64,000 nucleotides of DNA from [Synechococcus] sp. NIES-970 (GTDB lineage: Bacteria; Cyanobacteriota; Cyanobacteriia; Cyanobacteriales; MRBY01): assembly GCA_002356215.1 (NCBI GenBank), contig AP017959.1:2186195-2250194 (forward strand). Direction: 5' to 3'. Both the position numbers and the translations under genes were made by a program. Numbering within the stretch: position 1 is the stretch's first letter; every line of letters starts with the position of its first letter. Of the stretch, positions 1 through 64,000 are shown piece by piece. The notes under the pieces were generated by a model. That model did not search any database, was not told the origin of the DNA, and worked only from the letters and a program-made list of their open reading frames with translations.

Positions 1-1
1 A

Positions 2-163
2 TTTGTGCATTCCGATCAAAATATTGTCACTTTAAATACCGTCTTTCCCGAAAAGGAGTGGCTAAATGGGCATATTCACATCAAACTCCTCCGTAAATCA
101 CCATTGAGACCCTCTGTCTTGACACAAAAAAAATTATTTTCAGACAACTGGCCCAACGAATAA
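2..163 (+). CDS. C-terminal end of an upstream gene, unknown product (partial)
   Basis: An open frame runs from the window edge to TAA at 161-163 and gives 53 residues ending DNWPNE. It reads like real protein (mixed charged and hydrophobic residues, no low-complexity run), and its stop lies 13 nt before the ATG of the next gene, a spacing that suggests one transcript with the GGDEF-EAL gene. No family motif is visible in this tail, so no function is offered. The start lies outside the window. Confidence 0.5.
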   Translation, partial: FVHSDQNIVTLNTVFPEKEWLNGHIHIKLLRKSPLRPSVLTQKKLFSDNWPNE

Positions 164-176
164 ACGGATTAAAAAG

Positions 177-1412
177 ATGACAAAAACACAGCCTCCTCGC
201 CCCCATGTGACCGGCCAATCTGACCCCAAAAGCTTTTTTCAAGCTATCAGTCAGGAGTATGAATCTGAATCTCAGATCGGCGTGTTTTGTCTTGTTTTTG
301 ATCGATTTCAGCGGATGAATGAAAACCTTGGCCACAAAGCGGCAAATCTTCTTTTTGCCCAGGCGACAAGACGTTTAAATAAGCTGGTTAGTCGCTACGG
401 AAAATTATTTCATCTCAATGGTTTTGAATTCTGTATCATCCTCAAGCCTCTCCCCAACAAAAAGGCGATCGCCGACATCGCCCAAGAAATTCTCCAGGCT
501 TTTTCCCGGACTTTTTCTGTCACCCATGGCCAAGAAACCTTTGTTAGCGTCAGTATTGGCATCTCTGTTTATGTGCGGGATGGTTTCGACTTCGAAGCGC
601 TCCTTAAAAATGCCCACACAGCAATGCTCCGGGTCAATAAGCAGGGAGGGAATTTATCGATGTTTTATTCCATGGCTTTTAATGTCGGCCTATCAAACTT
701 CACTTCCTTATTGCGCTGGTTTCACCCGACCCATGGCCTCATTTCCCCTCGACAATTCATTCCCCTAGCCGAAGAAACGGGGTTGATTATTCCCATCGGC
801 GAATTTGTTTTACAAAAAGCCTGCCAACAACTGCGGCAATGGAAAATGGCAGGCCTCCAAGACTTCACCCTGTCGGTCAACCTTTCAGCCCGGCAATTTA
901 CCCAATTAGATTTACACCAGCGTCTCAGCCAAATCTTGATCGAACATCAACTCAAGCCCCAGGATATCGAGCTAGAACTTACAGAAAGCACCCTTGTTGG
1001 CCATGGGGATGCCTCGATTCGTCGCCTCAAAGCCTTAAAGACCCTGGGCGTCCAAATTTCCCTCGATGACTTTGGTACCGGGTACTCTGGCCTCAGTTAT
1101 TTACAACATGCTTGCTTTGACACCGTAAAAATTGACCGCTCCTTCATCAACAAAATTCACAGCAATCCCGTCAATGGGGTCATCATTAAGGCGATTATCA
1201 CCATGGCCCATAAGCTCAACCTCAAGGTAATCGCCGAGGGCGTAGAAAGCCAAGAAGAACTCGAATTTCTCAAGCAGTTTAACTGCGATGAGATTCAAGG
1301 ATTTGTTTTTAGTCGCCCGATCCAAGCGGCAGAGTTTGAGCGATCGCCTTTTATGGCAAATGCCTTTGAACGCCTTTTTCACAATGACAAAAGCCTGGTG
1401 TTAGCTGCCTAA
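177..1412 (+). CDS. Degenerate GGDEF-EAL protein, probably non-enzymatic
   Basis: 411 residues, cytoplasmic, no membrane span. Residues about 34-165 match a GGDEF (diguanylate cyclase) fold: metal-type Asp in FDRF (42), and the VSIGIS strand, but the signature is NGFEF at 81-85 instead of GG(D/E)EF. Residues about 170-390 match the EAL phosphodiesterase fold, yet the first strand and helix (roughly 40 residues) are absent and EALLRW is replaced by TSLLRW (176-181). The later motifs survive: LTES near 269, DDFGTG at 297-302, AEGVE near 353 and QGFVFSRP at 374-381. Known biology of these families says loss of the EAL Glu removes c-di-GMP hydrolysis, so I infer a binding, sensing or scaffold role. 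No receiver, PAS or GAF domain is present. Start ATG chosen because it follows the previous stop closely. Confidence 0.85.
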   Translation: MTKTQPPRPHVTGQSDPKSFFQAISQEYESESQIGVFCLVFDRFQRMNENLGHKAANLLFAQATRRLNKLVSRYGKLFHLNGFEFCIILKPLPNKKAIADIAQEILQAFSRTFSVTHGQETFVSVSIGISVYVRDGFDFEALLKNAHTAMLRVNKQGGNLSMFYSMAFNVGLSNFTSLLRWFHPTHGLISPRQFIPLAEETGLIIPIGEFVLQKACQQLRQWKMAGLQDFTLSVNLSARQFTQLDLHQRLSQILIEHQLKPQDIELELTESTLVGHGDASIRRLKALKTLGVQISLDDFGTGYSGLSYLQHACFDTVKIDRSFINKIHSNPVNGVIIKAIITMAHKLNLKVIAEGVESQEELEFLKQFNCDEIQGFVFSRPIQAAEFERSPFMANAFERLFHNDKSLVLAA

Positions 1413-1507
1413 TTCTGCCCGAAAAACTCCCCTAAGACATCCCAGCATTGCCCAGAAGTGGGGTACACTTTTAACCCAGGAAACCCAGACAACACAGGGA
1501 GAAAATC

Positions 1508-2146
1508 TTGGGCATTGAACTGCGCAGCTATGTGTACCTCGATAGCTTGCAACCGCAACACGCATCCTATATCGGAACGGTCGCCCTCGGATTTTTGCCT
1601 CTACCAGGAGATTCGTCCCTCTGGATCGAAGTATCCCCAGGGATTGAGATTAATCGCATTACCGATGTCGCCCTAAAGTCTACTTCTGTGCGCCCAGGGG
1701 TACAGTTCGTTGAGCGTTTGTATGGCCTCCTCGAAATTCACTCTCCCCGCCAAGGGGAAACCAAAGCTGCGGGCCAAGCGATTCTCGATGCCCTCGGCGT
1801 CACCGCCAGAGATTGTCTAAAGCCAGAAGTCGTTTCTAGCCAGATCATCCGCAATATTGACGCCCACCAAGCCCAGTTGATTAACCGCAACCGCCGGGGA
1901 CAAATGCTCTTGGCAGGTCAGACGCTCTATGTACTTGAAGTGCAACCCGCTGCCTATGCTGCCCTCGCCGCCAATGAAGCGGAAAAATATGCCCAGATTA
2001 ATATTCTTCAAGTGACGGCGGTGGGGAGTTTTGGGCGGGTTTATCTCGGCGGAGAAGAGCGAGATATTATTGCTGGTTCCCAAGCGGCGTTAGCAGCTTT
2101 GGCCAATGCCCCTGGCCGGCCCCGTATCCAACAACATCAAGAATAG
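1508..2146 (+). CDS. ccmP: Carboxysome shell protein CcmP (tandem BMC domain)
   Basis: 212 residues. The sequence, including [14 protein letters not shown] at the start, HASYIG, the [11 protein letters not shown] strand and [15 protein letters not shown] in the middle, is recognisable as CcmP, the beta-carboxysome shell pseudohexamer built from two bacterial-microcompartment domains (about 1-100 and 101-205). CcmP trimers stack in pairs and carry a large gated pore thought to pass metabolites such as 3-phosphoglycerate or RuBP. The gene is alone here: no ccmKLMN or rubisco gene is in the window, matching its usual satellite position in cyanobacteria. The start codon is TTG, supported by a purine-rich AGGGAG a few bases upstream and by the family N-terminus beginning exactly there. 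A TACACT box at 1464-1469 could be the -10. Fourteen nucleotides separate it from the pentapeptide gene, so cotranscription is likely. Confidence 0.93.
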
Positions 2147-2160
2147 TCGGCAAGTAACCC

Positions 2161-3069
2161 ATGGTATCCCCTGCACTTTCCGTTCTCCAACAAGGCACTC
2201 TCGCTTGGCATCGATGGCGACAAACCCAGACGGCGATCGCCCTCGATTTACGCCAAGCAGATCTGCAGGGATTGAATCTGCGGGGCATTGACCTGAGCCA
2301 TTGTGATTTGTCCCAGAGTCAGTTAAGCAACAGTCGGCTGATCGCTGCTGACCTAACCAAGGCCAATCTCAGTGGTGCCTTCGGGGAAGAGATGCACTTA
2401 GGAGAGGCGAATCTTCAGTATCTCCACGGTAGTAACGGCCATTTCAGCCATAGCTATTTTGTGGGGGCAGATTTGAGTTTTGCCTGCTTAATCGGGGCTG
2501 ATCTGCGTTATTGTTCCCTTGAAAATGTCAACTTTTTCCGCACGAATTTGATTGGGGCAAATCTCCGCTGTAGCGGCCTAACGGGGGCTAATTTGAGCGA
2601 AACCCAACTGCGCCGTGCCAATTTGAGTGAAACCGATCTCAATGAGGTGAGTTTTAATGAGGCAGACCTGAGTCAGGCGAATCTCTTCGAGGCGGAGTTA
2701 GCTCGGGGGCAATTGTACAAAGCGCAATTGATCGAGGCTAATTTGACCAGGGCACACCTGCATCACAGTTATTTATTTGGGACGAATTTTACGGGGGCAA
2801 CCCTCTGTCAGACAGATCTACGCTGGAGCACTTTGACCTATAGCAAACTGGTTGGTGCAAACCTCCAGGGGGCCAAGCTGCGGGGCGCTGATTTACGTCA
2901 TAGTGATTTTACCGGGGCTAATTTGACCGGGGCAAATCTACGGGGTTGCCAGCTCCAGGGCACAAATTTCCAAGGTGCCAAGCTTGTGGGGGCAAACTTA
3001 GATGAGGTTTCCCTGGGGCAGGCAAATTTACAGGGGGCCGTGATGCCCAATGGCGATCGCCGCCCCTAA
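2161..3069 (+). CDS. Pentapeptide-repeat protein
   Basis: 302 residues made almost wholly of A(D/N)LXX repeats from about residue 30 to the end (for example ADLTKANLSGA, ANLTGANLRG), which fold as a right-handed quadrilateral beta helix. No signal peptide and no membrane span, so probably cytoplasmic. The first 30 residues (LQQGTLAWHRWRQTQ) form a short helical cap. Such proteins are very common in cyanobacteria and mostly of unknown role; a few elsewhere mimic DNA and protect gyrase, but nothing here points to that. Starts 14 nt after ccmP stop, so the two are probably cotranscribed, which hints at but does not prove a carboxysome link. HIP1 sites lie inside both ends of the gene. Confidence 0.9.
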   Translation: MVSPALSVLQQGTLAWHRWRQTQTAIALDLRQADLQGLNLRGIDLSHCDLSQSQLSNSRLIAADLTKANLSGAFGEEMHLGEANLQYLHGSNGHFSHSYFVGADLSFACLIGADLRYCSLENVNFFRTNLIGANLRCSGLTGANLSETQLRRANLSETDLNEVSFNEADLSQANLFEAELARGQLYKAQLIEANLTRAHLHHSYLFGTNFTGATLCQTDLRWSTLTYSKLVGANLQGAKLRGADLRHSDFTGANLTGANLRGCQLQGTNFQGAKLVGANLDEVSLGQANLQGAVMPNGDRRP

Positions 3070-3104
3070 GATAGAATCAAACCTCCCCAAGGAGTAAAAC
3101 ATCA

Positions 3105-3485
3105 ATGGCAGACTCTGGCGATCGCCTGGGAGAAAATCCCCTCCGCAAACTACGCCTTTACCTCTATCTTGTGCCTGTTTTAGGCGCTGGCCCCGCCCTC
3201 TGGCAACTCTATCGACGCTCAGGCGATCGCCGCGAACAACGGGTTGCCCGCCAGGGGGTCACTTTAATGTTCAGTTGGCTCGTGCTGTACCTGAGTTTAG
3301 GCTGGGGCGGCGAACATTTAGCAGACGTGGGTAACTTTCGGCTGCTGTTTTTAAACACCCTCCTCACCTCTGGCTATTTCCTCAGTTGTTTCTTCTTGAT
3401 GCTACAGGTTTGGCGAAAAACAGGTAACACCGAGCCGTTAAACCCTGATGTGATGCCTGAAAATATCCCCCCCAGCAGTCACTGA
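3105..3485 (+). CDS. Small conserved-type membrane protein, function unknown
   Basis: 126 residues with three probable membrane segments: about 17-35 (LYLYLVPVLGAGPALWQLY), 50-68 (VTLMFSWLVLYLSLGW) and 80-103 (LLFLNTLLTSGYFLSCFFLML), and a hydrophilic Pro/Asn-rich tail. A good ribosome-binding site (AAGGAG at about 3089-3094) precedes the ATG. It follows the pentapeptide gene by 35 nt on the same strand and may share its transcript. I recognise no enzyme motif. It ends 52 nt before the convergent glgB stop. Confidence 0.75.
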   Translation: MADSGDRLGENPLRKLRLYLYLVPVLGAGPALWQLYRRSGDRREQRVARQGVTLMFSWLVLYLSLGWGGEHLADVGNFRLLFLNTLLTSGYFLSCFFLMLQVWRKTGNTEPLNPDVMPENIPPSSH

Positions 3486-3537
3486 AGGGGCACTTTCTTC
3501 TAGAACACCCTGTCACTGCCTTGGATTTCCAGCAACC

Positions 3538-5865
3538 TTAGGAAGATACGGCCTGGGCTTTATCGGCTTGCTTCTTTGCTAACATTACCGCCGTTTTTTC
3601 CCGGTCAATCTTCAAGATCACCACACCAAGGGGCGGCAGGCATAGATCGACAGAATAGGGCAGATTGTGAAAACTCCAGTCTTCCGTCCAAACGCCGCTA
3701 AAGTTCAATAAATTACTCCCGCCAAAAACCTCTGCATCACTGTTAAAGATCTCTTGGTAGTGGCCTGCTTCTGGCATCCCAACGCGGTAGTGGCTGTGGG
3801 GTTGGGGCGTGAAATTACACACCACAACTAGAAAATCATTGGGATCCTTGGCCCGTCGAATAAAAGAAAGCACGCTGTTTTGGTTGTCAGAGCAATCAAT
3901 CCACTGGAAACCCTCTTCCTCAAAATCTCGCTCATAAAGGGCTGGCTCTTGTTTATATAAGCCGTTGAGCGTGGTAAAAAAGCCCCGTAATTTTTGGTGA
4001 GGTTCATGTTGTAGCAAATCCCAGTCCAGGTCATCCCACTCATTCCACTCATTCCACTGGCCAAACTCCATACTCATGAACATGGTCTTTTTGCCAGGGT
4101 GGGCAAACATATAGGAAAACAGTGCCCGGACATTCGCAAACTTTTGCCATGGATCCCCAGGCATTTTACCGATGATCGAACTTTTCCCGTGGACCACCTC
4201 ATCGTGGGAAAGAGCCAGCATATAGTTTTCATTGTTGTGGTACCACATACTGAAGGTGATGCTGTTTTGGTGATGCTGCCGGAACCAGGGATCCATCTTG
4301 AAATACTTGAGGTTGTCATGCATCCAGCCCATATTCCACTTGAGGTTAAATCCTAATCCCCCCAAGTAGGTGGGACGAGAAACCATCGGCCAAGCCGTAG
4401 ATTCTTCCGCCACGGAAATAATCCCTGGATAGTATTTAAAGATTAAGTTATTGGTCTGCCGGAGAAATTCAACCGCTTCGAGGTGTTCATTGCCACCGTA
4501 GTCATTGGGTAACCATTCCCCCTCTTCACGGTCGTAGTTGAGGTAGAGCATCGATGCCACCGCATCTACGCGAATCCCGTCAATGTGATATTTATCGAAC
4601 CAGAAAAGGGCATTGGCGATGAGGAAATTACGAACTTCGTTGCGGTTGTAGTTAAAGATTAAAGTTCCCCAACCCTTATGTTCTCCTTTGCGGGGGTCGG
4701 CATGTTCATAAAGATGAGTACCGTCGAAATAGGCTAAACCATGGGCATCCTTGGGGAAGTGGCCAGGCACCCAATCCACAAGTACACCGATACCATTGGC
4801 ATGGCATTGGTCAATGAAATACATCAAATCTTCGGGATTCCCAAAGCGGGAAGTGGGGGAATAGTAGCCCGTGACTTGGTAGCCCCAGGAACCATCGAAG
4901 GGGTGTTCGGCGATGGGTAAAAGCTCAATGTGGGTGTAACCCATTTCCTTGATGTAAGGGATGAGTTTATCGACCAGTTCGTAATAGCTAAGATAACGCG
5001 CGCCGGTTTTATGGTCATTGACGGGAATAGGATCCACTTCGCCGGAAAGCAGTTTCATTTTTTCAGCGGCGGAACCGTGGAGCCAGGAACCGAGGTGCAG
5101 CTCATAGATGGAAACAGGATTTTTGAGGGGATCTTGTTTAGCCCGTTGCTCTAGCCAGGCGTGGTCTTGCCATTGATATTGGTCGAGGTCGGTGACGATG
5201 GAGGCAGTGTCGGGGCGCACTTCCCGGAAAAAGCCGTAGGGGTCGGATTTTTCATAGATATGGCCGTGTTGATTTTTGATTTCGTACTTGTATTTGGTGC
5301 CAGGGCCGAGGTCAGGGATGAAAATCCCCCAGATGCCCACATTTAAGCGGCGCATTTGGTGTTTGCGGCCATCCCAACTGTTGAAATCACCTAGTACGGA
5401 GACGTTGCGGGCATTAGGGGCCCAGACGGCAAAATATACACCTTTAACGCCATCGACTTCGACGAGGTGTGCCCCTAGTTTGTTGTAAATGCGGTGGTGG
5501 TTTCCTTCACCAAAGAGGTGTAAATCGAGGTCACTGATGTGGGGTGCTTCGGCAAAGGCGTAGGGGTCGTTGATCGTGATTTGGCGATCGCCTTCCTGGA
5601 GTTTGAGTTGATATTTTGGTGTGGTGTCACTGTGGAGGGTGCATTCAAAAAAGTGGGGGTGGTGCACCGGGGCCATGGGATGTTCTGTTTGGGAAGCGGT
5701 ATCAATCACCCAGGCTTGGCTTGCGGAGGGAAGATAGGCACGGATTGACCAAATTGTCGGATTGGGATCGTCGTTGCCTGGGTGACAGCCAAGGACCGCG
5801 TGGGGGTTGTCGTGGTGATTAGAGACAATTTGGTTGACCTGGTCTTGGGTGAGGAGAGTAGGCAT
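3538..5865 (-). CDS. glgB: 1,4-alpha-glucan branching enzyme
   Basis: 775 residues, the usual GlgB length. It makes alpha-1,6 branches in glycogen by cleaving and re-attaching alpha-1,4 glucan chains, the last step of cyanobacterial glycogen storage. Order seen: N1 domain (about 1-110), CBM48 domain with GVYFAVWAPNARNVSVLGDFN (about 140-230), GH13 (beta/alpha)8 barrel with ELLPIAEHPFDGSWGYQ, the catalytic Asp in DGIRVDAVASMLY (about 427), the acid Glu in SVAEEST (about 486) and the HDE of ALSHDEVVHGKSS (about 554), then a C-terminal all-beta domain. All catalytic residues are intact. The gene stands alone, with 296 nt of noncoding DNA in front. No other glg gene is in the window. Confidence 0.97.
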   Translation of the reverse strand: MPTLLTQDQVNQIVSNHHDNPHAVLGCHPGNDDPNPTIWSIRAYLPSASQAWVIDTASQTEHPMAPVHHPHFFECTLHSDTTPKYQLKLQEGDRQITINDPYAFAEAPHISDLDLHLFGEGNHHRIYNKLGAHLVEVDGVKGVYFAVWAPNARNVSVLGDFNSWDGRKHQMRRLNVGIWGIFIPDLGPGTKYKYEIKNQHGHIYEKSDPYGFFREVRPDTASIVTDLDQYQWQDHAWLEQRAKQDPLKNPVSIYELHLGSWLHGSAAEKMKLLSGEVDPIPVNDHKTGARYLSYYELVDKLIPYIKEMGYTHIELLPIAEHPFDGSWGYQVTGYYSPTSRFGNPEDLMYFIDQCHANGIGVLVDWVPGHFPKDAHGLAYFDGTHLYEHADPRKGEHKGWGTLIFNYNRNEVRNFLIANALFWFDKYHIDGIRVDAVASMLYLNYDREEGEWLPNDYGGNEHLEAVEFLRQTNNLIFKYYPGIISVAEESTAWPMVSRPTYLGGLGFNLKWNMGWMHDNLKYFKMDPWFRQHHQNSITFSMWYHNNENYMLALSHDEVVHGKSSIIGKMPGDPWQKFANVRALFSYMFAHPGKKTMFMSMEFGQWNEWNEWDDLDWDLLQHEPHQKLRGFFTTLNGLYKQEPALYERDFEEEGFQWIDCSDNQNSVLSFIRRAKDPNDFLVVVCNFTPQPHSHYRVGMPEAGHYQEIFNSDAEVFGGSNLLNFSGVWTEDWSFHNLPYSVDLCLPPLGVVILKIDREKTAVMLAKKQADKAQAVSS

Positions 5866-6161
5866 TATGGGAGTTACCGAAACAGTAAATAAAAGGTTTA
5901 TTAAAAAAGTGAATGCAGGAAACCACAGGGGCTTGGGGATGATTGTGACAAAGAGAACTTAGGAGAAATGTCGTGGCTGATACGCCAATCCTGATCCCGC
6001 GTCATGGGGTCTGCTTTTTTCGGGAATGGGAGAAAAAATGATCGATTTAGCCCTATTTTAGAAGACAGATCTTCACTGTAAACGGTTTTAGCAGATCCGC
6101 AATCGTTCCCCTGGGAGATGGTTTGATTTTTTAATCAAAGGGAAAAATCTGGCCTGGAACC
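5866..6161. other. Noncoding gap between gloB and glgB
   Basis: 296 nt without a convincing reading frame. It should hold the glgB promoter (leftward) and the end of the gloB transcript. The only structure I see is a small AT-rich hairpin at 6122-6138 (TTTGATT, T-rich loop, AATCAAA), 24 nt past the gloB stop, which could be a weak terminator. No riboswitch fold was recognised. Confidence 0.4.
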
Positions 6162-6947
6162 TCAAAAAAGGTCGCGCTTGCCCCGTAATTTCGTAAAGGT
6201 GTGCAGGGGATCAGTCGTTTTTAGATTTGCTTGCAGCAGGCGATCGCCACAACGCAAAAACGGATTGGTCTGCTTTTCTAAACCCAAAACTGTCGGAATT
6301 GTCGGTTCCTGTTGCTGCCGTTGGGTCTGCACTCGCCGCAACCGGGCTTGCAGTGCCTCATTTTCTGGATTTATCGTTAGGGAAAACTGAATATTTTTGA
6401 GGGTGTATTCATGGGCGCACCAAATTCGGGTTTCATCTGGCAACCGACAAATCTGCTGCAATGAGGCAAAAAGTTGCGCCGGGGTGCCCTCCCGTAGGCG
6501 GCCGCAGCCATTGGCAAAGAGCGTATCGCCACAAAACAAGTCACCATTTTCTGCGGGCTGAATCGGCGGGAAATAGTAGGCGATGTGGCCCTGGGTATGG
6601 CCTGGGACAAATAAGATCTCCGCTGTACGATCACAAATGTTTAGGCGATCGCCTGCCCTGAGACTGACCGTTTGCCCTGGGATCCGTCCTTTTTCTGAAT
6701 CTACAGCGCTGCCATACACGGGTGCCGTAGGAAAATGTTCTAATAGCTGACGATTGCCGCCCACATGGTCAAAGTGATGGTGGGTAATCAAGATCGCCTT
6801 GAGAGTTAAATTTTCCCTGTTTAGATAATCCAGCACCACGTTACCATCACCCGGATCCACCACCGCGCATTCCCTGGTGACTGGATTTACCAACACAAAA
6901 ATATAGTTGTCGTTAAAGGCTGGTAAGCGAACAATTTTCACTGTCAA
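6162..6947 (-). CDS. gloB: Hydroxyacylglutathione hydrolase (glyoxalase II)
   Basis: 261 residues, full length for the family. It hydrolyses S-lactoylglutathione to D-lactate and glutathione, the second step of methylglyoxal detoxification. The metallo-beta-lactamase metal site [11 protein letters not shown] is at about 55-65, the second His/Asp ligands are in [12 protein letters not shown] (about 115) and CGDTLF (about 139), and the C-terminal substrate domain carries [12 protein letters not shown] (about 173). The ATG at 6945-6947 gives the normal N-terminus [17 protein letters not shown]. Lone gene with a HIP1 site inside; nothing in the context adds to its role. Confidence 0.95.
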
Positions 6948-7009
6948 ATTTTTAAACTCTCTGCTCTGATCATAACGCCATAAGCAATTGTGACAAAAGA
7001 ATCTTGATT

Positions 7010-7243
7010 TTAGTTCTTCTGTAATAATTGAACGAATTCTTCTTTGGAAATTTGAACATCTCTAAGAATTTTGAGCAGTAGACCCTTACCAAGATTTTTA
7101 CCGCTGTGAACCGGAACCGTTACAACTCTGCCATCTCCATGTTTGAGGCGAATGTGACTCCCTTTCTGGCGAGTAATCTCAAAGCCTAGTTTCTGGAGAA
7201 TTTTGATAATTTGCTGAGCATTTACTGTGGGTAGTGATACCAT
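7010..7243 (-). CDS. hicA: HicA-type mRNA interferase toxin
   Basis: 77 residues with the small dsRBD-like HicA (YcfA) fold: [27 protein letters not shown], where the GSH His is the catalytic residue of the family, followed by [22 protein letters not shown]. HicA toxins cut mRNA and tmRNA independently of translation. Its ATG overlaps the hicB stop by one base (TAATG), which implies translational coupling with the antitoxin. The region is AT-rich and lacks HIP1 sites, unlike most neighbours, so acquisition by transfer is plausible. The protein is slightly longer than the shortest HicA forms but otherwise complete. Confidence 0.9.
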
Positions 7244-7458
7244 TAAACAGTTATTTTTTGGATACCGATAAACTCATTTTTAGATTCTTCTTCTAACTCT
7301 TCAAGACAAAGCTCAATGACTTCTCTCATATTTTTCATGAGTTCGTCAATAGTTTCTCCCTGACTGTAACACCCTTGCAGTTGAGGGACTTCGCCAACAT
7401 AGAATCCATCTTCATCTTTTTCGATTAAAACATAAAATTCAGTATTATTTTTGGACAT
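7243..7458 (-). CDS. hicB: HicB-type antitoxin
   Basis: 71 residues from the ATG at 7456-7458 (a GTG three codons earlier is a less likely start). The partial RNase-H-like HicB fold is clear: FYVLIEKDEDGFYVGEVPQLQGCYSQGETIDELMKNMREVIEL. It has no C-terminal ribbon-helix-helix or HTH DNA-binding domain, so it is the short form; it should bind and inhibit HicA directly. Antitoxin first, toxin second is the less common order for hic loci in enterobacteria but common elsewhere. Expression is probably from a promoter between here and ilvE. Confidence 0.9.
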   Translation of the reverse strand: MSKNNTEFYVLIEKDEDGFYVGEVPQLQGCYSQGETIDELMKNMREVIELCLEELEEESKNEFIGIQKITV

Positions 7459-7496
7459 AATAGTCACCGAATAGATGTTTGTCTAATCTTAGCTTG

Positions 7497-7558
7497 AAAT
7501 AAAAAATGGCACTGAGAAAACACCGTATCTAGATTGTCCATTTCAGTACCATTTATTT
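7497..7558 (-). terminator. Inverted repeat between ilvE and hicB, terminator-like
   Basis: Left arm AAATAAAAAATGGCACTGAG and right arm CAGTACCATTTATTT pair with one G-T and one bulge around a loop of about 22 nt. Read on the minus strand, the ilvE direction, the second arm ends in CCATTTTTTATTT, so the hairpin followed by a T run looks like an intrinsic terminator for ilvE with an unusually long loop. It could instead be the remnant of a small palindromic element; its AT content is well above that of nearby genes. Confidence 0.5.
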
Positions 7559-7597
7559 AGAATATAGAACCTTAAAATCTCAACGTGCTTAAAAATC

Positions 7598-8512
7598 TTA
7601 AGCTAGGGGGATTTTATAAACCCAATCACTAAACTCAGAGTCGCGATTTTCGGTGATCGCCGTTAGTTTTTCCCGTAGCTTTTCGGTGATGGGCCGTTCC
7701 GTGGGTAAAGTATAGTTTTCAACCCGTTTGACGGGCGTGACTTTTGCCGCTGTACCGCTTAAAAAGACCTCATCGGCGATCAGCAATTCCGACTTATCGA
7801 TGGGTCGTTCAACAACTTCGATGCCTAGGTGTTTCGCCACGGTGACAATACTATCGCGGGTAATACCTTCGAGGATATCTTGGTCGGAGCCTGGGGTAAT
7901 CAGTTTGCCGTTCCGGACGATAAAGACATTCATGCCAGACGCCTCACAGACTTTCCCCTGGGAGTTCATCAACAGCGCTTCATCAAACCCAGAGGCGACA
8001 GCTTCAGTTTTCGCCAGGGCAGAGGCAATGTAAGCACCGCTAATTTTACCCCGGAGCGGGAAACTGCGGTCTTCTTGGCGTGTCCAGGAACTAATGCGGC
8101 AGGCGATTCCTTCAGGAGAAAGGTAATCTCCTAACTCGAGGCCATAGACAAAAAAGTCTTTTTCAATATTGTGGAGTCGGGGAGCAATGCCGAGGTCAGA
8201 GGTGTAGACAAAGGGACGGATGTAGAAGGATTTCGTCGGGCGATTTTTTTTGACGAAATCAACGATTACATGCTCGATTTTGTCGGCGGGGAGATCGAAG
8301 TGAAGAAATTTGGCACTATTGCTCAGGCGACGGCAGTGGCGCTCTAGGCGAAATAGGAGAATTTGCTCAGAATTGTTTGGATCAGGAATGCCCCGGAGTC
8401 CCCCAAATGCACCTGTGCCATAGTGGAGGGCATGGGTAGCGATGGAAATATTAGCGTCGGTGAAGGGAACGAATTTTCCTTGGAAGTAGGCGGTGGGGAG
8501 AAAATTGTGCAT
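7598..8512 (-). CDS. ilvE: Branched-chain amino acid aminotransferase
   Basis: 304 residues from the ATG at 8510-8512 (MHNFLPTAYFQGKFVPF, the family start; an in-frame TTG lies four codons upstream). A class IV PLP aminotransferase that makes the last step of leucine, isoleucine and valine synthesis, using glutamate. Seen: HALHYGTGAFGGLRGI near 30, SFYIRPFVY near 95, the PLP lysine in PLRGKISGAYIASALAKTEA (about 153), NSQGKVCEASGMNVF and the EGITRDSI phosphate-binding loop. Length and motifs are complete. Lone biosynthetic gene; a terminator-like hairpin follows. Confidence 0.94.
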   Translation of the reverse strand: MHNFLPTAYFQGKFVPFTDANISIATHALHYGTGAFGGLRGIPDPNNSEQILLFRLERHCRRLSNSAKFLHFDLPADKIEHVIVDFVKKNRPTKSFYIRPFVYTSDLGIAPRLHNIEKDFFVYGLELGDYLSPEGIACRISSWTRQEDRSFPLRGKISGAYIASALAKTEAVASGFDEALLMNSQGKVCEASGMNVFIVRNGKLITPGSDQDILEGITRDSIVTVAKHLGIEVVERPIDKSELLIADEVFLSGTAAKVTPVKRVENYTLPTERPITEKLREKLTAITENRDSEFSDWVYKIPLA

Positions 8513-8597
8513 GGGTTGGGGCAAACGGTAAGGTTCGGGAAAATTACAAGCTAAAACAATGGTGGGGCAGGAATACCGATTTTACCGCACCTGAATC

Positions 8598-10373
8598 TTA
8601 GGGATTCAGCCAGCCCTCGAGATTCTGCAACTGCTCGGCAGTGGCCTGGGGATTCTTCACAACTTGGTAACTGCTTGGTTGGGGGGCGGCAAGGGTAACG
8701 GCAAGGGTTTTTAGTTGGTCTTGGTGAAAAATCGTGATCGAAATTGTATCACCTGCTTGGTAGTTCTGAAGGCGGCCATTCAGTTGCTCGGCGGTGGTGC
8801 GATAGTTGGCGATCGCCAAAAGTTCATCTTCTGGATCAATGCCGGCGCGGTGGGCGGGGGAATCGTAATTAACGCTTTGGATCACGGTGCGATTATTTTG
8901 ATCAGCAACAGTAATCCCCAGATAGGGTAATTCTTGCGGTTCAAAGATTGGCTTCAGCTGTAGGCCGAAGTCAGCAAGGGCAGCTTCGAGGGGCAATTCG
9001 GCGGTAGTGTGGAGATAGGTTTGGAAAAAGGCTGTCAAATCTTCCCCGGCCACATAACTAATAATTTGTTCCACCTGGGTGGCGGTGAAACCCACTTCTG
9101 GCTTGCCGAATTTTTCCCATAGGATCCGCAACACATCATGGAGGGATTTTTGGTTTTGGTGGCGATCGCGAATCTTGAGATCTAACAGGAGGGCAACCAG
9201 AGCGCCTTTGAGATAATAGGACATTTGGTTATTGTTGCTGTAGGCTTCGCGGCGGTAGAGCTTAATCCAGGCATCAAAGCTCGACTCGGCCAGGGGCTGC
9301 ACCAGACGCCCGGGGGTCAGCAGATAGCGGCTCAGGTCTTTGCCGAGACTTTCGAGGAAAAAGGCTTTGTCATAGATCCCGGCCCACAAAGGAATGAGTA
9401 GATCGTAATAACTGGTCACCCCCTCGGCGAACCAGAGGGAAGGAGTGTAATTTTCCGTCTCGTAGTCGAAGGTTTCCAGTTCCTTGGGGCGGATTCGTTT
9501 CACATTCCACAGATGGAAAAATTCGTGGGCCACCAACTGCATGAAGCGATTGTACTGGTCCGGTTTCTTAAAGCCGAAGCGGGGATAATTTAACGAGCAG
9601 CTTTCCTTATGTTCGAGACCGCCATAGCCACTGCCAGACAGGTGCAGCAGAAACATATATTCGTCGTAGGGCAGTTCCCCGCCGAAAATTTTGGCTTCGG
9701 TTTGGATGATTTTTTTCGTGTCGGCGATCGCCTTTTCCGCATCAAAATTTCCTTCCCCCCAAACGACCCAACGGTGGGGTTTCCCTTCACAGAGAAACTC
9801 ATGGCTGTCGTGGATCCCGACTTCCACAGGGCTATCCACCAACACATCAAAATTCTCCACCCAAAAACAATTGTCCTGGTCTTCGATCAGGGGCAGGGTA
9901 GTATTCACTTCCCAGGCGATGTGAGGCGGTTCTACCGCTAAAGTGCAGGCTTGGTCTTGGTAACCGGGAATAAAGCAAAAGAGAGCCGCACCGTTGAAAT
10001 AGCCGTGGGTTTCGTCCAAGTGGTTTGTGCGCACGCTCAGGTCATTGGCATAGACCCGGTAATGCACTTGAATGTCGGCGATGTTCTCCGTCTCAATTTG
10101 CCAGTGGTTTTTACTCACCTTGTGCCAAAGTAACTCAGTCCCTGTCGGAGTTGTGGCCCGAAAATCCTGGAGATGACGCGAATATTCTCGCACCATGTAG
10201 GAACCGGGGGTCCACACGGGCATTTTTAGATCCAATTTGGCCGCTTCCCATTGACTGACCGCGATCGTCACCTCAAACAGGTGGGTTTGGGGCTGGGGCA
10301 TGGCTACCCGATAGGCGATCGCCACCTTACTTTGAACTGTTGTTGTCGAGAAAGTTGTTGCCGTATGAACCAT
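8598..10373 (-). CDS. M61-family peptidase with C-terminal PDZ domain
   Basis: 591 residues from the ATG at 10371-10373. The family (glycyl aminopeptidase type) is recognised from an N-terminal beta domain with MPVWTPGSYMVREYSRH (about 50-70), the zinc motif HEFFHLWNVKRIRP at about 283-296 with the downstream Glu in WFAEGVTSYYDLL, and a PDZ domain near 490-570 (LGITVADQNN, SPAHRAGIDPEDELLAI). The M61 family cleaves N-terminal glycine or alanine from peptides; the PDZ part probably binds peptide C-termini. There is no clear signal peptide, so a cytoplasmic location is likeliest. It lies 15 nt downstream of the crp-like gene on the same strand, so the two are probably cotranscribed. Confidence 0.92.
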   Translation of the reverse strand: MVHTATTFSTTTVQSKVAIAYRVAMPQPQTHLFEVTIAVSQWEAAKLDLKMPVWTPGSYMVREYSRHLQDFRATTPTGTELLWHKVSKNHWQIETENIADIQVHYRVYANDLSVRTNHLDETHGYFNGAALFCFIPGYQDQACTLAVEPPHIAWEVNTTLPLIEDQDNCFWVENFDVLVDSPVEVGIHDSHEFLCEGKPHRWVVWGEGNFDAEKAIADTKKIIQTEAKIFGGELPYDEYMFLLHLSGSGYGGLEHKESCSLNYPRFGFKKPDQYNRFMQLVAHEFFHLWNVKRIRPKELETFDYETENYTPSLWFAEGVTSYYDLLIPLWAGIYDKAFFLESLGKDLSRYLLTPGRLVQPLAESSFDAWIKLYRREAYSNNNQMSYYLKGALVALLLDLKIRDRHQNQKSLHDVLRILWEKFGKPEVGFTATQVEQIISYVAGEDLTAFFQTYLHTTAELPLEAALADFGLQLKPIFEPQELPYLGITVADQNNRTVIQSVNYDSPAHRAGIDPEDELLAIANYRTTAEQLNGRLQNYQAGDTISITIFHQDQLKTLAVTLAAPQPSSYQVVKNPQATAEQLQNLEGWLNP

Positions 10374-10388
10374 CAAAAAAACCTGCTT

Positions 10389-11069
10389 CTAAGCCCGATT
10401 TGCTAAATTTGTCAGTTGCTTAAAGTTAATCAAGTGGATGCGACCTTCACCAATTTCGATCCAGCCTTTCCCTTCCAGTTTAGACAAAATCATTTCCACT
10501 TCTTTGGGGGTAATATCCGCCACATCCGCAAGGTCTGACACTGAGAGTTGAATGATCTCCATCCCTTGATCGGTCGGTTGACCATAGTTTTCGGCCAGTA
10601 GGAGGAGGGTTTTGACCAATTTCAAGGCAGGGGGCTGTTTGCGCCAATAAAACCGGGCATTGGCATTGCGGAGACGGCGCACCATCAGTTGCAGCATTTT
10701 GTGGTGCAGTTGGGGATCTTTAAACAAGAGTTGGATAAACCGCTGGGCCGAAACGCTGAAGAGCTTCACCGTTGAAAGAGCAACGACATCAGTGGAACGG
10801 GGCGATTCATCGAGCACCGACATTTCCCCAAAGAAATCTCCTTCACCCATAATCGCTAAGGTGACAGTTTCGTTGTCCCCCGTTAAGCGCCGTACCTTGA
10901 TCCAACCGGATTCAATGAAGTAGACGGCATTGCCCCAGGAGTCTTCCATCAAGACAGTCCGTTCAGCGGGATACTCATGCTCTGTGGTGACGGACAGGAG
11001 CCATTCGATGGTTTCGGGATTTGCGGTACTAAAGAGAGGAAAAAGCTCGCTAAAAGCTTCGATGTCCAT
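10389..11069 (-). CDS. Crp/Fnr-family transcription regulator (SyCRP1-like)
   Basis: 226 residues. Cyclic-nucleotide-binding beta roll at about 10-125 with the phosphate-binding cassette FFGEMSVLDESPRSTDV (about 78-95) that keeps the Glu and Arg which contact cAMP in Crp, a dimer helix, and a winged HTH at about 160-215 (QLSVSDLADVADITPKEVEMILSKLEGKGWI). It resembles the cyanobacterial cAMP receptor protein SyCRP1 of Synechocystis, which controls motility and pilus genes. The recognition helix is atypical for Crp (no RETVxR core), so the DNA target may differ. Divergent from the PPK2 gene with 229 nt between them; likely first gene of an operon with the M61 peptidase. Confidence 0.9.
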   Translation of the reverse strand: MDIEAFSELFPLFSTANPETIEWLLSVTTEHEYPAERTVLMEDSWGNAVYFIESGWIKVRRLTGDNETVTLAIMGEGDFFGEMSVLDESPRSTDVVALSTVKLFSVSAQRFIQLLFKDPQLHHKMLQLMVRRLRNANARFYWRKQPPALKLVKTLLLLAENYGQPTDQGMEIIQLSVSDLADVADITPKEVEMILSKLEGKGWIEIGEGRIHLINFKQLTNLANRA

Positions 11070-11298
11070 GAAGTTTTTTCGGGTGTGCGGAATTAAACAG
11101 GCTATTTGGCGTGACTGTTGGCTGCTATTTTCTCATGTTTTCTTTTCAGAATAGCTCACTTTGGTGGGATGACCGCCCCAGGCGATCGCCGCCCATGGTG
11201 TTGTTTACCTTAGGTTAAGCTTTGCAGTCTAATGGGCCTGGAAACAAATCCCCTTGGCATAATTTGGATTGGAGCACAACAAGGAATGAAAATAGCCT

Positions 11299-12810
11299 GT
11301 GTTAAATACCCTCGACCTCAAGCGATCGCTGGACAAAGATACTTACAAAGATCAGTTAGAAGAGCTGATGCAGCAGTTGCGCACCCTGCAAACGGCCTGC
11401 TGGCAGCACCAGTTACCAGTGACTGTGGTGCTTGAGGGGTGGGCCGCTGCCGGGAAGGGAGCTTTGGTCAAAAAAATGACCAATTACATGGACCCCCGGG
11501 GATTTTCTGTGCTGCCGATCTTCGAACCCTCTTCCCGGGAAAAGCACTACCCATTCCTTTGGCGCTTTTGGCACAAACTCCCTGCCAAGGGTAGCATCGC
11601 TTTTTTTTACCACAGTTGGTATACCCATGTTCTTGAAGATCGCCTCTTTGCACGCCTAGACCCCCTAGAAGTGCCCTCAGTGGTGCGAGAAATCAATGGT
11701 TTTGAGCGTCAATTGGTCGATGATGGCATGGCGATCGCCAAATTTTGGATTCACCTGTCCCAAAAGGAACTCAAAAAACGCCTCAAGGAAGCTGAAGCCG
11801 ACGAACTCGAAGCCTGGCGGGTGCGCCCAGAGGATTGGCAACAGGCGAAAAATTACGACGAATACCAGAGCCTCGCTGAAGAAATGCTGATCTACACCAG
11901 CACCGGCGCTGCCCCCTGGACCCTGGTGGAAGGTAACGATTACCGCTGGTCAGAAATCAAAGTGCTCTCCCAACTGGTGGCCACCATTGTCGAAGCCCTC
12001 GATCGCCGCAAAATTACTCTCCCCGCAGCGGTGGACATTAAACCCCAATCTCAACTCCTCCCTACAGAACCAGATTTCCTGGCCAAGGTGGATTTAAGTC
12101 AAACCTTAGACCAAAAAGAATATAAAAAGCGTTTGCGGGCAGCTCAGATCAAACTCCGGCAACTGCAACTGAAGATTCACCAAGAAAAATTGCCCGTGCT
12201 CCTCCTCTTCGAAGGGTGGGATGCCGCTGGCAAGGGGGGCGCGATTAAACGCCTAACCGACGTGCTCGATCCCCGCAGTTATAAGGTGGATGCCTTTGGT
12301 GCCCCCACCGCAGAGGAAAACCGTTACCATTACCTCTGGCGTTTTTCCCGTCACCTGCCGGGCATGGGAACGATTGGCATTTTTGACCGCAGTTGGTATG
12401 GGCGGGTGCTGGTGGAACGGGTCGAAGGTTTTGCCACGGAGGCGGAATGGAAGCGGGCCTACCGGGAAATCAATGAATTTGAGGCTCAGCTCACCCGGAA
12501 GGGCTATGTGTTGGTTAAATTTTGGCTCCACATTGACCAAGCAGAACAGCTGCAACGCTTTGAGCAACGGCGGGAGAATCCTTTTAAGCAATACAAATTA
12601 ACAGACGAAGATTGGCGCAACCGGGAAAAATGGGATGAATATGATGTGGCGATCAATCAGGCGATCGCCCGCACCAGTACCCCCGCTGCCCCCTGGAGCA
12701 TTGTCCCGGCCAATGACAAGCTCTTTGCCCGGGTGTTTGTCATCGAAAAAGTCATTGAGGCGATCGAAGACAAGCTAAAAAGTCTCAAGGATCAAGAGAA
12801 CCATACCTAA
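11299..12810 (+). CDS. Two-domain PPK2-family polyphosphate kinase (polyphosphate:AMP phosphotransferase type)
   Basis: 503 residues made of two PPK2 domains in tandem. Domain 1 (about 15-245) has Walker A EGWAAAGKG at 46-54; domain 2 (about 265-495) has EGWDAAGKGG near 304 and the lid/Walker B motif FDRSWYGRVLVERVEGF near 360. In domain 1 the equivalent motif reads FYHSWYTHVLEDRLF, so the conserved Asp is missing, as is known for two-domain PPK2 proteins where only the C-terminal half is active. The enzyme moves phosphate between polyphosphate and AMP or ADP, helping regenerate nucleotides. Start is GTG, three codons before a Leu-Asp-Leu run that fits domain families. Lone gene. Confidence 0.9.
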   Translation: MLNTLDLKRSLDKDTYKDQLEELMQQLRTLQTACWQHQLPVTVVLEGWAAAGKGALVKKMTNYMDPRGFSVLPIFEPSSREKHYPFLWRFWHKLPAKGSIAFFYHSWYTHVLEDRLFARLDPLEVPSVVREINGFERQLVDDGMAIAKFWIHLSQKELKKRLKEAEADELEAWRVRPEDWQQAKNYDEYQSLAEEMLIYTSTGAAPWTLVEGNDYRWSEIKVLSQLVATIVEALDRRKITLPAAVDIKPQSQLLPTEPDFLAKVDLSQTLDQKEYKKRLRAAQIKLRQLQLKIHQEKLPVLLLFEGWDAAGKGGAIKRLTDVLDPRSYKVDAFGAPTAEENRYHYLWRFSRHLPGMGTIGIFDRSWYGRVLVERVEGFATEAEWKRAYREINEFEAQLTRKGYVLVKFWLHIDQAEQLQRFEQRRENPFKQYKLTDEDWRNREKWDEYDVAINQAIARTSTPAAPWSIVPANDKLFARVFVIEKVIEAIEDKLKSLKDQENHT

Positions 12811-12827
12811 CTGAAATTGACCTGCGC

Positions 12828-13322
12828 CTAGGATGATAACTTTTGAATTCCAGCAGTTGGTAGCTGGGCTGTTAAAGCCTGGATTGTTTGTTGACTACAG
12901 GGCTCCCGCCAATGTGGAGCAATTTCTGCGAGGGGCACGAGGACAAAAGCCCGCTCCTGCATCCGGGGGTGAGGCACTTGTAAGTGGGGAAAATCAATAA
13001 TGTCTTGACCATATAAAATCAGATCTAGATCCAAGGTACGTGCTCCCCAGCGTTCCCGTCGCTCTCGACCAAAGTTTTGTTCAATCTCTAAAAGCATCGC
13101 CAAAAGTGTTTCGGCCCCTAAATTCGTCACTTGGGCGGTCAGGCAACCATTGATATAGTCCGGTTGGGGCGGGCCTACCGGCGCGGTGCGATACCAACTA
13201 GAGCAGGCGGTCAGGGTGAACCTGGGGTGGGCCGTTAATTGGGCGATCGCCTGTTTGAGAATATTAAAAGAATCTCCCAAGTTACTCCCCAAGGCGATCG
13301 CCACATCGATTTCCTGCGCCAT
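12828..13322 (-). CDS. folK: 2-amino-4-hydroxy-6-hydroxymethyldihydropteridine pyrophosphokinase
   Basis: 164 residues, normal for HPPK. It transfers pyrophosphate from ATP to the pterin in folate synthesis. The family motifs are complete: ALGSNLGDS at 10-18, WYRTAPVGPPQPDYINGC (about 43-60), ERRERWGARTLDLDLILYG with the magnesium Asp pair (about 90-108) and VPHPRMQERAFVLVPLAEIAP. It is convergent with the PPK2 gene, with only 17 nt between stops, and divergent from the histidine phosphatase gene. Confidence 0.95.
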   Translation of the reverse strand: MAQEIDVAIALGSNLGDSFNILKQAIAQLTAHPRFTLTACSSWYRTAPVGPPQPDYINGCLTAQVTNLGAETLLAMLLEIEQNFGRERRERWGARTLDLDLILYGQDIIDFPHLQVPHPRMQERAFVLVPLAEIAPHWREPCSQQTIQALTAQLPTAGIQKLSS

Positions 13323-13450
13323 TTTTGCCCCACAATTTTCTCAAAAATCCTTCCAAATCCTAACCTTTTACCCAGACCCCGAACCAGATACTATGGTGTA
13401 GGCAAAAATCCCCCCCAATATTTCACACAACCAAAACGGAGGAAACCAAG

Positions 13451-14785
13451 GTGGCAACCCGCGTCATTATCGTGCGTCACGGACAAAGCAGCTATAACGC
13501 CCTCAAAATGATCCAGGGCCGTTGTGACGAATCAGTCCTCACAGACAAAGGTCGCGCCGATGCCGCTACCGTCGGCCAAGCTCTCCAAGGAATCAATTTT
13601 GCGGCGATCTACTGCAGCCCCCTCCAACGGGCAAAACAGACCGCCGAAATTATTCACCAACAGCTCGACGGTGTTCCTGCGCCCACCCCGAGTGCAGGTC
13701 TTTTAGAAATCAATCTGCCCCAGTGGGAAAAACTTCTTAAAACCGAAGTTAAGGAAAAATACCCCGAAGCCTATCGCCTCTGGCACGAAAACCCCGCTGA
13801 ATTTGCGATGACCCACGCCGATGGCAGTGAGCATTATCCCGTCAAAGACTTATACAACCAGGCGCAACAATTCTGGCAGGAACTCCTCGCCAAGCACCAA
13901 GGGGAAACAGTGCTAATCGTCGCCCACAATGGTATTAACCGCTGTCTACTGATGAGCGCTGCGGGCATTCCCCCCAGCAAATATCAGAGCATCCAGCAAT
14001 CCAACTGCTGCATCAATGTAGTTAACTTCGCCGGTCAACTGGGGGATATTGTCCAGTTTGAATCGATTAACCAAACCGCCCACCTCGGCGTTACCCTGCC
14101 TTCCTATCGCCCTGGCCATAATGGTTTACGCCTCCTGCTCGTGCGCCACGGGGAAACCAACTGGAACCGAGAAGGCCGCTTCCAAGGGACGATGGATATC
14201 CCCCTCAATGAAAATGGCCAGGCCCAGGCCGCTAAAGCCCAAGCTTTTCTCAAGGATGTGAATCTAGACTTTGCTGTCACCAGTCCCATGAGTCGCCCGA
14301 AGGAAACGGCAGAAATTATTCTCCAGGCCCATCCCCAGATTCAACTGGCGACCCATCCCCAGCTCGAAGAGATTGGCCATGGCCTTTGGGAAGGAAAACT
14401 AGAGTCCGAAATTGAGGCAGATTTTCCGGGGATGCTCCAGGAATGGCAAACCAAGCCAGAAACGGTGCAGATGCCCGAGGGGGAAAATCTCCAGCAGGTA
14501 TGGGACCGGGCCAACCAGGCTTGGGATGAAATCGTCGCCCAATATAGCCAAACCCCCAATCAAGTCGGGTTAGTGGTCGCCCACGATGCAATTAATAAAG
14601 TGATTCTCTGCCGGGTGATGGGACTGCAACCGAAGGATATTTGGGCCGTGAAGCAGGGCAACTGTGCGGTCACAGTGGTGGATTATCTCCAGGGAGCCGA
14701 CAGTGAACCCGTCCTCCAGGCGATGAATATCACCTCCCACCTGGGCTTTGGGGTGATTGATAAAACGGCAGCTGGAGCGCTGTAG
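13451..14785 (+). CDS. Tandem histidine-phosphatase (phosphoglycerate-mutase-like) protein
   Basis: 444 residues: two complete histidine-phosphatase domains. Domain 1 has VRHGQSSYN at about 8 with the catalytic His, and VAHNGINR near 158; domain 2 has VRHGETNWNREG near 231 and VAHDAINK near 378, so both halves keep RHG, Arg and the second His. Cyanobacterial proteins of this class (Synechocystis slr1124 type) include metal-independent phosphoserine phosphatases that complete serine synthesis; which substrate each half takes cannot be read from sequence. GTG start with AGGAAACC just upstream. Divergent from folK; followed by an extended HIP1 palindrome and then fabD. Confidence 0.88.
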   Translation: MATRVIIVRHGQSSYNALKMIQGRCDESVLTDKGRADAATVGQALQGINFAAIYCSPLQRAKQTAEIIHQQLDGVPAPTPSAGLLEINLPQWEKLLKTEVKEKYPEAYRLWHENPAEFAMTHADGSEHYPVKDLYNQAQQFWQELLAKHQGETVLIVAHNGINRCLLMSAAGIPPSKYQSIQQSNCCINVVNFAGQLGDIVQFESINQTAHLGVTLPSYRPGHNGLRLLLVRHGETNWNREGRFQGTMDIPLNENGQAQAAKAQAFLKDVNLDFAVTSPMSRPKETAEIILQAHPQIQLATHPQLEEIGHGLWEGKLESEIEADFPGMLQEWQTKPETVQMPEGENLQQVWDRANQAWDEIVAQYSQTPNQVGLVVAHDAINKVILCRVMGLQPKDIWAVKQGNCAVTVVDYLQGADSEPVLQAMNITSHLGFGVIDKTAAGAL

Positions 14786-14797
14786 GGTTTAAACCAG

Positions 14798-14817
14798 GGG
14801 AAGGCGATCGCCTTCCC
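14798..14817. repeat. 20-bp perfect palindrome built on a HIP1 core
   Basis: GGGAAGGCGATCGCCTTCCC is palindromic over all 20 bases, in the 105-nt gap after the histidine phosphatase gene. It is directly followed by TATAAT at 14819-14824. It could be the terminator of the upstream gene folding as a cruciform-type stem with a minimal loop, or an operator next to a fabD promoter; no good -35 hexamer stands at the right distance upstream. Confidence 0.6.
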
Positions 14818-14890
14818 TTATAATCAGTTTCTGGATTTTTAGAAATCTGCATCAAAAATCTTTGTAGCAATCGTATTTTGAGGGAGTGTC

Positions 14891-15769
14891 ATGGGTAAAA
14901 TTGCGTGGGTTTTTCCGGGTCAAGGGTCACAGGCGGTGGGCATGGGGGCAGATCTCGCTGACAATGCGATCGCCCAGGCTAAATTTGCCGAAGCGGAGGC
15001 AATTCTCGGCTGGTCTGTGCTCGACAAATGCCAGGGAGATGAAGCGGAACTGTCCCGCACCCTCTATACCCAACCCTGTCTCTATGTGCTCGAAGCAATT
15101 CTCTGCGATCTCTACCGGGAAAAAGCCCCCCAGGTGGATTTCGTGGCGGGCCATAGCCTGGGGGAATATTCCGCCCTCTATGCCGCTGGGGTCTATGATT
15201 TTGCCTCGGGTTTAAAGCTGGTGCAAAAGCGCGCCCAACTGATGGACCAAGCCTCTGGGGGCAAAATGGCAGCCCTGATGAAATTTGACCGGGCAGAACT
15301 GATCGAAAAAATCGCCGCCACCGAGGGCGTTACCCTGGCTAATGACAATAGCGAACAGCAGGTGGTGATTTCCGGTACCCCCGAAGCAGTCGATGCAGTG
15401 ATGAATGGCATTAAAACCAAACGGGCGATCGCCCTAAATGTGTCCGGGGCGTTTCACTCCCCCTTTATGGCAGAAGCAGCAGCCCAATTTGAATCGGTTT
15501 TGGCCGCCGTCGAGTTTGCTGATGCAAAGATCCCGGTGTTGTCCAATGTTGACCCCCAACCGGAAACCCAAGCAGCGGCCCTCAAAGCCCGGCTCCAAAA
15601 GCAGATGACCGGCTCTGTGCGCTGGCTCGAAATTATGAACACCCTCAATGATCTAGAAGTGGCCACTGCTGTGGAAATCGGCCCCGGTAAAGTGCTGACG
15701 GGCTTAATTCAACGGACTTGTAAAGAAATGACAACTCAAAATATTAGCGCTTTAGGCAATATCGCGTAG
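14891..15769 (+). CDS. fabD: Malonyl-CoA:ACP transacylase
   Basis: 292 residues, typical length. Transfers malonyl from CoA to acyl carrier protein to feed fatty acid elongation. FPGQGSQ at 8-14 forms the oxyanion area, the nucleophile Ser89 sits in GHSLGEY (87-93), the catalytic His is in SGAFHSPFM near 190, and the conserved Arg/Gln residues are present. ATG start with GGGAGTG ahead of it. Not clustered with fabH, fabG or acpP, as is usual for cyanobacteria. Two HIP1 sites lie just downstream. Confidence 0.95.
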   Translation: MGKIAWVFPGQGSQAVGMGADLADNAIAQAKFAEAEAILGWSVLDKCQGDEAELSRTLYTQPCLYVLEAILCDLYREKAPQVDFVAGHSLGEYSALYAAGVYDFASGLKLVQKRAQLMDQASGGKMAALMKFDRAELIEKIAATEGVTLANDNSEQQVVISGTPEAVDAVMNGIKTKRAIALNVSGAFHSPFMAEAAAQFESVLAAVEFADAKIPVLSNVDPQPETQAAALKARLQKQMTGSVRWLEIMNTLNDLEVATAVEIGPGKVLTGLIQRTCKEMTTQNISALGNIA

Positions 15770-15895
15770 AAATTTTGTCTTGTCGATTTTGGCGATCGCC
15801 TTTTTATCCGCAGGGAAGAAGGGCGATCGCTTTTTTGTAAGGCATCAGAAAAATCATCGCTAGAATAGAGCAGATTGAATCTTTTCGAGAAAATC

Positions 15896-16765
15896 ATGCG
15901 CCGAATAATTTTTACATTCAGTCTAACAACTATTGCCTGTATAAATTTTGCCTTGGGGACATCTGAAGTGGCAGTCTCTGCTTCCCATGAAATGGGGTCA
16001 GAACTTGAAACTCAAAATTCAGTTTTTATGCCTCAAGATATTGACTTTGGCAAACATTTTCGTGACTTGGATGTTGAAGGTTCAATTCTGATTTACGATG
16101 CTCAAAACAATCGCACTTATCAATATAATCCCGAACGAAATCAAACAGCTTTCCCTGCCGCCTCAACTTTTAAAATTCTCAATTCTATGATTGCCCTAGA
16201 AACGGGGGTGATCAACGATGAACTTTCGGTCTTAACTTGGGATGGCATTCAGCGGGAATTACCCCAATGGAATCGGGACTTGAATTTACGGGAAGCGTTT
16301 AAAGTTTCTGGCGTTTGGTTCTATCAAGTGTTGGCGCGGCGGGTTGGCCATGGGCAAATGGATGAATGGATGACAAAAGTCGATTATGGCAATCAAAAAA
16401 TTGGCGGACCAGAATCGATTGATCGTTTTTGGTTAGATGGGATTCTACAAGTTACACCCCAAGAACAAGTTGATTTTTTACAGGATCTCCATGCTGAAAA
16501 ACTTCCTTTTTCTGAGCGCACAATGGCAATTGTTAAAGACATTATGATTGCAGAACAAACACCAGACTATACCATCAGCGCAAAAACAGGCTGGTTTGGC
16601 TTCGGGGATTATTCAAAACCGAATATTGGCTGGTATGTCGGCTACGTTGAAAAAGATGAAAATGTTTACTTTTTTGCGACAAACATTAATATTGATACGG
16701 AAAGAGATGCTGCAGTTCGCATCGAATTAACCCGCCGTTGCTTGCAGGATTTAGGCATACTGTAA
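15896..16765 (+). CDS. Class D (OXA-type) beta-lactamase
   Basis: 289 residues from the ATG at 15896 (an in-frame TTG is seven codons upstream). N-terminal signal peptide (MRRIIFTFSLTTIACINFALG) predicts export to the periplasm. All class D active-site motifs are in order: STFK at 90-93 with the nucleophilic Ser and the Lys that is carbamylated in this class, SGV at 138-140, YGN at 164-166 and KTGW at 230-233. It should hydrolyse penicillin-type drugs; it could also act on cell-wall intermediates. The gene is more AT-rich than its neighbours and contains no HIP1 site although two lie in the 120 nt before it, which suggests relatively recent transfer. Monocistronic in appearance. Confidence 0.93.
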   Translation: MRRIIFTFSLTTIACINFALGTSEVAVSASHEMGSELETQNSVFMPQDIDFGKHFRDLDVEGSILIYDAQNNRTYQYNPERNQTAFPAASTFKILNSMIALETGVINDELSVLTWDGIQRELPQWNRDLNLREAFKVSGVWFYQVLARRVGHGQMDEWMTKVDYGNQKIGGPESIDRFWLDGILQVTPQEQVDFLQDLHAEKLPFSERTMAIVKDIMIAEQTPDYTISAKTGWFGFGDYSKPNIGWYVGYVEKDENVYFFATNINIDTERDAAVRIELTRRCLQDLGIL

Positions 16766-16797
16766 CGGATAGAAAGGGATAAACCAAGGACGTAACA

Positions 16798-17442
16798 ATG
16801 ATTTATTTAGACTCGGCGATCGCCTCCGAAGCAAGTGAGGCCATGGCCTGGGGTTGGGTCAAAGGCATCACCACCAATCCCACCCTCCTTGCCAAGGTCA
16901 CTAATCCCCCGGAAGAAACCCTCAAAGCTTTGGCCGCAATTACTCCCGGGGAACTGTATTACCAACTGGTGAGCGAAGACTGTGACGGCATGATCCGGGA
17001 GGCCCATCGAGCACGGGAGATTATCGGTGACAAACTGGTGCTAAAAATTCCCGCCACCTTTACAGGCTTCCAATCTCTCCCAAAACTCGCGCCAGAAATT
17101 GCTTGTTCCGTTACCGCCATCTATCACCCAAGCCAAGCGGTGATTGCCGCCGAGGGGGGTGCAAAATATGCGATCGCCTATGTGAATCGGGCCACCAGAC
17201 TCCTAGGAGATGGTTGCGCTCTAGTTAAGGAAATGAAAACGGTCCTCCAGGGCAGCGAGACGACGATCCTCGCTGCTAGCCTCAAATCCAGCGATGAGGT
17301 GGCTGGGGCGATCGTCGCTGGAGCCGACCACATCACTGTCCCCTTTGCGATGCTGAAGACTTTGACCTCTCATCCCCTCTCGGAGGAAACAAAGGTAGAA
17401 TTTAATCGCCTCGGGTGTGGTTTGCCGGAAACAGATTCCTAA
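16798..17442 (+). CDS. Transaldolase/fructose-6-phosphate aldolase-like protein
   Basis: 214 residues, the short TalC/Fsa size. (beta/alpha)8 barrel with the family start MIYLDSAIASEA, GITTNPTLLAK (about 22-32), the Schiff-base lysine in LVLKIPATFTGF (about 83), and AGADHITVPFAMLKTL near the end. Classical TalB-type transaldolases are about 320 residues, so this is the small subfamily, which includes fructose-6-phosphate aldolases and short transaldolases; which activity applies is not decidable here. The lysine and the Asp of LDSA are kept. It follows the beta-lactamase by 32 nt and precedes the folate transporter by 59 nt, all on the plus strand. Confidence 0.85.
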   Translation: MIYLDSAIASEASEAMAWGWVKGITTNPTLLAKVTNPPEETLKALAAITPGELYYQLVSEDCDGMIREAHRAREIIGDKLVLKIPATFTGFQSLPKLAPEIACSVTAIYHPSQAVIAAEGGAKYAIAYVNRATRLLGDGCALVKEMKTVLQGSETTILAASLKSSDEVAGAIVAGADHITVPFAMLKTLTSHPLSEETKVEFNRLGCGLPETDS

Positions 17443-17501
17443 GGAGGTTGTCTATACTGAGTGAATAGCATTTACAAAACTTCATCATAAGCAATCCCTT
17501 G

Positions 17502-18917
17502 ATGACCTTTTTCGACAACCTCAAAAAACCGACCCTCTTTGGCCATGTGGTCACACCGGAACTATTTGCCCTGCTGACGGTGTATTTTGTCCAGGGCATT
17601 TTGAACCTGTCCCGGCTGGCGGTGAGCTTTTTCCTCAAGGATGACCTCGGCCTAACGCCGGCAGAGGTGGCGGCTCTCACGGGCTTGGCGGCCTTCCCCT
17701 GGGTGGTGAAGCCCCTGTTTGGTTTCCTTTCCGACGGCTTCCCTTTGTTTGGCTATCGGCGGCGGTCCTATCTGATTTTGGCAGGGTTACTCGGCTGTGG
17801 CGCTTGGGCGGCGATGGCGACGGTTGTCGAAACTCCTTGGCTCGCGGCGACGATGATTGTCCTCAGTTCTGTCTCCGTGGCGATCAGTGATGTGATCGTC
17901 GATTCGGTGGTGGTGGAACGGGCCCGGGCGGAATCCCTCGATAAAGTCGGCTCCCTCCAATCTCTCACCTGGGCGGTGGCAGCGGTGGGGAGTTTAACTA
18001 CGGCCTACCTCAGTGGCTGGTTACTAGAGCAGTTTGATACGCGGGTCGTTTTTGGGATTACGGCGATCTTTCCATTGCTCGTTTCGGCGATCGCCCTGCT
18101 GATCATTGAACAGCCCCAAGCCTCTGGTTCTTTCCAAGCCACCACCACTAACATTACAACCCAAGTCAAGACCCTCTGGGGAGCAGTGCGCCAAAAAGCA
18201 ATCTTATTGCCCATGGCCTTTGTTTTTCTCTGGCAAGCCACCCCCAGCGCCGACTCTGCCTTCTTCTTCTTTGTGACCAACGAATTGGACTTTAACCCCG
18301 AATTTCTCGGACGGGTGCGCCTAGTAACCAGTTTTGCGGCTCTAGCAGGAATTTATATCTACCAGCGCTATTTGAAGCAGGTATCATTTCGAAAAATCTT
18401 GGGCTGGAGTACCGTTATTTCAGCGGTATTAGGATTTACCACGCTGATCCTCGTCACCCATGCCAACCGTGCCCTGGGCATTGATGACCGCTGGTTTAGC
18501 CTTGGGGATAACCTAATTTTGACCGTCACTGGGGAAATCGCCCTGATGCCGATCTTGGTGCTGTCAGCCCGCCTCTGCCCGCCGGGGGTAGAAGCGACGA
18601 TGTTTGCCCTTTTGATGTCTAGTTGGAATTTGGCGGGGCTGCTGTCCCACGAATTGGGGGCTTTGCTCACCCAATGGCTCGGCGTCACAGAAACGGATTT
18701 TGATCGTCTGTGGCTGTTGGTAACGATTACGAACCTCTCGACGCTACTGCCTCTAGTGTTCTTGAAATGGTTGCCCGCAGGGGATCCCCAGGCGGAATTA
18801 GAAACGCCTCCCATTGAACTGTACGAACATCGCGCTGCTCTGTCAGGCACAGAATCAGCTCTTTTCCCGACGGTAGAGCCTAATTTTGTTGGCTCCCAGG
18901 TAGAAAAACATTCTTGA
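17502..18917 (+). CDS. Folate-biopterin transporter (FBT family)
   Basis: 471 residues from the ATG at 17502. Twelve membrane segments of the major facilitator type; the family-specific block GLAAFPWVVKPLFGFLSDGFPLFGYRRRSYL (in pieces) lies at about 65-95, followed by SVAISDVIVDSVVVERAR near 130. The family was named for the plastid and cyanobacterial folate transporters (Synechocystis slr0642 type) that move folates and pterins across membranes. The C-terminal 40 residues are hydrophilic. folK, another folate gene, is 4 kb upstream but on the other strand, so no operon link. A strong hydrophobic profile and full length make the assignment firm; the exact substrate is inferred. Confidence 0.9.
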   Translation: MTFFDNLKKPTLFGHVVTPELFALLTVYFVQGILNLSRLAVSFFLKDDLGLTPAEVAALTGLAAFPWVVKPLFGFLSDGFPLFGYRRRSYLILAGLLGCGAWAAMATVVETPWLAATMIVLSSVSVAISDVIVDSVVVERARAESLDKVGSLQSLTWAVAAVGSLTTAYLSGWLLEQFDTRVVFGITAIFPLLVSAIALLIIEQPQASGSFQATTTNITTQVKTLWGAVRQKAILLPMAFVFLWQATPSADSAFFFFVTNELDFNPEFLGRVRLVTSFAALAGIYIYQRYLKQVSFRKILGWSTVISAVLGFTTLILVTHANRALGIDDRWFSLGDNLILTVTGEIALMPILVLSARLCPPGVEATMFALLMSSWNLAGLLSHELGALLTQWLGVTETDFDRLWLLVTITNLSTLLPLVFLKWLPAGDPQAELETPPIELYEHRAALSGTESALFPTVEPNFVGSQVEKHS

Positions 18918-19059
18918 TCTAAAAAAATTCAGCGGGTGTCAAAGATCTGTGAAACAAAAATGCACAGACTAGAGACTAGAATTACAATGGTTTGTCAACA
19001 ATGAACCATTGCTTTTGTGTGGGGTTTCCCACCTTGTGGACTTTTAGGCTTTGATGTGA

Positions 19060-19719
19060 ATGCTGAACCTATCGTTTTATCTCCGTCGTTCTCGCCGTTG
19101 GGTGAAATCAATTCTGCTAGGTGTGGTCACCTTTGCTCTGGTATTAGGGTTTAATCTTCTACCCCAACCCCAATCGGCTCCCCTGGCGATCGCCCAGGCC
19201 CAAACCAAAATTAGTACCAACAACAGTTGGCGCCAAGCTTCGTTTCCGGTGGAAAACTTTCAGAGGTATACCTCTGGCTTTGGCTACCGGACCTCTCCGA
19301 CCAGCGGCCAACGTCAATTTCACCAAGGCTTAGATATTGCTGCTCCCCTTGGTAGCTATGTCCGTAATTGGTGGAGCGGTCAAGTGATCGGCCTTTCGGA
19401 TAACACCGCCTGCGGCACAATGATTCAAATCAAATCGGGTGATTGGGAACATATTTACTGTCACCTTAGTGGCTATGTGTCTTCTTCAAATCAAGGGACA
19501 TTCCTGTTGGATCGCAACGGTGGTATTCAGGTGTGGCTCGGTCAAGAAATTAACGCTGGGACGCGAATTGGCCGGGTAGGGATGACGGGGCGCACCACTG
19601 GCCCTCATCTCCATTGGGGTCTGAAGCATGCAGGGAATTTAGTAGATCCGGCCCTGGTGCTCCAAGCGATGTATAACCAGCCCACTGCTTCCCTAGATGA
19701 TTTGGTACAACCTACTTAA
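19060..19719 (+). CDS. M23-family (LytM) peptidase, exported
   Basis: 219 residues. Basic N-terminus then a hydrophobic stretch (about 16-34) acts as signal peptide or anchor; the peptidase domain spans about 65-205. Zinc ligands are visible: His88 and Asp92 in FHQGLDIAAP and His185 in GPHLHWG (183-185), plus a catalytic His in HIYCHLSG (about 131-135). Members cut peptide cross-bridges in peptidoglycan or act as activators of amidases. All three ligands are present, so activity is expected. It is convergent with the Ap4A phosphorylase gene, with only 32 nt between. Confidence 0.92.
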   Translation: MLNLSFYLRRSRRWVKSILLGVVTFALVLGFNLLPQPQSAPLAIAQAQTKISTNNSWRQASFPVENFQRYTSGFGYRTSPTSGQRQFHQGLDIAAPLGSYVRNWWSGQVIGLSDNTACGTMIQIKSGDWEHIYCHLSGYVSSSNQGTFLLDRNGGIQVWLGQEINAGTRIGRVGMTGRTTGPHLHWGLKHAGNLVDPALVLQAMYNQPTASLDDLVQPT

Positions 19720-19751
19720 ATTCTGCCCTAATCAATCCTAATCAACCATGG

Positions 19752-20609
19752 CTAATCCCTCTGAGCTGCTACCTTTCGGAGCAGTTGTAGGGGGGTTAGT
19801 TGTTTGAGGAAGGCTAATTGGGTTTGGTTGCGCACTAGCAGTGCCCCGGCAAACCCCAGGGAGTTTACGGGAATATTTTTGTAGTGGTCTTGCGATCGCC
19901 TGACCAAGAGCATCCAGCGGCGGGTCACCAAGAGGTTATAGGGTTGGGTTTGGGGGCCTGGGCTAAAGGGGCCTTCAAGTAATTGGAGAAAACGCAGTAG
20001 AGAGACATAGGCTTCAAACAAAGTATTGCCTTCATAGTCCCTAGGGAGGGGGATAATCCCATGGGTGAAAGCAAACAGGGGCACTTGCTGGGGTTGAAAA
20101 TCTGTCCTGAGGGAAGACAGCACTTGATCAATGGGCACCGCAAAGGTTTCAGTGTTTGCGTGAAAGGGGATCAATTGCAGGTGTTTGTGGGGTTGACTGG
20201 CCCCGGCGATCGCCCCAGCGTTATAGAAAGCCAAGCCATCGAGCCGTTGTAAACAATGGGCGAGGGCGGTGAAATCCGCTAGGGTAAGCCAGGTTTCCTG
20301 GGGTTGAAACTCCCGGGTGATGATCAAAATATGGTGATCAACCACGTTGAATTTATTCAGCAGACACACGTGGTGGGGGGTCAGGTCGCAGACAAAGAGA
20401 TTTTCGTCATAGGGCAGAAAAGGATTGATCTTTGCCTTTTCCTGGCGAGCTTGGTAATTTTCCTTCCGGGCCAATTGTTCTAAGATTCGCACCACAAAGG
20501 GGATGCCGTGGTCGATGACAATTTCCTGGGCGGTGGTCAGAGAATGGAGTGCCCCCACCTGTCGGGCGTGCTTGGTGGTCCGTTGGATTTGAGACAACAA
20601 CTCATTCAT
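19752..20609 (-). CDS. ATP adenylyltransferase (Ap4A phosphorylase)-like protein
   Basis: 285 residues from the ATG at 20607-20609; an earlier in-frame ATG at 20648 is possible but overlaps the spacing to the upstream gene and gives a leader atypical of the family. HIT-like fold with the HxHxQ motif HKHLQL at about 141-146 in the context AGASQPHKHLQLIPF. This family cleaves diadenosine tetraphosphate with phosphate to ATP and ADP, or the reverse. NPFLPYDENLFVCDL and LLNKFNVVDHHILIITREF are also characteristic. It follows the ABC ATPase gene by 42 nt on the minus strand and may share its transcript. Confidence 0.9.
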   Translation of the reverse strand: MNELLSQIQRTTKHARQVGALHSLTTAQEIVIDHGIPFVVRILEQLARKENYQARQEKAKINPFLPYDENLFVCDLTPHHVCLLNKFNVVDHHILIITREFQPQETWLTLADFTALAHCLQRLDGLAFYNAGAIAGASQPHKHLQLIPFHANTETFAVPIDQVLSSLRTDFQPQQVPLFAFTHGIIPLPRDYEGNTLFEAYVSLLRFLQLLEGPFSPGPQTQPYNLLVTRRWMLLVRRSQDHYKNIPVNSLGFAGALLVRNQTQLAFLKQLTPLQLLRKVAAQRD

Positions 20610-20651
20610 AGATCCCTGGGGCGATCGCTCCAAGATGAAACATCCCAAAGT

Positions 20652-21878
20652 TTAACGGATCGATGCTGGCGCTTCATCTTTTCTGCTGGGTTGACCAAGG
20701 GAAAGTTCTGTCTCGGGATCAAAAAAGTGTAGTTGTTCTGGGTCGAAGGCGAGCCAAATCTGTTGTTGGGGGCTGACCTTTTCATTAGGGGAAATGCGCA
20801 CCTTGAGATTAACCATCGGAAAATCTACCAAATGCGCACTGAGGAAGGTTTCGTTCCCCAGAGCTTCTACCAAGTCGATGGTGACGGCAAGGTTTTTGGT
20901 GGCAGCAGGGCTGAGACGCAGATGTTCCGGCCGAATCCCCAGCAGGAGCGATCGCCCCCGGTAGGGCTGGAGCAGCGATTGCCAGGCATCTGGGGCTGTA
21001 AATCGAAACTGGGGATGTTCGACCACCCCATTGATATCGACATTGACCGACAAAAAGTTCATGGGGGGTGACCCGATAAATTCTGCCACAAAGCGATTTA
21101 TTGGCCGGTTGTAGACTTCGAGGGGCGGGGCCACCTGGAGAATTTCGCCTTTGTGCATCACCGCAATGCGATCGCCCATGGTCATCGCTTCGGTTTGATC
21201 GTGGGTCACATAGATAGTGGTGATCCCCAGTTGGTGCTGGAGTTGGACAATCTGGGCCCTTGTCTCACTGCGTAGGGCAGCATCCAGGTTAGAAAGGGGC
21301 TCATCCATCAAGAAAACCTGAGGATTACGGGCGATCGCCCGGCCCAGGGCCACCCGTTGTTTTTGTCCTCCAGAAAGTTGTTTCGGGAGGCGATCGAGCA
21401 GATGATCAATCTGGAGGAGTTGGGCCACCTGCTGTACCCGCTGGCGAATTTGGGCTTCCCCGGTGGGTTGGTAGCGCCAGGCCGTTGGCAAAGGCCGAGT
21501 CAGGCCGCGCCAAGTGTTCTGCACCCAAGAACTTTTGGTCTCTGCCGTGGGCATCCGCCGCAGCCCAAAGGCAATATTGTCGTAAACGTTGAGGTGTGGG
21601 TAGAGGGCATAATTTTGAAACACCATCGCGATGTCCCGCTGCTTGGGGGGCAGATCATTAACGGGGCGATCGCCAATCAAAATTTCCCCGGCGGTGGCGG
21701 TTTCTAAACCCGCAATCAACCGTAGTAGCGTACTTTTACCGCAGCCCGAGGCGCCCACCAGCACCATGAATTCACCGTCTTGGATCTGTAAATTGATCCC
21801 CCGTAAGACGTCCGTCGATTTTCCAGAAGAGCGGTCTGCAAAGGACTTATAGATTTTGTGAAATGCAACCTGGGCCAC
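20652..21878 (-). CDS. ABC transporter ATP-binding subunit, MalK/UgpC type (GgtA-like)
   Basis: 408 residues. Walker A GASGCGKST at 42-50, Q-loop VFQNYALYPH near 87, signature LSGGQKQR at 168-175, Walker B VFLMDEPLSNLDA at 188-200, then a C-terminal regulatory TOBE/OB part typical of sugar importers (LGIRPEHLRL, IWLAFDPEQLHFFD). In cyanobacteria one such ATPase (GgtA in Synechocystis) powers the glucosylglycerol/sucrose/trehalose importer and may serve several permeases. A block of about 30 residues at 109-141 (TKSSWVQNTWRGL) is inserted in the helical domain compared with ordinary MalK. No permease or binding protein gene is adjacent. Confidence 0.88.
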   Translation of the reverse strand: MAQVAFHKIYKSFADRSSGKSTDVLRGINLQIQDGEFMVLVGASGCGKSTLLRLIAGLETATAGEILIGDRPVNDLPPKQRDIAMVFQNYALYPHLNVYDNIAFGLRRMPTAETKSSWVQNTWRGLTRPLPTAWRYQPTGEAQIRQRVQQVAQLLQIDHLLDRLPKQLSGGQKQRVALGRAIARNPQVFLMDEPLSNLDAALRSETRAQIVQLQHQLGITTIYVTHDQTEAMTMGDRIAVMHKGEILQVAPPLEVYNRPINRFVAEFIGSPPMNFLSVNVDINGVVEHPQFRFTAPDAWQSLLQPYRGRSLLLGIRPEHLRLSPAATKNLAVTIDLVEALGNETFLSAHLVDFPMVNLKVRISPNEKVSPQQQIWLAFDPEQLHFFDPETELSLGQPSRKDEAPASIR

Positions 21879-21935
21879 AACAGTCTTTTCCCGTCAGAAT
21901 AACGCAGTGATGCCTATGGTATCGCACCCTAGGGC

Positions 21936-22817
21936 CTAGGGCTCCATTTCGGGTCGGAAAGCGTTCTGCTCTAGGTCATTCAGCAAGGCTTGTACCGTCG
22001 GATTCTCAAACAAGGTACTGGTCGCTTCAATGAGCCGCTCGCCCCAAAGATTTTCGACTAAAAAATCAATTTCACCATAGCGGCTATCGATCGCAAGGGC
22101 CTGGCGGGTCAACTCTAAACCCCTAGAGCGATCACCTTTGGTATAGGTGGCAACGGCCACTGCCAGCTGGGGCTCGGCGGCGCTGGGATCAATGGCTGCA
22201 GCCCGTTGCCAACTGGCGATCGCCGCATCAACTTGCCCCCGTTCATATTGCACCAGGCCAATGTTATTGATCCCTGGCCAGAAATTCGCATCCTGGGCGA
22301 TCGCTCTTTCGTAGGTGGCGATCGCCGCGTCATATTGCTCGAGCATGTACTGAGTATTGCCCAGATCAAACAACGTCTCAATGGAATTATCTCCGAGGCG
22401 GGTCGCCATATTCAGGGCGCTTAGGGCGGACTCATATTCCCCCTTCTGGAAGTAGGCAGAACCTAAAATGCTATGGACACCGCTTTCCCGCGCATTTAAT
22501 CGTCTGGCCATATTGAGGGCTTGGATCCCCCCATCAAAATCCTGCTCTTGCACCAGCAGCGTGCCAAGGATATACCAAGCTTCAAACCGCTCAGGCACTA
22601 ACTGAGTCGCCAACTTTGCCCGGGGGATGGCCCAGCTATATTGTTGAAAACGCGATAGCTGAACCGCATCTTCGATCAGCATTAAACCCTGTTGTTCGAG
22701 TTCCAGTTGACTCAAGTCGCGCCTGAGGGGAAGGACCGCTTGGGAACGCACGGGTGCTCCCGTCGACAAAACACACATCCAGGCTCCAAAGGCCACTAAC
22801 CAAAGACGTTTAAGCAC
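21936..22817 (-). CDS. Tetratricopeptide-repeat protein, exported
   Basis: 293 residues. N-terminal signal sequence (LWLVAFGAWMCVLSTGAP) then about six TPR units from residue 45 to 245, such as AWYILGTLLVQEQDFDGGIQALNMARRL and GINNIGLVQYERGQVDAAIASW. TPRs are protein-protein scaffolds. Likely periplasmic or thylakoid-lumenal. It resembles the many cyanobacterial TPR proteins in photosystem or membrane assembly, but no specific partner can be named. Divergent from the HlyD-type adaptor gene, with about 150 nt of shared upstream DNA. Confidence 0.85.
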   Translation of the reverse strand: MLKRLWLVAFGAWMCVLSTGAPVRSQAVLPLRRDLSQLELEQQGLMLIEDAVQLSRFQQYSWAIPRAKLATQLVPERFEAWYILGTLLVQEQDFDGGIQALNMARRLNARESGVHSILGSAYFQKGEYESALSALNMATRLGDNSIETLFDLGNTQYMLEQYDAAIATYERAIAQDANFWPGINNIGLVQYERGQVDAAIASWQRAAAIDPSAAEPQLAVAVATYTKGDRSRGLELTRQALAIDSRYGEIDFLVENLWGERLIEATSTLFENPTVQALLNDLEQNAFRPEMEP

Positions 22818-22969
22818 AATCTACTCTTCACAAAATGCAGTAATCACAGATCAAGTCTAGCGACTTTCCCGGGCAATTGACGCGAAATTTTTATGAAAAG
22901 ATTCCTATACCATGGGGTTATTTAAATTTTTGAGGATTAGAGTAGACTACGGATTATTGTTGTTCACCT

Positions 22970-24412
22970 ATGCCCCTCCAAGTTTTTATGATTGGTGCTC
23001 TCGTCACCCCCAAAAAAGTTGCATTGTCCTTGGCTGCCCTCACGGGGGGAATTCTACTCATCGGCCTACCAGTTTCGAAAATGGTCGGCGATCGCCAGAC
23101 GAGCATTGGAGAAGAACAACTGATGGCCCTCACCGTCCCCGTTGAGGTGGAAAATTTGGCTGTGCGTATTGAAGCCAATGGCATCGTTGAACCCATTCAA
23201 AGTGTGAATATCAGTCCTAAAACCCCCGGTCGTCTGGCGCAGCTGTTGGTAGAACAGGGAGATACCGTCACCGCAGGTCAAGAGTTAGCGGTAATGGATA
23301 ACAACGAACTCTATGCAGAGGGCATCCGGGCTGAAGCATTAACAAAACAGCGCATTGCGGAATTGCGTGCCACTGAAACCAGACTGAAGGGAGAAATTGA
23401 AGAAGCCCGCGCCCGCTTCATTCGTACCCAAGCCCAGCTCCAGCAGGCAGAACAGCGCATTCCGAAAGATATTGATCAAGCCAATGCTCAACTAGCCGCC
23501 GCCCAAGCCAATCGCCAACGGGCCCAGGATAAGGCCAGACGTTACGAATCTCTGCTCAACAGTGGGGCGATCGCCCAAGAAACCTATGATGAGGTGCTCA
23601 ACGAGCTGCAAAATGCTAATGCCCGCCTGTTTGAAGCCCAACAGCGCCTCGCCCAGGTCAATAGCACCGCCAGTCCAGAGTTAGAAGCCCTCACCGCCGC
23701 CACCGTGGAGGCCAAAGCAAGTCTTGATCGTCTTGAGCGCACGGCTGAACCACAACTGACCCAACTAACGGCTGCCCTTGAGCAGGCCCAAGCCCAGCGC
23801 CAAATCGCCTCAGTGCAATACCAAGATTCGATCATCCGCGCCCCCTTTGATGGGATCATCACACAGAAATTTGCCACAGAAGGGGCTTTTGTTACCCCCA
23901 CCACCGCTGCTTCGAGTACGGCCTCGGCAACATCTTCTTCGATCTTGGCTTTGGCCCGGGGCCTAGAGGTCATCGCGCGGGTACCAGAGGTGGATATTCA
24001 ACAAATTGAAGTCGGCCAAGATGTAGAAATTATTGCCGATGCTGACCGGAGTCAGGTTTTCCAAGGACGGGTTATTTTGGTTGCCCCCGAAGCAATCGTC
24101 GAAAACAATGTCACCTCTTTTGAGGTGCGCATCGCGCTCCTGTCGGGCCGGGAGTTTTTACGGTCTAAGATGAATGCGGATGTGACTTTTGTGGGACAAA
24201 ATCTCACCAATGTGATGACTGTCCCCACGGTGGCGATCGCCACTGAGCAGGGAGAAACAGGTGTATTAGTGCCTGACAGTAACAACAACCCCAGGTTTCA
24301 ACCGGTAATCATCGGCGCAACGGTGGGCGATCGCACACAAATTGTCCGAGGCATCACCCCCGATGACCGAGTTTTCATCGACTTACCGAGAAATGTAGAA
24401 CGGCCCGAATAA
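22970..24412 (+). CDS. HlyD/RND-type membrane fusion protein
   Basis: 480 residues. N-terminal membrane anchor (about 15-38), beta-barrel and lipoyl hybrid segment (VEPIQSVNISPKTPGRLAQLLVEQGDTVTAGQ, in part at 75-105), a long alpha-hairpin coiled coil with Ala/Gln/Arg-rich heptads (about 120-275), second lipoyl half (IIRAPFDGIITQKFATEGAFV) and C-terminal barrel. It is the periplasmic adaptor of a tripartite efflux pump. No RND pump, ABC permease or TolC-like gene is adjacent: the next gene is on the other strand. Start ATG at 22970; a second ATG six codons later is possible. Confidence 0.88.
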   Translation: MPLQVFMIGALVTPKKVALSLAALTGGILLIGLPVSKMVGDRQTSIGEEQLMALTVPVEVENLAVRIEANGIVEPIQSVNISPKTPGRLAQLLVEQGDTVTAGQELAVMDNNELYAEGIRAEALTKQRIAELRATETRLKGEIEEARARFIRTQAQLQQAEQRIPKDIDQANAQLAAAQANRQRAQDKARRYESLLNSGAIAQETYDEVLNELQNANARLFEAQQRLAQVNSTASPELEALTAATVEAKASLDRLERTAEPQLTQLTAALEQAQAQRQIASVQYQDSIIRAPFDGIITQKFATEGAFVTPTTAASSTASATSSSILALARGLEVIARVPEVDIQQIEVGQDVEIIADADRSQVFQGRVILVAPEAIVENNVTSFEVRIALLSGREFLRSKMNADVTFVGQNLTNVMTVPTVAIATEQGETGVLVPDSNNNPRFQPVIIGATVGDRTQIVRGITPDDRVFIDLPRNVERPE

Positions 24413-24425
24413 AGCATTGGGCGAT

Positions 24426-25655
24426 CTACGAGGGTAAAGAATCGGATAAATTCACCCCGCAATGACGACAAAATTCTGTGTATTTGTGGATGGGGCGATC
24501 GCAGCGGGGGCAGGCCGAATATTGTTCAAAACCACAAAACGGGCAGAAGATTTCACCCTGACTGAGGCGGCAACTACATTGAATGCAGCGCTGTTTTTGG
24601 ATGCGACTTTTTGCCTGGACTTTTGGATTAAAAACAAACCGTTGCAGCAGTTTAATTAACCCAAAACCGATAAGGGGAATAATGAAAATCAAGAGGTAAC
24701 TTGAAACAAAAACCAAGCCCCCTAAAAGTGCGACCAGAACATCAAAAACCAGGGCAATTAGATTGCCAAACTGAATAAATTCCAGCACCTTAATCAGGAG
24801 TGGAATACAAAAAATTAGTAACAAATGCCAACTTAAAAGGGCCTGGGTGTTGCGTTGGTGATCAACGGCGCTTTGGTGCCAAAAATAACCAATGAGAATG
24901 AGCGGTACAAGGAACAGAACTTGCAGGAAAAACTGTTGATTAGCATGCCAAAATTGCGCTCGATTAAAATCCTGTTCGAGACTGGTGAAAAATGGGCGAT
25001 CGCCTAAAGCCGTCAGATAAGCTTTGACATCTGGCTGGTTTAATAGTTCAGTCTTTTTCGCCTCAAAGGTCTGGGTCACTGCGGCCCGCTGCGCTTCAGT
25101 GGTCTCGATTTCTGACAGGGTTTGGGCCGCTGTCGTTTCGTTGATGGATAACTCTGGATCCTGGCCTGCAATTTGCTCTAGTAGCGTTGAATCATACTGC
25201 TCGCGGAGGGTGACAATGCGCTGATCGAGGGTTTGAATGTCTGTCTGGAGCGTCTCGATTTCTTGGCGTAGGACACGGGTTTGTTCATTCCTCACCCTAG
25301 GGGTTAAATCCCGCAGGCGATCACATTGGTCTGAAACACGGCCGAGGCGCCCGACCGTATCCACAGAGGGCACTTCCCGGGTAGGATAATCCCCCAATAG
25401 ATCCATCACCCAGGGAACATCACGGTTTGCGTCAGTATTGCTTTGATAGGCTTGGTACACCGAATAGCAAGGGTACTGCTCGTAGGGGGACAGGGGCCAA
25501 CGGCCAACACTATCAAGCCCCTGAAAAACATTAATCAACACAAAAATGTCAATTAAAACCAAGATCACTAAACTGACTTTATTGAGCGGTTCTTGGCGAA
25601 TATGAGTCGATTTTCGGATGCCACTCCGGATCAAGCGCTTAAACCAACGCACCAT
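24426..25655 (-). CDS. Membrane protein with coiled coil and C-terminal double zinc ribbon, function unknown
   Basis: 409 residues from the ATG at 25653-25655 (a GTG eight codons upstream is an alternative). One membrane span near 30-48, a soluble loop, a coiled coil at about 125-215, then three or four spans between about 235 and 345, and a C-terminal cysteine-rich tail with four CxxC pairs (CIQCSC, CPFCGF, CPRCDRP, CRHCGVN). The tail looks like two zinc ribbons, as in zinc-ribbon fold proteins that bind nucleic acid or act as metal sites. I do not recognise the whole protein. It is convergent with the HlyD gene, 13 nt away, and stands alone. Confidence 0.75.
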   Translation of the reverse strand: MVRWFKRLIRSGIRKSTHIRQEPLNKVSLVILVLIDIFVLINVFQGLDSVGRWPLSPYEQYPCYSVYQAYQSNTDANRDVPWVMDLLGDYPTREVPSVDTVGRLGRVSDQCDRLRDLTPRVRNEQTRVLRQEIETLQTDIQTLDQRIVTLREQYDSTLLEQIAGQDPELSINETTAAQTLSEIETTEAQRAAVTQTFEAKKTELLNQPDVKAYLTALGDRPFFTSLEQDFNRAQFWHANQQFFLQVLFLVPLILIGYFWHQSAVDHQRNTQALLSWHLLLIFCIPLLIKVLEFIQFGNLIALVFDVLVALLGGLVFVSSYLLIFIIPLIGFGLIKLLQRFVFNPKVQAKSRIQKQRCIQCSCRLSQGEIFCPFCGFEQYSACPRCDRPIHKYTEFCRHCGVNLSDSLPS

Positions 25656-25764
25656 AGATTTTTCCAGAATTTTTTCCACTCTAGAAAAAACCAGAAGAAA
25701 AAGGGTTGTTTTAGTTATAAATCTTTGCTGTTTTGATTGGGATCTAAGCGCGATTAAGAATGGA

Positions 25765-26778
25765 CTACTTCAAATCATCTAAACTGATGCGGGGGTCGGC
25801 GAATTTGAGCAGTAAATCCGCCATTAAATTACCAACAATGAGCATTGTGGCACTCATCATTAAAGCCGCCATCACTAGATATAAATCCTGGGCCTGGACT
25901 GCCTGGAGTGTGAGAGTACCGAGGCCCGGCCAATTAAAGAAAAATTCTGAAATAAACGAGCCACTTAATAGACTGGCAAACTCAAAGCCTAAAAGGGTGA
26001 TCAGGGGATTGATCGCGTTGCGGAGGGCATGGACGTAGATGACGCGATTTTCTGGTAAACCTTTGGCCCGAGCTGTCTGGATATAGTCTTGGCGCAATAC
26101 ATCGAGTAATTGCCCCCGGGTGAGTCGCTGTAGCCCGGCAAAACCGGTCAAACTGAGGGCGATCGTCGGCAAAATCATATGCCAGCCGAGGTCGGCGATT
26201 TTGCCATACCAAGGTAGATCGACGAAGTTGATGCTGGTCATCCCCCCAACGGGAAGCAGCGGGGAGAGCTGCTGGGCGACCATCAACAGGGCCAGGGCGG
26301 TAATGAAGCTGGGTAAGCCCTGACCAAGGTAACTAATAACCCGCAAAATGCGGTCGAGGTTAGTATTTTGTTTGACGGCACTGAGAATCCCCAGGGGAAT
26401 GGCGATCGCCCAGGTACCAACGATTGAGGTCAATGCCAGGAGTAAGGTGGCCGGCATCCGTTCTAGGAGCAGTTCATGGACCGGGCGGAAGGATTCAAAA
26501 CTAATGCCAAAATCAAAGTAGCGTACTACGCGCCAGATCCAGCGACCATATTGGGTTAACACTGATTGATCTAGGCCGAAACGTTGCTCTAAATCGAGGA
26601 GCGTTTCTTCACTCATTTGGGGATTTTGGCGGAGGGCATCGAGGTAGTCCCCTGGGGCCAACTGGATGATCACAAAGCTCAAGATTGAAGCAAGAAACAG
26701 GGTCAAAACCGCCTGGAGCACTCGCTTAAAAATATAGAGACTGGTGGCCCGGTCAAAGATGGTCAGGGGATTGCGCAT
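25765..26778 (-). CDS. ABC transporter permease, DppB/OppB type
   Basis: 337 residues, six membrane spans, with the DppB family N-terminal block LSFVIIQLAPGDYLDALRQNP and the EAA loop near 245 (ALRNAINPLITLLGFEFASLLSGS), the site that contacts the ATPase. Such permeases carry peptides, nickel or other solutes with a second permease (DppC), a binding protein and ATPases. No dppC or binding-protein gene is next to it; a fused DppD-DppF ATPase sits about 7 kb away on the other strand and is the only candidate partner in the window. In the family such lone placement is common in cyanobacteria. Confidence 0.92.
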   Translation of the reverse strand: MRNPLTIFDRATSLYIFKRVLQAVLTLFLASILSFVIIQLAPGDYLDALRQNPQMSEETLLDLEQRFGLDQSVLTQYGRWIWRVVRYFDFGISFESFRPVHELLLERMPATLLLALTSIVGTWAIAIPLGILSAVKQNTNLDRILRVISYLGQGLPSFITALALLMVAQQLSPLLPVGGMTSINFVDLPWYGKIADLGWHMILPTIALSLTGFAGLQRLTRGQLLDVLRQDYIQTARAKGLPENRVIYVHALRNAINPLITLLGFEFASLLSGSFISEFFFNWPGLGTLTLQAVQAQDLYLVMAALMMSATMLIVGNLMADLLLKFADPRISLDDLK

Positions 26779-26809
26779 AGTTTTTGGGAAACGAAGATCA
26801 ATAGCATCC

Positions 26810-27328
26810 TTAGTATTGGATCAGGGACAATACCGGGGCATCCGGTAGGCGATCGCGCCCTTTGAGATCCAACAGTTCCACAATAAATATAAAACCAATA
26901 ATTTCGCAGCCGATTTTGGTAAGCAATTCGGCGGTGGCCTTGGCGGTGCCCCCAGTGGCAATCAAATCATCGACGATCAAAATTTTGTCGCCGGAACCGA
27001 CCGCATCCTGGTGAATTTCGAGGGTATCGGTGCCGTATTCCAACTCATATTCCACCGTATGCACCGCCGCTGGTAATTTCCCAGGCTTGCGCACCGGTAC
27101 AAAACCGGCGTTGAGGTTGTAGGCAAGGGTCGGCCCAAAGATAAAACCCCTTGATTCCATGCCTACCACATGGTCAGGTTTGAGATTCGCTTCGATACAC
27201 AGTTGCACCAGGGCATCCATGGTGTAGCGCATCCCTTCGGGATGGTTGAGGAGGGTAGTAATGTCCCGGAAAAGGATGCCAGGTTTCGGAAAATCAGGAA
27301 TATCGCGGATGAGGGACTTTAAATCCAT
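26810..27328 (-). CDS. apt: Adenine phosphoribosyltransferase
   Basis: 172 residues from the ATG at 27326-27328, the normal Apt N-terminus [24 protein letters not shown] (an ATG four codons upstream is unlikely). Salvages adenine to AMP with PRPP. The PRPP site [17 protein letters not shown] is at about 118-134, and [17 protein letters not shown] near 55 is the family flap region. Complete. Lies 31 nt after the DppB-type permease start on the same strand reading direction, and is divergent from ribE. Confidence 0.95.
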
Positions 27329-27522
27329 AGTTTCTAACACAAGCTCTAACGCAAAAGGCGATCGCCCCCCATCTTACCGATTTCTGGAGCTCTGGGCACA
27401 GCAGCGATGACTTTTTCTGGGTTTCGTTTTTGTCTGCTGAAACGAGGGCAAGCCCCGGTTTGGTCGGTCAATCCCGGTACAATCAAAAAACCCTTACGTT
27501 ATGCATCTGCACCGAACGCCCC

Positions 27523-28206
27523 GTGTTTACTGGATTGATTCAAGCCCTTGGTTCCGTTAAAGCCCTTGGAGGCGATCGCTTTGCCATCGAAATCGCCGGT
27601 CATAGCGTGGCCCAAGTCATGCACGATCTGGCCCTGGGGGACAGTGTGGCAGTGGATGGGGTGTGTTTAACCGTGGAAAGCATTGTCGAACAGGGTTTTA
27701 TCGCGACAGCCTCCCCCGAAACCCTGAAGCGCACAACCCTCGGAGAAGCTGTCAGCCGCTCCCAGTGGGTCAACATTGAAACGTCCCTCAGGGTCGGCAG
27801 TAAAATCGGTGGCCATTTCGTTTCTGGCCACGTGGATACCATCGGCGCCTTTGAAAAAGCAGTACAGACAGCCCAGGCCTGGGAACTATGGTTTACCAGC
27901 GCCAAAGCCTATCAAGACACCTGGGATGCGAATATTGCCCCCTGCCTCGTGTCTAAGGGGAGCATCGCGGTCAATGGCATTAGCCTCACGGTGGCGGAAT
28001 GCGATCGCCTGGGACAGTGGTTTAAGGTGGCCGTGATTCCCCACACCTACGCCGAAACCAATTTGGCCTATCTCAAGCCGGGTAGCCTGGTGAATCTAGA
28101 GGGGGATATCCTCGCCAAATATGTGCAGCGCTTCGTCAGTTACCAGCACGACCAAAAAGCCCCGGACATTGGCCTCGATTTTCTCCAGGAACATGGGTAT
28201 GTATGA
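27523..28206 (+). CDS. ribE: Riboflavin synthase, alpha subunit
   Basis: 227 residues from a GTG at 27523, where the family N-terminus M-FTGLIQALGSV begins; longer upstream in-frame readings add residues not found in the family. Two similar lumazine-binding beta barrels (about 1-95 and 96-195) carry GDSVAVDGVCLTV in the first and GSIAVNGISLTV in the second. It dismutates two 6,7-dimethyl-8-ribityllumazine to riboflavin. TACAAT at 27478-27483 may be its -10 box, 40 nt before the start. No FMN riboswitch is seen in the upstream 180 nt. Lone gene, convergent with the next. Confidence 0.94.
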   Translation: MFTGLIQALGSVKALGGDRFAIEIAGHSVAQVMHDLALGDSVAVDGVCLTVESIVEQGFIATASPETLKRTTLGEAVSRSQWVNIETSLRVGSKIGGHFVSGHVDTIGAFEKAVQTAQAWELWFTSAKAYQDTWDANIAPCLVSKGSIAVNGISLTVAECDRLGQWFKVAVIPHTYAETNLAYLKPGSLVNLEGDILAKYVQRFVSYQHDQKAPDIGLDFLQEHGYV

Positions 28207-28207
28207 A

Positions 28208-29155
28208 CTACTGAATCTTCAAGGTTCTCTGGTGGGGTGTGACTTGAATGTCCTGGCCCTTAATGGCGGCTAATTCTGTTGCCGCTGCTTGGGAACGGGG
28301 CCGCATCCGAATCAGATAATAGCCCTGTTCGCCGAGGGGGTCACAGGTGATATTTTCGGCCACTTTCTGCCAGCGGACAGGGAAACTAGCGCGATTGTAA
28401 AAAGTCAAATAAAAATCAAAGGCTTGTTGTCTAGGTGCTGCAATGTCTATCCCTAAACTTTCATGGGGATCGAGAGCGCCATAGAAAAACTGAGTATCTG
28501 TCGCCCCCACAGGGAGAAATTCTCTTTTTACCAAAGCCGCAGGCAGGCGATCGCGGAATTTAAATAGCGTAAAAATATAGTAGTGAAGCAGCTGAAAATA
28601 AAAATTAGTTTTTTGGGCAAGGGTTTGATAAAAATCGTTATTGTGGGGCGAAACTGTGCAGGGAGAAACAGTTAAATCTAAATCGGTTTTAACCGCCGGA
28701 AATTGAGGCTTTTCTTTGGGGTGATAGTAGCGTAAACCAACGGTATATTTTCCCTTGGGCAGTGTAATTTTCAATTCTTTTTGACGGGGATCATCCGTTA
28801 AGGGGGTGAAATTTAAAATGGTGCGATAACCTGGAAAGTCATAGATGCAGCCCACCCAGGATTCTGTTGAATATCGAATCATGTCCAGATCAATGATCAA
28901 TTCTTGCTCGACAGTAAGTGGCCCCAAAGTGCCAATGATTGCGTGGGTATTCCAGCGGGGTGCTTTGGTCATCAAAACAGGCAAACTCAGGAATTTCTGG
29001 AGAGATTCGGCCCCGATAATACGCCATTGTTTAGCATTCTTTTTATTGATGGCTAAATAGAGCGTATAAAGGTTCCCAATGATAAATTTATTGACCTTGT
29101 AAAAGCCGAAAGAGAACAGCGCTAGGGGAATTTCTAACCAGGGTTTGCGTGTCAT
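28208..29155 (-). CDS. Conserved-type cyanobacterial protein with N-terminal membrane helix, function unknown
   Basis: 315 residues from the ATG at 29153-29155 (the longer upstream reading is arginine-rich and unlike protein). An N-terminal hydrophobic stretch (EIPLALFSFGFYKVNKFIIGN, in part) may be one or two membrane helices; the rest is beta-rich with many Tyr and Phe (YDFPGYRTILNFTPLTDD, GKYTVGLRYYHPKEKP, YFQLLHYYIFTLFKFRDR). It may be a periplasmic or membrane-associated domain protein. No motif lets me name a function. Its stop is 2 nt from the ribE stop on the other strand, so the two genes converge tightly. Confidence 0.72.
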   Translation of the reverse strand: MTRKPWLEIPLALFSFGFYKVNKFIIGNLYTLYLAINKKNAKQWRIIGAESLQKFLSLPVLMTKAPRWNTHAIIGTLGPLTVEQELIIDLDMIRYSTESWVGCIYDFPGYRTILNFTPLTDDPRQKELKITLPKGKYTVGLRYYHPKEKPQFPAVKTDLDLTVSPCTVSPHNNDFYQTLAQKTNFYFQLLHYYIFTLFKFRDRLPAALVKREFLPVGATDTQFFYGALDPHESLGIDIAAPRQQAFDFYLTFYNRASFPVRWQKVAENITCDPLGEQGYYLIRMRPRSQAAATELAAIKGQDIQVTPHQRTLKIQ

Positions 29156-29177
29156 TTTTTGCTGGGAAAATTGCGTC

Positions 29178-29861
29178 CTAAATTCTACCGTAGTGGGCGA
29201 TCGCCTGATGGGTTTGCCAGGCCCAGAGCTGGTCACCATAGGAAAAATGCCACCATTCGTTGGGGTGAATCACAAAACCTGCCTGCTCCATCGCTTGTCT
29301 GAGCAGTTGTCGATTGCTGTGGTATCGCTGCTCGATGGGATTGGGGGACATTTGATAAAAATCGGGGTAGGAATAATCGCCGATGTCGTCAATATCGCCC
29401 CCCATGGGGACGGGCTCACCACTACGGGTGATGAGGGTTAAATCGATCGCTGCCCCCGTACTGTGGGGCGGCGGGGTGGCCGGATCTTCACTCGGTACGG
29501 CCCAAAATTGATAAACCTGTTGCCATAATTCTTTTGTCTCTAGGGGGGTCAGATGGCGATCGCCCTTGAGCTGTGCAAACGTGTAATTCACCATAAATTG
29601 CTGTACGGCGATCGGGCGATAGGCATCAAAAATTTGGAGTTGTAAGTCTGGGCGGGAGCGCTGCAATAGATCTTGGGCCTCGATCAGTTTTGTCAACACC
29701 CGGCGGCGCAAAAAATAAGGCGATCGCCCCCCATAATCTGCCCCTGCTGCCACATAGGGGTGGGGCGTTACCCGAGGAAACAGATTCGCCGGAATCGGGA
29801 TCAGAGGATCTTCTTGGGGTTGAATTGGAATCGTTTGGTAGGGTTTAACCATGGCCGACAA
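29178..29861 (-). CDS. D-Ala-D-Ala dipeptidase (VanX/DdpX family, M15D)
   Basis: 227 residues. The zinc site is complete: DAYRP at 79-83, the SxHxxGxAxD-type motif PPHSTGAAIDLTL with His133 and Asp140, and EWWHFSYGD with Glu202 and His205. Enzymes of this class cut the dipeptide D-Ala-D-Ala; VanX does so in glycopeptide resistance, while bacterial chromosomal homologues recycle peptidoglycan pieces. No vanH, vanA or vanS gene is near, so a recycling role is the better inference. It is packed directly behind ktrA, 3 nt apart, so it belongs to the ktr transcript. A Met three codons in (29852) is an alternative start. Confidence 0.9.
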   Translation of the reverse strand: MSAMVKPYQTIPIQPQEDPLIPIPANLFPRVTPHPYVAAGADYGGRSPYFLRRRVLTKLIEAQDLLQRSRPDLQLQIFDAYRPIAVQQFMVNYTFAQLKGDRHLTPLETKELWQQVYQFWAVPSEDPATPPPHSTGAAIDLTLITRSGEPVPMGGDIDDIGDYSYPDFYQMSPNPIEQRYHSNRQLLRQAMEQAGFVIHPNEWWHFSYGDQLWAWQTHQAIAHYGRI

Positions 29862-29864
29862 AAG

Positions 29865-30569
29865 CTAAGACAAAGGCAGACGATAGATCGCCTCATTAGT
29901 GCCGATCACCATCATCATCAGATCCTTGTCGAGACGGCGTTCTGGGCCAGGATTAATTTCAAAATGATCCTCATTGCCCACCGCCAGCACGTTCACCCCA
30001 TAGTTTGCCCGGAGAGAAAGCTCCGAAATGGTCTTACCATGGAAAATTTCTGGAATTTTAATCTCCACAATGCTGTGTTCGCCGTCGATGTTAAAACGAT
30101 CCAAAATTGAAGGCTTGGTCAGAGTCAGCGCGAGGGAAGCCCCTGCCTCCGCCTCTGGATAAACAATGCGATCGGCGCCTACCCGCTTTAGCAGCTTCCC
30201 ATGGACCTCCGAAGATGCCTTGGCAACCACATGGCCCACGCCTCCTTCCTTCACATTAAGGGTGGTAACGATACTCTCTTGGAGATAATTACCGATCGCC
30301 ACAATCACCGTATCAAATTCAAAAACTCCCGCCTGACGCAGGGCCGTAACTTCCGTCGAATCCAATTGCATTGCATGGGAGACGATCTTGTCGGAAGTCA
30401 CTTGGGCCACCAGTTTCGGATTCACATCCGTCCCCAGAACTTCATAGCCCATGCTGTGCAATTTCATACAAACCGCGCGTCCAAATCGTCCCAGGCCAAT
30501 GACGGCAAACTGGCGGTTTTCTTCGCGCCGGAAACCCTGAAACAGAAAATTCCAATTACGTAAATTCAC
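29865..30569 (-). CDS. ktrA: Potassium uptake regulatory subunit KtrA (TrkA-like, NAD-binding)
   Basis: 234 residues. RCK_N domain with the nucleotide fold GLGRFGRAVCMKLHSMGYEVLGTD (GxGxxG, acidic ribose contact Asp) at about 24-50, and C-terminal RCK_C domain near 145-230. KtrA forms a ring that gates KtrB with ATP/ADP or NAD. It is followed 59 nt later (reading leftward from ktrB) and preceded on its transcript by ktrB. In Synechocystis a third protein, KtrE, is also needed; no ktrE gene is seen here. The pair supports Na+-dependent K+ uptake, important in salt stress and cell turgor. Confidence 0.92.
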   Translation of the reverse strand: MNLRNWNFLFQGFRREENRQFAVIGLGRFGRAVCMKLHSMGYEVLGTDVNPKLVAQVTSDKIVSHAMQLDSTEVTALRQAGVFEFDTVIVAIGNYLQESIVTTLNVKEGGVGHVVAKASSEVHGKLLKRVGADRIVYPEAEAGASLALTLTKPSILDRFNIDGEHSIVEIKIPEIFHGKTISELSLRANYGVNVLAVGNEDHFEINPGPERRLDKDLMMMVIGTNEAIYRLPLS

Positions 30570-30628
30570 CGTTTATGTCTACTCCAAAACCCAAAGGGTT
30601 GCTCGATGATCGCTGATGTTTGCTGGCA

Positions 30629-31963
30629 TTATCCCACAAGTAAATTTTCTTCGGGATAACTGACCCGCCGGGGGGCTACTTCCCCAAGAATTGCGGACAT
30701 CAGCAGTAAAACCCCGACCCGTCCGCAGTACATTGTGAAAATAAGGGTCATTTGACCAATGGGTGAAATGCTGGCTGTAATCCCTGTGGAGAGGCCGACG
30801 GTGGCAAAGGCAGAAATAACTTCAAACAGGATGGCAATCAGTTCGATTTCTGGGTTACAGATGGAAATGACCGCCGTGGCAATAGTAATCAAGGTCACGG
30901 AACCGAAGACAACGGCGATCGCCTTGAAGACAATCGTCTGCATAATTTCGCGGCGAAAGAGAATTACATGGTGATGGCCCAGCAAAACAGTTTTTGTACA
31001 ACTGGCCAAAATACTCAGGGTGGTGGTTTTGATTCCTCCCCCTGTACCACTGGGGCTAGCCCCGATAAACATTAAGCCCATCGTGATGAATAGCCCGGCC
31101 GTTGTCATTTTGCCGATGTCGATACTATTGAAGCCAGCGGTGCGGGTGGTCACAGATTGGAACCAAGCGGCGATCGCCTTTTCACCCCAACTCATCCCTG
31201 CAAAGGTATCCGGATTTGACCATTCCACAAATAAAAAGGCAACCGTCCCCACCCCCAAAAGCCAGAGAGTTGTCGTCGTCACCACCGAAAAATTGAGCGA
31301 GAACGCAAAGGGACGCCGCTTCCGGAGCCAACGGTGCCGCAGCCAGAGGTACATCTCGATAATCGCTTCATAGCCAATGCCCCCAAAAATAATTAGCCCA
31401 GAGATTGCCCCACTCACCAATAGAGAATGTTGATAGCCGATCAAATTATCTGAAAATAGACTAAATCCGGCATTATTCCAGGCACTGATGCTGTGAAAAA
31501 TGGCCAACCAAAGCCCTTCGAGGGGGTTAAAATCCTGGCTAAATCTGCCAAAAAGTAGAATTATGCCGGTTAACTCCCCCAACATCGTCGTCGCAATGAT
31601 CGAGCGGATTAGATTGCGCGTCCCTTGGCTGTAGGGTTGGTCAAAGGATTCTTTGATGGCAAATCGTTGATCGAGGGCAAACCTCCGGCCAAGAAGTAGC
31701 ATCAGGAAAGTAGATAGGGTCATGTAACCTAGCCCGCCCACTTGAATCAGCAGGAGAATGACTCCTTGGCCAAAATGGGAAAAAACGGTGCCGGTGTCGA
31801 CCACAATCAGACCCGTCACACAAACTGCGGAGGTAGAGGTAAATAGGGCAACCAGAGGGCTATTCCATTCCCCTGAAGCAGTCGACAAGGGCAATGTTAA
31901 CAATAAAGCACCCAGCAAAATGGCACTTAGAAAGCCAAGGCAAATCGTTCTGGCGATAGTCAT
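30629..31963 (-). CDS. ktrB: Potassium transporter membrane subunit KtrB (TrkH/NtpJ)
   Basis: 444 residues, about eight to ten membrane spans in four M1-P-M2 repeats. Each repeat carries the selectivity-filter Gly near a pore loop: SAVCVTGL (about 46-53), SAWNNAGF, TTRTAGFNS and ATVGLSTG, with the inner gate loop GASPSGTGGGIKTT. All four Gly are present, so the pore should work. Encoded ahead of ktrA on the minus strand, in the usual Ktr operon. It may be regulated by osmotic or salt stress in cyanobacteria; no promoter site can be fixed by eye. Confidence 0.93.
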   Translation of the reverse strand: MTIARTICLGFLSAILLGALLLTLPLSTASGEWNSPLVALFTSTSAVCVTGLIVVDTGTVFSHFGQGVILLLIQVGGLGYMTLSTFLMLLLGRRFALDQRFAIKESFDQPYSQGTRNLIRSIIATTMLGELTGIILLFGRFSQDFNPLEGLWLAIFHSISAWNNAGFSLFSDNLIGYQHSLLVSGAISGLIIFGGIGYEAIIEMYLWLRHRWLRKRRPFAFSLNFSVVTTTTLWLLGVGTVAFLFVEWSNPDTFAGMSWGEKAIAAWFQSVTTRTAGFNSIDIGKMTTAGLFITMGLMFIGASPSGTGGGIKTTTLSILASCTKTVLLGHHHVILFRREIMQTIVFKAIAVVFGSVTLITIATAVISICNPEIELIAILFEVISAFATVGLSTGITASISPIGQMTLIFTMYCGRVGVLLLMSAILGEVAPRRVSYPEENLLVG

Positions 31964-32021
31964 GGTTGATTAAAACTACGGATAGGGAAAGTGTATTAGT
32001 CGAGGCCATGGGTCATTGCAT

Positions 32022-33023
32022 TCAGGTACGGAATTGGGCGAGCTTTTGGCGTAGAGCTAATTTTAAGTGCACAAGGAGAGGGTTTTTACGTTGGAGCTGG
32101 ATATTGGCTGGGTATTGGGCTTGGTAATCGAAGAAACGGTTGACCTCCTGCAAGATCGTGGCAAAGCGGGGCAGGATCGTTTCGGCGCGGTGTGGCTGCA
32201 GTAGAGCTTCGGTGGTGAAATTCGTCGGAGGATTTTCCAGGGCTGCTAAAAGGCGATCGCCGTCGTATTCGACACAATAGGTGCTGATCTTTTGACAGTT
32301 AAACCCAGGGTCGAGGTAGTCTGCCAAGGCACCATTAACGCTGCTAAAAAGCTGGCAACCACAGGCGATCGCCTCTAGGGGGGGCAGACCAAACCCTTCA
32401 CTGACAGCATTATTGAGCCAATATTCCGCCGAATCATAGAGATAAATTTTACTGCGATTGAACAGCTGCGCTAAATCCGGCACAAAGGAACTCACCACTT
32501 CTACCCGGCACTTTCCTTGGAGGTAGGGTACCAGTTGCTGGAGCACATAACTGGAGGTTTTGCGGGTCTGCACCAGCACATCGATATCCCGTTCTTGGTG
32601 CAAATCTTGAAACTCTGGGGAAATTTGATTGGGTAGATAAAACAAAGGATTGTTCGGTGCCTTTTGGCCCCAATAGCCGAGGGAATTGTGGCTCACGGCC
32701 CAAATGGGAATGTGACTGGGCAACTGAAAACCATAGCCAGTACTGTGGGCATGGTAAACCACATGGTGCGATCGCAGTTGTTTGACCAACTTGGGAATAT
32801 CAAAACCCCAACTGATCACGAAAATCGCCTCCTGGGGGCGCACCTGGGCCAACACATCCGGTAAATATAGATGGTCGGAGGCTGTTTCCCGATAGGTGAC
32901 TAAATGGGCCGATTGCAGTTGCTGGGCCAGTTCGCAGGTTTTGATTTCGGCAAAGAGGCCACCGCTGGCAAATTTTTTGCTGACACCGGGGACAAGGAAA
33001 TAAAGCGATCGCATAGTAGCCAT
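32022..33023 (-). CDS. Glycosyltransferase, GT4-like
   Basis: 333 residues, two Rossmann-like halves of the GT-B fold. The C-terminal half contains NAVSEGFGLPPLEAIACGCQLFSS, the E(x7)E donor-sugar motif of GT4 retaining enzymes, though the first Glu is shifted in the sequence. The N-terminal part YFLVPGVSKKFASGGLFAEIKTC matches the acceptor-side strand of such enzymes. It has no membrane segment. Its sugar, lipid or protein target cannot be told. Divergent from the DppDF gene with a roughly 100-nt gap. A second ATG at 33012-33014 is as good a start. Confidence 0.85.
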   Translation of the reverse strand: MATMRSLYFLVPGVSKKFASGGLFAEIKTCELAQQLQSAHLVTYRETASDHLYLPDVLAQVRPQEAIFVISWGFDIPKLVKQLRSHHVVYHAHSTGYGFQLPSHIPIWAVSHNSLGYWGQKAPNNPLFYLPNQISPEFQDLHQERDIDVLVQTRKTSSYVLQQLVPYLQGKCRVEVVSSFVPDLAQLFNRSKIYLYDSAEYWLNNAVSEGFGLPPLEAIACGCQLFSSVNGALADYLDPGFNCQKISTYCVEYDGDRLLAALENPPTNFTTEALLQPHRAETILPRFATILQEVNRFFDYQAQYPANIQLQRKNPLLVHLKLALRQKLAQFRT

Positions 33024-33124
33024 TGGAACTGTCTCTAAAAATATACTGTTTATCTTGAGAAATACTTGGCAGGGCCAGAAATCCCTTTAAAATCAGAGGG
33101 TCAGTGTTCCCCCGTTGCCCCCCT

Positions 33125-34756
33125 ATGACCACGTCTCTACTCCAGGTTCAAGATCTCCGCATCGCCTATCCCGCCCAGGGTACAGATTTACAATGGGCTG
33201 TCGCCGGGGTGTCTTTTCAAGTCAATCAAGGCGATCGCCTCGGCCTCGTGGGCGAATCGGGCTGCGGGAAATCCACCATCGGCCGCGCCCTACTGCAACT
33301 GCTACCCAGGGGTTCCCAAGTAACTGGGGGAGCCACCTTCCAGGAACAACCCATCTTAAATCTGCAAGGCGAGGCCCTGCGCCATTACCGGGGAGAAGTG
33401 GTGGGGCTAATTTTCCAAGACCCGATGACCAGGCTTGATCCCTTGATGACCATCGGCAACCACTGCCTCGAAACCCTCCGTTGCCATCGCCCCGACCTCA
33501 GCGCCCAGGCCGCTAAACAAAAAGCCCTCGAAACCCTCGCCGCTGTGCGCATTCCTGAAAATCGCTGGGATCAATATCCCCACGAATTTAGTGGCGGTAT
33601 GCGCCAACGGGTGGCGATCGCCCTCGCCCTACTGCTAGATCCAAAATTCATCATCGCCGATGAACCCACCACCAGCCTTGATGTCACCGTCGCCAACGAA
33701 ATTCTCCAGGAACTGACCCGCCTCTGCGCCGAACGGGATATGGGCCTGTTGCTGATTTCCCATGACCTCGCCATGGTGGCAGAATATTGCACCGACATCG
33801 CCGTCATGTATCAGGGGGAAATCGTCGAAACCGGCCCCGTCCAGCAAATCTTCAATGACCCGCAGCATCCCTACACCCAAGCTCTCCTCAAAGCAGCCCT
33901 CCACCTCCACAGCGATCAAGAAATCTCCCAGAATCCAGAAAAGCGGCCGATCCTCTCCCTTGAAAATTTGGAACAGCACTACATCCTAGAGAGCAACCTG
34001 TTTCAACAGCTGATCACTGGCCAAAAAACCCAGGTGATCCGCGCCGTCGATGGCATTGATCTCGATATTTATGCGGGCGAGATCCTTGGCCTCGTGGGGG
34101 AATCGGGCTGTGGTAAATCCACCCTCTCCCGAACGATTTTGCAACTGGTTAGACCCACCGGGGGCAAAGTGCTATTTGAGGGCAAAGAATTAAATCAACT
34201 TTCCGTAGCCCAGATGCGATCGCAACGGCGACATTTACAGATGATCTTCCAAGATCCCCACGCCTCTCTCAATCCCTTGATGACCGTGGGGGAAAATATC
34301 GGCGACCCGCTCCACATCCATCAGTTGGCGACGGGGCCAGCGGTAAAAGACAAGGTGCTGCAAATGTTGGAAAAGGTAGGCTTAACGCCTGCCGAAGAAT
34401 ATTACGCCCGTTATCCCCGGCAACTGTCTGGGGGGCAGCAGCAACGGGTGGGCATTGCCAGGGCCTTGATCACCGAGCCGCGCCTGGTGATCTGTGATGA
34501 ACCGGTCAGTATGCTCGATGCCAGTATTCAGGCCCAGGTATTGGATCTGATGCAAACCCTCAAGGCAGAATTTGACCTCACCTATCTATTCATTACCCAT
34601 GATCTGTGGGTGGCGAAATTTTTGTGCGATCGCATTGCCGTGATGAACCAGGGCAAAATTGTGGAGATTGGTCCCACCGTCGAGATTTTCAACAATCCCC
34701 AACATCCCTATACCCAAAAACTCTTGGGGGCCGCCCCCCTGATCCAGCGGATTTAG
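33125..34756 (+). CDS. Fused peptide/nickel ABC transporter ATPase (DppD-DppF type)
   Basis: 543 residues from the ATG at 33125. Two complete ABC domains of the OppD/DppD and OppF/DppF kind in one chain. First domain Walker [10 protein letters not shown] near 45, signature FSGGMRQR near 156, Walker [13 protein letters not shown] near 175; second domain Walker [10 protein letters not shown] near 330, signature LSGGQQQR near 438, Walker [14 protein letters not shown] near 460. The LI.DP-rich ends typical of this family lie after each. It would drive a DppBC-type permease; one DppB-type permease gene lies about 7 kb away on the other strand, but no dppA or dppC is in the window. Its stop is 2 nt from the convergent histidine kinase gene. 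Confidence 0.92.
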
Positions 34757-34757
34757 G

Positions 34758-36731
34758 TTAATTTTGGGATGGGTCAGGGCGACTGGATAAGGTGAAATAA
34801 AAGGCCGAGCCATAACTTTCTGGGACGATCGCCCCTGGGTCAAACCAAGAGGACGGGGGATCCCCCGCTAATTGGCCATTACTGAGTACCCAAATTTTGC
34901 CGCCCATGATATTCACAAGTCGTTTGGCGATCGCCAAGCCCAGACCACTGCCCCCATAACGCCGACTAATCGACGCATTCGCCTGGGTAAAAGGTTGAAA
35001 AAGCTGCTGGAGTTGCTCCCCTTGGATGCCGATCCCTGTGTCGATAATGGCAAAACCCAATTCTGCATCGGCTCCGGGGAGTGGTGAAACCGCATAGCTA
35101 CTCACAACCAACTGCACCGAACCTGATTCCGTAAATTTCAAGCCATTGCCCAGCAGATTGAAGAGGATTTGCCTGAGTCGCAGATCGTCCCCCAGGAAAA
35201 AATCAGGTAAATCACTGTCTATCCGATATTCCAAGGCGATTCCTTTTTTCTCCGCCTGAACTTTGAGCAGGGTCAAAACAGATTTCAAAAGCTCCGGGAG
35301 AGAAAAAGAACGCTCTTCCAGGCGGAGGCTTCCCGATTCGACCCGGAGAAAGTCTAAGATGTCGTTGATAATGTTGAGGAGTGTTTTGCCACTATCTTCG
35401 ATGATCGCAACCAATTCTGCCTGCTCCTCGTCTAAATCCATGATTGACAGCAAATGGGCGACGCCAATGACCCCATTCATGGGTGTGCGGATCTCATGGC
35501 TCATATTTGCTAAAAATTGATTTTTTTCCTGGGCGGCCATTTCAGCGGCTTTTTTCGCTTGGATCAAGTTCAGTTGTCGTTTGAGGGCTTGGTTATATTT
35601 GACCAGGAGATGCTCCCGTTGGTGGTAGGCAAGTTCTTTTTGGGCCGAGAGTTCTTCTAGTCGTTGGTTTTGCAGGGCTAGGGTTTGGTTAGTGGCCTTG
35701 AGCTCTGCCTTGGCCTGCTGCTTTTCATTCAAGACGGCGATCAATGTGAGGGTCATGAGCCCAATGCAGGCGATGAAAAATTGTGAGAGCAGCAGAGAGT
35801 TGCGGAGAGATTCACCAACGAAGGTTCCGTAACCTTGTACCGTACTGATGGCGACCATCAGGACAATTGATGCCATCAGCAGGGTCGCTCCCACTTCTCG
35901 AAATTGAAACGTTGTCCACACCAGAATAGGGGCAAGGAGATATTCGCCGTGGTAGCCATTGATAATCAGGTGGCTGATTCCAGCGGTGAGGATGAGAAGA
36001 CTAAGGGCCGCAAACCAATGGTGTCGGAGATGTTGAAGGAAGATTTGATGGCGGTGCTGGATTGCAATGATCAGGGGCGCAAAAATGAGGATGCCAAAAC
36101 CATCGCTCAAAAACCAAGTGCCCGCAATTTCGGGGTAGAGTGACCAGTCTGCTTTTCCGGCCAGGCAGACGATCGCCGCGCAGGCGATCGCCACGGGGAT
36201 GTGACTGAGAATGCAACCATAGAGAATAAAATTCTGCGTCCGCTTGTGTTGATCGAAGAGGTATTGCTGGTGGTTCTGAGCTTGGAACCAACGGGCTGCG
36301 ACAATTTTTCCGGCGGTGGCGATCGCCGTAATACTGAGGGCCATCACCAAGTTTGGTAAGGCCAACCAAGCTTGGTAGATCACTAATTCTGCCCCGAAAA
36401 TCCCCCCCAAAACGCCCCACCAAACAGGCCGTCCCCAAATCACTAAAAAACCAACCGCCAGACCCCCCGGAATCCAGATGGGGGTCGAACCTGTTTCGGG
36501 ATAAACCGTGAAGTTATGGGAAAACAAAGCGGCACAAAAATAGGCGATGGTCACCACCAATTGCTTCCACCAGGGTACCGGGTTATGGAAAGAAAAATGG
36601 GCACGCAGCATCGAAATAGATGACAAAACCATTGCAGGGGGAAGCCAGCGGGAAACAACAGCTAGGCGATCATTCACTCCATTGTGGAATGCTTCCTGAC
36701 CGACCATTGCTGCTGCGCAATGAATCTCCAA
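34758..36731 (-). CDS. Membrane sensor histidine kinase with MASE1-type input domain
   Basis: 657 residues. N-terminal MASE1-like integral membrane domain (about eight spans, roughly 45-340, with [21 protein letters not shown]), a coiled-coil linker (about 345-395), HisKA with the phospho-His in [12 protein letters not shown] near 412, and HATPase_c with [25 protein letters not shown] and GGSGLGLAI up to about 630. No receiver or Hpt domain follows, so it signals to a separate response regulator not found here. The exact start is uncertain: in-frame ATGs at 36632 and 36611 would trim 33 or 40 residues. It is an orphan kinase by context. Confidence 0.88.
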
Positions 36732-36761
36732 ATATAGCTTCGAATTAGCCGGCTCCAGTGA

Positions 36762-38288
36762 TCAAAGGCGGCAAAACCTGCGGTCATTATCAAACTGTGG
36801 TTCTTGCCAAGAATAAGCAAAATGACTCACGGTATCGATCTCTGGAAACCTGGCCCGCAGTGCTGCCATTTGGTCCCGCAGGGGAGGGCGACCGGTGTGG
36901 GGCCGTTCCCAGTCCCCAGCCAGAGCCGGAATAATTTTTGTGCCCGGGGAAGCAAACTGCCGCACGCGGTTAATTTCTTCCATGATGCAATTGGTATTAC
37001 CACAAACTGCATAGGCCATGGGATGCCATTCCATCGAAGCCGGAAATTTATCCCAGGGTTGGAGACGCGAATCAAACCCCCGTTGGCCCACAGGTTGATT
37101 CCCTCCCGGAAAAAAAACAGCACCTGAGGTTGTATTTCGGCTGCGAGCCTGGGTCGCTGCTGTACCGACGAAATCGACAACACCTTGGGCCGCATGGCTC
37201 ACACTGAGAATCCAAAGGTCATTTTCGAGGCGACGGTGGAGGGTGCTGACATCGACCCCAGGCTCATCGGCAGGTACTTGTCTTCCCTGCCAACGGGGGG
37301 TTCCTTCGGTGGGATATTGGGCCAGAACTGCGGCCACTTCGCCGACGGTGATTCTGCCTTGGCGCAGATAGGTTTCGATGAGGGCCAAGCCCTGACGATT
37401 TTGGGCACGGTTGTAGAGCGCTTGGGCAGAGGCTGGGCCATAAACCCACAGGTCTGCAATGGAGGCGGCAACGGAGCGAGCACCGGTACCCCGAGGATAG
37501 CGGATGTAGTCAAATAGGATGCCGTCTGGTTGCCGCTGGAGCATCTGGTTAATGAGGTTTTGGTAGTCGGCGATCGCCTGGGGGCTGTAGGGGTCAATAA
37601 ATGCCTCAGAGCCATTCTCGATAAACTGTAGGCTAGTTTCACCGTAGCCATTGCGGGCCATTGCATTCTGGCGATCTGCCCGGTTGCTATAGACAAAGCC
37701 ATAGTTCATCCCAAAGAGCCAAGCATAGACCTTGAGACCCCGAGCTCTCCCTTTTTCGATAATCTCTGCCATGAAATCACGGTTTTCAAGGCCAGGGGTA
37801 GAAATGCGGGAGGGCCAGGGAGTATTGTTCTGGCTCCTGGGCAACAACACTTGCCCGTCAGCAAAAACTTCCAAATAGAGGTGGTTATAGCCTTTGTTGA
37901 CAATATCATCAAGGATTTGTTCAATCACGCCGGCTTGGGTATCACAGGGATAGACCCGCAGCCACATCGCTTGCTGCCTGGGCCAATTGCGTTGGCGACA
38001 GCTATTGAGTTGATTGTTATGTTGTTGCACGAGCGCTTGGTATTGGCTCTGGGCCGTAGCATTGCCCTCGATGGCAGCGGTGCGGAGTTGATCTTTTTGG
38101 GCGATCGCCTGGGGACTGAGGCGGCAATACTCATTGAGTTGGGCTTGAGCTTGGGCTTGAGCGGTACTCAGCATAAGAGGGGTCATACTCCCCAGCCCAA
38201 GGGATAAAAGAGCGGCTTGGCTACGCTTCAACCAAGCTTGGTATCTTTTTTTTCTAGGAGCTTGACCTGATGGGAGCTGCTGAGCCAT
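36762..38288 (-). CDS. Family 10-like glycosyl hydrolase (GHL10/DUF187 type), exported
   Basis: 508 residues from the ATG at 38286-38288. Signal peptide with a Ser/Thr-Ala-rich cleavage region (LGSMTPLMLSTAQAQAQAQ). The TIM-barrel-type core begins near 107 (MWLRVYPCDTQAGVIEQIL) and includes the family hallmark GILFDYIRYPRG (about 245-256), with carboxylates in KVYAWLFGMNYG and DYIRYP contexts. The family is annotated as glycosyl hydrolase-like, acting on unknown periplasmic polysaccharides. Likely periplasmic or outer-membrane associated. An alternative ATG lies 4 codons upstream. Same strand and order as the following AsmA-like gene, 172 nt away. Confidence 0.85.
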   Translation of the reverse strand: MAQQLPSGQAPRKKRYQAWLKRSQAALLSLGLGSMTPLMLSTAQAQAQAQLNEYCRLSPQAIAQKDQLRTAAIEGNATAQSQYQALVQQHNNQLNSCRQRNWPRQQAMWLRVYPCDTQAGVIEQILDDIVNKGYNHLYLEVFADGQVLLPRSQNNTPWPSRISTPGLENRDFMAEIIEKGRARGLKVYAWLFGMNYGFVYSNRADRQNAMARNGYGETSLQFIENGSEAFIDPYSPQAIADYQNLINQMLQRQPDGILFDYIRYPRGTGARSVAASIADLWVYGPASAQALYNRAQNRQGLALIETYLRQGRITVGEVAAVLAQYPTEGTPRWQGRQVPADEPGVDVSTLHRRLENDLWILSVSHAAQGVVDFVGTAATQARSRNTTSGAVFFPGGNQPVGQRGFDSRLQPWDKFPASMEWHPMAYAVCGNTNCIMEEINRVRQFASPGTKIIPALAGDWERPHTGRPPLRDQMAALRARFPEIDTVSHFAYSWQEPQFDNDRRFCRL

Positions 38289-38460
38289 AAAAATCCTCAC
38301 ACCGGAAATAATGTTGGAATAATCGTCAGGGCATGATTGGGCGATCGCCTGTCCACCGTTAAGGATAACGGAAATTTTTAGCCGAAATCGCCTTTCGTTT
38401 AAGGGAGAGAAGGCCGTGGGATTTGATTTGTTCCCCCGGTGGTGGATTTTTTGTCCGTCG

Positions 38461-39264
38461 CTAAGAACGGGGAGACAATACCTGTTCCGGTAGAGTGACC
38501 CCTTCCGGTAACTCCAATCCCGAAAGATCCAATCCCCCGGGGAAAGATTCTTGGATATATTGCAGGGAGGCGGGCAAGATTTCTTCCATAAAGAATAAAG
38601 ATAATTCTTCGGTCAGGGCTGGGCCGAGGCGATCGGCTAGCTGTTCGCTGATGTTGAGGTTGTTGACATTCGTTAGAGTGACATTAGGCACGGTAATCGT
38701 GTGGGCGATCGCCTGCCCTTGCCAAGGCACGGTCAAATTTAAATTCACCTGAATGTTTTCAACGGTTAATTGATCCACTTCGAAGGTAGTGATGGGCTGG
38801 CCATTGGCATCGGTAGCCGTGGCCTGTCCCTGGTCGACCCACTGTTCGAGCAGTTGAGCCAAATTAACATTTGGGAGAGCGCCAATCATGCGGGGATCGG
38901 GCAGATCATTTAAATCTCCTTCGATATTGACCACCACGCCTTCGAGGTTAGCGATCGCCACCTGGAGCGGCTTCCCCTGGAGACTCGGTTGTGTCAGTTG
39001 AATTTGCCGGATAGTCAGGAGATTTTCCCCCGTAAACCCCGGCACATTATCAAAGCTCAAGTCATTGAACACCACCTGTTGTTGCAAGAGGCGCACATCG
39101 GTTTGTCTCACCGCCGCCTCAACCCCCGTCGCCGCCGTGAGCTCTGTTTCCAGGTCTTGGGTTAACCGTTTTCCCAGCCAATTTTCCGTGGCCAAAAGAG
39201 CACCTGTGCCTAAAACAGCCAGGGCAACAATCGATCCGGTAATGATTAAAAATGGTTTTTGCAT
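38461..39264 (-). CDS. AsmA-like membrane-anchored protein, function unknown
   Basis: 267 residues from the ATG at 39262-39264. One N-terminal membrane helix (about 5-25) then a mostly beta, hydrophilic domain with repeated short beta units (QLTQPSLQGKPLQVAIANLEGVVVNIE in part; QLTVENIQVNLNLTVP). Such short relatives of AsmA/TamB-type proteins sit in the envelope and are thought to help lipid or outer-membrane protein traffic, but this is an inference from fold alone. ATG begins just where an uncertain longer frame would otherwise run into the next gene, so the short start is preferred. Same direction as the proline-rich gene upstream. Confidence 0.7.
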   Translation of the reverse strand: MQKPFLIITGSIVALAVLGTGALLATENWLGKRLTQDLETELTAATGVEAAVRQTDVRLLQQQVVFNDLSFDNVPGFTGENLLTIRQIQLTQPSLQGKPLQVAIANLEGVVVNIEGDLNDLPDPRMIGALPNVNLAQLLEQWVDQGQATATDANGQPITTFEVDQLTVENIQVNLNLTVPWQGQAIAHTITVPNVTLTNVNNLNISEQLADRLGPALTEELSLFFMEEILPASLQYIQESFPGGLDLSGLELPEGVTLPEQVLSPRS

Positions 39265-39382
39265 TGATTCTTTCCTAAAAATATTGTCCCTTGTCCTAAA
39301 GGTCAGCCCTCCGCGCCTGTACCTGCCCCAGAGATTGACCACCGGGATAACCTGACCATAGGGCATCACCGAGAAAGAGGAG

Positions 39383-41527
39383 TCAGTCTTCCGCCTCGAG
39401 GGCTTGCCAATCGATGGTGTCAGCAGCGAGATCGGGTAGAACTCGACAATCAAAAGTGGCCCGACGGCTCTCCTGTTGGGAGCGGGGGTCGATGGCGATC
39501 GCCTCAAAGCGCACTTCCAGAGTCCCGGGGGGCAGGGGTAACATTTGCTGGCCTTGGAATTGCCCTCCTAATTTGGGGGTAAAGTCAGTCAGTTGGAATG
39601 GCCCGGCCAAAAGTTCCCGGGTTTGTCGATCACGCAACCATAACTTTACATAAAGACGATCACCAGCACTGGGCAAAGTGACCTGAACCCTGGCGATTTC
39701 GCCCACTTGATAATTCGCTTTATCAAGCAAGAGTTGGGGCTCCGGGACAATTGAAAAATCCGGCTTGTTCTCGCTTTCCGTCGGTGCGGATGCTTCTGGG
39801 GAACTGAGCTCAAGCACCTCTGGCCTCTCCCCATTGTCTGAAACCACCTCCGGGCTTTCCATTATTTCATCCCAAAGACTATCGACAACAATTTCTAGGC
39901 GGGGAAAAGGCTTGGCCCCAGGAGTTGGAGCCGCTCCCGCCTTAGTTTTAGCCATGTCGGTTTCAGCTGTCGGCGCTTCAGATGAAAGTTCAGTTTCTTT
40001 TGCTGCTTCTGTTTCCATGGGTTTTGGGGGAGCCGGTGGATGGCTCACCAACCAATGGGAATCGTTCCCCTCACTCACCAGGGCATTAAGGCGGGTAAAA
40101 AAGCGGGAATTCCAATCTAAGTCTGCAGCTGGATCGGGGTCGAGGGATTCCCCTGGGGACTCTGGGGGGGCGGTGGGTTCAGGTAGGTCATCGAGGAAGC
40201 TACCCGGGCGCGTTGGTAGGTCTGGGGATTCTGGTGCTTGGGGAACTTCTGGTTGTTCGGTTAAGGAAGGAGGGTCACTCATTTCCGGGGCGATCGCCTC
40301 CCCTGGGGGTTCTGGCGCGGGGGACGGAGCTGAGACAAAATTGGGTAGATCGAGGCCTGGGCTGGTTTTTTTCCCTGGAGATTTTAATTTTGGCGGGAGG
40401 ATCGATGGCTCTGCTGGGGCCGGTTTACGGGGCGTAGCGCTCACCTCTGGTATGGGCAATTTCAAAGGTTTGCTTGGAGTCACAGGGTTGGGGGAGCTTA
40501 GAGTGGCCGTTTCTTGGGGTTCGAGGCGGGCGGCGATCATCTGATAGTCTGCCACGAGGCTAAAAGTTTGTGCCCCTAAGAGTTCCCCCGTTTGGCTATT
40601 GAGGGTCAGCTCTCCTAGGAGGACTAAGGCTTGCCCCAATGCAGGTGGGGTAATGCTTTGGACAAAGGACTGGGGGAATGAACCAAGGGCGATCGCCTGG
40701 GTTGCCGTCGCGACCACCGTGGCACTTTCAGGATCTCGCAGGGATACAGTCAAAATTCCCGCAGCGGTGGGAGTGGCTACGCTCCCATGGATTTCCCCCT
40801 GGAGAATAATGTCTTGGGGCCCATGCCAACTGTAAATCGTTTGGGCTAACTGAAAATGACAAGGAAGAGATACCGCAGAGATCTCCGGTGGGGGGGTTGG
40901 GGTTTGTGCGGGGCTTTCCCAAATGGGCTCTAGTTCTTCTTGGAGTAAGTCATCCAACTCGGCGAGGGAATTTTGTAGGAGGGTTTCAGGATTGTCCACG
41001 ACAGGGGGCGCTAGCTCTATCGCCGGGGGCGGCACTGGGTCGAGGGCAGGCGCTGCGGCAGTGGGCGGCGCAGTTGTGCCTAGCAACTGCGCAAGGGAAT
41101 CATCCAACACCTTTTGGGTTGTCTTCGGGGGGCGGGGTTCTCCGGTAAGGGAAAAATCTGTCTCAAAGGACAGCAGATCTGGGGTAGGGGGTAGGGGCAA
41201 GGGCTGGAAAATAGGCGCTGGGGCAGCAACTTGGAGCCTCAGGCTTTTTTCCCAAGGATTCGCCGGATCAAGGCTGCGGCAGGTAATACACCATTGACCA
41301 ATCTCAAGCCGACGAAAGGGCATAATTGCCAAAAGACCCTGGTGATTAGTTGTTTTTCGGCGCTTGGTTTGCCCTTGGGGAGCGGTGATTTCGCAGTGGA
41401 TTTCTATTTGGGCAGCGCCCTTGGCAGCAATACGGTACTCCCCGACGGCAAGGTTGAGGGTCGCTGTTTTGGGGATCTCCCAACGGCGATCGCCTTTTTT
41501 CTGCAGTAGAAACTCCCAATGCACCAT
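39383..41527 (-). CDS. Long proline-rich, beta-domain protein of unknown function
   Basis: 714 residues from the ATG at 41525-41527; a frame reaching further upstream would overlap hisS. Three beta-rich regions are joined by a proline-rich, low-complexity linker: N-terminal about 1-100 (HWEFLLQKKGDRRWEIP), middle about 225-330 (GILTVSLRDPESATVVATATQ) and C-terminal about 600-714 (QLLLDKANYQVGEIARVQVTL, then LWLRDRQTRELLAGPFQL). The linker (about 340-580) is rich in Pro, Ser, Glu and Thr. No signal peptide or membrane span is visible, so it is probably cytoplasmic. I recognise no family; the shape resembles cyanobacterial scaffold or adhesion-like proteins. Confidence 0.65.
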   Translation of the reverse strand: MVHWEFLLQKKGDRRWEIPKTATLNLAVGEYRIAAKGAAQIEIHCEITAPQGQTKRRKTTNHQGLLAIMPFRRLEIGQWCITCRSLDPANPWEKSLRLQVAAPAPIFQPLPLPPTPDLLSFETDFSLTGEPRPPKTTQKVLDDSLAQLLGTTAPPTAAAPALDPVPPPAIELAPPVVDNPETLLQNSLAELDDLLQEELEPIWESPAQTPTPPPEISAVSLPCHFQLAQTIYSWHGPQDIILQGEIHGSVATPTAAGILTVSLRDPESATVVATATQAIALGSFPQSFVQSITPPALGQALVLLGELTLNSQTGELLGAQTFSLVADYQMIAARLEPQETATLSSPNPVTPSKPLKLPIPEVSATPRKPAPAEPSILPPKLKSPGKKTSPGLDLPNFVSAPSPAPEPPGEAIAPEMSDPPSLTEQPEVPQAPESPDLPTRPGSFLDDLPEPTAPPESPGESLDPDPAADLDWNSRFFTRLNALVSEGNDSHWLVSHPPAPPKPMETEAAKETELSSEAPTAETDMAKTKAGAAPTPGAKPFPRLEIVVDSLWDEIMESPEVVSDNGERPEVLELSSPEASAPTESENKPDFSIVPEPQLLLDKANYQVGEIARVQVTLPSAGDRLYVKLWLRDRQTRELLAGPFQLTDFTPKLGGQFQGQQMLPLPPGTLEVRFEAIAIDPRSQQESRRATFDCRVLPDLAADTIDWQALEAED

Positions 41528-41549
41528 CACCGATTCACTCCTGCTCGCT

Positions 41550-42830
41550 TTAAGATCTAATTTGCTGAATTTTGGTGCGCCACTGGTCAATGTTCCCCAA
41601 AAGATCGGCCTGGGCCAGGGTTTCTTGGGCTTTGGTTTGGAGCCATTTCAGTTGCACCTGCTGGTTTTCGGCTTCTTCTTCACCCAGTACGAGGCAGGCG
41701 ATCGCCCCACTGCGGTCGGCCCGCTTAAACTGTTTACCGAAGGCACTGCCACTGAGATCGAGCTCTACCGAAAATCCGGCAAAACGTAATTTGTGGGCCA
41801 AAATCACCGCATTTTGTTCTGCTTTTTCGCCCTTGGAGACGAGGTAAAAATCGAGATTTTGTGGGGGGACTGCGGACAATTGTTGCAGCAAAATCACCAG
41901 TCGCTCTAAGCCGATCGCCCAACCCACCGCCGGGGTTTCCGGGCCGCCGAGTTCTGCCACGAGGCCATCGTAACGGCCGCCGCCGCAGACTGTGGCCTGG
42001 GCACCGAGATCGCTGGATTGGATTTCAAAGGCGGTGTGGGTATAGTAGTCTAGACCCCGTACTAGGCAAGGATTTAGGGTGTAATCAATCCCCAGAGCTG
42101 TGAGGGAAGCTTGCACCTGATCGAAGTGGCGTTTGGATGCGTCGCCGAGATAATCCAAGATGCTGGGGGCATTCTGGGCAATTTCTTGGGTTTTTTGATC
42201 TTTACTGTCCAAAATCCGCATTGGATTTCGTTCTAAACGGTCTTGGGAATCGGCGTCTAGGTCAGCCTTAAACGGCCTGAGATAGTTTACTAAAGCCTCA
42301 CGATAATTTTGGCGATCGCCCCCATTGCCCACTGAGTTTAGTTGCAGAGTGAGATTTTTCAGCCCCAGTTTTTGCAAAATTTCCGTGGCGATCGCAATCA
42401 CCTCCACATCGGCGCGGGGGTCAGCACTACCGAGGACTTCCACCCCTACCTGGTGAAATTGTCGTTGGCGGCCCGCCTGGGGTCTTTCATAGCGGAACAT
42501 TGGCCCCGTGTACCAAAGCCGCTGGGTTCCCCCCTGGGCAAAGAGTTTCCGTTCAATGTAGGCCCGCACTGCCCCGGCGGTTCCCTCTGGCCGCAGGGTA
42601 ATCGGGCGATCGCCCCGGTCCGTAAAAGAATACATCTCCTTGCTGACCACATCCGTCGCCTCACCGATGCCTCGTTCAAACAAATTTGTTTGCTCAAAAA
42701 TGGGGGTGCGAATCTCCTGGTACATCGCCCGGCCCAGGCAATCCCGGACCACCGCTTCTACCTGTTGCCAGTAGGCGATTTCCGGCGCAAAAATATCCTT
42801 TGTTCCTCGTAAAGCTTGAATCGTTGCCAT
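41550..42830 (-). CDS. hisS: Histidyl-tRNA synthetase
   Basis: 426 residues. Class II synthetase: motif 1 IRTPIFEQTNLFERGIGEATDVV near 40, motif 2 RPEGTAGAVRAYIE (about 80) with FRYERPQAGRQRQFHQVGVE (about 110), the HisA block LVRGLDYYTHTAFE near 258, motif 3 GWAIGLERLV near 305, and a C-terminal anticodon-binding domain (about 330-420). It charges tRNA-His. Full length. It follows the coiled-coil gene by 28 nt and precedes the proline-rich gene by 22 nt, so these may be one transcript. Confidence 0.96.
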   Translation of the reverse strand: MATIQALRGTKDIFAPEIAYWQQVEAVVRDCLGRAMYQEIRTPIFEQTNLFERGIGEATDVVSKEMYSFTDRGDRPITLRPEGTAGAVRAYIERKLFAQGGTQRLWYTGPMFRYERPQAGRQRQFHQVGVEVLGSADPRADVEVIAIATEILQKLGLKNLTLQLNSVGNGGDRQNYREALVNYLRPFKADLDADSQDRLERNPMRILDSKDQKTQEIAQNAPSILDYLGDASKRHFDQVQASLTALGIDYTLNPCLVRGLDYYTHTAFEIQSSDLGAQATVCGGGRYDGLVAELGGPETPAVGWAIGLERLVILLQQLSAVPPQNLDFYLVSKGEKAEQNAVILAHKLRFAGFSVELDLSGSAFGKQFKRADRSGAIACLVLGEEEAENQQVQLKWLQTKAQETLAQADLLGNIDQWRTKIQQIRS

Positions 42831-42858
42831 TATGTTTTAAAAAATGACCAGCCCCACC

Positions 42859-43386
42859 TTAGCGAGATGGCCCGTTGTGATTGTTCAGCAGAGGTAAAAC
42901 TACCATGTATCCCGCCCCAAATGACGTAAAAATAATGGCGATCGCCGCCACCAATAGCACCCAGGCATTAATGCCTGGATCTAATTCCGTCTCACTTGCA
43001 AAGATTTCTGGCTGTAATGTTGTAAACCGCTGCGCTTCAGGGGGCATAGGTACAACGGTGAGTTGCGGAGTGGGAGACTTCGCCTTGGGCTGACGGTGTG
43101 CCGCAGTTGCTGGGGGCAAGGGTTGAATCCCAAAATCATGGCGGCTGACCATCTGCTTGAGGCGTTCTGTGGACTGCACGACCTGGTGGACCTGCTGATG
43201 TAAAGTGCGGTTATGGGCCCGGAGTTGCCGATTTTCTGTCTGGAGCGATGCAATTTCTGCTTGGGTCTCTTTCAGTTCCTTGGCGAGTTGCTTGTACACA
43301 GAAATGGGCACCGAAGCTCCCCCCTGGGGCAAAGGGGTGACATTGTCCACATTGAAGCTTGGGGAATTAGAGGGATTGGCAATCAT
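42859..43386 (-). CDS. Coiled-coil protein with C-terminal membrane anchor, function unknown
   Basis: 175 residues. A coiled coil runs at about 28-80 (SVYKQLAKELKETQAEIASLQTENRQLRAH in part; Leu/Ile at heptad spacing), then a proline-rich stretch, then one membrane span near 143-165 (LLVAAIAIIFTSFGAGYMVVLP). It is a tail-anchored type of protein: N-terminus in the cytoplasm and a very short outer end. I cannot name it. Its position just ahead of hisS suggests cotranscription. Confidence 0.72.
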   Translation of the reverse strand: MIANPSNSPSFNVDNVTPLPQGGASVPISVYKQLAKELKETQAEIASLQTENRQLRAHNRTLHQQVHQVVQSTERLKQMVSRHDFGIQPLPPATAAHRQPKAKSPTPQLTVVPMPPEAQRFTTLQPEIFASETELDPGINAWVLLVAAIAIIFTSFGAGYMVVLPLLNNHNGPSR

Positions 43387-43474
43387 GGGCGGCTCACACC
43401 AAAACGAGCAAATATTCTTACATTATGATCAAATCTCTAGGATTGTCACCCGCTAGAGACAGAGCTCTCCCCCT

Positions 43475-44641
43475 TCAAGGGCCATAGGTTTCTGAAAAAG
43501 GACGAACATAGGGCCGGAGCATCCCCTGATTTACTGTCAAAATTTGGGCGTGGTTTAACCAGTTTGCCCCAAAGGAATTGAGGTGGGTAGTGGTGATCAG
43601 GGTTTGAAAACGGGTTTGGATAGTGTCGAGCAGTTGATTTTGTCGGAAAGGGTCTAATTCAGCGAGGACATCATCGAGAAGCAAGAGGGGGGGCTCGCCA
43701 ATGATGGTTTCAATCAGTTGCAACTCTGCCAATTTCAGGGCGAGAACAAGGGTCCGCTGTTGCCCTTGGGAGCCATAGAAACGGGCTGGAGTGCCGTTGA
43801 TCGTAAATTCAATTTCGTCACGGTGGGGGCCGACCATGCTACTGCCTTGGTATTGCTCTGCCTGGCGGCGTTGTTCAATTTTCTCGAGGCAGGCTTGCTG
43901 TACGTGATGGGGGTCGTCTTGCTCCCAGGGGATGTTTGGACAGTAGGTAATTTCTAGGGTTTCGGCTTGGTTGCTAATGTCTCGGTGCCAGGCCTGGGCC
44001 AGAGGAATGAGTCTGGCTAAACCACGCGATCGCCTGCGGGTCACACGGGAGCCGGTGGCCGCTAATTGTAGATCCCAGAGGGACAGTTGTTGGGTTAAAT
44101 CGCTGGGAATAGCGGCCTGCTCCCGGTGGAGTTTCTTGAGGGTTTTTAAGAGAGCATTGCGCTGTTTGAGGACCTGTTGATATTCCTGCAAAATCCGAGC
44201 ATAGAGGGGTTCAAGCTGTACTAACAGGTTATCGACCCACTGGCGACGACAGTCGGGGCCGCCCCGCACTAAATCCAAATCAAGACAGGAAAACTCCACG
44301 GCATTCAAAGTTCCCAGACCATCCAATTGCCGCCGCAGGGTTTCACCATTGCGCTTGAGGGTTCTGCCCCCCTGCCGCCGCAGCAACAGGTCAAATTCGA
44401 CGCTGCCATAGGCCCGGTCAATGGAAGCTTGGATGCTGGCTGTGATTTCTCCCTGGTGCACAAGGTCGGCGTCGCGGCTGGTGCGGTGAGTTTTGAGGCT
44501 GGCCAAGAGTTCGACGGCTTCAAGGAGGTTCGATTTCCCCTGGGCATTGTTGCCGATCAGGATCGTTTTTTGGGCGGAAAAATCAACCTGCTGATGGTGG
44601 TAGTTGCGAAAATTACGGAGGTGCAGGGTTTGCAAATACAT
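43475..44641 (-). CDS. recF: DNA replication and repair protein RecF
   Basis: 388 residues from the ATG at 44639-44641 (MYLQTLHLRNFRNY; a GTG-type longer reading adds six residues). SMC-like ATPase with Walker A IGNNAQGKSNLLEAV at about 30-44, the signature-like block QGQQRTLVLALKLAELQLIE near 300-320, and Walker B PLLLLDDVLAELD at about 325-337. RecF loads RecA at single-stranded gaps and at stalled forks together with RecO and RecR. All ATPase motifs are intact. In many bacteria it sits next to dnaN or gyrB; here it does not. A single-copy, lone-type location. Confidence 0.93.
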   Translation of the reverse strand: MYLQTLHLRNFRNYHHQQVDFSAQKTILIGNNAQGKSNLLEAVELLASLKTHRTSRDADLVHQGEITASIQASIDRAYGSVEFDLLLRRQGGRTLKRNGETLRRQLDGLGTLNAVEFSCLDLDLVRGGPDCRRQWVDNLLVQLEPLYARILQEYQQVLKQRNALLKTLKKLHREQAAIPSDLTQQLSLWDLQLAATGSRVTRRRSRGLARLIPLAQAWHRDISNQAETLEITYCPNIPWEQDDPHHVQQACLEKIEQRRQAEQYQGSSMVGPHRDEIEFTINGTPARFYGSQGQQRTLVLALKLAELQLIETIIGEPPLLLLDDVLAELDPFRQNQLLDTIQTRFQTLITTTHLNSFGANWLNHAQILTVNQGMLRPYVRPFSETYGP

Positions 44642-44689
44642 TCTTTTTTCGTCGCCCAAGTCCCGAAACAGAACCCTGATTTTAACGCT

Positions 44690-45226
44690 TTATGCCCAGG
44701 TTAAGGCAGTGGCGATCGCCCAACCGTCCACAAGCAACAGCAGGAGGGTAAATCCCAGCAAAATCATGTACATCCAGGGTTGGGACAGGGGGCGCACATC
44801 CCTGGTATCAAGATTCGTCTGGCTTTCAATGAGGCCCACCATCTTCCCAAAGCCGGCCACCCGCATTGGCAGTAAATAAGCGCGATCGCGTTCTGGGGTG
44901 ACGAAATAATAGACCAAACCCCCCTGGCCAGTGGTGCGCATTTTCAGTTGGTCGATTTTTTCCCAGGGCAGCGACCAGCCTTTGCGGGTCAGCCAGCGAA
45001 ACCAGGTCGGATAGGTGACGGTAATCCCGGTTTCGTCCAGATACACCTTTTCGCTGAGAGCCCCATAGAGAAAAAGTCCTCCCAAGCCTAACCCTGCCCA
45101 GAGGAGATTCGGCGGCACCGGGGCCTGGGTGACTGCGGCTAGGAATGGAATCGGAAGCGTCAGCGAAAGATATAGACTCAGTAGGGTAATGCGGATTAGG
45201 GGCGAAAGATTAAAAGTAGCAGGCAT
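44690..45226 (-). CDS. Membrane protein with PH-like domain, function unknown
   Basis: 178 residues. Two N-terminal membrane spans (about 13-32 and 37-54), then a soluble beta domain near 58-145 that looks PH-like (EKVYLDETGITVTYPTWFRWL, GWSLPWEKIDQLKM), and a final span near 150-175 (YMILLGFTLLLLLVDGWAIAT in part). I recognise it as the type of small conserved cyanobacterial membrane protein often annotated as PH domain-containing, but no function is assignable. It follows the alpha/beta hydrolase by 27 nt and precedes recF by 48 nt, on the same strand. Confidence 0.7.
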   Translation of the reverse strand: MPATFNLSPLIRITLLSLYLSLTLPIPFLAAVTQAPVPPNLLWAGLGLGGLFLYGALSEKVYLDETGITVTYPTWFRWLTRKGWSLPWEKIDQLKMRTTGQGGLVYYFVTPERDRAYLLPMRVAGFGKMVGLIESQTNLDTRDVRPLSQPWMYMILLGFTLLLLLVDGWAIATALTWA

Positions 45227-45253
45227 AGCGGTAATGCAGATTTTTCTAAAACG

Positions 45254-46138
45254 CTAAAAAGTTTGGTTTACCCAGTCACGGATTAAAGGATTCACCAGCT
45301 CCGGTGTGTCGTCGTGGGGACAGTGCCCTGACGCTAGGTAATATTCGGTGAGGTTTGGGTAGTGCTGTTTAAATTTTGCCCCCCGTTCCCGGGCCCGAAT
45401 CCAGGGATCTTTTTCACCCCAAATCATCAATAATGGTCGGTCTAGTTCTTCCAGGAGATGATCGACTTTGGCTCCTTCTGGGGTGTTGAAAACAGCGGCG
45501 AAAACCTTGGCTGCCCCTGGATCATTGGAAGGGCGCTGAATTTCGTCGATGAGGCGTTCGGTGACAGCATCCTGGTTCACATAAACCTTTTGCAGGGTTT
45601 TGCGGATGGTCGATCGCCTTTTGGTGTATTGGAAAATCAATTGAATCGAAAGGGGGCTAAACAGCACCTTGCGAAACGCTTTTTTCAAGGGGGAAGGTTG
45701 AGCTTTGACTGGGTCACTAAAGGGGCCGGCACTGTTGAGCAGAATCAAACCTTTCGCCACCGCTGGACATTGGGCCGCCGCACAGAGAGACGCATAACCC
45801 CCCAGAGAATTCCCCGCCAGCACCACGGGTTCGCCAATCACTTCGTTGATAAAGTCCCGCAGCTGATCCCGCCACAGTGCCCCGCTGTAGACAATGGGGG
45901 CTTTAGGCGATCGCCCAAAGCCGAGCAAATCGATCGCCCACACTGAAAATTCATTTTGGAGGACCGTAATATTTTTGCGCCAGTGGTCCGTAGAAGCCCC
46001 AAAACCATGAACAAGCAATAAAGGCGGCTTCCCTTGGCTATTGCCTGCCTGAACATAGTGAATATCGTAGCCACGCCAAGCCCAAAACTGACTTGGAGGA
46101 TTTTCTGTAACGACATTGGGGGAAACAATAGCACTCAT
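45254..46138 (-). CDS. Alpha/beta-fold hydrolase
   Basis: 294 residues. The fold is plain: oxyanion loop LLLVHGFGASTDHWRKN (about 40-56), nucleophile elbow LAGNSLGGYA with Ser in G-N-S-L-G (about 111), the acid in LLMIWGEKDPW (about 236) and the His in SGHCPHDDTPELV (about 272). It is close in style to cyanobacterial haloalkane dehalogenase/carboxylesterase-like enzymes; the substrate cannot be told from sequence. Starts with ATG at 46136-46138, and is separated from clpS by 228 nt of divergent regulatory DNA. Confidence 0.88.
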   Translation of the reverse strand: MSAIVSPNVVTENPPSQFWAWRGYDIHYVQAGNSQGKPPLLLVHGFGASTDHWRKNITVLQNEFSVWAIDLLGFGRSPKAPIVYSGALWRDQLRDFINEVIGEPVVLAGNSLGGYASLCAAAQCPAVAKGLILLNSAGPFSDPVKAQPSPLKKAFRKVLFSPLSIQLIFQYTKRRSTIRKTLQKVYVNQDAVTERLIDEIQRPSNDPGAAKVFAAVFNTPEGAKVDHLLEELDRPLLMIWGEKDPWIRARERGAKFKQHYPNLTEYYLASGHCPHDDTPELVNPLIRDWVNQTF

Positions 46139-46366
46139 TGGGGCTTGTTTTGTAAATAAATATTAACTTTTGCCATTGTATCGTTTTCCCCCTAGGAGTT
46201 TCTGATGCAAGGATGCGGTTAGCTTTTTGAGCAATCTATGCTATAACCTAAGCGACGGTTTTTGATTGTGACATCGTTTACCATGGCAAAACCTCAACAG
46301 TTGCCGAGACGGTAAAAACCTATCTTTTCCCTCAAATCCCAATAGTGCCCAGGAGGTTTATTCATC

Positions 46367-46654
46367 ATGTCCACCGGTGTGATCGAACAACGTTCTACGT
46401 CGACTATCCGTAAACCGGCTCCCCGCTACCGTGTTTTGCTCCACAATGACGATTTCAACTCTATGGAACATGTGGTCCAGACCTTGATGCAAACGGTGGC
46501 TGGCCTGACCCAACCCCAGGCGGTCAGTATCATGATGGAAGCCCATACCAACGGCCTCGCCCTAGTGATCACCTGCGTTCAGGAACATGCAGAGTTCTAC
46601 TGCGAAACTTTAAAAATGCATGGCCTCACCAGCACTATTGAGCCCGACGAATAG
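46367..46654 (+). CDS. clpS: ATP-dependent Clp protease adaptor ClpS
   Basis: 95 residues, normal size. It binds N-end-rule substrates and delivers them to ClpC/ClpP. The signature is KPAPRYRVLLHNDDFNSMEHVV at about 17-38 (NDD and the H are the N-degron pocket), followed by TVAGLTQPQAVSIMMEAHTNGLALV. Cyanobacteria often have ClpS1 and ClpS2; this one has the classical pocket residues. A very strong ribosome-binding site AGGAGG at 46351-46356 stands ahead of the ATG at 46367. A tiny 10-codon frame starting 46283 lies upstream in the leader. Confidence 0.95.
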   Translation: MSTGVIEQRSTSTIRKPAPRYRVLLHNDDFNSMEHVVQTLMQTVAGLTQPQAVSIMMEAHTNGLALVITCVQEHAEFYCETLKMHGLTSTIEPDE

Positions 46655-46708
46655 CTGGCGATCGCTTCCCCGTAGATCAGTGCAAGCATTTTTGGTGGTA
46701 GATATCCT

Positions 46709-47557
46709 TTGAAACAATTTTGGCATCTCTGCAAAATTTCCCCAGCTCCCTTACGGCTGGGCCTTTTTTTCATCAGTCTGGCAGTTCTTTGGCTCCCCCT
46801 AGCGGCCCCGTTATACTTTATTTTCCGCGCCGATGAAAATCTGACCACTATCCTGACCATGGGGCTGCTTTTTGCCGAATTTCTGCTTTATCTTCCTTTT
46901 TGGGTCAAACGAGTCCACGGCGAGATGAAACCTTTGCGGCGGTTTGGCCTGGTTTGGCAGCCCCCGAATGCCGTTGATTTAATCATCGGCTTGGCCTATG
47001 GCTTGGGCTTCACCTGGGCACTGCTGATTTTTGAAGACCTCCTAGGGTTTATTGATCTCATCCCGCCGACCACCGCGCTCACCCGCATCGTCATCGAAGG
47101 AGCCCTCAGTGGCTTGGGGGTTGCCCTGGCGGAGGAGTTGGTTTTTCGGGGCTGGATTTATGATGAATTCGACCGGGACTATGGCCCGCAAGCCTCCCTC
47201 TGGGGGAGTGCGCTGCTCTTCGCTGCTCTCCATTTCCTGAAGCCTTTACCCGAGATGCTCCGGACTCTGCCAGTATTCCCTGGGTTGACGCTACTGGGTT
47301 TAACTTTGGTCTGGGCCAAGCGATCGCGCTCTGGACGTTTAGGCAAACCAATCGGCATCCATGGCGGGCTTGTGTGGGGCTACTACATTTTTAATGTGGG
47401 GGGATTAATTCAATACAAGGAAGGGGTATCCCCCTGGTTGACTGGCATTGATGGTAATCCCCTCGGTGGTCTATGGGGAATTTTGTTCCTCGTGGTTTTG
47501 GCTGGACTCATGGCCCGCGCCGCCCGGAAATCCCCCTCAAGAAAAAGACCCCTCTAA
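46709..47557 (+). CDS. CPBP (CAAX-type) intramembrane metalloprotease
   Basis: 282 residues from a TTG start, following the clpS stop by 54 nt. About eight membrane spans. The catalytic Glu pair is in AEELVFRGWIYDEF (EELVFR at 142-147, the EExxxR motif), the next motif has the metal His in FAALHFLKP (His175), and HGGLVWGYY forms the fourth motif. Such proteins cut membrane peptides or carry out other roles in cyanobacteria; the target is unknown. Position behind clpS suggests joint expression in protein quality control, an inference. Confidence 0.88.
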   Translation: MKQFWHLCKISPAPLRLGLFFISLAVLWLPLAAPLYFIFRADENLTTILTMGLLFAEFLLYLPFWVKRVHGEMKPLRRFGLVWQPPNAVDLIIGLAYGLGFTWALLIFEDLLGFIDLIPPTTALTRIVIEGALSGLGVALAEELVFRGWIYDEFDRDYGPQASLWGSALLFAALHFLKPLPEMLRTLPVFPGLTLLGLTLVWAKRSRSGRLGKPIGIHGGLVWGYYIFNVGGLIQYKEGVSPWLTGIDGNPLGGLWGILFLVVLAGLMARAARKSPSRKRPL

Positions 47558-47658
47558 TTCGTCTCTGGAGAGAAGAAAAGGGGGGCGCAATCAGTAAAAT
47601 TTTTTCTAGCCTAAGCAGTGAATCAGGAAGACCCCGCTTTTAGGCAGGGAAACGTCAA

Positions 47659-48603
47659 CTACTGGGCTTTGTGGCCTTTCCCGAAGAATTTTGGCGGTTC
47701 TGCTAGGGTAAAGACTTCGGTATGGGTGGCGATCGCCTCACGAATGTGCCGGAAGGTTTGCAACATTCCCAATAGGGTTAAACCATCGATAATCTTAAAG
47801 CCACCAGTGGTTTGCTCAGCCAACAGTTGATCCACGGCTTCCGGGTCGGGCCGTAGATTCAGATCGCCATCGGTGCAGATCGCAAAACCCCAGGGGGAGC
47901 CATAGCTGGAAATGGGCGTCGAGTAGGAAGAAACGTTGGCGTAAACCGCCTTAAGGGTATTCACCAGTCGCGCATGGAGCCGTAAATTCGCCGGTGCGGT
48001 GGGGCCTGCCTGAACAGCAACAATGCCACCGGGAGCGAGCACATCCTTAAGTTGCTGGAAATACTCCTTAGTAAAGAGTTTAAAGGAAGGGCCTTCCTCA
48101 ATGGGATCCGACAGGTCAGAAATGATTACATCCCACTTTTCGGTAGTGGTTTCTAAAATTTTGAAGGCGTCTTCAATGCGTAGGTCTAAACGCGGATCAT
48201 CAAAGACCCCCTGGTGCATCTCCGGGAGATACTCTTTGCAGGCTTCAACAACTTCGCCGTCGATATCCACCATCATCACTTTTTCAACGGACTGCCAGCG
48301 CAATACTTCTCGCACGGTGGCCCCTTCTCCAGCACCAAGAATTAAGACCTTTTTCGGGGCGCCGTGGGCGATCATGGCCGGGTGAACGAGGGGTTCATGG
48401 TAGAGAAATTCGTCTCCGGTACAGGATTGCCATTTGCCATCAAGCACTAGGGCTTTGCCATAGGCACCACTTTCGACGATCGCCATTTCTTGAAATTGGG
48501 TTTGTTTATAGGCCAAAATCTTGGTGATCCCGTGGCTGTAGATATCCCAGGGTGTAATGTACTCATTAATCCAATAGTCGGCTTTAACTTCACTACCTGC
48601 CAT
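47659..48603 (-). CDS. Polyamine aminopropyltransferase, ACL5 (thermospermine synthase)-like
   Basis: 314 residues. Spermidine-synthase fold with the decarboxylated-SAM site ILGAGEGATVREVLRW (about 90-105), VDIDGEVVEACKEYLPE and catalytic Asp in DLSDPIEEGPSFKLFT near 170-185. In SpeE the last motif reads D(C/A)TDPIGP; the present DLSDPIEEGP with FKLFTKEYF, and the downstream YSTPISSYGSPWG block, are closer to plant ACL5-type thermospermine synthases than to SpeE. It therefore probably transfers aminopropyl to make spermidine, thermospermine or norspermine; the exact product cannot be decided by eye. It lies behind pstB, 57 nt apart. Confidence 0.85.
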   Translation of the reverse strand: MAGSEVKADYWINEYITPWDIYSHGITKILAYKQTQFQEMAIVESGAYGKALVLDGKWQSCTGDEFLYHEPLVHPAMIAHGAPKKVLILGAGEGATVREVLRWQSVEKVMMVDIDGEVVEACKEYLPEMHQGVFDDPRLDLRIEDAFKILETTTEKWDVIISDLSDPIEEGPSFKLFTKEYFQQLKDVLAPGGIVAVQAGPTAPANLRLHARLVNTLKAVYANVSSYSTPISSYGSPWGFAICTDGDLNLRPDPEAVDQLLAEQTTGGFKIIDGLTLLGMLQTFRHIREAIATHTEVFTLAEPPKFFGKGHKAQ

Positions 48604-48659
48604 AATTTTTTTCCTGTGACAATTGACCGGATACCAGTATTGCAGACTTTTTCGATTTT

Positions 48660-49457
48660 TTAGCCAAATTGACCGCTGACATAGCTGAGGGTCAGTTCAT
48701 CGTTGGGCGTCGTAAAGATCGTTTGGGTTTCGTCCATTTCTACGAGATAACCGACGCGGCGACCACCGCTCAGGGCTTCGGCGTTAAAAAAGGCCGTGTA
48801 GTCGGATACGCGAGAAGCCTGTTGCATGTTGTGGGTGACGATCACAATGGTGTAATTCTGCTTGAGATCCATCATCAACTCCTCAATCTTGAGGGTGGCG
48901 ATCGGATCTAGGGCGGAACAGGGTTCGTCCATCAAAATGACATCGGGCTTGAGGGCGATCGCCCGGGCGATACAGAGGCGCTGCTGTTGCCCTCCTGACA
49001 GAGACATCCCACTTTTATTAAGCTTATCTTTTACTTCATCCCAGAGCGCTGCTTGACGCAGGGCAGTTTCGACCACTTCATCGAGGTCAGCCTTCGGGTA
49101 ATTTGTCCGCACCGCAAAGGCAATATTGTCATAGATTGTCTTCGGGAAAGGGTTGGGCTGCTGAAACACCATGCCGATTTTTCGCCGCACCGCCACTGGT
49201 TCAATTGTTGCACCATGGAGATCAACCCCCCGATAATGTAATTTCCCCGTTACCTTAGCACCGCGAATGAGATCATTGGTGCGGTTGAAACAACGGAGTA
49301 GGGTACTTTTGCCACAACCCGAAGGCCCGATAAAGGCAGTGATTTTATTGGCCGGGACATCAAGGGTGACATCCCGCAACGCGACGGTGTTGTTGTAATA
49401 AACCGAGAGATTATTGACTTCAAAAACAGGTTGAGTCTTTACGAGGGTGTCAATCAT
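48660..49457 (-). CDS. pstB: Phosphate ABC transporter ATPase PstB
   Basis: 265 residues from the ATG at 49455-49457 ([14 protein letters not shown]; a longer in-frame reading adds 15 residues and looks unneeded). Walker [10 protein letters not shown] near 45, Q-loop [12 protein letters not shown], signature [11 protein letters not shown] near 158, Walker [14 protein letters not shown] near 178. Provides the energy for PstSAC high-affinity phosphate import. Last gene of pstSCAB; phoU is not present. 107 nt separate it from pstA, containing one HIP1 site. Confidence 0.96.
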
Positions 49458-49563
49458 GATGGTGAGTGTTGTAGTAACGGGGCTAGAAGGGATAAGTTCC
49501 AAGGAAGATTTTTAGTGTTTCTGTCGCTTGGCGATCGCCACCAAATATTTAGCCAAGGAAAAA

Positions 49564-50466
49564 CTAAACAACTTTTTGCCGACTAAAGAAACGCGCCGCA
49601 ATACTAAAAATCAACACAATAAAGACCAACATCATCGCCGCTGCCCAAGCCAAATCCTGGGAAGCCTTGTAGGGAATGATCGAGAAAAAATAAATTAAAA
49701 CCGGTAAGGTTGCTACGGGCTGAAACAGATCATTAGACCAGAAATTATTATTAAAAGCCGTAAACAATAGCGGCGCTGCCTCTCCTGCTGCGCGCCCCAA
49801 AGCCAAAACAATCCCCGTGGTTAAAGCAGGCATTGCCGTAGGGATGACAATTTGTGTAATCGTCTGAAAGCGAGTCGCCCCAATCCCAATTGAAGCCTGG
49901 CGCATTTCACTGGGCACGAGCAATAAAGCTTCCTCAGCAGCCCGGACGATGATGGGTAACATCAACACCCCAGTCGCAACTCCCCCCGAAAACGCAGAGA
50001 AGCTCCGCATCGGCAACACAACAATGGAGTAGGCAAATAGGCCACAGAGAATCGCGGGCACCCCGGTGAGGACGTTACAGGAAAATTTCACAATTTGGGC
50101 GATCTTCGTCCCTTTCCCAAATTCTGCTAGGTAAATCGCTGCCAGCACCCCAAAAGGCACGGCAATCACCGTCGCCACACTCAGGGTCATCAAGGTGCCA
50201 ATGATCGCATGACCAAATCCCCCTTCAGTGAGCCCTGGCGGTGGTGGGAGCTCTGTGAAAACGGTCGGAAATTTGAGTTGGTTGATCCCCTTTTTTGAGA
50301 CGCTGTAAACCACTGCGGCTAAAGGAATCAATACCGAGGCGGTAAAGGCAATCACCAAACCAGTCAGAAGGACGGACAGAGCCCGACGGTAGAGGGGAAT
50401 TGCACTCTTTGAGAGGTCTGACTCTTGGAGAAATACCGGAGCTGAATGGTTATCGAAAGTATCCAT
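49564..50466 (-). CDS. pstA: Phosphate ABC transporter permease PstA
   Basis: 300 residues, six membrane spans with the characteristic N-terminal span LSVLLTGLVIAFTASVLIPLAAVV, and the ABC EAA loop near 205-225 (RQASIGIGATRFQTITQIVIPTA). Pairs with PstC to form the channel for phosphate. The family PstA element RAAGEAAPLLFTAFNNN is present. Gene order pstS-pstC-pstA-pstB on the minus strand, with small gaps (24 nt to pstC). Confidence 0.95.
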   Translation of the reverse strand: MDTFDNHSAPVFLQESDLSKSAIPLYRRALSVLLTGLVIAFTASVLIPLAAVVYSVSKKGINQLKFPTVFTELPPPPGLTEGGFGHAIIGTLMTLSVATVIAVPFGVLAAIYLAEFGKGTKIAQIVKFSCNVLTGVPAILCGLFAYSIVVLPMRSFSAFSGGVATGVLMLPIIVRAAEEALLLVPSEMRQASIGIGATRFQTITQIVIPTAMPALTTGIVLALGRAAGEAAPLLFTAFNNNFWSNDLFQPVATLPVLIYFFSIIPYKASQDLAWAAAMMLVFIVLIFSIAARFFSRQKVV

Positions 50467-50490
50467 GATGGTAATTAGAAGTAAATCAAC

Positions 50491-51462
50491 CTAGCGTTCA
50501 ACGTTTTGGAAACGACGAATAATCAGTTCTGCAAAGATGTTCACCACCAAAGAAAGAACCATCAGCACGAGCCCAGCGTACATCAGTGCCGAGACCTGGA
50601 GACGGCCTGCTTCTCCGAACTGGGAGGCGATCAATGCTGTAATCGTTGATCCTGGCTGCAAAATCGAGATATCAATCCGGTTGGCGTTACCCACTAGCAT
50701 TGCGGCCACCATGGTTTCGCCCATGGCCCGACCAAGGGCAAGCATCACAGAACTAACAATCCCCGATAGACCAGCGGGAATCAATACCCTCAGAATAGTT
50801 TCCCAACGGGTCATTCCCAAGGCTAGGGCGCCATTGCGGAGATAGGGAGGAAGCACTTCAAAGGTACTGCGGGTAATGGAAATGATGATCGGCACAATCA
50901 TCACTGCGAGCACCAGACCCACGATCATCAGGTTGTTTCCCCTCGGGGAACTGCCCCCAAAAAAGGGAATCCAGCCAAGATATTGATTTAAAAACTGGAA
51001 GAAGGGACGGAGGAAAGGTACAAGGACAAAAATCCCCCAAATCCCTAAGACCACACTGGGAATCGCCACAATCAGCTCAATGGCAAAGGCAATGGGGGTG
51101 GTGATGTAGCGGGGCACAAAATCTTCAGTCAGGAAGATAGCCACCCCAACTCCGACGGGAACAGCAATGATGAGGGCGATCGCCGAAGTGATCAAAGTGC
51201 CATAAATCTGGGGGAGGACACCATAGACGTCTTCAATGGGGTTCCAAGTGCTATTAAACAAAAAACCAAGGCCAAACAATTGTATTGCTTGGGTACTGGA
51301 TGCTCCGGTTTGAAGAATTACCCAGAACAATACCGAACCTGCGGCAATGGCCAAAGTGAGAGTTAGGCCCCAAAACCCGATGTCGATTACCCGGGCTGGG
51401 GTCGTTTTTTTGTCTAGACTTGGACTGCGCTGAAATCCAGAAGTCTCTTTAGCGATCGCCAT
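50491..51462 (-). CDS. pstC: Phosphate ABC transporter permease PstC
   Basis: 323 residues, six to seven membrane spans, with the EAA-type loop ALGMTRWETILRVLIPAGLSGI near 220 and GRAMGETMVAAMLVGNANR close to the C-terminus, both typical of PstC. It heterodimerises with PstA. Upstream of it lies a 102-nt gap after pstS that contains a GC-rich hairpin, suggesting different levels for pstS and the rest of the operon. Confidence 0.95.
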   Translation of the reverse strand: MAIAKETSGFQRSPSLDKKTTPARVIDIGFWGLTLTLAIAAGSVLFWVILQTGASSTQAIQLFGLGFLFNSTWNPIEDVYGVLPQIYGTLITSAIALIIAVPVGVGVAIFLTEDFVPRYITTPIAFAIELIVAIPSVVLGIWGIFVLVPFLRPFFQFLNQYLGWIPFFGGSSPRGNNLMIVGLVLAVMIVPIIISITRSTFEVLPPYLRNGALALGMTRWETILRVLIPAGLSGIVSSVMLALGRAMGETMVAAMLVGNANRIDISILQPGSTITALIASQFGEAGRLQVSALMYAGLVLMVLSLVVNIFAELIIRRFQNVER

Positions 51463-51514
51463 AACTTTTTAAAAAATCAAGTATTGCATCAGTTTAGGTC
51501 TATAGATCCACGTA

Positions 51515-51543
51515 GAGGGCGATTAGGTCAAGCCGTCGCCCTC
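51515..51543 (-). other. Hairpin in the pstS-pstC intergenic space
   Basis: GAGGGCGA at 51515-51522 pairs perfectly with TCGCCCTC at 51536-51543 around a 13-nt loop, 22 nt past the pstS stop. On the minus strand there is no T run after it, so it is not a classical terminator; such hairpins often guard the 3' end of the first cistron's mRNA and give more binding protein than permease. Partial attenuation is the alternative. Confidence 0.6.
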
Positions 51544-51564
51544 CGTATCACTATGTTTCTGCGG

Positions 51565-52677
51565 TTAGCTAGGGTTAGTCGTTACACTATCCAAAGCTTC
51601 TTGGATTCGTTCAACCAAAGAATCAGGCATAGGAACATAATATAGTTCTTCGGTGATTGCTCGACCATCAGGCCCTAGAGTCCACTCGATAGTACTCTTG
51701 AGCGCTTCCCACTTCGCTGCATCAGGATAGTTGCGATAAACCATGGCCCATGTCAAACCAACAATTGGGTAAGCATCAGGGTTCTGAGGATCGGGAACGA
51801 GGAGCTCGAAATCTTCAGGAATTTCTTCCCCTTCAAAGGCGAGAGCAGCATTGGCTGGGAGGGGATCCGGATAGTTTCCGGCCGCGTTTTCGATGCGCGC
51901 TACAGGAATATCATTTAATTCAGCGAAGGCATAAGAAATATAACCGATCGCCCCTTCATTTTGCTGAATCCCAGCAGCAACCCCTTCATTCCCTTGACCA
52001 CCGATCCCGACGGGCCATTCTACAGTTGTACCAGTGCCAGCCGTCCATTGGTCACAAACAGTCTGAATATGGTTCGTAAAGACAAATGTCGTGCCGGAAC
52101 CATCGGAGCGGTGAACCCAAGTGATGGGTAGGTCGGGCAGCTCTACACCATCATTATCAGCGGCGATCGCTGCATCGTTCCAGTTGGTGATGTCACCATT
52201 GACGATACCGCAATAGGTTTCCCGAGAAAATCTCAGCTCCGCATCTACACCGGGGAGGTTGTAGGCAAAAATTACATAGCCCCCAACCACAGGTATTTGA
52301 AGGGGCTCTGTGCCAGGATAAGCCGCTCTAAAAGAAGCCATCCGGTCTTCAGATTCAGTGATGGGCGCTTCACTGGCCCCAAAGTCAACTGTACCGTTGA
52401 TGTACTGCTCTAGACCTGCACCACTACCAACAGACTGATAGCTAACCTGCACATTGGAATCAACCTCACGATTGTATGTGTCGAACCAACGCTGAAACAG
52501 AGGGGCGGGAAAACTCGCACCAGCACCACTGATAGAGATTGTGCTCCCACTACCAGAAGTTACAGGAGCGTCATCATCACCAACGGTTCCTGTTCCACCA
52601 CAAGCCGAAATACTCAGGGAGAGAAGTGCTGCAGTTGCAAGGGTTTTACGACGGGAGAAAAATTTCAACGGTACCAT
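51565..52677 (-). CDS. pstS: Phosphate-binding lipoprotein PstS
   Basis: 370 residues. Lipoprotein signal with lipobox ISAC (Cys about 26) after RRKTLATAALLSLS. Phosphate-binding residues are seen in ISGAGASFPAPLFQRW (about 49-64), SVGSGAGLEQYINGTVDFGASEAPIT, and HRSDGSGTTFVFTNHI near 190. It catches phosphate in the periplasm for PstCAB. Length and motifs fit cyanobacterial PstS. First gene of the operon, with an 11-bp-spaced repeat (PHO box) about 80-113 nt upstream of its ATG, so induction by phosphate starvation via SphS-SphR is inferred. Confidence 0.96.
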   Translation of the reverse strand: MVPLKFFSRRKTLATAALLSLSISACGGTGTVGDDDAPVTSGSGSTISISGAGASFPAPLFQRWFDTYNREVDSNVQVSYQSVGSGAGLEQYINGTVDFGASEAPITESEDRMASFRAAYPGTEPLQIPVVGGYVIFAYNLPGVDAELRFSRETYCGIVNGDITNWNDAAIAADNDGVELPDLPITWVHRSDGSGTTFVFTNHIQTVCDQWTAGTGTTVEWPVGIGGQGNEGVAAGIQQNEGAIGYISYAFAELNDIPVARIENAAGNYPDPLPANAALAFEGEEIPEDFELLVPDPQNPDAYPIVGLTWAMVYRNYPDAAKWEALKSTIEWTLGPDGRAITEELYYVPMPDSLVERIQEALDSVTTNPS

Positions 52678-52757
52678 TTTGCCTCAAGAAAAAAAGTTTC
52701 TGAAAATCCTGAAAACGATATTTGTGCGTGATTGCAATGTTTTCCAGACGGGTGAAT

Positions 52758-52790
52758 ACTAAAACCGCAAGGTTAACGCGGGTTTAACGC
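52758..52790 (-). promoter_or_regulatory. PHO box-like triple repeat upstream of pstS
   Basis: On the minus strand three direct repeats follow with exact 11-bp spacing: GCGTTAAACCC, GCGTTAACCTT and GCGGTTTTAGT. The first two match the cyanobacterial SphR/PhoB pattern of TTAACC-type octamers with three-base spacers; the third is weaker. The box ends about 80 nt before the pstS ATG, so its site fits a promoter with a long untranslated leader. It is the strongest regulatory signal in the window. Confidence 0.75.
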
Positions 52791-52927
52791 AACATTGAGA
52801 AGGCATTATTTTTCTTCTAAGTTCAAAGCTTGTGGCCTCTTTAAAACTGTCGATCGCCAAAAGAAAAATAAAGATGAATACATTTAGAAATAGAGCTTTC
52901 AAAGTAATGTACTCTTGCGGTTTTAGT
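52758..52927. repeat. 170-nt segment bounded by 13-bp perfect inverted repeats
   Basis: ACTAAAACCGCAA at 52758-52770 is the exact reverse complement of TTGCGGTTTTAGT at 52915-52927, 144 nt apart. The left arm overlaps the third repeat of the PHO-box array. The interior is AT-rich and holds no convincing gene. It may be a tiny transposon remnant (MITE-like) or paired regulator sites facing opposite genes; no target-site duplication is obvious at its edges. Confidence 0.6.
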
Positions 52928-53025
52928 CTGGTTTCTGAAACGAGCAAAATCAGACTTTAATTCATTATTCCTAAGGATTTAATCTCTGTTGTCTCCAGGG
53001 TCAAGCACTTTTTTCAATGTTTGCT

Positions 53026-53136
53026 TTACAGTTCTTTTTCTTCAGGCATTAAAACAGTCCGTAGTGCCCACAGCAGTAAAAAGGCCATTACATCAGCCGT
53101 GATTAAAAAAGCGATCCAGTTTTGATCTATACCCAT
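53026..53136 (-). CDS. Small single-span membrane protein, 36 residues, unknown
   Basis: A short frame ATG (53134-53136) to TAA (53026-53028) codes 36 residues: six polar residues beginning MGIDQN, a membrane stretch at about 7-29 (WIAFLITADVMAFLLLWAL), then RTVLMPEEKEL. The design, a short acidic or polar end and a single helix, is like the small subunits of photosystems and NDH-1 in cyanobacteria, but I cannot match it to a known one. No clear Shine-Dalgarno is present; a TATGAT box lies some 50 nt upstream of the ATG on its strand. It stands alone between DUF2993 and the pst leader. Confidence 0.5.
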   Translation of the reverse strand: MGIDQNWIAFLITADVMAFLLLWALRTVLMPEEKEL

Positions 53137-53254
53137 TATGATACCCGGGCGAACATTGATTATTTACTATCAAATCAAAAGCTATCATAATCTTTTTGCT
53201 ATACCTCAGCCAGAAAAAGACTTTTAAATCCTTGGGTGGAGAGATTAGATTTTT

Positions 53255-54067
53255 TTATGATGCAGGCTCTGGAGGCGTAAAGCGAATAAACATCGCTCCC
53301 TGGAGTTCTTGGCTATCAGCATCAAGTTGTAGAAAACGAGCCGTCAAACCACGATTCTGAAAAATGCGCAAGTTGAAGCGCTGGCTGAACGCCTGGGCAA
53401 AGCCACTGAGGAGGGGCGGCGGTAGAGGCTGGTCGTCGATGCTGCCTTCAAGGTCCTGCCATTGAAACTGGCTCCCAGAGGCAAGCCCTAGGGTGAAGGC
53501 AAGGCGGAGGGTCGATTGCTCAGTTTCCCCGGTGGCTGCATCAATGCGGGAAATGTCGCCCATAAACTGAAAACGGTTATTTCCTAGGAAATCGAGGGTC
53601 GCAGTTTCGAGCTGGAAACGTTCGGGTCTAGTGCTCCCTGGGGCGGTGAGTAGGCGGTTAATCACCGGTTGTAGCAATGTTTTCACCCGGGGCGATCGCA
53701 AGGCTTCATTCACATCTGCTTCTGTGAGCACAAAGCGCATTCCAGTTTGTAGGGGTTCTCGAAGTACATTAGGGCCAGGCTGACCGCTGCGGAGTTGTGC
53801 TAGATCTAAGTTCAAGGCATCGGTTTCTAGTTCAAGCACTGCCAAGCGTAGGCCGGGAACCAATTCAACGCCCCGACTGGCAATCTGGACTCGGTCAATT
53901 TTGCCGCCGATAAACTGATGACTGGGGATATTATCGACGCGCACCTCAAAACTTTCTGCATCCTGGAGCCGTTGGCTGATTTGTCTACCGCTCACCTGCT
54001 CTAAGATGAAACTGAACGGCGAAAGGCCTACCAACAGACCAGACATCAAGAGGGCAAGAAATTCCAT
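53255..54067 (-). CDS. DUF2993 (LmeA-like) protein, membrane anchored
   Basis: 270 residues. A weak N-terminal hydrophobic stretch (about 1-20) precedes a beta-rich domain of the DUF2993 kind: GRQISQRLQDAESFEVRVDNIPSHQFIGGKIDRVQI (in pieces, about 28-62), and RFNLRIFQNRGLTARFLQLDADSQELQGAMFI near the end. Members in actinobacteria (LmeA) bind lipids in the periplasm; cyanobacterial ones are uncharacterised. The name describes only the family. Same strand as tsaE, 44 nt downstream. Confidence 0.8.
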   Translation of the reverse strand: MEFLALLMSGLLVGLSPFSFILEQVSGRQISQRLQDAESFEVRVDNIPSHQFIGGKIDRVQIASRGVELVPGLRLAVLELETDALNLDLAQLRSGQPGPNVLREPLQTGMRFVLTEADVNEALRSPRVKTLLQPVINRLLTAPGSTRPERFQLETATLDFLGNNRFQFMGDISRIDAATGETEQSTLRLAFTLGLASGSQFQWQDLEGSIDDQPLPPPLLSGFAQAFSQRFNLRIFQNRGLTARFLQLDADSQELQGAMFIRFTPPEPAS

Positions 54068-54111
54068 GGTGTTTCCCCAGTAGTGGTTTGTCCTTCAAAT
54101 TTATCGAAAAA

Positions 54112-54567
54112 TCAGCCAAAGATAGGGTCGAGTTCTAGATTGACCGCTGATATGATTGCCTGCCGTTGATCATCATTTGTATGGCACAGAGCAATTTGAA
54201 AATAGCGTTCAGGTAGGTAAGGGAGCCGCTCAGACCATTCAATCACCGTGAGTCCGGGGGGATAATCTTCCCCTTCCCAATAGGTTTCGGGGTAGAGACT
54301 ATTCACTTGTTCCGGTTCCAGGCGGTACAGATCCAGGTGATAGAGGGGAATCCGTCCAGTATGGTACTCATTCACCAGGGTGAAAGTGGGGCTGGCGATC
54401 GCCTCGCTGATCCCTAGGCCTAGACCGATGCCCTGGGTGAGGGTGGTTTTCCCCGCGCCGAGATCTCCTTTGAGCAAAATCACGGTATTTTCCGGCAGAC
54501 TTTCCCCCAGCTTTATGCCCAACGCCTGGGTTGCCGCCGCATTTTCTAACAGCATGATCTCTGCCAT
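54112..54567 (-). CDS. tsaE: tRNA threonylcarbamoyladenosine biosynthesis ATPase TsaE
   Basis: 151 residues, family size. Walker A LLKGDLGAGKTTLTQGIG near 32-48, then ASPTFTLVNEY near 60 and HLDLYRLE near 77 with the Walker B-type Asp. TsaE is the ATPase needed by TsaB-TsaD to make t6A at position 37 of ANN-decoding tRNAs. All motifs are present. It is 13 nt after the DUF3181-type gene and in the same direction as DUF2993. Confidence 0.95.
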   Translation of the reverse strand: MAEIMLLENAAATQALGIKLGESLPENTVILLKGDLGAGKTTLTQGIGLGLGISEAIASPTFTLVNEYHTGRIPLYHLDLYRLEPEQVNSLYPETYWEGEDYPPGLTVIEWSERLPYLPERYFQIALCHTNDDQRQAIISAVNLELDPIFG

Positions 54568-54580
54568 CGCTCGCCCCGCT

Positions 54581-54880
54581 TCAGAAATTATCTTGGTAGT
54601 CTTCGAGGAGTTTCATGAGATCCCCTTGAACGGCGGCAGGAATCAATTGAGCCAGGGACACAAAAACCTGTTTCCCGCCCAGGGGCACTTGGAGCGATCG
54701 CAAAACTTCTGTGACTGTCGTTTCGTCCACGGCGCGGTCTTCGATCGCCGGAAAAATTTTCTCAGCGACAGCCGTATGTAGCCGGGCATCAGCCAGATAC
54801 AAATGCCAGCCGGACACATCAATGTAGATATTCTCGCCAATCTCGGCGGCCAGTTTTTCAATCTGAATTGTACTAGCCAT
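54581..54880 (-). CDS. DUF3181-type small protein
   Basis: 99 residues, soluble, acidic. TIQIEKLAAEIGENIYIDVSGWHLYLADARLHTAVAE in the N-terminal half and LGGKQVFVSLAQLIPAAVQGDLMKLLED in the C-terminal half match what I know as the DUF3181 family of cyanobacteria and chloroplasts, whose function is not known. The last two codons overlap the start of nothing; its own start (ATG at 54878-54880) overlaps the end of the 2TM gene by 8 nt, so the two are translationally coupled. Confidence 0.75.
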   Translation of the reverse strand: MASTIQIEKLAAEIGENIYIDVSGWHLYLADARLHTAVAEKIFPAIEDRAVDETTVTEVLRSLQVPLGGKQVFVSLAQLIPAAVQGDLMKLLEDYQDNF

Positions 54881-55130
54881 TAGAAGCCTCCGAATAGTCG
54901 GCGATCGCCGTAATGTAGAGCAGGTGCAGCCCCAAAATACCGAGCCAAATCAAACTAAAGGGTTTTACCCAGGGCCGTTCCACCGTCGTTTGAATCAAAG
55001 TCGTAAACCAAATAGGGGAGTTGATCGCGAGGTAGACCATCACATGAACGATAAAATTCATCCGGTCTTCGGCGCGACGGAACTCAGGATCAGTTTTACG
55101 GTCAGGTTTGCGCGGCCAGCTGCGAGGCAT
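54873..55130 (-). CDS. Small 2TM-domain membrane protein
   Basis: 85 residues. A basic start, the motif RRAEDRMNFIVHVMVYLAINSPIWF (about 18-42, in part) that is the hallmark of the 2TM domain (Pfam PF13239 type), then a second span near 55-75 (PFSLIWLGILGLHLLYITAIA). Its role is unknown; in some bacteria the domain is a membrane anchor to histidine kinases. Overlaps the DUF3181 gene by 8 nt, so coupled expression is expected. No kinase is attached here. Confidence 0.8.
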   Translation of the reverse strand: MPRSWPRKPDRKTDPEFRRAEDRMNFIVHVMVYLAINSPIWFTTLIQTTVERPWVKPFSLIWLGILGLHLLYITAIADYSEASNG

Positions 55131-55185
55131 AGGTTTTACGAATGATATAGACGGAACACAGGTGATCCTATCACAAGGATTTTCC

Positions 55186-55695
55186 TCAGGCTTGCCTGGT
55201 GTAATCGCCGGATTTGCCGCCAGTTTTTTTCAGCAATTGAATCTCAGAAATTGTCATCCCTTTATCCATTGCTTTCGCCATGTCATAGAGGGTCAGGGCC
55301 GCCACAGACACAGCGGTTAAAGCTTCCATTTCGACCCCTGTTTCTGATTTTGTCGTCACGCTCGCCTCAATGCGATAACCAGGTAATAGGGCATCGGCGA
55401 TAAAATTCACCGTCACTTTTTTAATCGGCAAGGGATGACACATGGGGATCAAATTTGCGGTTTGTTTCGCGGCCATAATCCCGGCAATGCGGGCTGTGCC
55501 TAAAACGTCTCCCTTGGGGGCATCACCCGCTTGGATCGCGGTAAAGCATTCGAGGGTCATGGTAATTATCCCCGTGGCGATCGCCTCGCGTTTGGTGATC
55601 GCTTTACCAGAAACATCGACCATCTGGGCTTCCCCATGGGCATTGAGGTGGCTCAGGGGCGGCAGAGAAACTTTTTTTTCAGAAAACTCTTGCAT
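55186..55695 (-). CDS. moaC: Molybdenum cofactor biosynthesis protein MoaC
   Basis: 169 residues, full length. With MoaA it makes cyclic pyranopterin monophosphate from GTP, the first step of molybdopterin. Family motifs: [26 protein letters not shown] near 17-42, [26 protein letters not shown] near 65-90 with the active-site residues, and [22 protein letters not shown] near 120-140. No other moa gene lies in the window. It is divergent from the tRNA-Arg gene. Confidence 0.96.
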
Positions 55696-55755
55696 TGATC
55701 CAAAACGTCTGTTAGATTAGATGACTGTTGGTCAAACAACAAATCTCTTCTGCGT

Positions 55756-55829
55756 GGGTCTGTAGCTCAGCGGATTAGAGCAGCTGACTACGGATCAGCA
55801 GGTCGGGAGTTCGAATCTCTCCAGGCTCG
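55756..55829 (+). tRNA. tRNA-Arg (anticodon ACG)
   Basis: 74 nt that fold as a complete cloverleaf: acceptor GGGTCTG pairs with CAGGCTC (two G-T pairs), D stem GCTC/GAGC, anticodon stem GCTGA/TCAGC with loop CTACGGA giving ACG, T stem GGGAG/CTCTC with TTCGAAT, discriminator G. The first base of the anticodon would be inosine after TadA action, so it should read CGU, CGC and CGA. CCA is not encoded. A terminator hairpin stands 14 nt after the end. Confidence 0.97.
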
Positions 55830-55843
55830 TAAGAAGAGAAAAC

Positions 55844-55872
55844 AACCCTCCTAGGTTAGCCTAGGAGGGTTT
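55844..55872 (+). terminator. Intrinsic terminator after tRNA-Arg
   Basis: AACCCTCCTAGG pairs with CCTAGGAGGGTT around the loop TTAG, followed by TTGTTG. A perfect 12-bp GC-rich stem with a tetraloop, though the T tract is short. It lies 14 nt past the tRNA and should end its transcript. Confidence 0.88.
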
Positions 55873-56004
55873 GTTGTGGCAACAATCTAAAGAGTCATGA
55901 GGTTTTGTTGACAAGCCCAGAGAGAAACACTGAATATGACAGGGGAGCTGTCTATATCTGCCTTTTCAAAATACACTCTCACAACGAACTCATTTCCCTC
56001 CGTC

Positions 56005-57105
56005 ATGACCAAATTTTTTAACTACTGCCTCTCGACGGCTTTGGCGATCGCCCTTTGTTTCGGCGTGACCCAAGCGGCCTGGGCGTTACCCCAAGCAAGT
56101 TTTACCCTGGCTTCCTTGGCCCAAGGGGACGCGATTACTGACCCAGAAGCAATCTTGCGCTATGCCCTGCCCATTGATAACCAGCAGATCCGTAATCTCC
56201 AGGACAGCATGGAATTTATGTCGAAGGATCTGCGGGCGAAGCGTTGGGGACCCATTGCCGCCAGTGCAAAAAAAGCCAGTCGCGTTCTTTCCATTAGCCA
56301 AGATGCCATCCTCGAAGATGTGGTTCCTAGTTTCAAAGAACAGGCCCAGACTCTCCTAAGTGAGATAGAACAGGATGTCGCGGTCATGAAAGAGGCGATC
56401 GCCGCTAAAGATCGTGAGACCATCTGGACAAAACGCCGGGAAATTCTCAATAAAGTCGGGGCGATCGAAGAAGCCATGATCGCTGAATATCCCACGACCA
56501 TTCCTGAAGAATATGCCAATCTGCCTCGGTTGTTAGGCCGTGCTACCGTTGAACTAAAAACCACCCAGGGCGACATCACCGTGGTTGTGGATGGTTACAA
56601 CGCACCAATCAACGCCGGTAACTTTGTTGATCTGGTGCAACGGGGCTTTTATGATGGACTGCCTTTTGTGCGGGCTGAAGATCTCTTTATTCTGCAAACG
56701 GGTGATCCAGAAGGGCCAGAACAAGGTTTTATTGATCCGAAAACAAAGCAATACCGAGCAATTCCCATGGAGATCATGTTGGCAGGTGACAATGAAGCCA
56801 CCTACGGCGCGACCCTCGAAGACCTCGGCATTTACCTAGCAGATCTTAACTTGCCTTTTAACGCCTACGGTGCTTTAGCCTTAGCGCGGCCTGCTGATGA
56901 TGCGAATGGAGGATCTTCTCAAGTGTTCTTCTTCAAGTTTGACAATGAGCTTGCCCCTCCCGGATTTAACCTGATGGATGGTCGCTATTCTGTCTTTGGT
57001 TACACTGTCGATGGTAAAGACGCTCTCGAGGCATTGACTAAAGCAGACAAGATTATTTCTGCAAAAGTTGTCAAAGGTCTAGACAACCTCGTTGTTCCCA
57101 GCTAA
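56005..57105 (+). CDS. Cyclophilin-type peptidyl-prolyl isomerase, Cyp38/TLP40 family
   Basis: 366 residues from the ATG at 56005 (a longer frame upstream lacks a signal). A signal peptide (NYCLSTALAIALCFGVTQAAWA) predicts export to periplasm or thylakoid lumen. An N-terminal helical bundle (about 30-160) like that of plant CYP38 precedes a C-terminal cyclophilin domain (about 180-365) with VELKTTQGDITVVVDGYNAPINAGNFVDLV and RYSVFGYTVDG. In plants the protein helps assemble photosystem II, and its enzyme residues are mostly lost; here too the cyclophilin core is divergent. The strongest match is the Synechocystis sll0408 kind. A terminator follows. Confidence 0.92.
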   Translation: MTKFFNYCLSTALAIALCFGVTQAAWALPQASFTLASLAQGDAITDPEAILRYALPIDNQQIRNLQDSMEFMSKDLRAKRWGPIAASAKKASRVLSISQDAILEDVVPSFKEQAQTLLSEIEQDVAVMKEAIAAKDRETIWTKRREILNKVGAIEEAMIAEYPTTIPEEYANLPRLLGRATVELKTTQGDITVVVDGYNAPINAGNFVDLVQRGFYDGLPFVRAEDLFILQTGDPEGPEQGFIDPKTKQYRAIPMEIMLAGDNEATYGATLEDLGIYLADLNLPFNAYGALALARPADDANGGSSQVFFFKFDNELAPPGFNLMDGRYSVFGYTVDGKDALEALTKADKIISAKVVKGLDNLVVPS

Positions 57106-57133
57106 GCCGCTAAATGCCGCATAACCCCCCATA

Positions 57134-57172
57134 AAAAAACACCCACTGCTAATAATAAGCTTGGGTGTTTTT
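57134..57172. terminator. Bidirectional terminator between cyp38 and DUF805 genes
   Basis: AAAAAACACCCA and TGGGTGTTTTT pair around a loop of about 16 nt. It has an A run on the left and a T run on the right, so it can serve both the plus-strand cyp38 gene (stop 57105) and the minus-strand DUF805 gene (stop 57192). Confidence 0.85.
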
Positions 57173-57191
57173 CTTGTTTTAACTTTAAAAA

Positions 57192-57569
57192 TTAAGCAGT
57201 GGTGTCAGCATTATACTGATTTTGACCAGATACACTGGGAGACGCAAAAAAGACAATTAAAACAATTGCGCCAATAATCGGAACCAAGCTAATCAATAGC
57301 CACCAACCACTCCGGCCAGTATCATGCAATCTCCTGATTCCTAAGGCGATACCAGGTAAGAGAAAAGCAAGGCTGTAGACAATACTCAGTAAACTAGCAA
57401 GGGCTCCGAGGAATGTCTGTTCTAGAACACTAAGAACGAAAGAAATTGCCAGATTGACAATAAAAACGTACCAGAATTCTTTCCGACGAGTGCGGCCACT
57501 AAAATTTGTATAATTTAGCCAAGCGTTGATGTAATAATCTTTAAACTCTTCGAATAACCCTTTGTCCAT
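57192..57569 (-). CDS. DUF805 family membrane protein
   Basis: 125 residues from the ATG at 57567-57569, preceded by AAGGTGA at good spacing; a GTG three codons earlier is the alternative. Family signatures are clear: NYTNFSGRTRRKEFWYVFI near 15-33 and GIRRLHDTGRSGWWLLISLVP near 78-98, with four membrane spans and a short C-terminal tail ending in NQYN. The family is widespread (YhaH type in E. coli) and of unknown role, perhaps in membrane stress. Solitary, convergent with cyp38. Confidence 0.92.
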   Translation of the reverse strand: MDKGLFEEFKDYYINAWLNYTNFSGRTRRKEFWYVFIVNLAISFVLSVLEQTFLGALASLLSIVYSLAFLLPGIALGIRRLHDTGRSGWWLLISLVPIIGAIVLIVFFASPSVSGQNQYNADTTA

Positions 57570-57578
57570 GGACTTCAC

Positions 57579-57946
57579 CTTTTCTTTGGCATTACAAAGG
57601 GCATTTTACATATAAGATCTCTGGGTGATTCATGATTTTTAAAAAAATCAACATTTTGTAACTATAAAGATGCAAATGTGTTTTAAATGTATTACTCACC
57701 AACTGCCATGTCAACTCGATGACTATTGGTATTGGTTAAGTTCGCAAAAACCGGAGAGAGAATTTTGTTAACTGAAAAATAGAGTTGTTGGCATGGAATA
57801 AATTTACCTAAAAATAAATAGGCATTCAAGAACATTTTTATGGTTTATTTTTGTGACTATTTAAGCTCTTTAAATATTTTTATTGTATTGGATTGTTCTT
57901 GTTAGCATGGAGAAAAATTAAGTCCCTAATACTTTGACAATTAACA
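57579..57946. other. AT-rich noncoding region between DUF805 and the antiporter gene
   Basis: About 370 nt, clearly richer in A and T than the genes around it, with no HIP1 site and no frame I would call a gene. It must carry the two divergent promoters. TTGACA at 57934-57939 is close to the antiporter ATG, too close to be its own -35. I find no RNA fold or direct repeat of note. Confidence 0.5.
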
Positions 57947-59530
57947 ATGATTTTTCTTGCGGAACTCGGAGAGGCGGCGATCGCCACGAACTTACAACAA
58001 TTTGTTCTGGTCTTGTCGATTTCCCTGACAGTGGCAACTTTTTCGCGGATCTTTAGCTGGCTCAGGCAGATCCCCTATACCCTGCTGCTGGTGATTGTTG
58101 GCCTGGGTTTAGCGTTTATTGATGTGCGCTTGGTCAACCTTTCCCCAGAACTGATCCTTGAGATTTTTTTGCCACCGCTCCTGTTTGAAGCGGCCTGGAA
58201 TGTCCGCTGGCGAGAACTGCAAAAGCAATGGCTACCCATCGCCCTTTTTGCCCTGGTGGGAGTGGCGATCGCCATTTTGGGGATTGGTTTTGCCTTGAGT
58301 CAATGGACAAATTTGGCCCTGAGCTCAGCGCTGTTGGCAGGGGCAGCTCTTTCCGCAACGGATCCAGTGTCGGTGGTGGCGCTGTTCCGGGAATTGGGCG
58401 CGAGTAAGAAGCTCACCATGGTGATGGAAGGAGAAAGTCTGTTTAACGATGGGGTTGCCGTGGTCGCGTTTCTGCTGCTAGTGGGCATTCCCCTGGGGAC
58501 TCAGGCTTTTTCTGTGACAACAACCGTTTCGACATTCTTGATCTTTGTGGGGATCGGGATTGGCTTGGGAGCCCTGATTGGCTTTGGGATTTCTTTTTTG
58601 ACCCAGCGCTTTGATATTCCCCTGGTGGAGCAGTCTCTAACTCTGGTCTCTGCCTATGGTACTTACTTGCTTACGGAGGAGCTAGGGGGGTCTGGAGTGA
58701 TTGCGGTGGTCACTGTGGGAATGATTTTAGGGAACTTTGGCTCGAATATCGGCATGAATCCCCGAACTCGCCTGGTAGTGTCTGAATTTTGGGAATTTCT
58801 CGCGTTTTTCGTCAATTCTATTGTTTTCCTGCTCATCGGCGACCAGGTGAATTTCAGGACCCTCGGTGAAAGTCTGGATGGGATTTTTGTGGCGATCACC
58901 GCTGTGCTCGTCACCCGTGCCATTTCTGTCTATGGTCTCAGTTGGATTTCCAATCGTTTTAGCGAAAAAGAGCCCCTGAGTTTGGCGGAACAAACTGTTC
59001 TTTGGTGGGGCGGGTTGCGGGGGTCGGTATCGATCGCCGTGGCCCTCAGTGTGCCCGTAATTTTAGGCGATCGCCAAGAAATTATTAACATCATCTTTGG
59101 GGTCGTGCTGTTCACCCTATTGGTGCAGGGATTGACAACCCAATGGTTGCTCGAAAAACTCGATCTCATCGGTGACCAGCCAATTCGCCAGGAATATTCT
59201 GAATATCTCGCCCGGCGTGTCGCCCTCAAAAGGGTTCTCGCCTATCTCGACCAACTGAACCTTGCCGCCGATGTCGATGAGGAATTTTATCGCTACGAGC
59301 GGGATTTAGTGGAGTCGGAACTGGAGAGTATCGAGGAAAAAATCACCAAACTCAAAGCCAAGCATCCCCAATTGCGGGAACTAGACATGAAGCAATTGCG
59401 GGATACCTTGCTCGATATTGAGGCCGATACCTATGCCGAATTTATCCGGGTGGGCCGCCTCAACAAAGATCTTTCGCCGCTGCTCCAGGAGATTTTGATC
59501 AAAGCCACAGCAAAAGACAGCCATAGTTAG
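57947..59530 (+). CDS. CPA1 family Na+/H+ antiporter (NhaP/NhaS-like)
   Basis: 527 residues. About twelve membrane spans; the ion-binding motifs are GAALSATDPVSVVALFRELG (about 135-155) and GESLFNDGVAVVAF (about 165-178) with the Asp pair, and GGLRGSVSIAVALS near 350. A C-terminal cytoplasmic tail of about 120 residues is helical and charged. Size and motif set are near those of Synechocystis NhaS2-type exchangers; assignment to a specific NhaS number is uncertain. It exports Na+ against H+, a sensible partner of KtrAB in salt resistance. ATG start lies about 10 nt after TTGACA. Confidence 0.92.
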   Translation: MIFLAELGEAAIATNLQQFVLVLSISLTVATFSRIFSWLRQIPYTLLLVIVGLGLAFIDVRLVNLSPELILEIFLPPLLFEAAWNVRWRELQKQWLPIALFALVGVAIAILGIGFALSQWTNLALSSALLAGAALSATDPVSVVALFRELGASKKLTMVMEGESLFNDGVAVVAFLLLVGIPLGTQAFSVTTTVSTFLIFVGIGIGLGALIGFGISFLTQRFDIPLVEQSLTLVSAYGTYLLTEELGGSGVIAVVTVGMILGNFGSNIGMNPRTRLVVSEFWEFLAFFVNSIVFLLIGDQVNFRTLGESLDGIFVAITAVLVTRAISVYGLSWISNRFSEKEPLSLAEQTVLWWGGLRGSVSIAVALSVPVILGDRQEIINIIFGVVLFTLLVQGLTTQWLLEKLDLIGDQPIRQEYSEYLARRVALKRVLAYLDQLNLAADVDEEFYRYERDLVESELESIEEKITKLKAKHPQLRELDMKQLRDTLLDIEADTYAEFIRVGRLNKDLSPLLQEILIKATAKDSHS

Positions 59531-59622
59531 CCACCCTTGGCGAAGCAGATCATCACGATAAAAGACAGCGCTAAACCGGGACTGAGGAGAGTTGCGAGGG
59601 TTAAAAGTTCTTCGCCGGACAT
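59527..59622 (-). CDS. Small single-span membrane protein, 31 residues, unknown
   Basis: ATG at 59620-59622 and stop TAA at 59527-59529, which overlaps the antiporter stop by 3 nt on the opposite strand. The 31 residues begin MSGEELLTLATLL, have a membrane stretch of about 20 residues (LLSPGLALSFIVMICFA) and end KGG. The opposite-strand ACAGG about 10 nt before the ATG is an acceptable ribosome site. Size and shape resemble small cyanobacterial subunits such as Pet or Ndh proteins, but I cannot assign it. Transcribed against the antiporter gene. Confidence 0.45.
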   Translation of the reverse strand: MSGEELLTLATLLSPGLALSFIVMICFAKGG

Positions 59623-59765
59623 AGAAAAATACCTGTGGTAAATGCTTCTCTTCTACGTTAAAAGCTTTTTCGGGCGATCGCTAACAAGTTCACGGAAACT
59701 TAATGCCCGGCAGCCTAAAAAAGCCTGTGTTACACTCTCCAACAGCATTTTTTCGGGGCAATGTA

Positions 59766-61283
59766 ATGACGGTCGGGATTTGGGTACTGGGGGATCAACT
59801 GTGGGCCGGACAAGCCGCCCTCCAGCAACGGGAAACACAAAAAACAAACACACCCGTTCTGTTAATTGAAGCGGTGGACTATGCCCAGCAACGGCCCTAC
59901 CATTACCAAAAGCTGGTGCTGGTGTGGTCGGCGATGCGCCATTTTGCCCAAGAACTGAAGGAAGTAGGCTGGCCTGTCCATTATGCGATCGCCCCAAACT
60001 TTCACACTGCCTTAACAGACTGGATCGCCGCCGAGGAAATCACAGAACTGTGGGTGATGCAGCCCAGCGATCGCCCTTTTGAAGCTTTTTTAACAAGTCT
60101 GGATTTACCTTGTCCTCTGAAGCTGATCCCCAATAACCATTTCCTCTGGACGCGGGAAGAATTCCAAACCTGGGCGACGGGGCGCAAACGTTTGGTGCTC
60201 GAAGATTTTTATCGGGCAGGCCGTAGGCGCTTTAATATCCTCCTCGATGACCAGCAGCAGCCCCTGGGCGGCCAGTGGAATTTTGACAAAGACAATCGCA
60301 AACCACCAAAAAAAGATTTCCATCCCCCCAAGCCCCTCACCTTCGCGCCGGATGAAACCACCCAGGCGGTAATTGCCCGAATTCAGGATCTAAAAATCCA
60401 AGGCTATGGCCAACTCGAACCCTTCCACTGGGCGGTGACTCGTACCCAGGCCCTCCAGGTGTTTGAACAATTCCTCGCCACAGGTTTAGAAAAATTCGGC
60501 ACCTTTCAGGATGCAATGGTCACGGGAGAATATACACTCTGGCATGCGTTGATTTCCCCCTATCTCAATTTGGGCCTTCTCCATCCCTGGGAGCTGATTA
60601 AAAAAGCGGAAGCGGTGCGGGAACAAAAGGCGATCGCCCTGAATAATCTAGAAGGCTTTATCCGGCAAATCCTCGGTTGGCGCGAATATCTCCACGGCCT
60701 TTATCACTATGTCGACGCCGATTATCCTGAAAAAAATTACTTTAACCACCAGCAGCCCCTCCCCGATTTCTATTGGGACAGCCGCAAAACCGATCTCAAC
60801 TGCCTTAAACAGGTGTTGCAGCAAGTCGAGCAAACAGGCTATGCCCACCACATCCAGCGGCTAATGATTCTGAGTAATTTTGCTTTGATCCTCGGGGTGA
60901 ACCCCCAGGAATTGGAAGCCTGGTTCCATGCCGCCTTCATCGATGCCTACGACTGGGTCATGCAAACCAATGTAATTGGGATGGGCCAGTTCGCGGATGG
61001 CGGCATCCTCGCCAGCAAGCCCTACGCTGCTTCGGCGAACTACGTCAATAAAATGAGCGATTATTGCAAAAACTGTCGCTATGACAAAGGCGATCGCCAC
61101 GGCGAAACAGCCTGTCCATTTAATACTTTCTACTGGCACTTTCTTGACCGCCACCAGGTGCAGCTGCGACGCCAGGGCCGGATGAACCTGATCCTCAAAA
61201 GTCTAGAACGTATGGACAAAGAAGAATTAGATGCCATCCATACCCAAGCCATCACTTGGCAAACCCGCCTCCACTCAGGATAA
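59766..61283 (+). CDS. Cryptochrome/photolyase-related protein, FeS-BCP (PhrB/CryPro) type
   Basis: 505 residues from the ATG at 59766 (an earlier ATG 21 codons upstream has no family match). N-terminal alpha/beta domain of the CPF-related family (DUF523-like start TVGIWVLGDQLW), catalytic domain with FIRQILGWREYLHGLYHYVD near 290-310 and WVMQTNVIGMGQFADGG near 395-415. The cysteines of the 4Fe-4S cluster are seen as CKNC near 435 and CPF near 449, plus one near 346. The class includes prokaryotic (6-4) photolyases and photoreceptors that lack the classic Trp triad, with FAD and a lumazine antenna. It repairs UV DNA damage or senses blue light. Confidence 0.92.
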   Translation: MTVGIWVLGDQLWAGQAALQQRETQKTNTPVLLIEAVDYAQQRPYHYQKLVLVWSAMRHFAQELKEVGWPVHYAIAPNFHTALTDWIAAEEITELWVMQPSDRPFEAFLTSLDLPCPLKLIPNNHFLWTREEFQTWATGRKRLVLEDFYRAGRRRFNILLDDQQQPLGGQWNFDKDNRKPPKKDFHPPKPLTFAPDETTQAVIARIQDLKIQGYGQLEPFHWAVTRTQALQVFEQFLATGLEKFGTFQDAMVTGEYTLWHALISPYLNLGLLHPWELIKKAEAVREQKAIALNNLEGFIRQILGWREYLHGLYHYVDADYPEKNYFNHQQPLPDFYWDSRKTDLNCLKQVLQQVEQTGYAHHIQRLMILSNFALILGVNPQELEAWFHAAFIDAYDWVMQTNVIGMGQFADGGILASKPYAASANYVNKMSDYCKNCRYDKGDRHGETACPFNTFYWHFLDRHQVQLRRQGRMNLILKSLERMDKEELDAIHTQAITWQTRLHSG

Positions 61284-61546
61284 ATGCAAACGGTTTAAGT
61301 GAGGCGATCGCCCCTGGTTATTAATGCCTAAAAATCTTTTTCAACCCATTAAAGTCATAAAAATCATCCCTAAAAAAATTGACTATTCCCATCATCCTTA
61401 GGCTGATTTTCAAGAAAGAAAGTACATCAATATTGCTTTTGATCAAAAAGAAATAAAAATCAAAAAAATACGGGAAAATCTTCCAAGGCACGACTACAAT
61501 AACCCATAGTGACAACAGCTTTTGTGTGAGGCAGTAGGACAAAAAT
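61284..61546. other. Noncoding gap before the FtsL-like gene
   Basis: 263 nt, AT-rich in its middle. TACAAT at 61494-61499 may be a -10 box for the downstream FtsL-like/ftsI unit. One HIP1 site lies at its left edge. No other feature recognised. Confidence 0.4.
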
Positions 61547-62017
61547 ATGGCAGTTGCCCCTCGACCTTGGCAGGTTTCGCCGCCACGCCCACAGAAACCC
61601 CGACCCTTGGCGGTGGTGCGCCCCACGGTGCAACCACTACCATCTCCCCCAGACACCGACCTCATTCCCCTCAGCATTCGTATGCTCCGGCTTAGTAAAC
61701 AAATGACCCAATGGCTGGCGATCGCCAGTGTGACCACAGCAATGGGTCTCTACGCAGGGAAAGCCTATAACCAAAAGGGCTGGAGTGAATCTTTTCAGCA
61801 TCTGCTTCAACTTCAAGACCGTGAAGCTCGCCTTGTGGTGACCAGTGCCAGTCTCGGAGAATATTTTCGACAACAAGCTGCACAGCCGAGCACCGAGCTT
61901 GTGGACCCGACCCCAGCCCACAATTTATACATTCCAGCCCCGGATCAAGTCTCTCTTCCCCCTGTCCCCACCGAAGCAACAGTCTCTCCCAGAGAACAAT
62001 CGCCCATCGGTTATTGA
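61547..62017 (+). CDS. FtsL-like single-span division protein (candidate)
   Basis: 156 residues: a basic, proline-rich cytoplasmic N-terminus (about 1-50), one membrane span near 52-68 (WLAIASVTTAMGLYAG), then about 40 residues of a charged, partly coiled-coil region (SFQHLLQLQDREARLVVTSASLGEYFRQQ) and a proline-rich tail. In most bacteria ftsL lies directly before ftsI, and here the ftsI-type gene follows 84 nt later. The bitopic layout and neighbourhood make FtsL the best guess; sequence alone does not prove it, as FtsL is poorly conserved. Start ATG 61547. Confidence 0.65.
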   Translation: MAVAPRPWQVSPPRPQKPRPLAVVRPTVQPLPSPPDTDLIPLSIRMLRLSKQMTQWLAIASVTTAMGLYAGKAYNQKGWSESFQHLLQLQDREARLVVTSASLGEYFRQQAAQPSTELVDPTPAHNLYIPAPDQVSLPPVPTEATVSPREQSPIGY

Positions 62018-62100
62018 AACTATTTTTACAGCACAACCTTGAATTCGTTTCTTGGTAGAGTGTTGAGCAGATTCGCCCCTATTCCCCCCAGGTCAAACCC

Positions 62101-64000
62101 ATGACCATGCCTTCTTCCCGTTCCCATCAGCAACGGCGACAATTGTACCAGCGCAAGAAAAAGGCGCTCTTAGCTCAGCCTCCAACCCCCCATGTACTGC
62201 GGCTTCGTCTGCTGGTTATTCTGGGGGTATTTCTGTTAGGGCTGCTGGGTTTGACAAGTCGGCTTGTCTATCTCCAGGTCGTTGATTATGAACGCCTCGG
62301 GGCGATCGCCCAGTCTCAGCACCAAGTTACCCTGCGACCCTACATTCCCCGACGGACAATCGTCGATCGCAATAACAATATTCTCGCCCTTGATCGCATT
62401 GCTTATACCCTCTATGCCCATCCCATCGGCTTTCGCCTGCCAAAAGAGCTAGAAGAAAATTTACCTGAGGCGATCGCTCCCACTGATCTGCCCAAAGCCG
62501 TCGCCCATTACCTCGCGCCAGTTCTGGGTGATATTACCCCCGACGATCTCGAAAGCCAACTGCGCCAACAAAGAAGCGGCATCCTCCTGCGTCCTAGCCT
62601 CGACCAAGCCAAAGTTGACGAAATCCGCCGCCTCCGCATTGATGGCCTAGAACTCATCGAACGCTATGGCCGCTTTTACCCCCAAGGCAGTGCCGCTGCC
62701 GAAATTACAGGCTACGTTCAAGCAGATGAGCACATTGGTCAAGCAGGCATTGAATTGTCCCAAGAAAGTCAAATCCAGCGAGAGCCCATATCTCTCGCCC
62801 TGCGACGTAATGCCCGGGGTGCTATCCTGCCGGGTGATCTGCAAGCAGAAGCGATGAAATATGACGATTGGGAACTACAACTGTCCCTCGATCTTCCCCT
62901 CCAAGAAGCGGCTCGCAATGCAATGCAAAAACAAATGGCCGCCTACAAAGCCAAACGAGGCATTGTGATCGTCATGGATGCCCGCAATGGTGAGATTCTC
63001 AGCCTCGTGACGGAGCCTAGCTATGACCCCAATAACTACGCCCAGGTCACCCCAGAGAATTACGATGTCTTTAAAAATTGGGCGGTGGCCGATCTCTATG
63101 AACCTGGTTCTACCTTTAAGCCGATTAACATTGCCCTTGCCCTCGACGCTGGTGTCATTAGCCCTAGTACCGTTGTTAATGACACTGGGACAATCCAAGT
63201 CGGTCCCCACCGAATGAAAAACTATAACGGAGCAGGGAATGGTTTAATTGATGTCGCCCATGTCCTGAGGGTTTCGAGTAATGTGGGCATGATTCGCTTG
63301 ATGCAAAATCTCCCTCAGAACGATTATTATGACCGCCTCCAGAGCCTCAAACTCACCGAACTGACTGGTATTGATTTGCCAGGAGAAGTAGCCGGGAGCA
63401 TCAAAAGTCGCGAAAAATTTACGAGTAGTCCCGTTGAGGCCGCAGTTAACTCCTTTGGTCAAGGGTTTACACTCACCCCCATAAAACTAGTGCAGCTCCA
63501 TGGAGCTTTTGCCAATGGTGGGACTTTGGTTCGTCCCCACTTGGTTCGGGGATTATTTGATAGCCAAGGTCAAGCTCAGAATGTCACGCCCAAGGCTGTG
63601 ATTCCGCGCAACCCCCAACAACTGCCGACCCAAGCAGAACCTGAAGCTGATAATCAGATTTTTTCTCCAGAAACAGCGCAGACAGTACTTGAAATGATGG
63701 AAACGGTGGTCACCGACGGAAGTGGCGAAAAGTCGAAAATTGCGGGTTATCGCATTGGGGGTAAAACTGGCACTGCCCAGAAAGCTCAAAATGGTCGCTA
63801 TATCCCAGGCTCCTATATCACAAGCTTCGTCAGTATTTTTCCGGTGGATGAGCCTCGTTACGTGATTCTTGCGGCGGCTGATGAACCCACAGAGCCTAAT
63901 TCTTTTGGGGGGACTGTAGCAGCGCCTGTCGTCCATGATGTAATTCAGGCACTGATTCTGCGTGAAAAAATTCCTCCCTCTGAGGCGATCGCCATCCCTC
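62101..64000 (+). CDS. ftsI: Penicillin-binding protein, FtsI/PBP2-B type (3' end cut by window)
   Basis: The frame is open from ATG 62101 to the window end, 633 codons seen. Short basic N-terminus, one membrane anchor (about 36-58), PBP dimerisation domain (about 70-250) with RRTIVDRNNNILAL and YPQGSAAAEITGYV, and a transpeptidase domain from about 280: nucleophile STFK (337-340, in EPGSTFKPI), SSN (392-394) and KTGTAQ (555-560). It cross-links septal peptidoglycan with FtsW and is the target of beta-lactams. The C-terminal end, perhaps a PASTA domain, is outside the window. Placed behind the FtsL-like gene. Confidence 0.95.
   Translation, partial: MTMPSSRSHQQRRQLYQRKKKALLAQPPTPHVLRLRLLVILGVFLLGLLGLTSRLVYLQVVDYERLGAIAQSQHQVTLRPYIPRRTIVDRNNNILALDRIAYTLYAHPIGFRLPKELEENLPEAIAPTDLPKAVAHYLAPVLGDITPDDLESQLRQQRSGILLRPSLDQAKVDEIRRLRIDGLELIERYGRFYPQGSAAAEITGYVQADEHIGQAGIELSQESQIQREPISLALRRNARGAILPGDLQAEAMKYDDWELQLSLDLPLQEAARNAMQKQMAAYKAKRGIVIVMDARNGEILSLVTEPSYDPNNYAQVTPENYDVFKNWAVADLYEPGSTFKPINIALALDAGVISPSTVVNDTGTIQVGPHRMKNYNGAGNGLIDVAHVLRVSSNVGMIRLMQNLPQNDYYDRLQSLKLTELTGIDLPGEVAGSIKSREKFTSSPVEAAVNSFGQGFTLTPIKLVQLHGAFANGGTLVRPHLVRGLFDSQGQAQNVTPKAVIPRNPQQLPTQAEPEADNQIFSPETAQTVLEMMETVVTDGSGEKSKIAGYRIGGKTGTAQKAQNGRYIPGSYITSFVSIFPVDEPRYVILAAADEPTEPNSFGGTVAAPVVHDVIQALILREKIPPSEAIAIP

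What the first reader, a model, noticed from the sequence alone, without database searches (positions are those of the whole stretch)
47659..48603. ACL5-type aminopropyltransferase in a cyanobacterium
The active-site block DLSDPIEEGP and the downstream YSTPISSYGSPWG look like plant thermospermine synthase rather than SpeE. It could mark the source of the plant gene or an unusual polyamine such as thermospermine or norspermine in this strain. Gene order puts it behind pstB.
Basis: partly seen in the sequence, partly recalled or inferred. Interest (0 to 1): 0.52.

Follow-up and report, generated by a model that had tools for sequence, protein, structure and literature searches.

The report
Ordinary cyanobacterial spermidine synthase, ACL5-related
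The gene makes a polyamine-building enzyme that does resemble the plant thermospermine enzyme more than the E. coli one, but it belongs to a widespread, already described cyanobacterial family whose tested single-copy member makes ordinary spermidine, and it is not shown to be the source of the plant gene.

Summary
The ORF is real (47659-48603, minus strand, 314 aa): an aminopropyltransferase, the only PF01564 match in its genome. The two further readings do not hold. (1) Source of the plant gene: Medicago's enzyme does not fall inside the cyanobacterial clade; Dehalococcoidia score higher (268 bits against 235 for the best cyanobacterium), as published in 2025; AU tests cannot decide. (2) Unusual polyamine: the query carries all four residues named for plant thermospermine synthase, but so do all 75 rows of its cyanobacterial type; its probable Microcystis ortholog makes spermidine and N1-aminopropylagmatine, no thermospermine, in print. 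The genome holds arginine decarboxylase, an agmatinase-family enzyme and AdoMet decarboxylase. Best reading: the strain's spermidine / N1-aminopropylagmatine synthase. The pstB neighbourhood is not conserved even within the genus. Open point: Synechococcus PCC 7002, probably a close relative, is reported to hold a little 'spermine'; thermospermine made by this one enzyme is not excluded.

The parts
47659..48603 (-). aminopropyltransferase, 314 aa (speE-type gene of the ACL5/Thermus-like branch)
48604..48663 (-). upstream stretch of about 60 bp, alignable with congeners L003 and L004; homology stops at the pstB stop codon
48660..49502 (-). pstB, upstream neighbour, not part of a conserved unit with the aminopropyltransferase
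46709..47557 (+). CAAX-type (Rce1-like) protease gene, convergent neighbour, conserved in two congeners

Best explanation
It is the strain's only aminopropyltransferase and works as a spermidine synthase that can also use agmatine: it moves an aminopropyl group from decarboxylated AdoMet to putrescine, giving spermidine, or to agmatine, giving N1-aminopropylagmatine, which the genome's agmatinase-family enzyme would open to spermidine. It belongs to the cyanobacterial type of the ACL5/Thermus-like half of the family, apparently mostly inherited vertically in Cyanobacteriales. Shown here: gene, family, clade, single copy, presence of arginine decarboxylase, agmatinase-family enzyme and AdoMet decarboxylase. 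Inferred: the product, from the published activity of the Microcystis singleton and the spermidine content of PCC 7002.
For: Only PF01564 match in the genome. SpeD of the B. subtilis type, biosynthetic arginine decarboxylase and agmatinase TIGR01230, all above cut-off; no agmatine deiminase PF04371 and no NspC TIGR01047 match. The query sits inside a cyanobacterial clade (99/93; 100/100). PMC11107197 (passages; section 8): the Microcystis singleton has spermidine and N1-aminopropylagmatine synthase activity, no Spm/Tspm; of the two Arthrospira enzymes one makes thermospermine, one only spermidine. Genus g118, which by size and copy number I take for Arthrospira/Limnospira, has one copy of the query's type (65-66%) and one diverged copy (56-57%). 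Trp58 is present in all 75 rows of the query's type, Leu in the 3 Arthrospira-like diverged copies and in Medicago, Ile/Thr/Leu in 15 Dehalococcoidia. PMC6950573 (passages): PCC 7002 has speE A2283, speB, speH; spermidine is its major polyamine.
Against: All four residues that mark plant thermospermine synthase (His85, Glu109, Asp129, Trp255 of Medicago) are present in the query. The paper on PCC 7002 also reports a minor 'spermine' pool. No enzyme from this genus has been assayed in anything I read. That the Microcystis and Arthrospira enzymes of the paper correspond to my unnamed loci is inferred, not checked by accession.
Confidence: 0.8

Rival explanations
1. Bifunctional enzyme: mainly spermidine, with real physiological thermospermine production as a second step.
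For: Four of four plant thermospermine residues are present; PCC 7002 is reported to contain a little 'spermine' that rises with salt (PMC6950573); a relative in Arthrospira makes both (PMC11107197).
Against: The Microcystis singleton, probably the nearest tested ortholog, showed no Spm/Tspm; Trp58 as in all 75 rows of the type rather than the Leu of Medicago and the diverged Arthrospira-like copies.
Confidence: 0.14
2. Dedicated thermospermine/norspermine synthase of the ACL5 kind.
For: Best PDB sequence match is Medicago thermospermine synthase, 221.9 bits; structural matches 1uir and 6bq6 lead.
Against: It is the only aminopropyltransferase of the genome, no NspC match, and spermidine is the main polyamine of PCC 7002.
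Confidence: 0.04
3. Living relative of the cyanobacterial donor of the plant ACL5 gene (endosymbiotic transfer).
For: Same half of the family tree; holding Medicago together with the cyanobacteria costs only 0.29 log units, p-AU 0.415; the abstract of PMC12803844 favours endosymbiotic transfer although its closest homologs are Chloroflexota.
Against: Dehalococcoidia score higher against Medicago (up to 268 bits) than the best cyanobacterium held (235), the query (219) or the Gloeomargarita-like L050 (199); Medicago with Dehalococcoidia is equally allowed, p-AU 0.408.
Confidence: 0.15

Closest known systems
Cyanobacterial spermidine / N1-aminopropylagmatine synthase (Microcystis aeruginosa WP_002790803, PMC11107197)
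   Same: single-copy cyanobacterial aminopropyltransferase related to the Arthrospira pair; inferred to be of the query's type (genus g21, which I take for Microcystis, is about 70% identical)
   Different: not assayed in this strain; correspondence to my unnamed loci is inferred
Arthrospira thermospermine synthase APT01 (BAI92260, PMC11107197)
   Same: same cyanobacterial clade; same His/Glu/Asp/Trp residues
   Different: the probable counterpart L084 is a diverged second copy, 55-57% identical, with Leu instead of Trp58 and Phe instead of Tyr234
Plant thermospermine synthase ACL5 (Medicago 6bq2)
   Same: 40% identical, same half of the tree, same fold and same four marker residues
   Different: not inside the cyanobacterial clade; Leu in place of Trp58; Dehalococcoidia are closer to the plant protein
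SpeE of E. coli and plant/animal spermidine synthase
   Same: same superfamily and catalytic Asp residues
   Different: 30-36% identical, across a 99-100% branch; Asp and Glu instead of Glu and Asp at the two dcAdoMet positions in E. coli and Arabidopsis
Synechococcus spermidine synthase 6qmm
   Same: cyanobacterial by its PDB title, same fold
   Different: 30-31% identical; ranked behind the Thermus, Medicago and Pyrobaculum enzymes

Membership tests
Aminopropyltransferase (spermine/spermidine synthase) superfamily | PF01564 catalytic domain and PF17284 N-terminal domain over the curated cut-offs | tested here: met
   159.7 vs 22.9 bits and 34.1 vs 22.1 bits
Aminopropyltransferase (spermine/spermidine synthase) superfamily | catalytic Asp pair (Medicago Asp178, Asp181) and the conserved Gln75 | tested here: met
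   query D163, D166, Q59; the role of Gln75 and Asp181 is recalled
SpeE equivalog (TIGR00417 / NF002010) | score over NCBIfam's curated cut-off | tested here: not met
   219.3 vs 249.55 and 250.5 vs 260 bits
SpeE / SPDS clade | groups with E. coli, B. subtilis, Arabidopsis, C. elegans spermidine synthases | tested here: not met
   99/99 branch, 100/99; but an AU test does not reject the cyanobacteria as direct neighbours of that clade (p 0.329)
Plant thermospermine synthase (ACL5) | His85, Glu109, Asp129, Trp255 (Medicago numbering) | tested here: met
   H69, E93, D113, W238; not diagnostic: all 75 rows of the type share them, and B. subtilis SpeE has the Trp
Plant thermospermine synthase (ACL5) | one clade with the plant enzyme | tested here: inconclusive
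   Medicago with cyanobacteria p-AU 0.415, with Dehalococcoidia p-AU 0.408; one plant sequence only
Plant thermospermine synthase (ACL5) | makes thermospermine from spermidine | not testable with these tools
   needs an assay
Cyanobacterial spermidine / N1-aminopropylagmatine synthase | lies in the cyanobacterial clade as the slowly evolving, mostly single copy | tested here: met
   43 of 291 genomes of the phylum sample hold this kind at better than 1e-100, 3 of these with a second diverged copy
Cyanobacterial spermidine / N1-aminopropylagmatine synthase | genome with arginine decarboxylase, agmatinase-family enzyme and AdoMet decarboxylase | tested here: met
Cyanobacterial spermidine / N1-aminopropylagmatine synthase | activity on putrescine and agmatine, none on spermidine | not testable with these tools
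   inferred from PMC11107197

The most novel reading that the evidence does not exclude
The small 'spermine' pool reported in PCC 7002 is really thermospermine, made by this single enzyme as a second step, so that a mesophilic cyanobacterium with only one aminopropyltransferase makes the plant-type tetraamine; and in other cyanobacteria the change of Trp58 to Leu in a duplicated copy is what turned a spermidine synthase into a full thermospermine synthase.
Probability: 0.12. Interest if true: 0.45.

Novelty: already known. Interest (0 to 1): 0.15.

Why it matters
It settles an annotation question: plant-looking motifs in cyanobacterial aminopropyltransferases do not by themselves mean thermospermine. 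The marker residues named for the plant enzyme are shared by the whole cyanobacterial type, so they cannot be used to predict the product. The repeated duplications in other cyanobacteria (three separate diverged lineages in the tree) are a natural series for asking which residues decide between spermidine and thermospermine; Trp58 is the candidate that this comparison yields.

Tried and rejected
Functional link to phosphate uptake because of pstB: rejected. In two congeners 98% identical in this protein (L003, L004; wider stretches L177, L178) no match to the window's pstB was found in the stretches fetched; their upstream neighbour is a divergent pst cluster only about 34% identical to the window's, and alignment with L003 and L004 stops at the pstB stop codon.

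Prediction of the product from the Medicago residues: rejected as non-diagnostic. The review PMC6356823 (section 9) assigns the His/Glu/Asp set to spermine synthase and Gln/Asp/Glu to thermospermine synthase; PMC11107197 and the Medicago sequence itself say the reverse, so I followed those.

Assigning Arthrospira APT01/APT02 to my loci by accession order: tried in thought and dropped, because the two genes lie almost symmetrically on the chromosome (G299), so a reversed record would fit as well. The assignment rests on divergence and Trp58 alone.

A quick tree was discarded: the tree held for the test scored 45 log units better than the free tree, so the free search had failed; one search replaced it with 42 rows and a careful search. 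In one search the row L054 (branch length 3.05) fell on the ACL5-like side; I treat that as a long-branch placement. One search left out L054 and the other cyanobacterial SpeE rows, REF_7xif, the diverged second copies, L049 and the planctomycete/acidobacterial rows. One search used 36 of the 80 loci; one search used 20 of the 80.

In the 75-row column counts one row is the window's own gene (L002) and one gene occurs twice (L068, L087), so they stand for 73 other genes, many closely related.

Full report
What is there. The minus-strand ORF 47659-48603 encodes 314 aa with the two spermidine-synthase domains over Pfam's cut-offs. It is the only PF01564 match in its 3.12 Mb genome, 99.99% complete. 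An AlphaFold2 model on a 21-row alignment has mean pLDDT 89.5 and pTM 0.90; Foldseek's first seven PDB chains are T. thermophilus aminopropyltransferase and Medicago thermospermine synthase, then Pyrobaculum, then a Synechococcus spermidine synthase (6qmm), P. horikoshii and E. coli SpeE.

ACL5-like or SpeE-like. By sequence the best of 26 matched PDB sequences is Medicago thermospermine synthase (221.9 bits), then T. thermophilus (214.7, 212.9), 7xif (167.7), E. coli SpeE (160.4); Arabidopsis spermidine synthase 1 has 131 to 132. The two best-matching SpeE-type NCBIfam equivalogs match below their curated cut-offs (219.3 of 249.55; 250.5 of 260). Identity over aligned columns is 40% to Medicago, 44% to T. 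thermophilus, 33% to E. coli, 30% to Arabidopsis SPDS2. In a careful tree of 86 rows the SpeE/SPDS rows split from the rest at 99/99, and the query lies in a cyanobacterial clade (99/93) that also holds five planctomycete and one acidobacterial MAG sequence. With 42 rows the same split is 100/99 and the cyanobacterial clade 100/100.

Source of the plant gene. Of the 80 best loci found with an alignment led by the Medicago sequence, the first four are Dehalococcoidia (44-46% identity). Medicago does not fall inside the cyanobacterial clade in either careful tree. AU tests reject neither Medicago with cyanobacteria (p 0.415) nor with Dehalococcoidia (p 0.408). PMC12803844 (abstract and passages; section 11) reports that the closest bacterial homologs of Archaeplastida thermospermine synthases are Chloroflexota and not cyanobacterial, while its abstract still prefers endosymbiotic transfer. 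My data add nothing decisive: one plant sequence was available.

Product. PMC11107197 (abstract, passages and section 8) expressed a Microcystis singleton (spermidine and N1-aminopropylagmatine, no Spm/Tspm) and two Arthrospira enzymes (one thermospermine, one spermidine only), and states that the motifs do not separate spermidine synthases from thermospermine synthases. My comparison agrees: the Medicago residues His85, Glu109, Asp129 (PMC11107197) and Trp255 (PMC6356823, section 9) are H69, E93, D113 and W238 in the query, and 75 of 75 rows of its type share each of them. What does vary is position 58: Trp in 75 of 75 rows of the type, in the 6 planctomycete/acidobacterial rows, in L049 and L050 and in 7 diverged copies from two other lineages; Leu in Medicago and in 3 of 3 diverged Arthrospira-like copies; Ile 9, Thr 5, Leu 1 in 15 Dehalococcoidia. 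Since the reference SpeE proteins have Val or Ile there, the position is at most informative within this clade. The query has Trp.

Pathway. The genome has a B. subtilis-type AdoMet decarboxylase (L093, 129.9 of 75.65 bits), biosynthetic arginine decarboxylase (L174, 753.1 of 624.1 bits for speA) and an agmatinase-family enzyme (L176, 291.1 of 174.3 bits), and no match to agmatine deiminase or carboxynorspermidine decarboxylase. I did not search for ornithine decarboxylases of other folds or for homospermidine synthase. The set fits arginine to agmatine to (putrescine or N1-aminopropylagmatine) to spermidine. [quoted passage not shown] methods CE/MS and GC/MS).

Spread and neighbourhood. In a phylum sample 222 of 291 genomes have some match at 1e-20; 43 of 291 hold the query's kind at better than 1e-100, 3 of them with a second, diverged copy of that kind. 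In the family of G123, 60 of 61 genomes match at 1e-60 and 15 carry two. The tree places the diverged copies in three separate lineages. The pstB neighbour is not conserved: see Tried and rejected.

Literature. Nine searches of the held library were made. ACL5-like aminopropyltransferases in cyanobacteria and the plant-origin question are both in print (PMC11107197, PMC12803844). Verdict: an ordinary member of a described family; the strain-level product remains to be assayed.

Noticed in passing
L135, L138, L150, L167, L169 (Planctomycetota MAGs), L171 (Acidobacteria MAG): These carry a protein 61-66% identical to the cyanobacterial one and branch inside the cyanobacterial clade at several places: likely transfers out of cyanobacteria, unless the MAG contigs are misbinned.
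   Followed up: partly
window 48660-52677; L177, L178: The pst cluster beside this gene has been swapped: two congeners carry at the same spot a divergent pst cluster about 34% identical in PstC, and no close copy of the window's pstC was found in the three congeners searched.
   Followed up: partly
L082, L084, L085; L086, L088, L089, L091; L038, L045, L048: Three separate lineages of diverged second copies. The last two keep Trp58, but the second has Leu for Trp238 and the third Asn for Tyr234 and Glu for Asp166, so their function may be something else.
   Followed up: partly
window protein residues 90-94: The usual GGGEG motif reads GAGEG in this genome and in the two nearest congeners (L003, L004) but not in L005.
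   Followed up: no
family f6; L164: Fourteen sampled genomes of family f6 are listed without any match at 1e-20 (further ones may be unlisted), yet Fischerella sp. PCC 9431 (L164) has the gene at 69% identity: patchy loss or gain.
   Followed up: no
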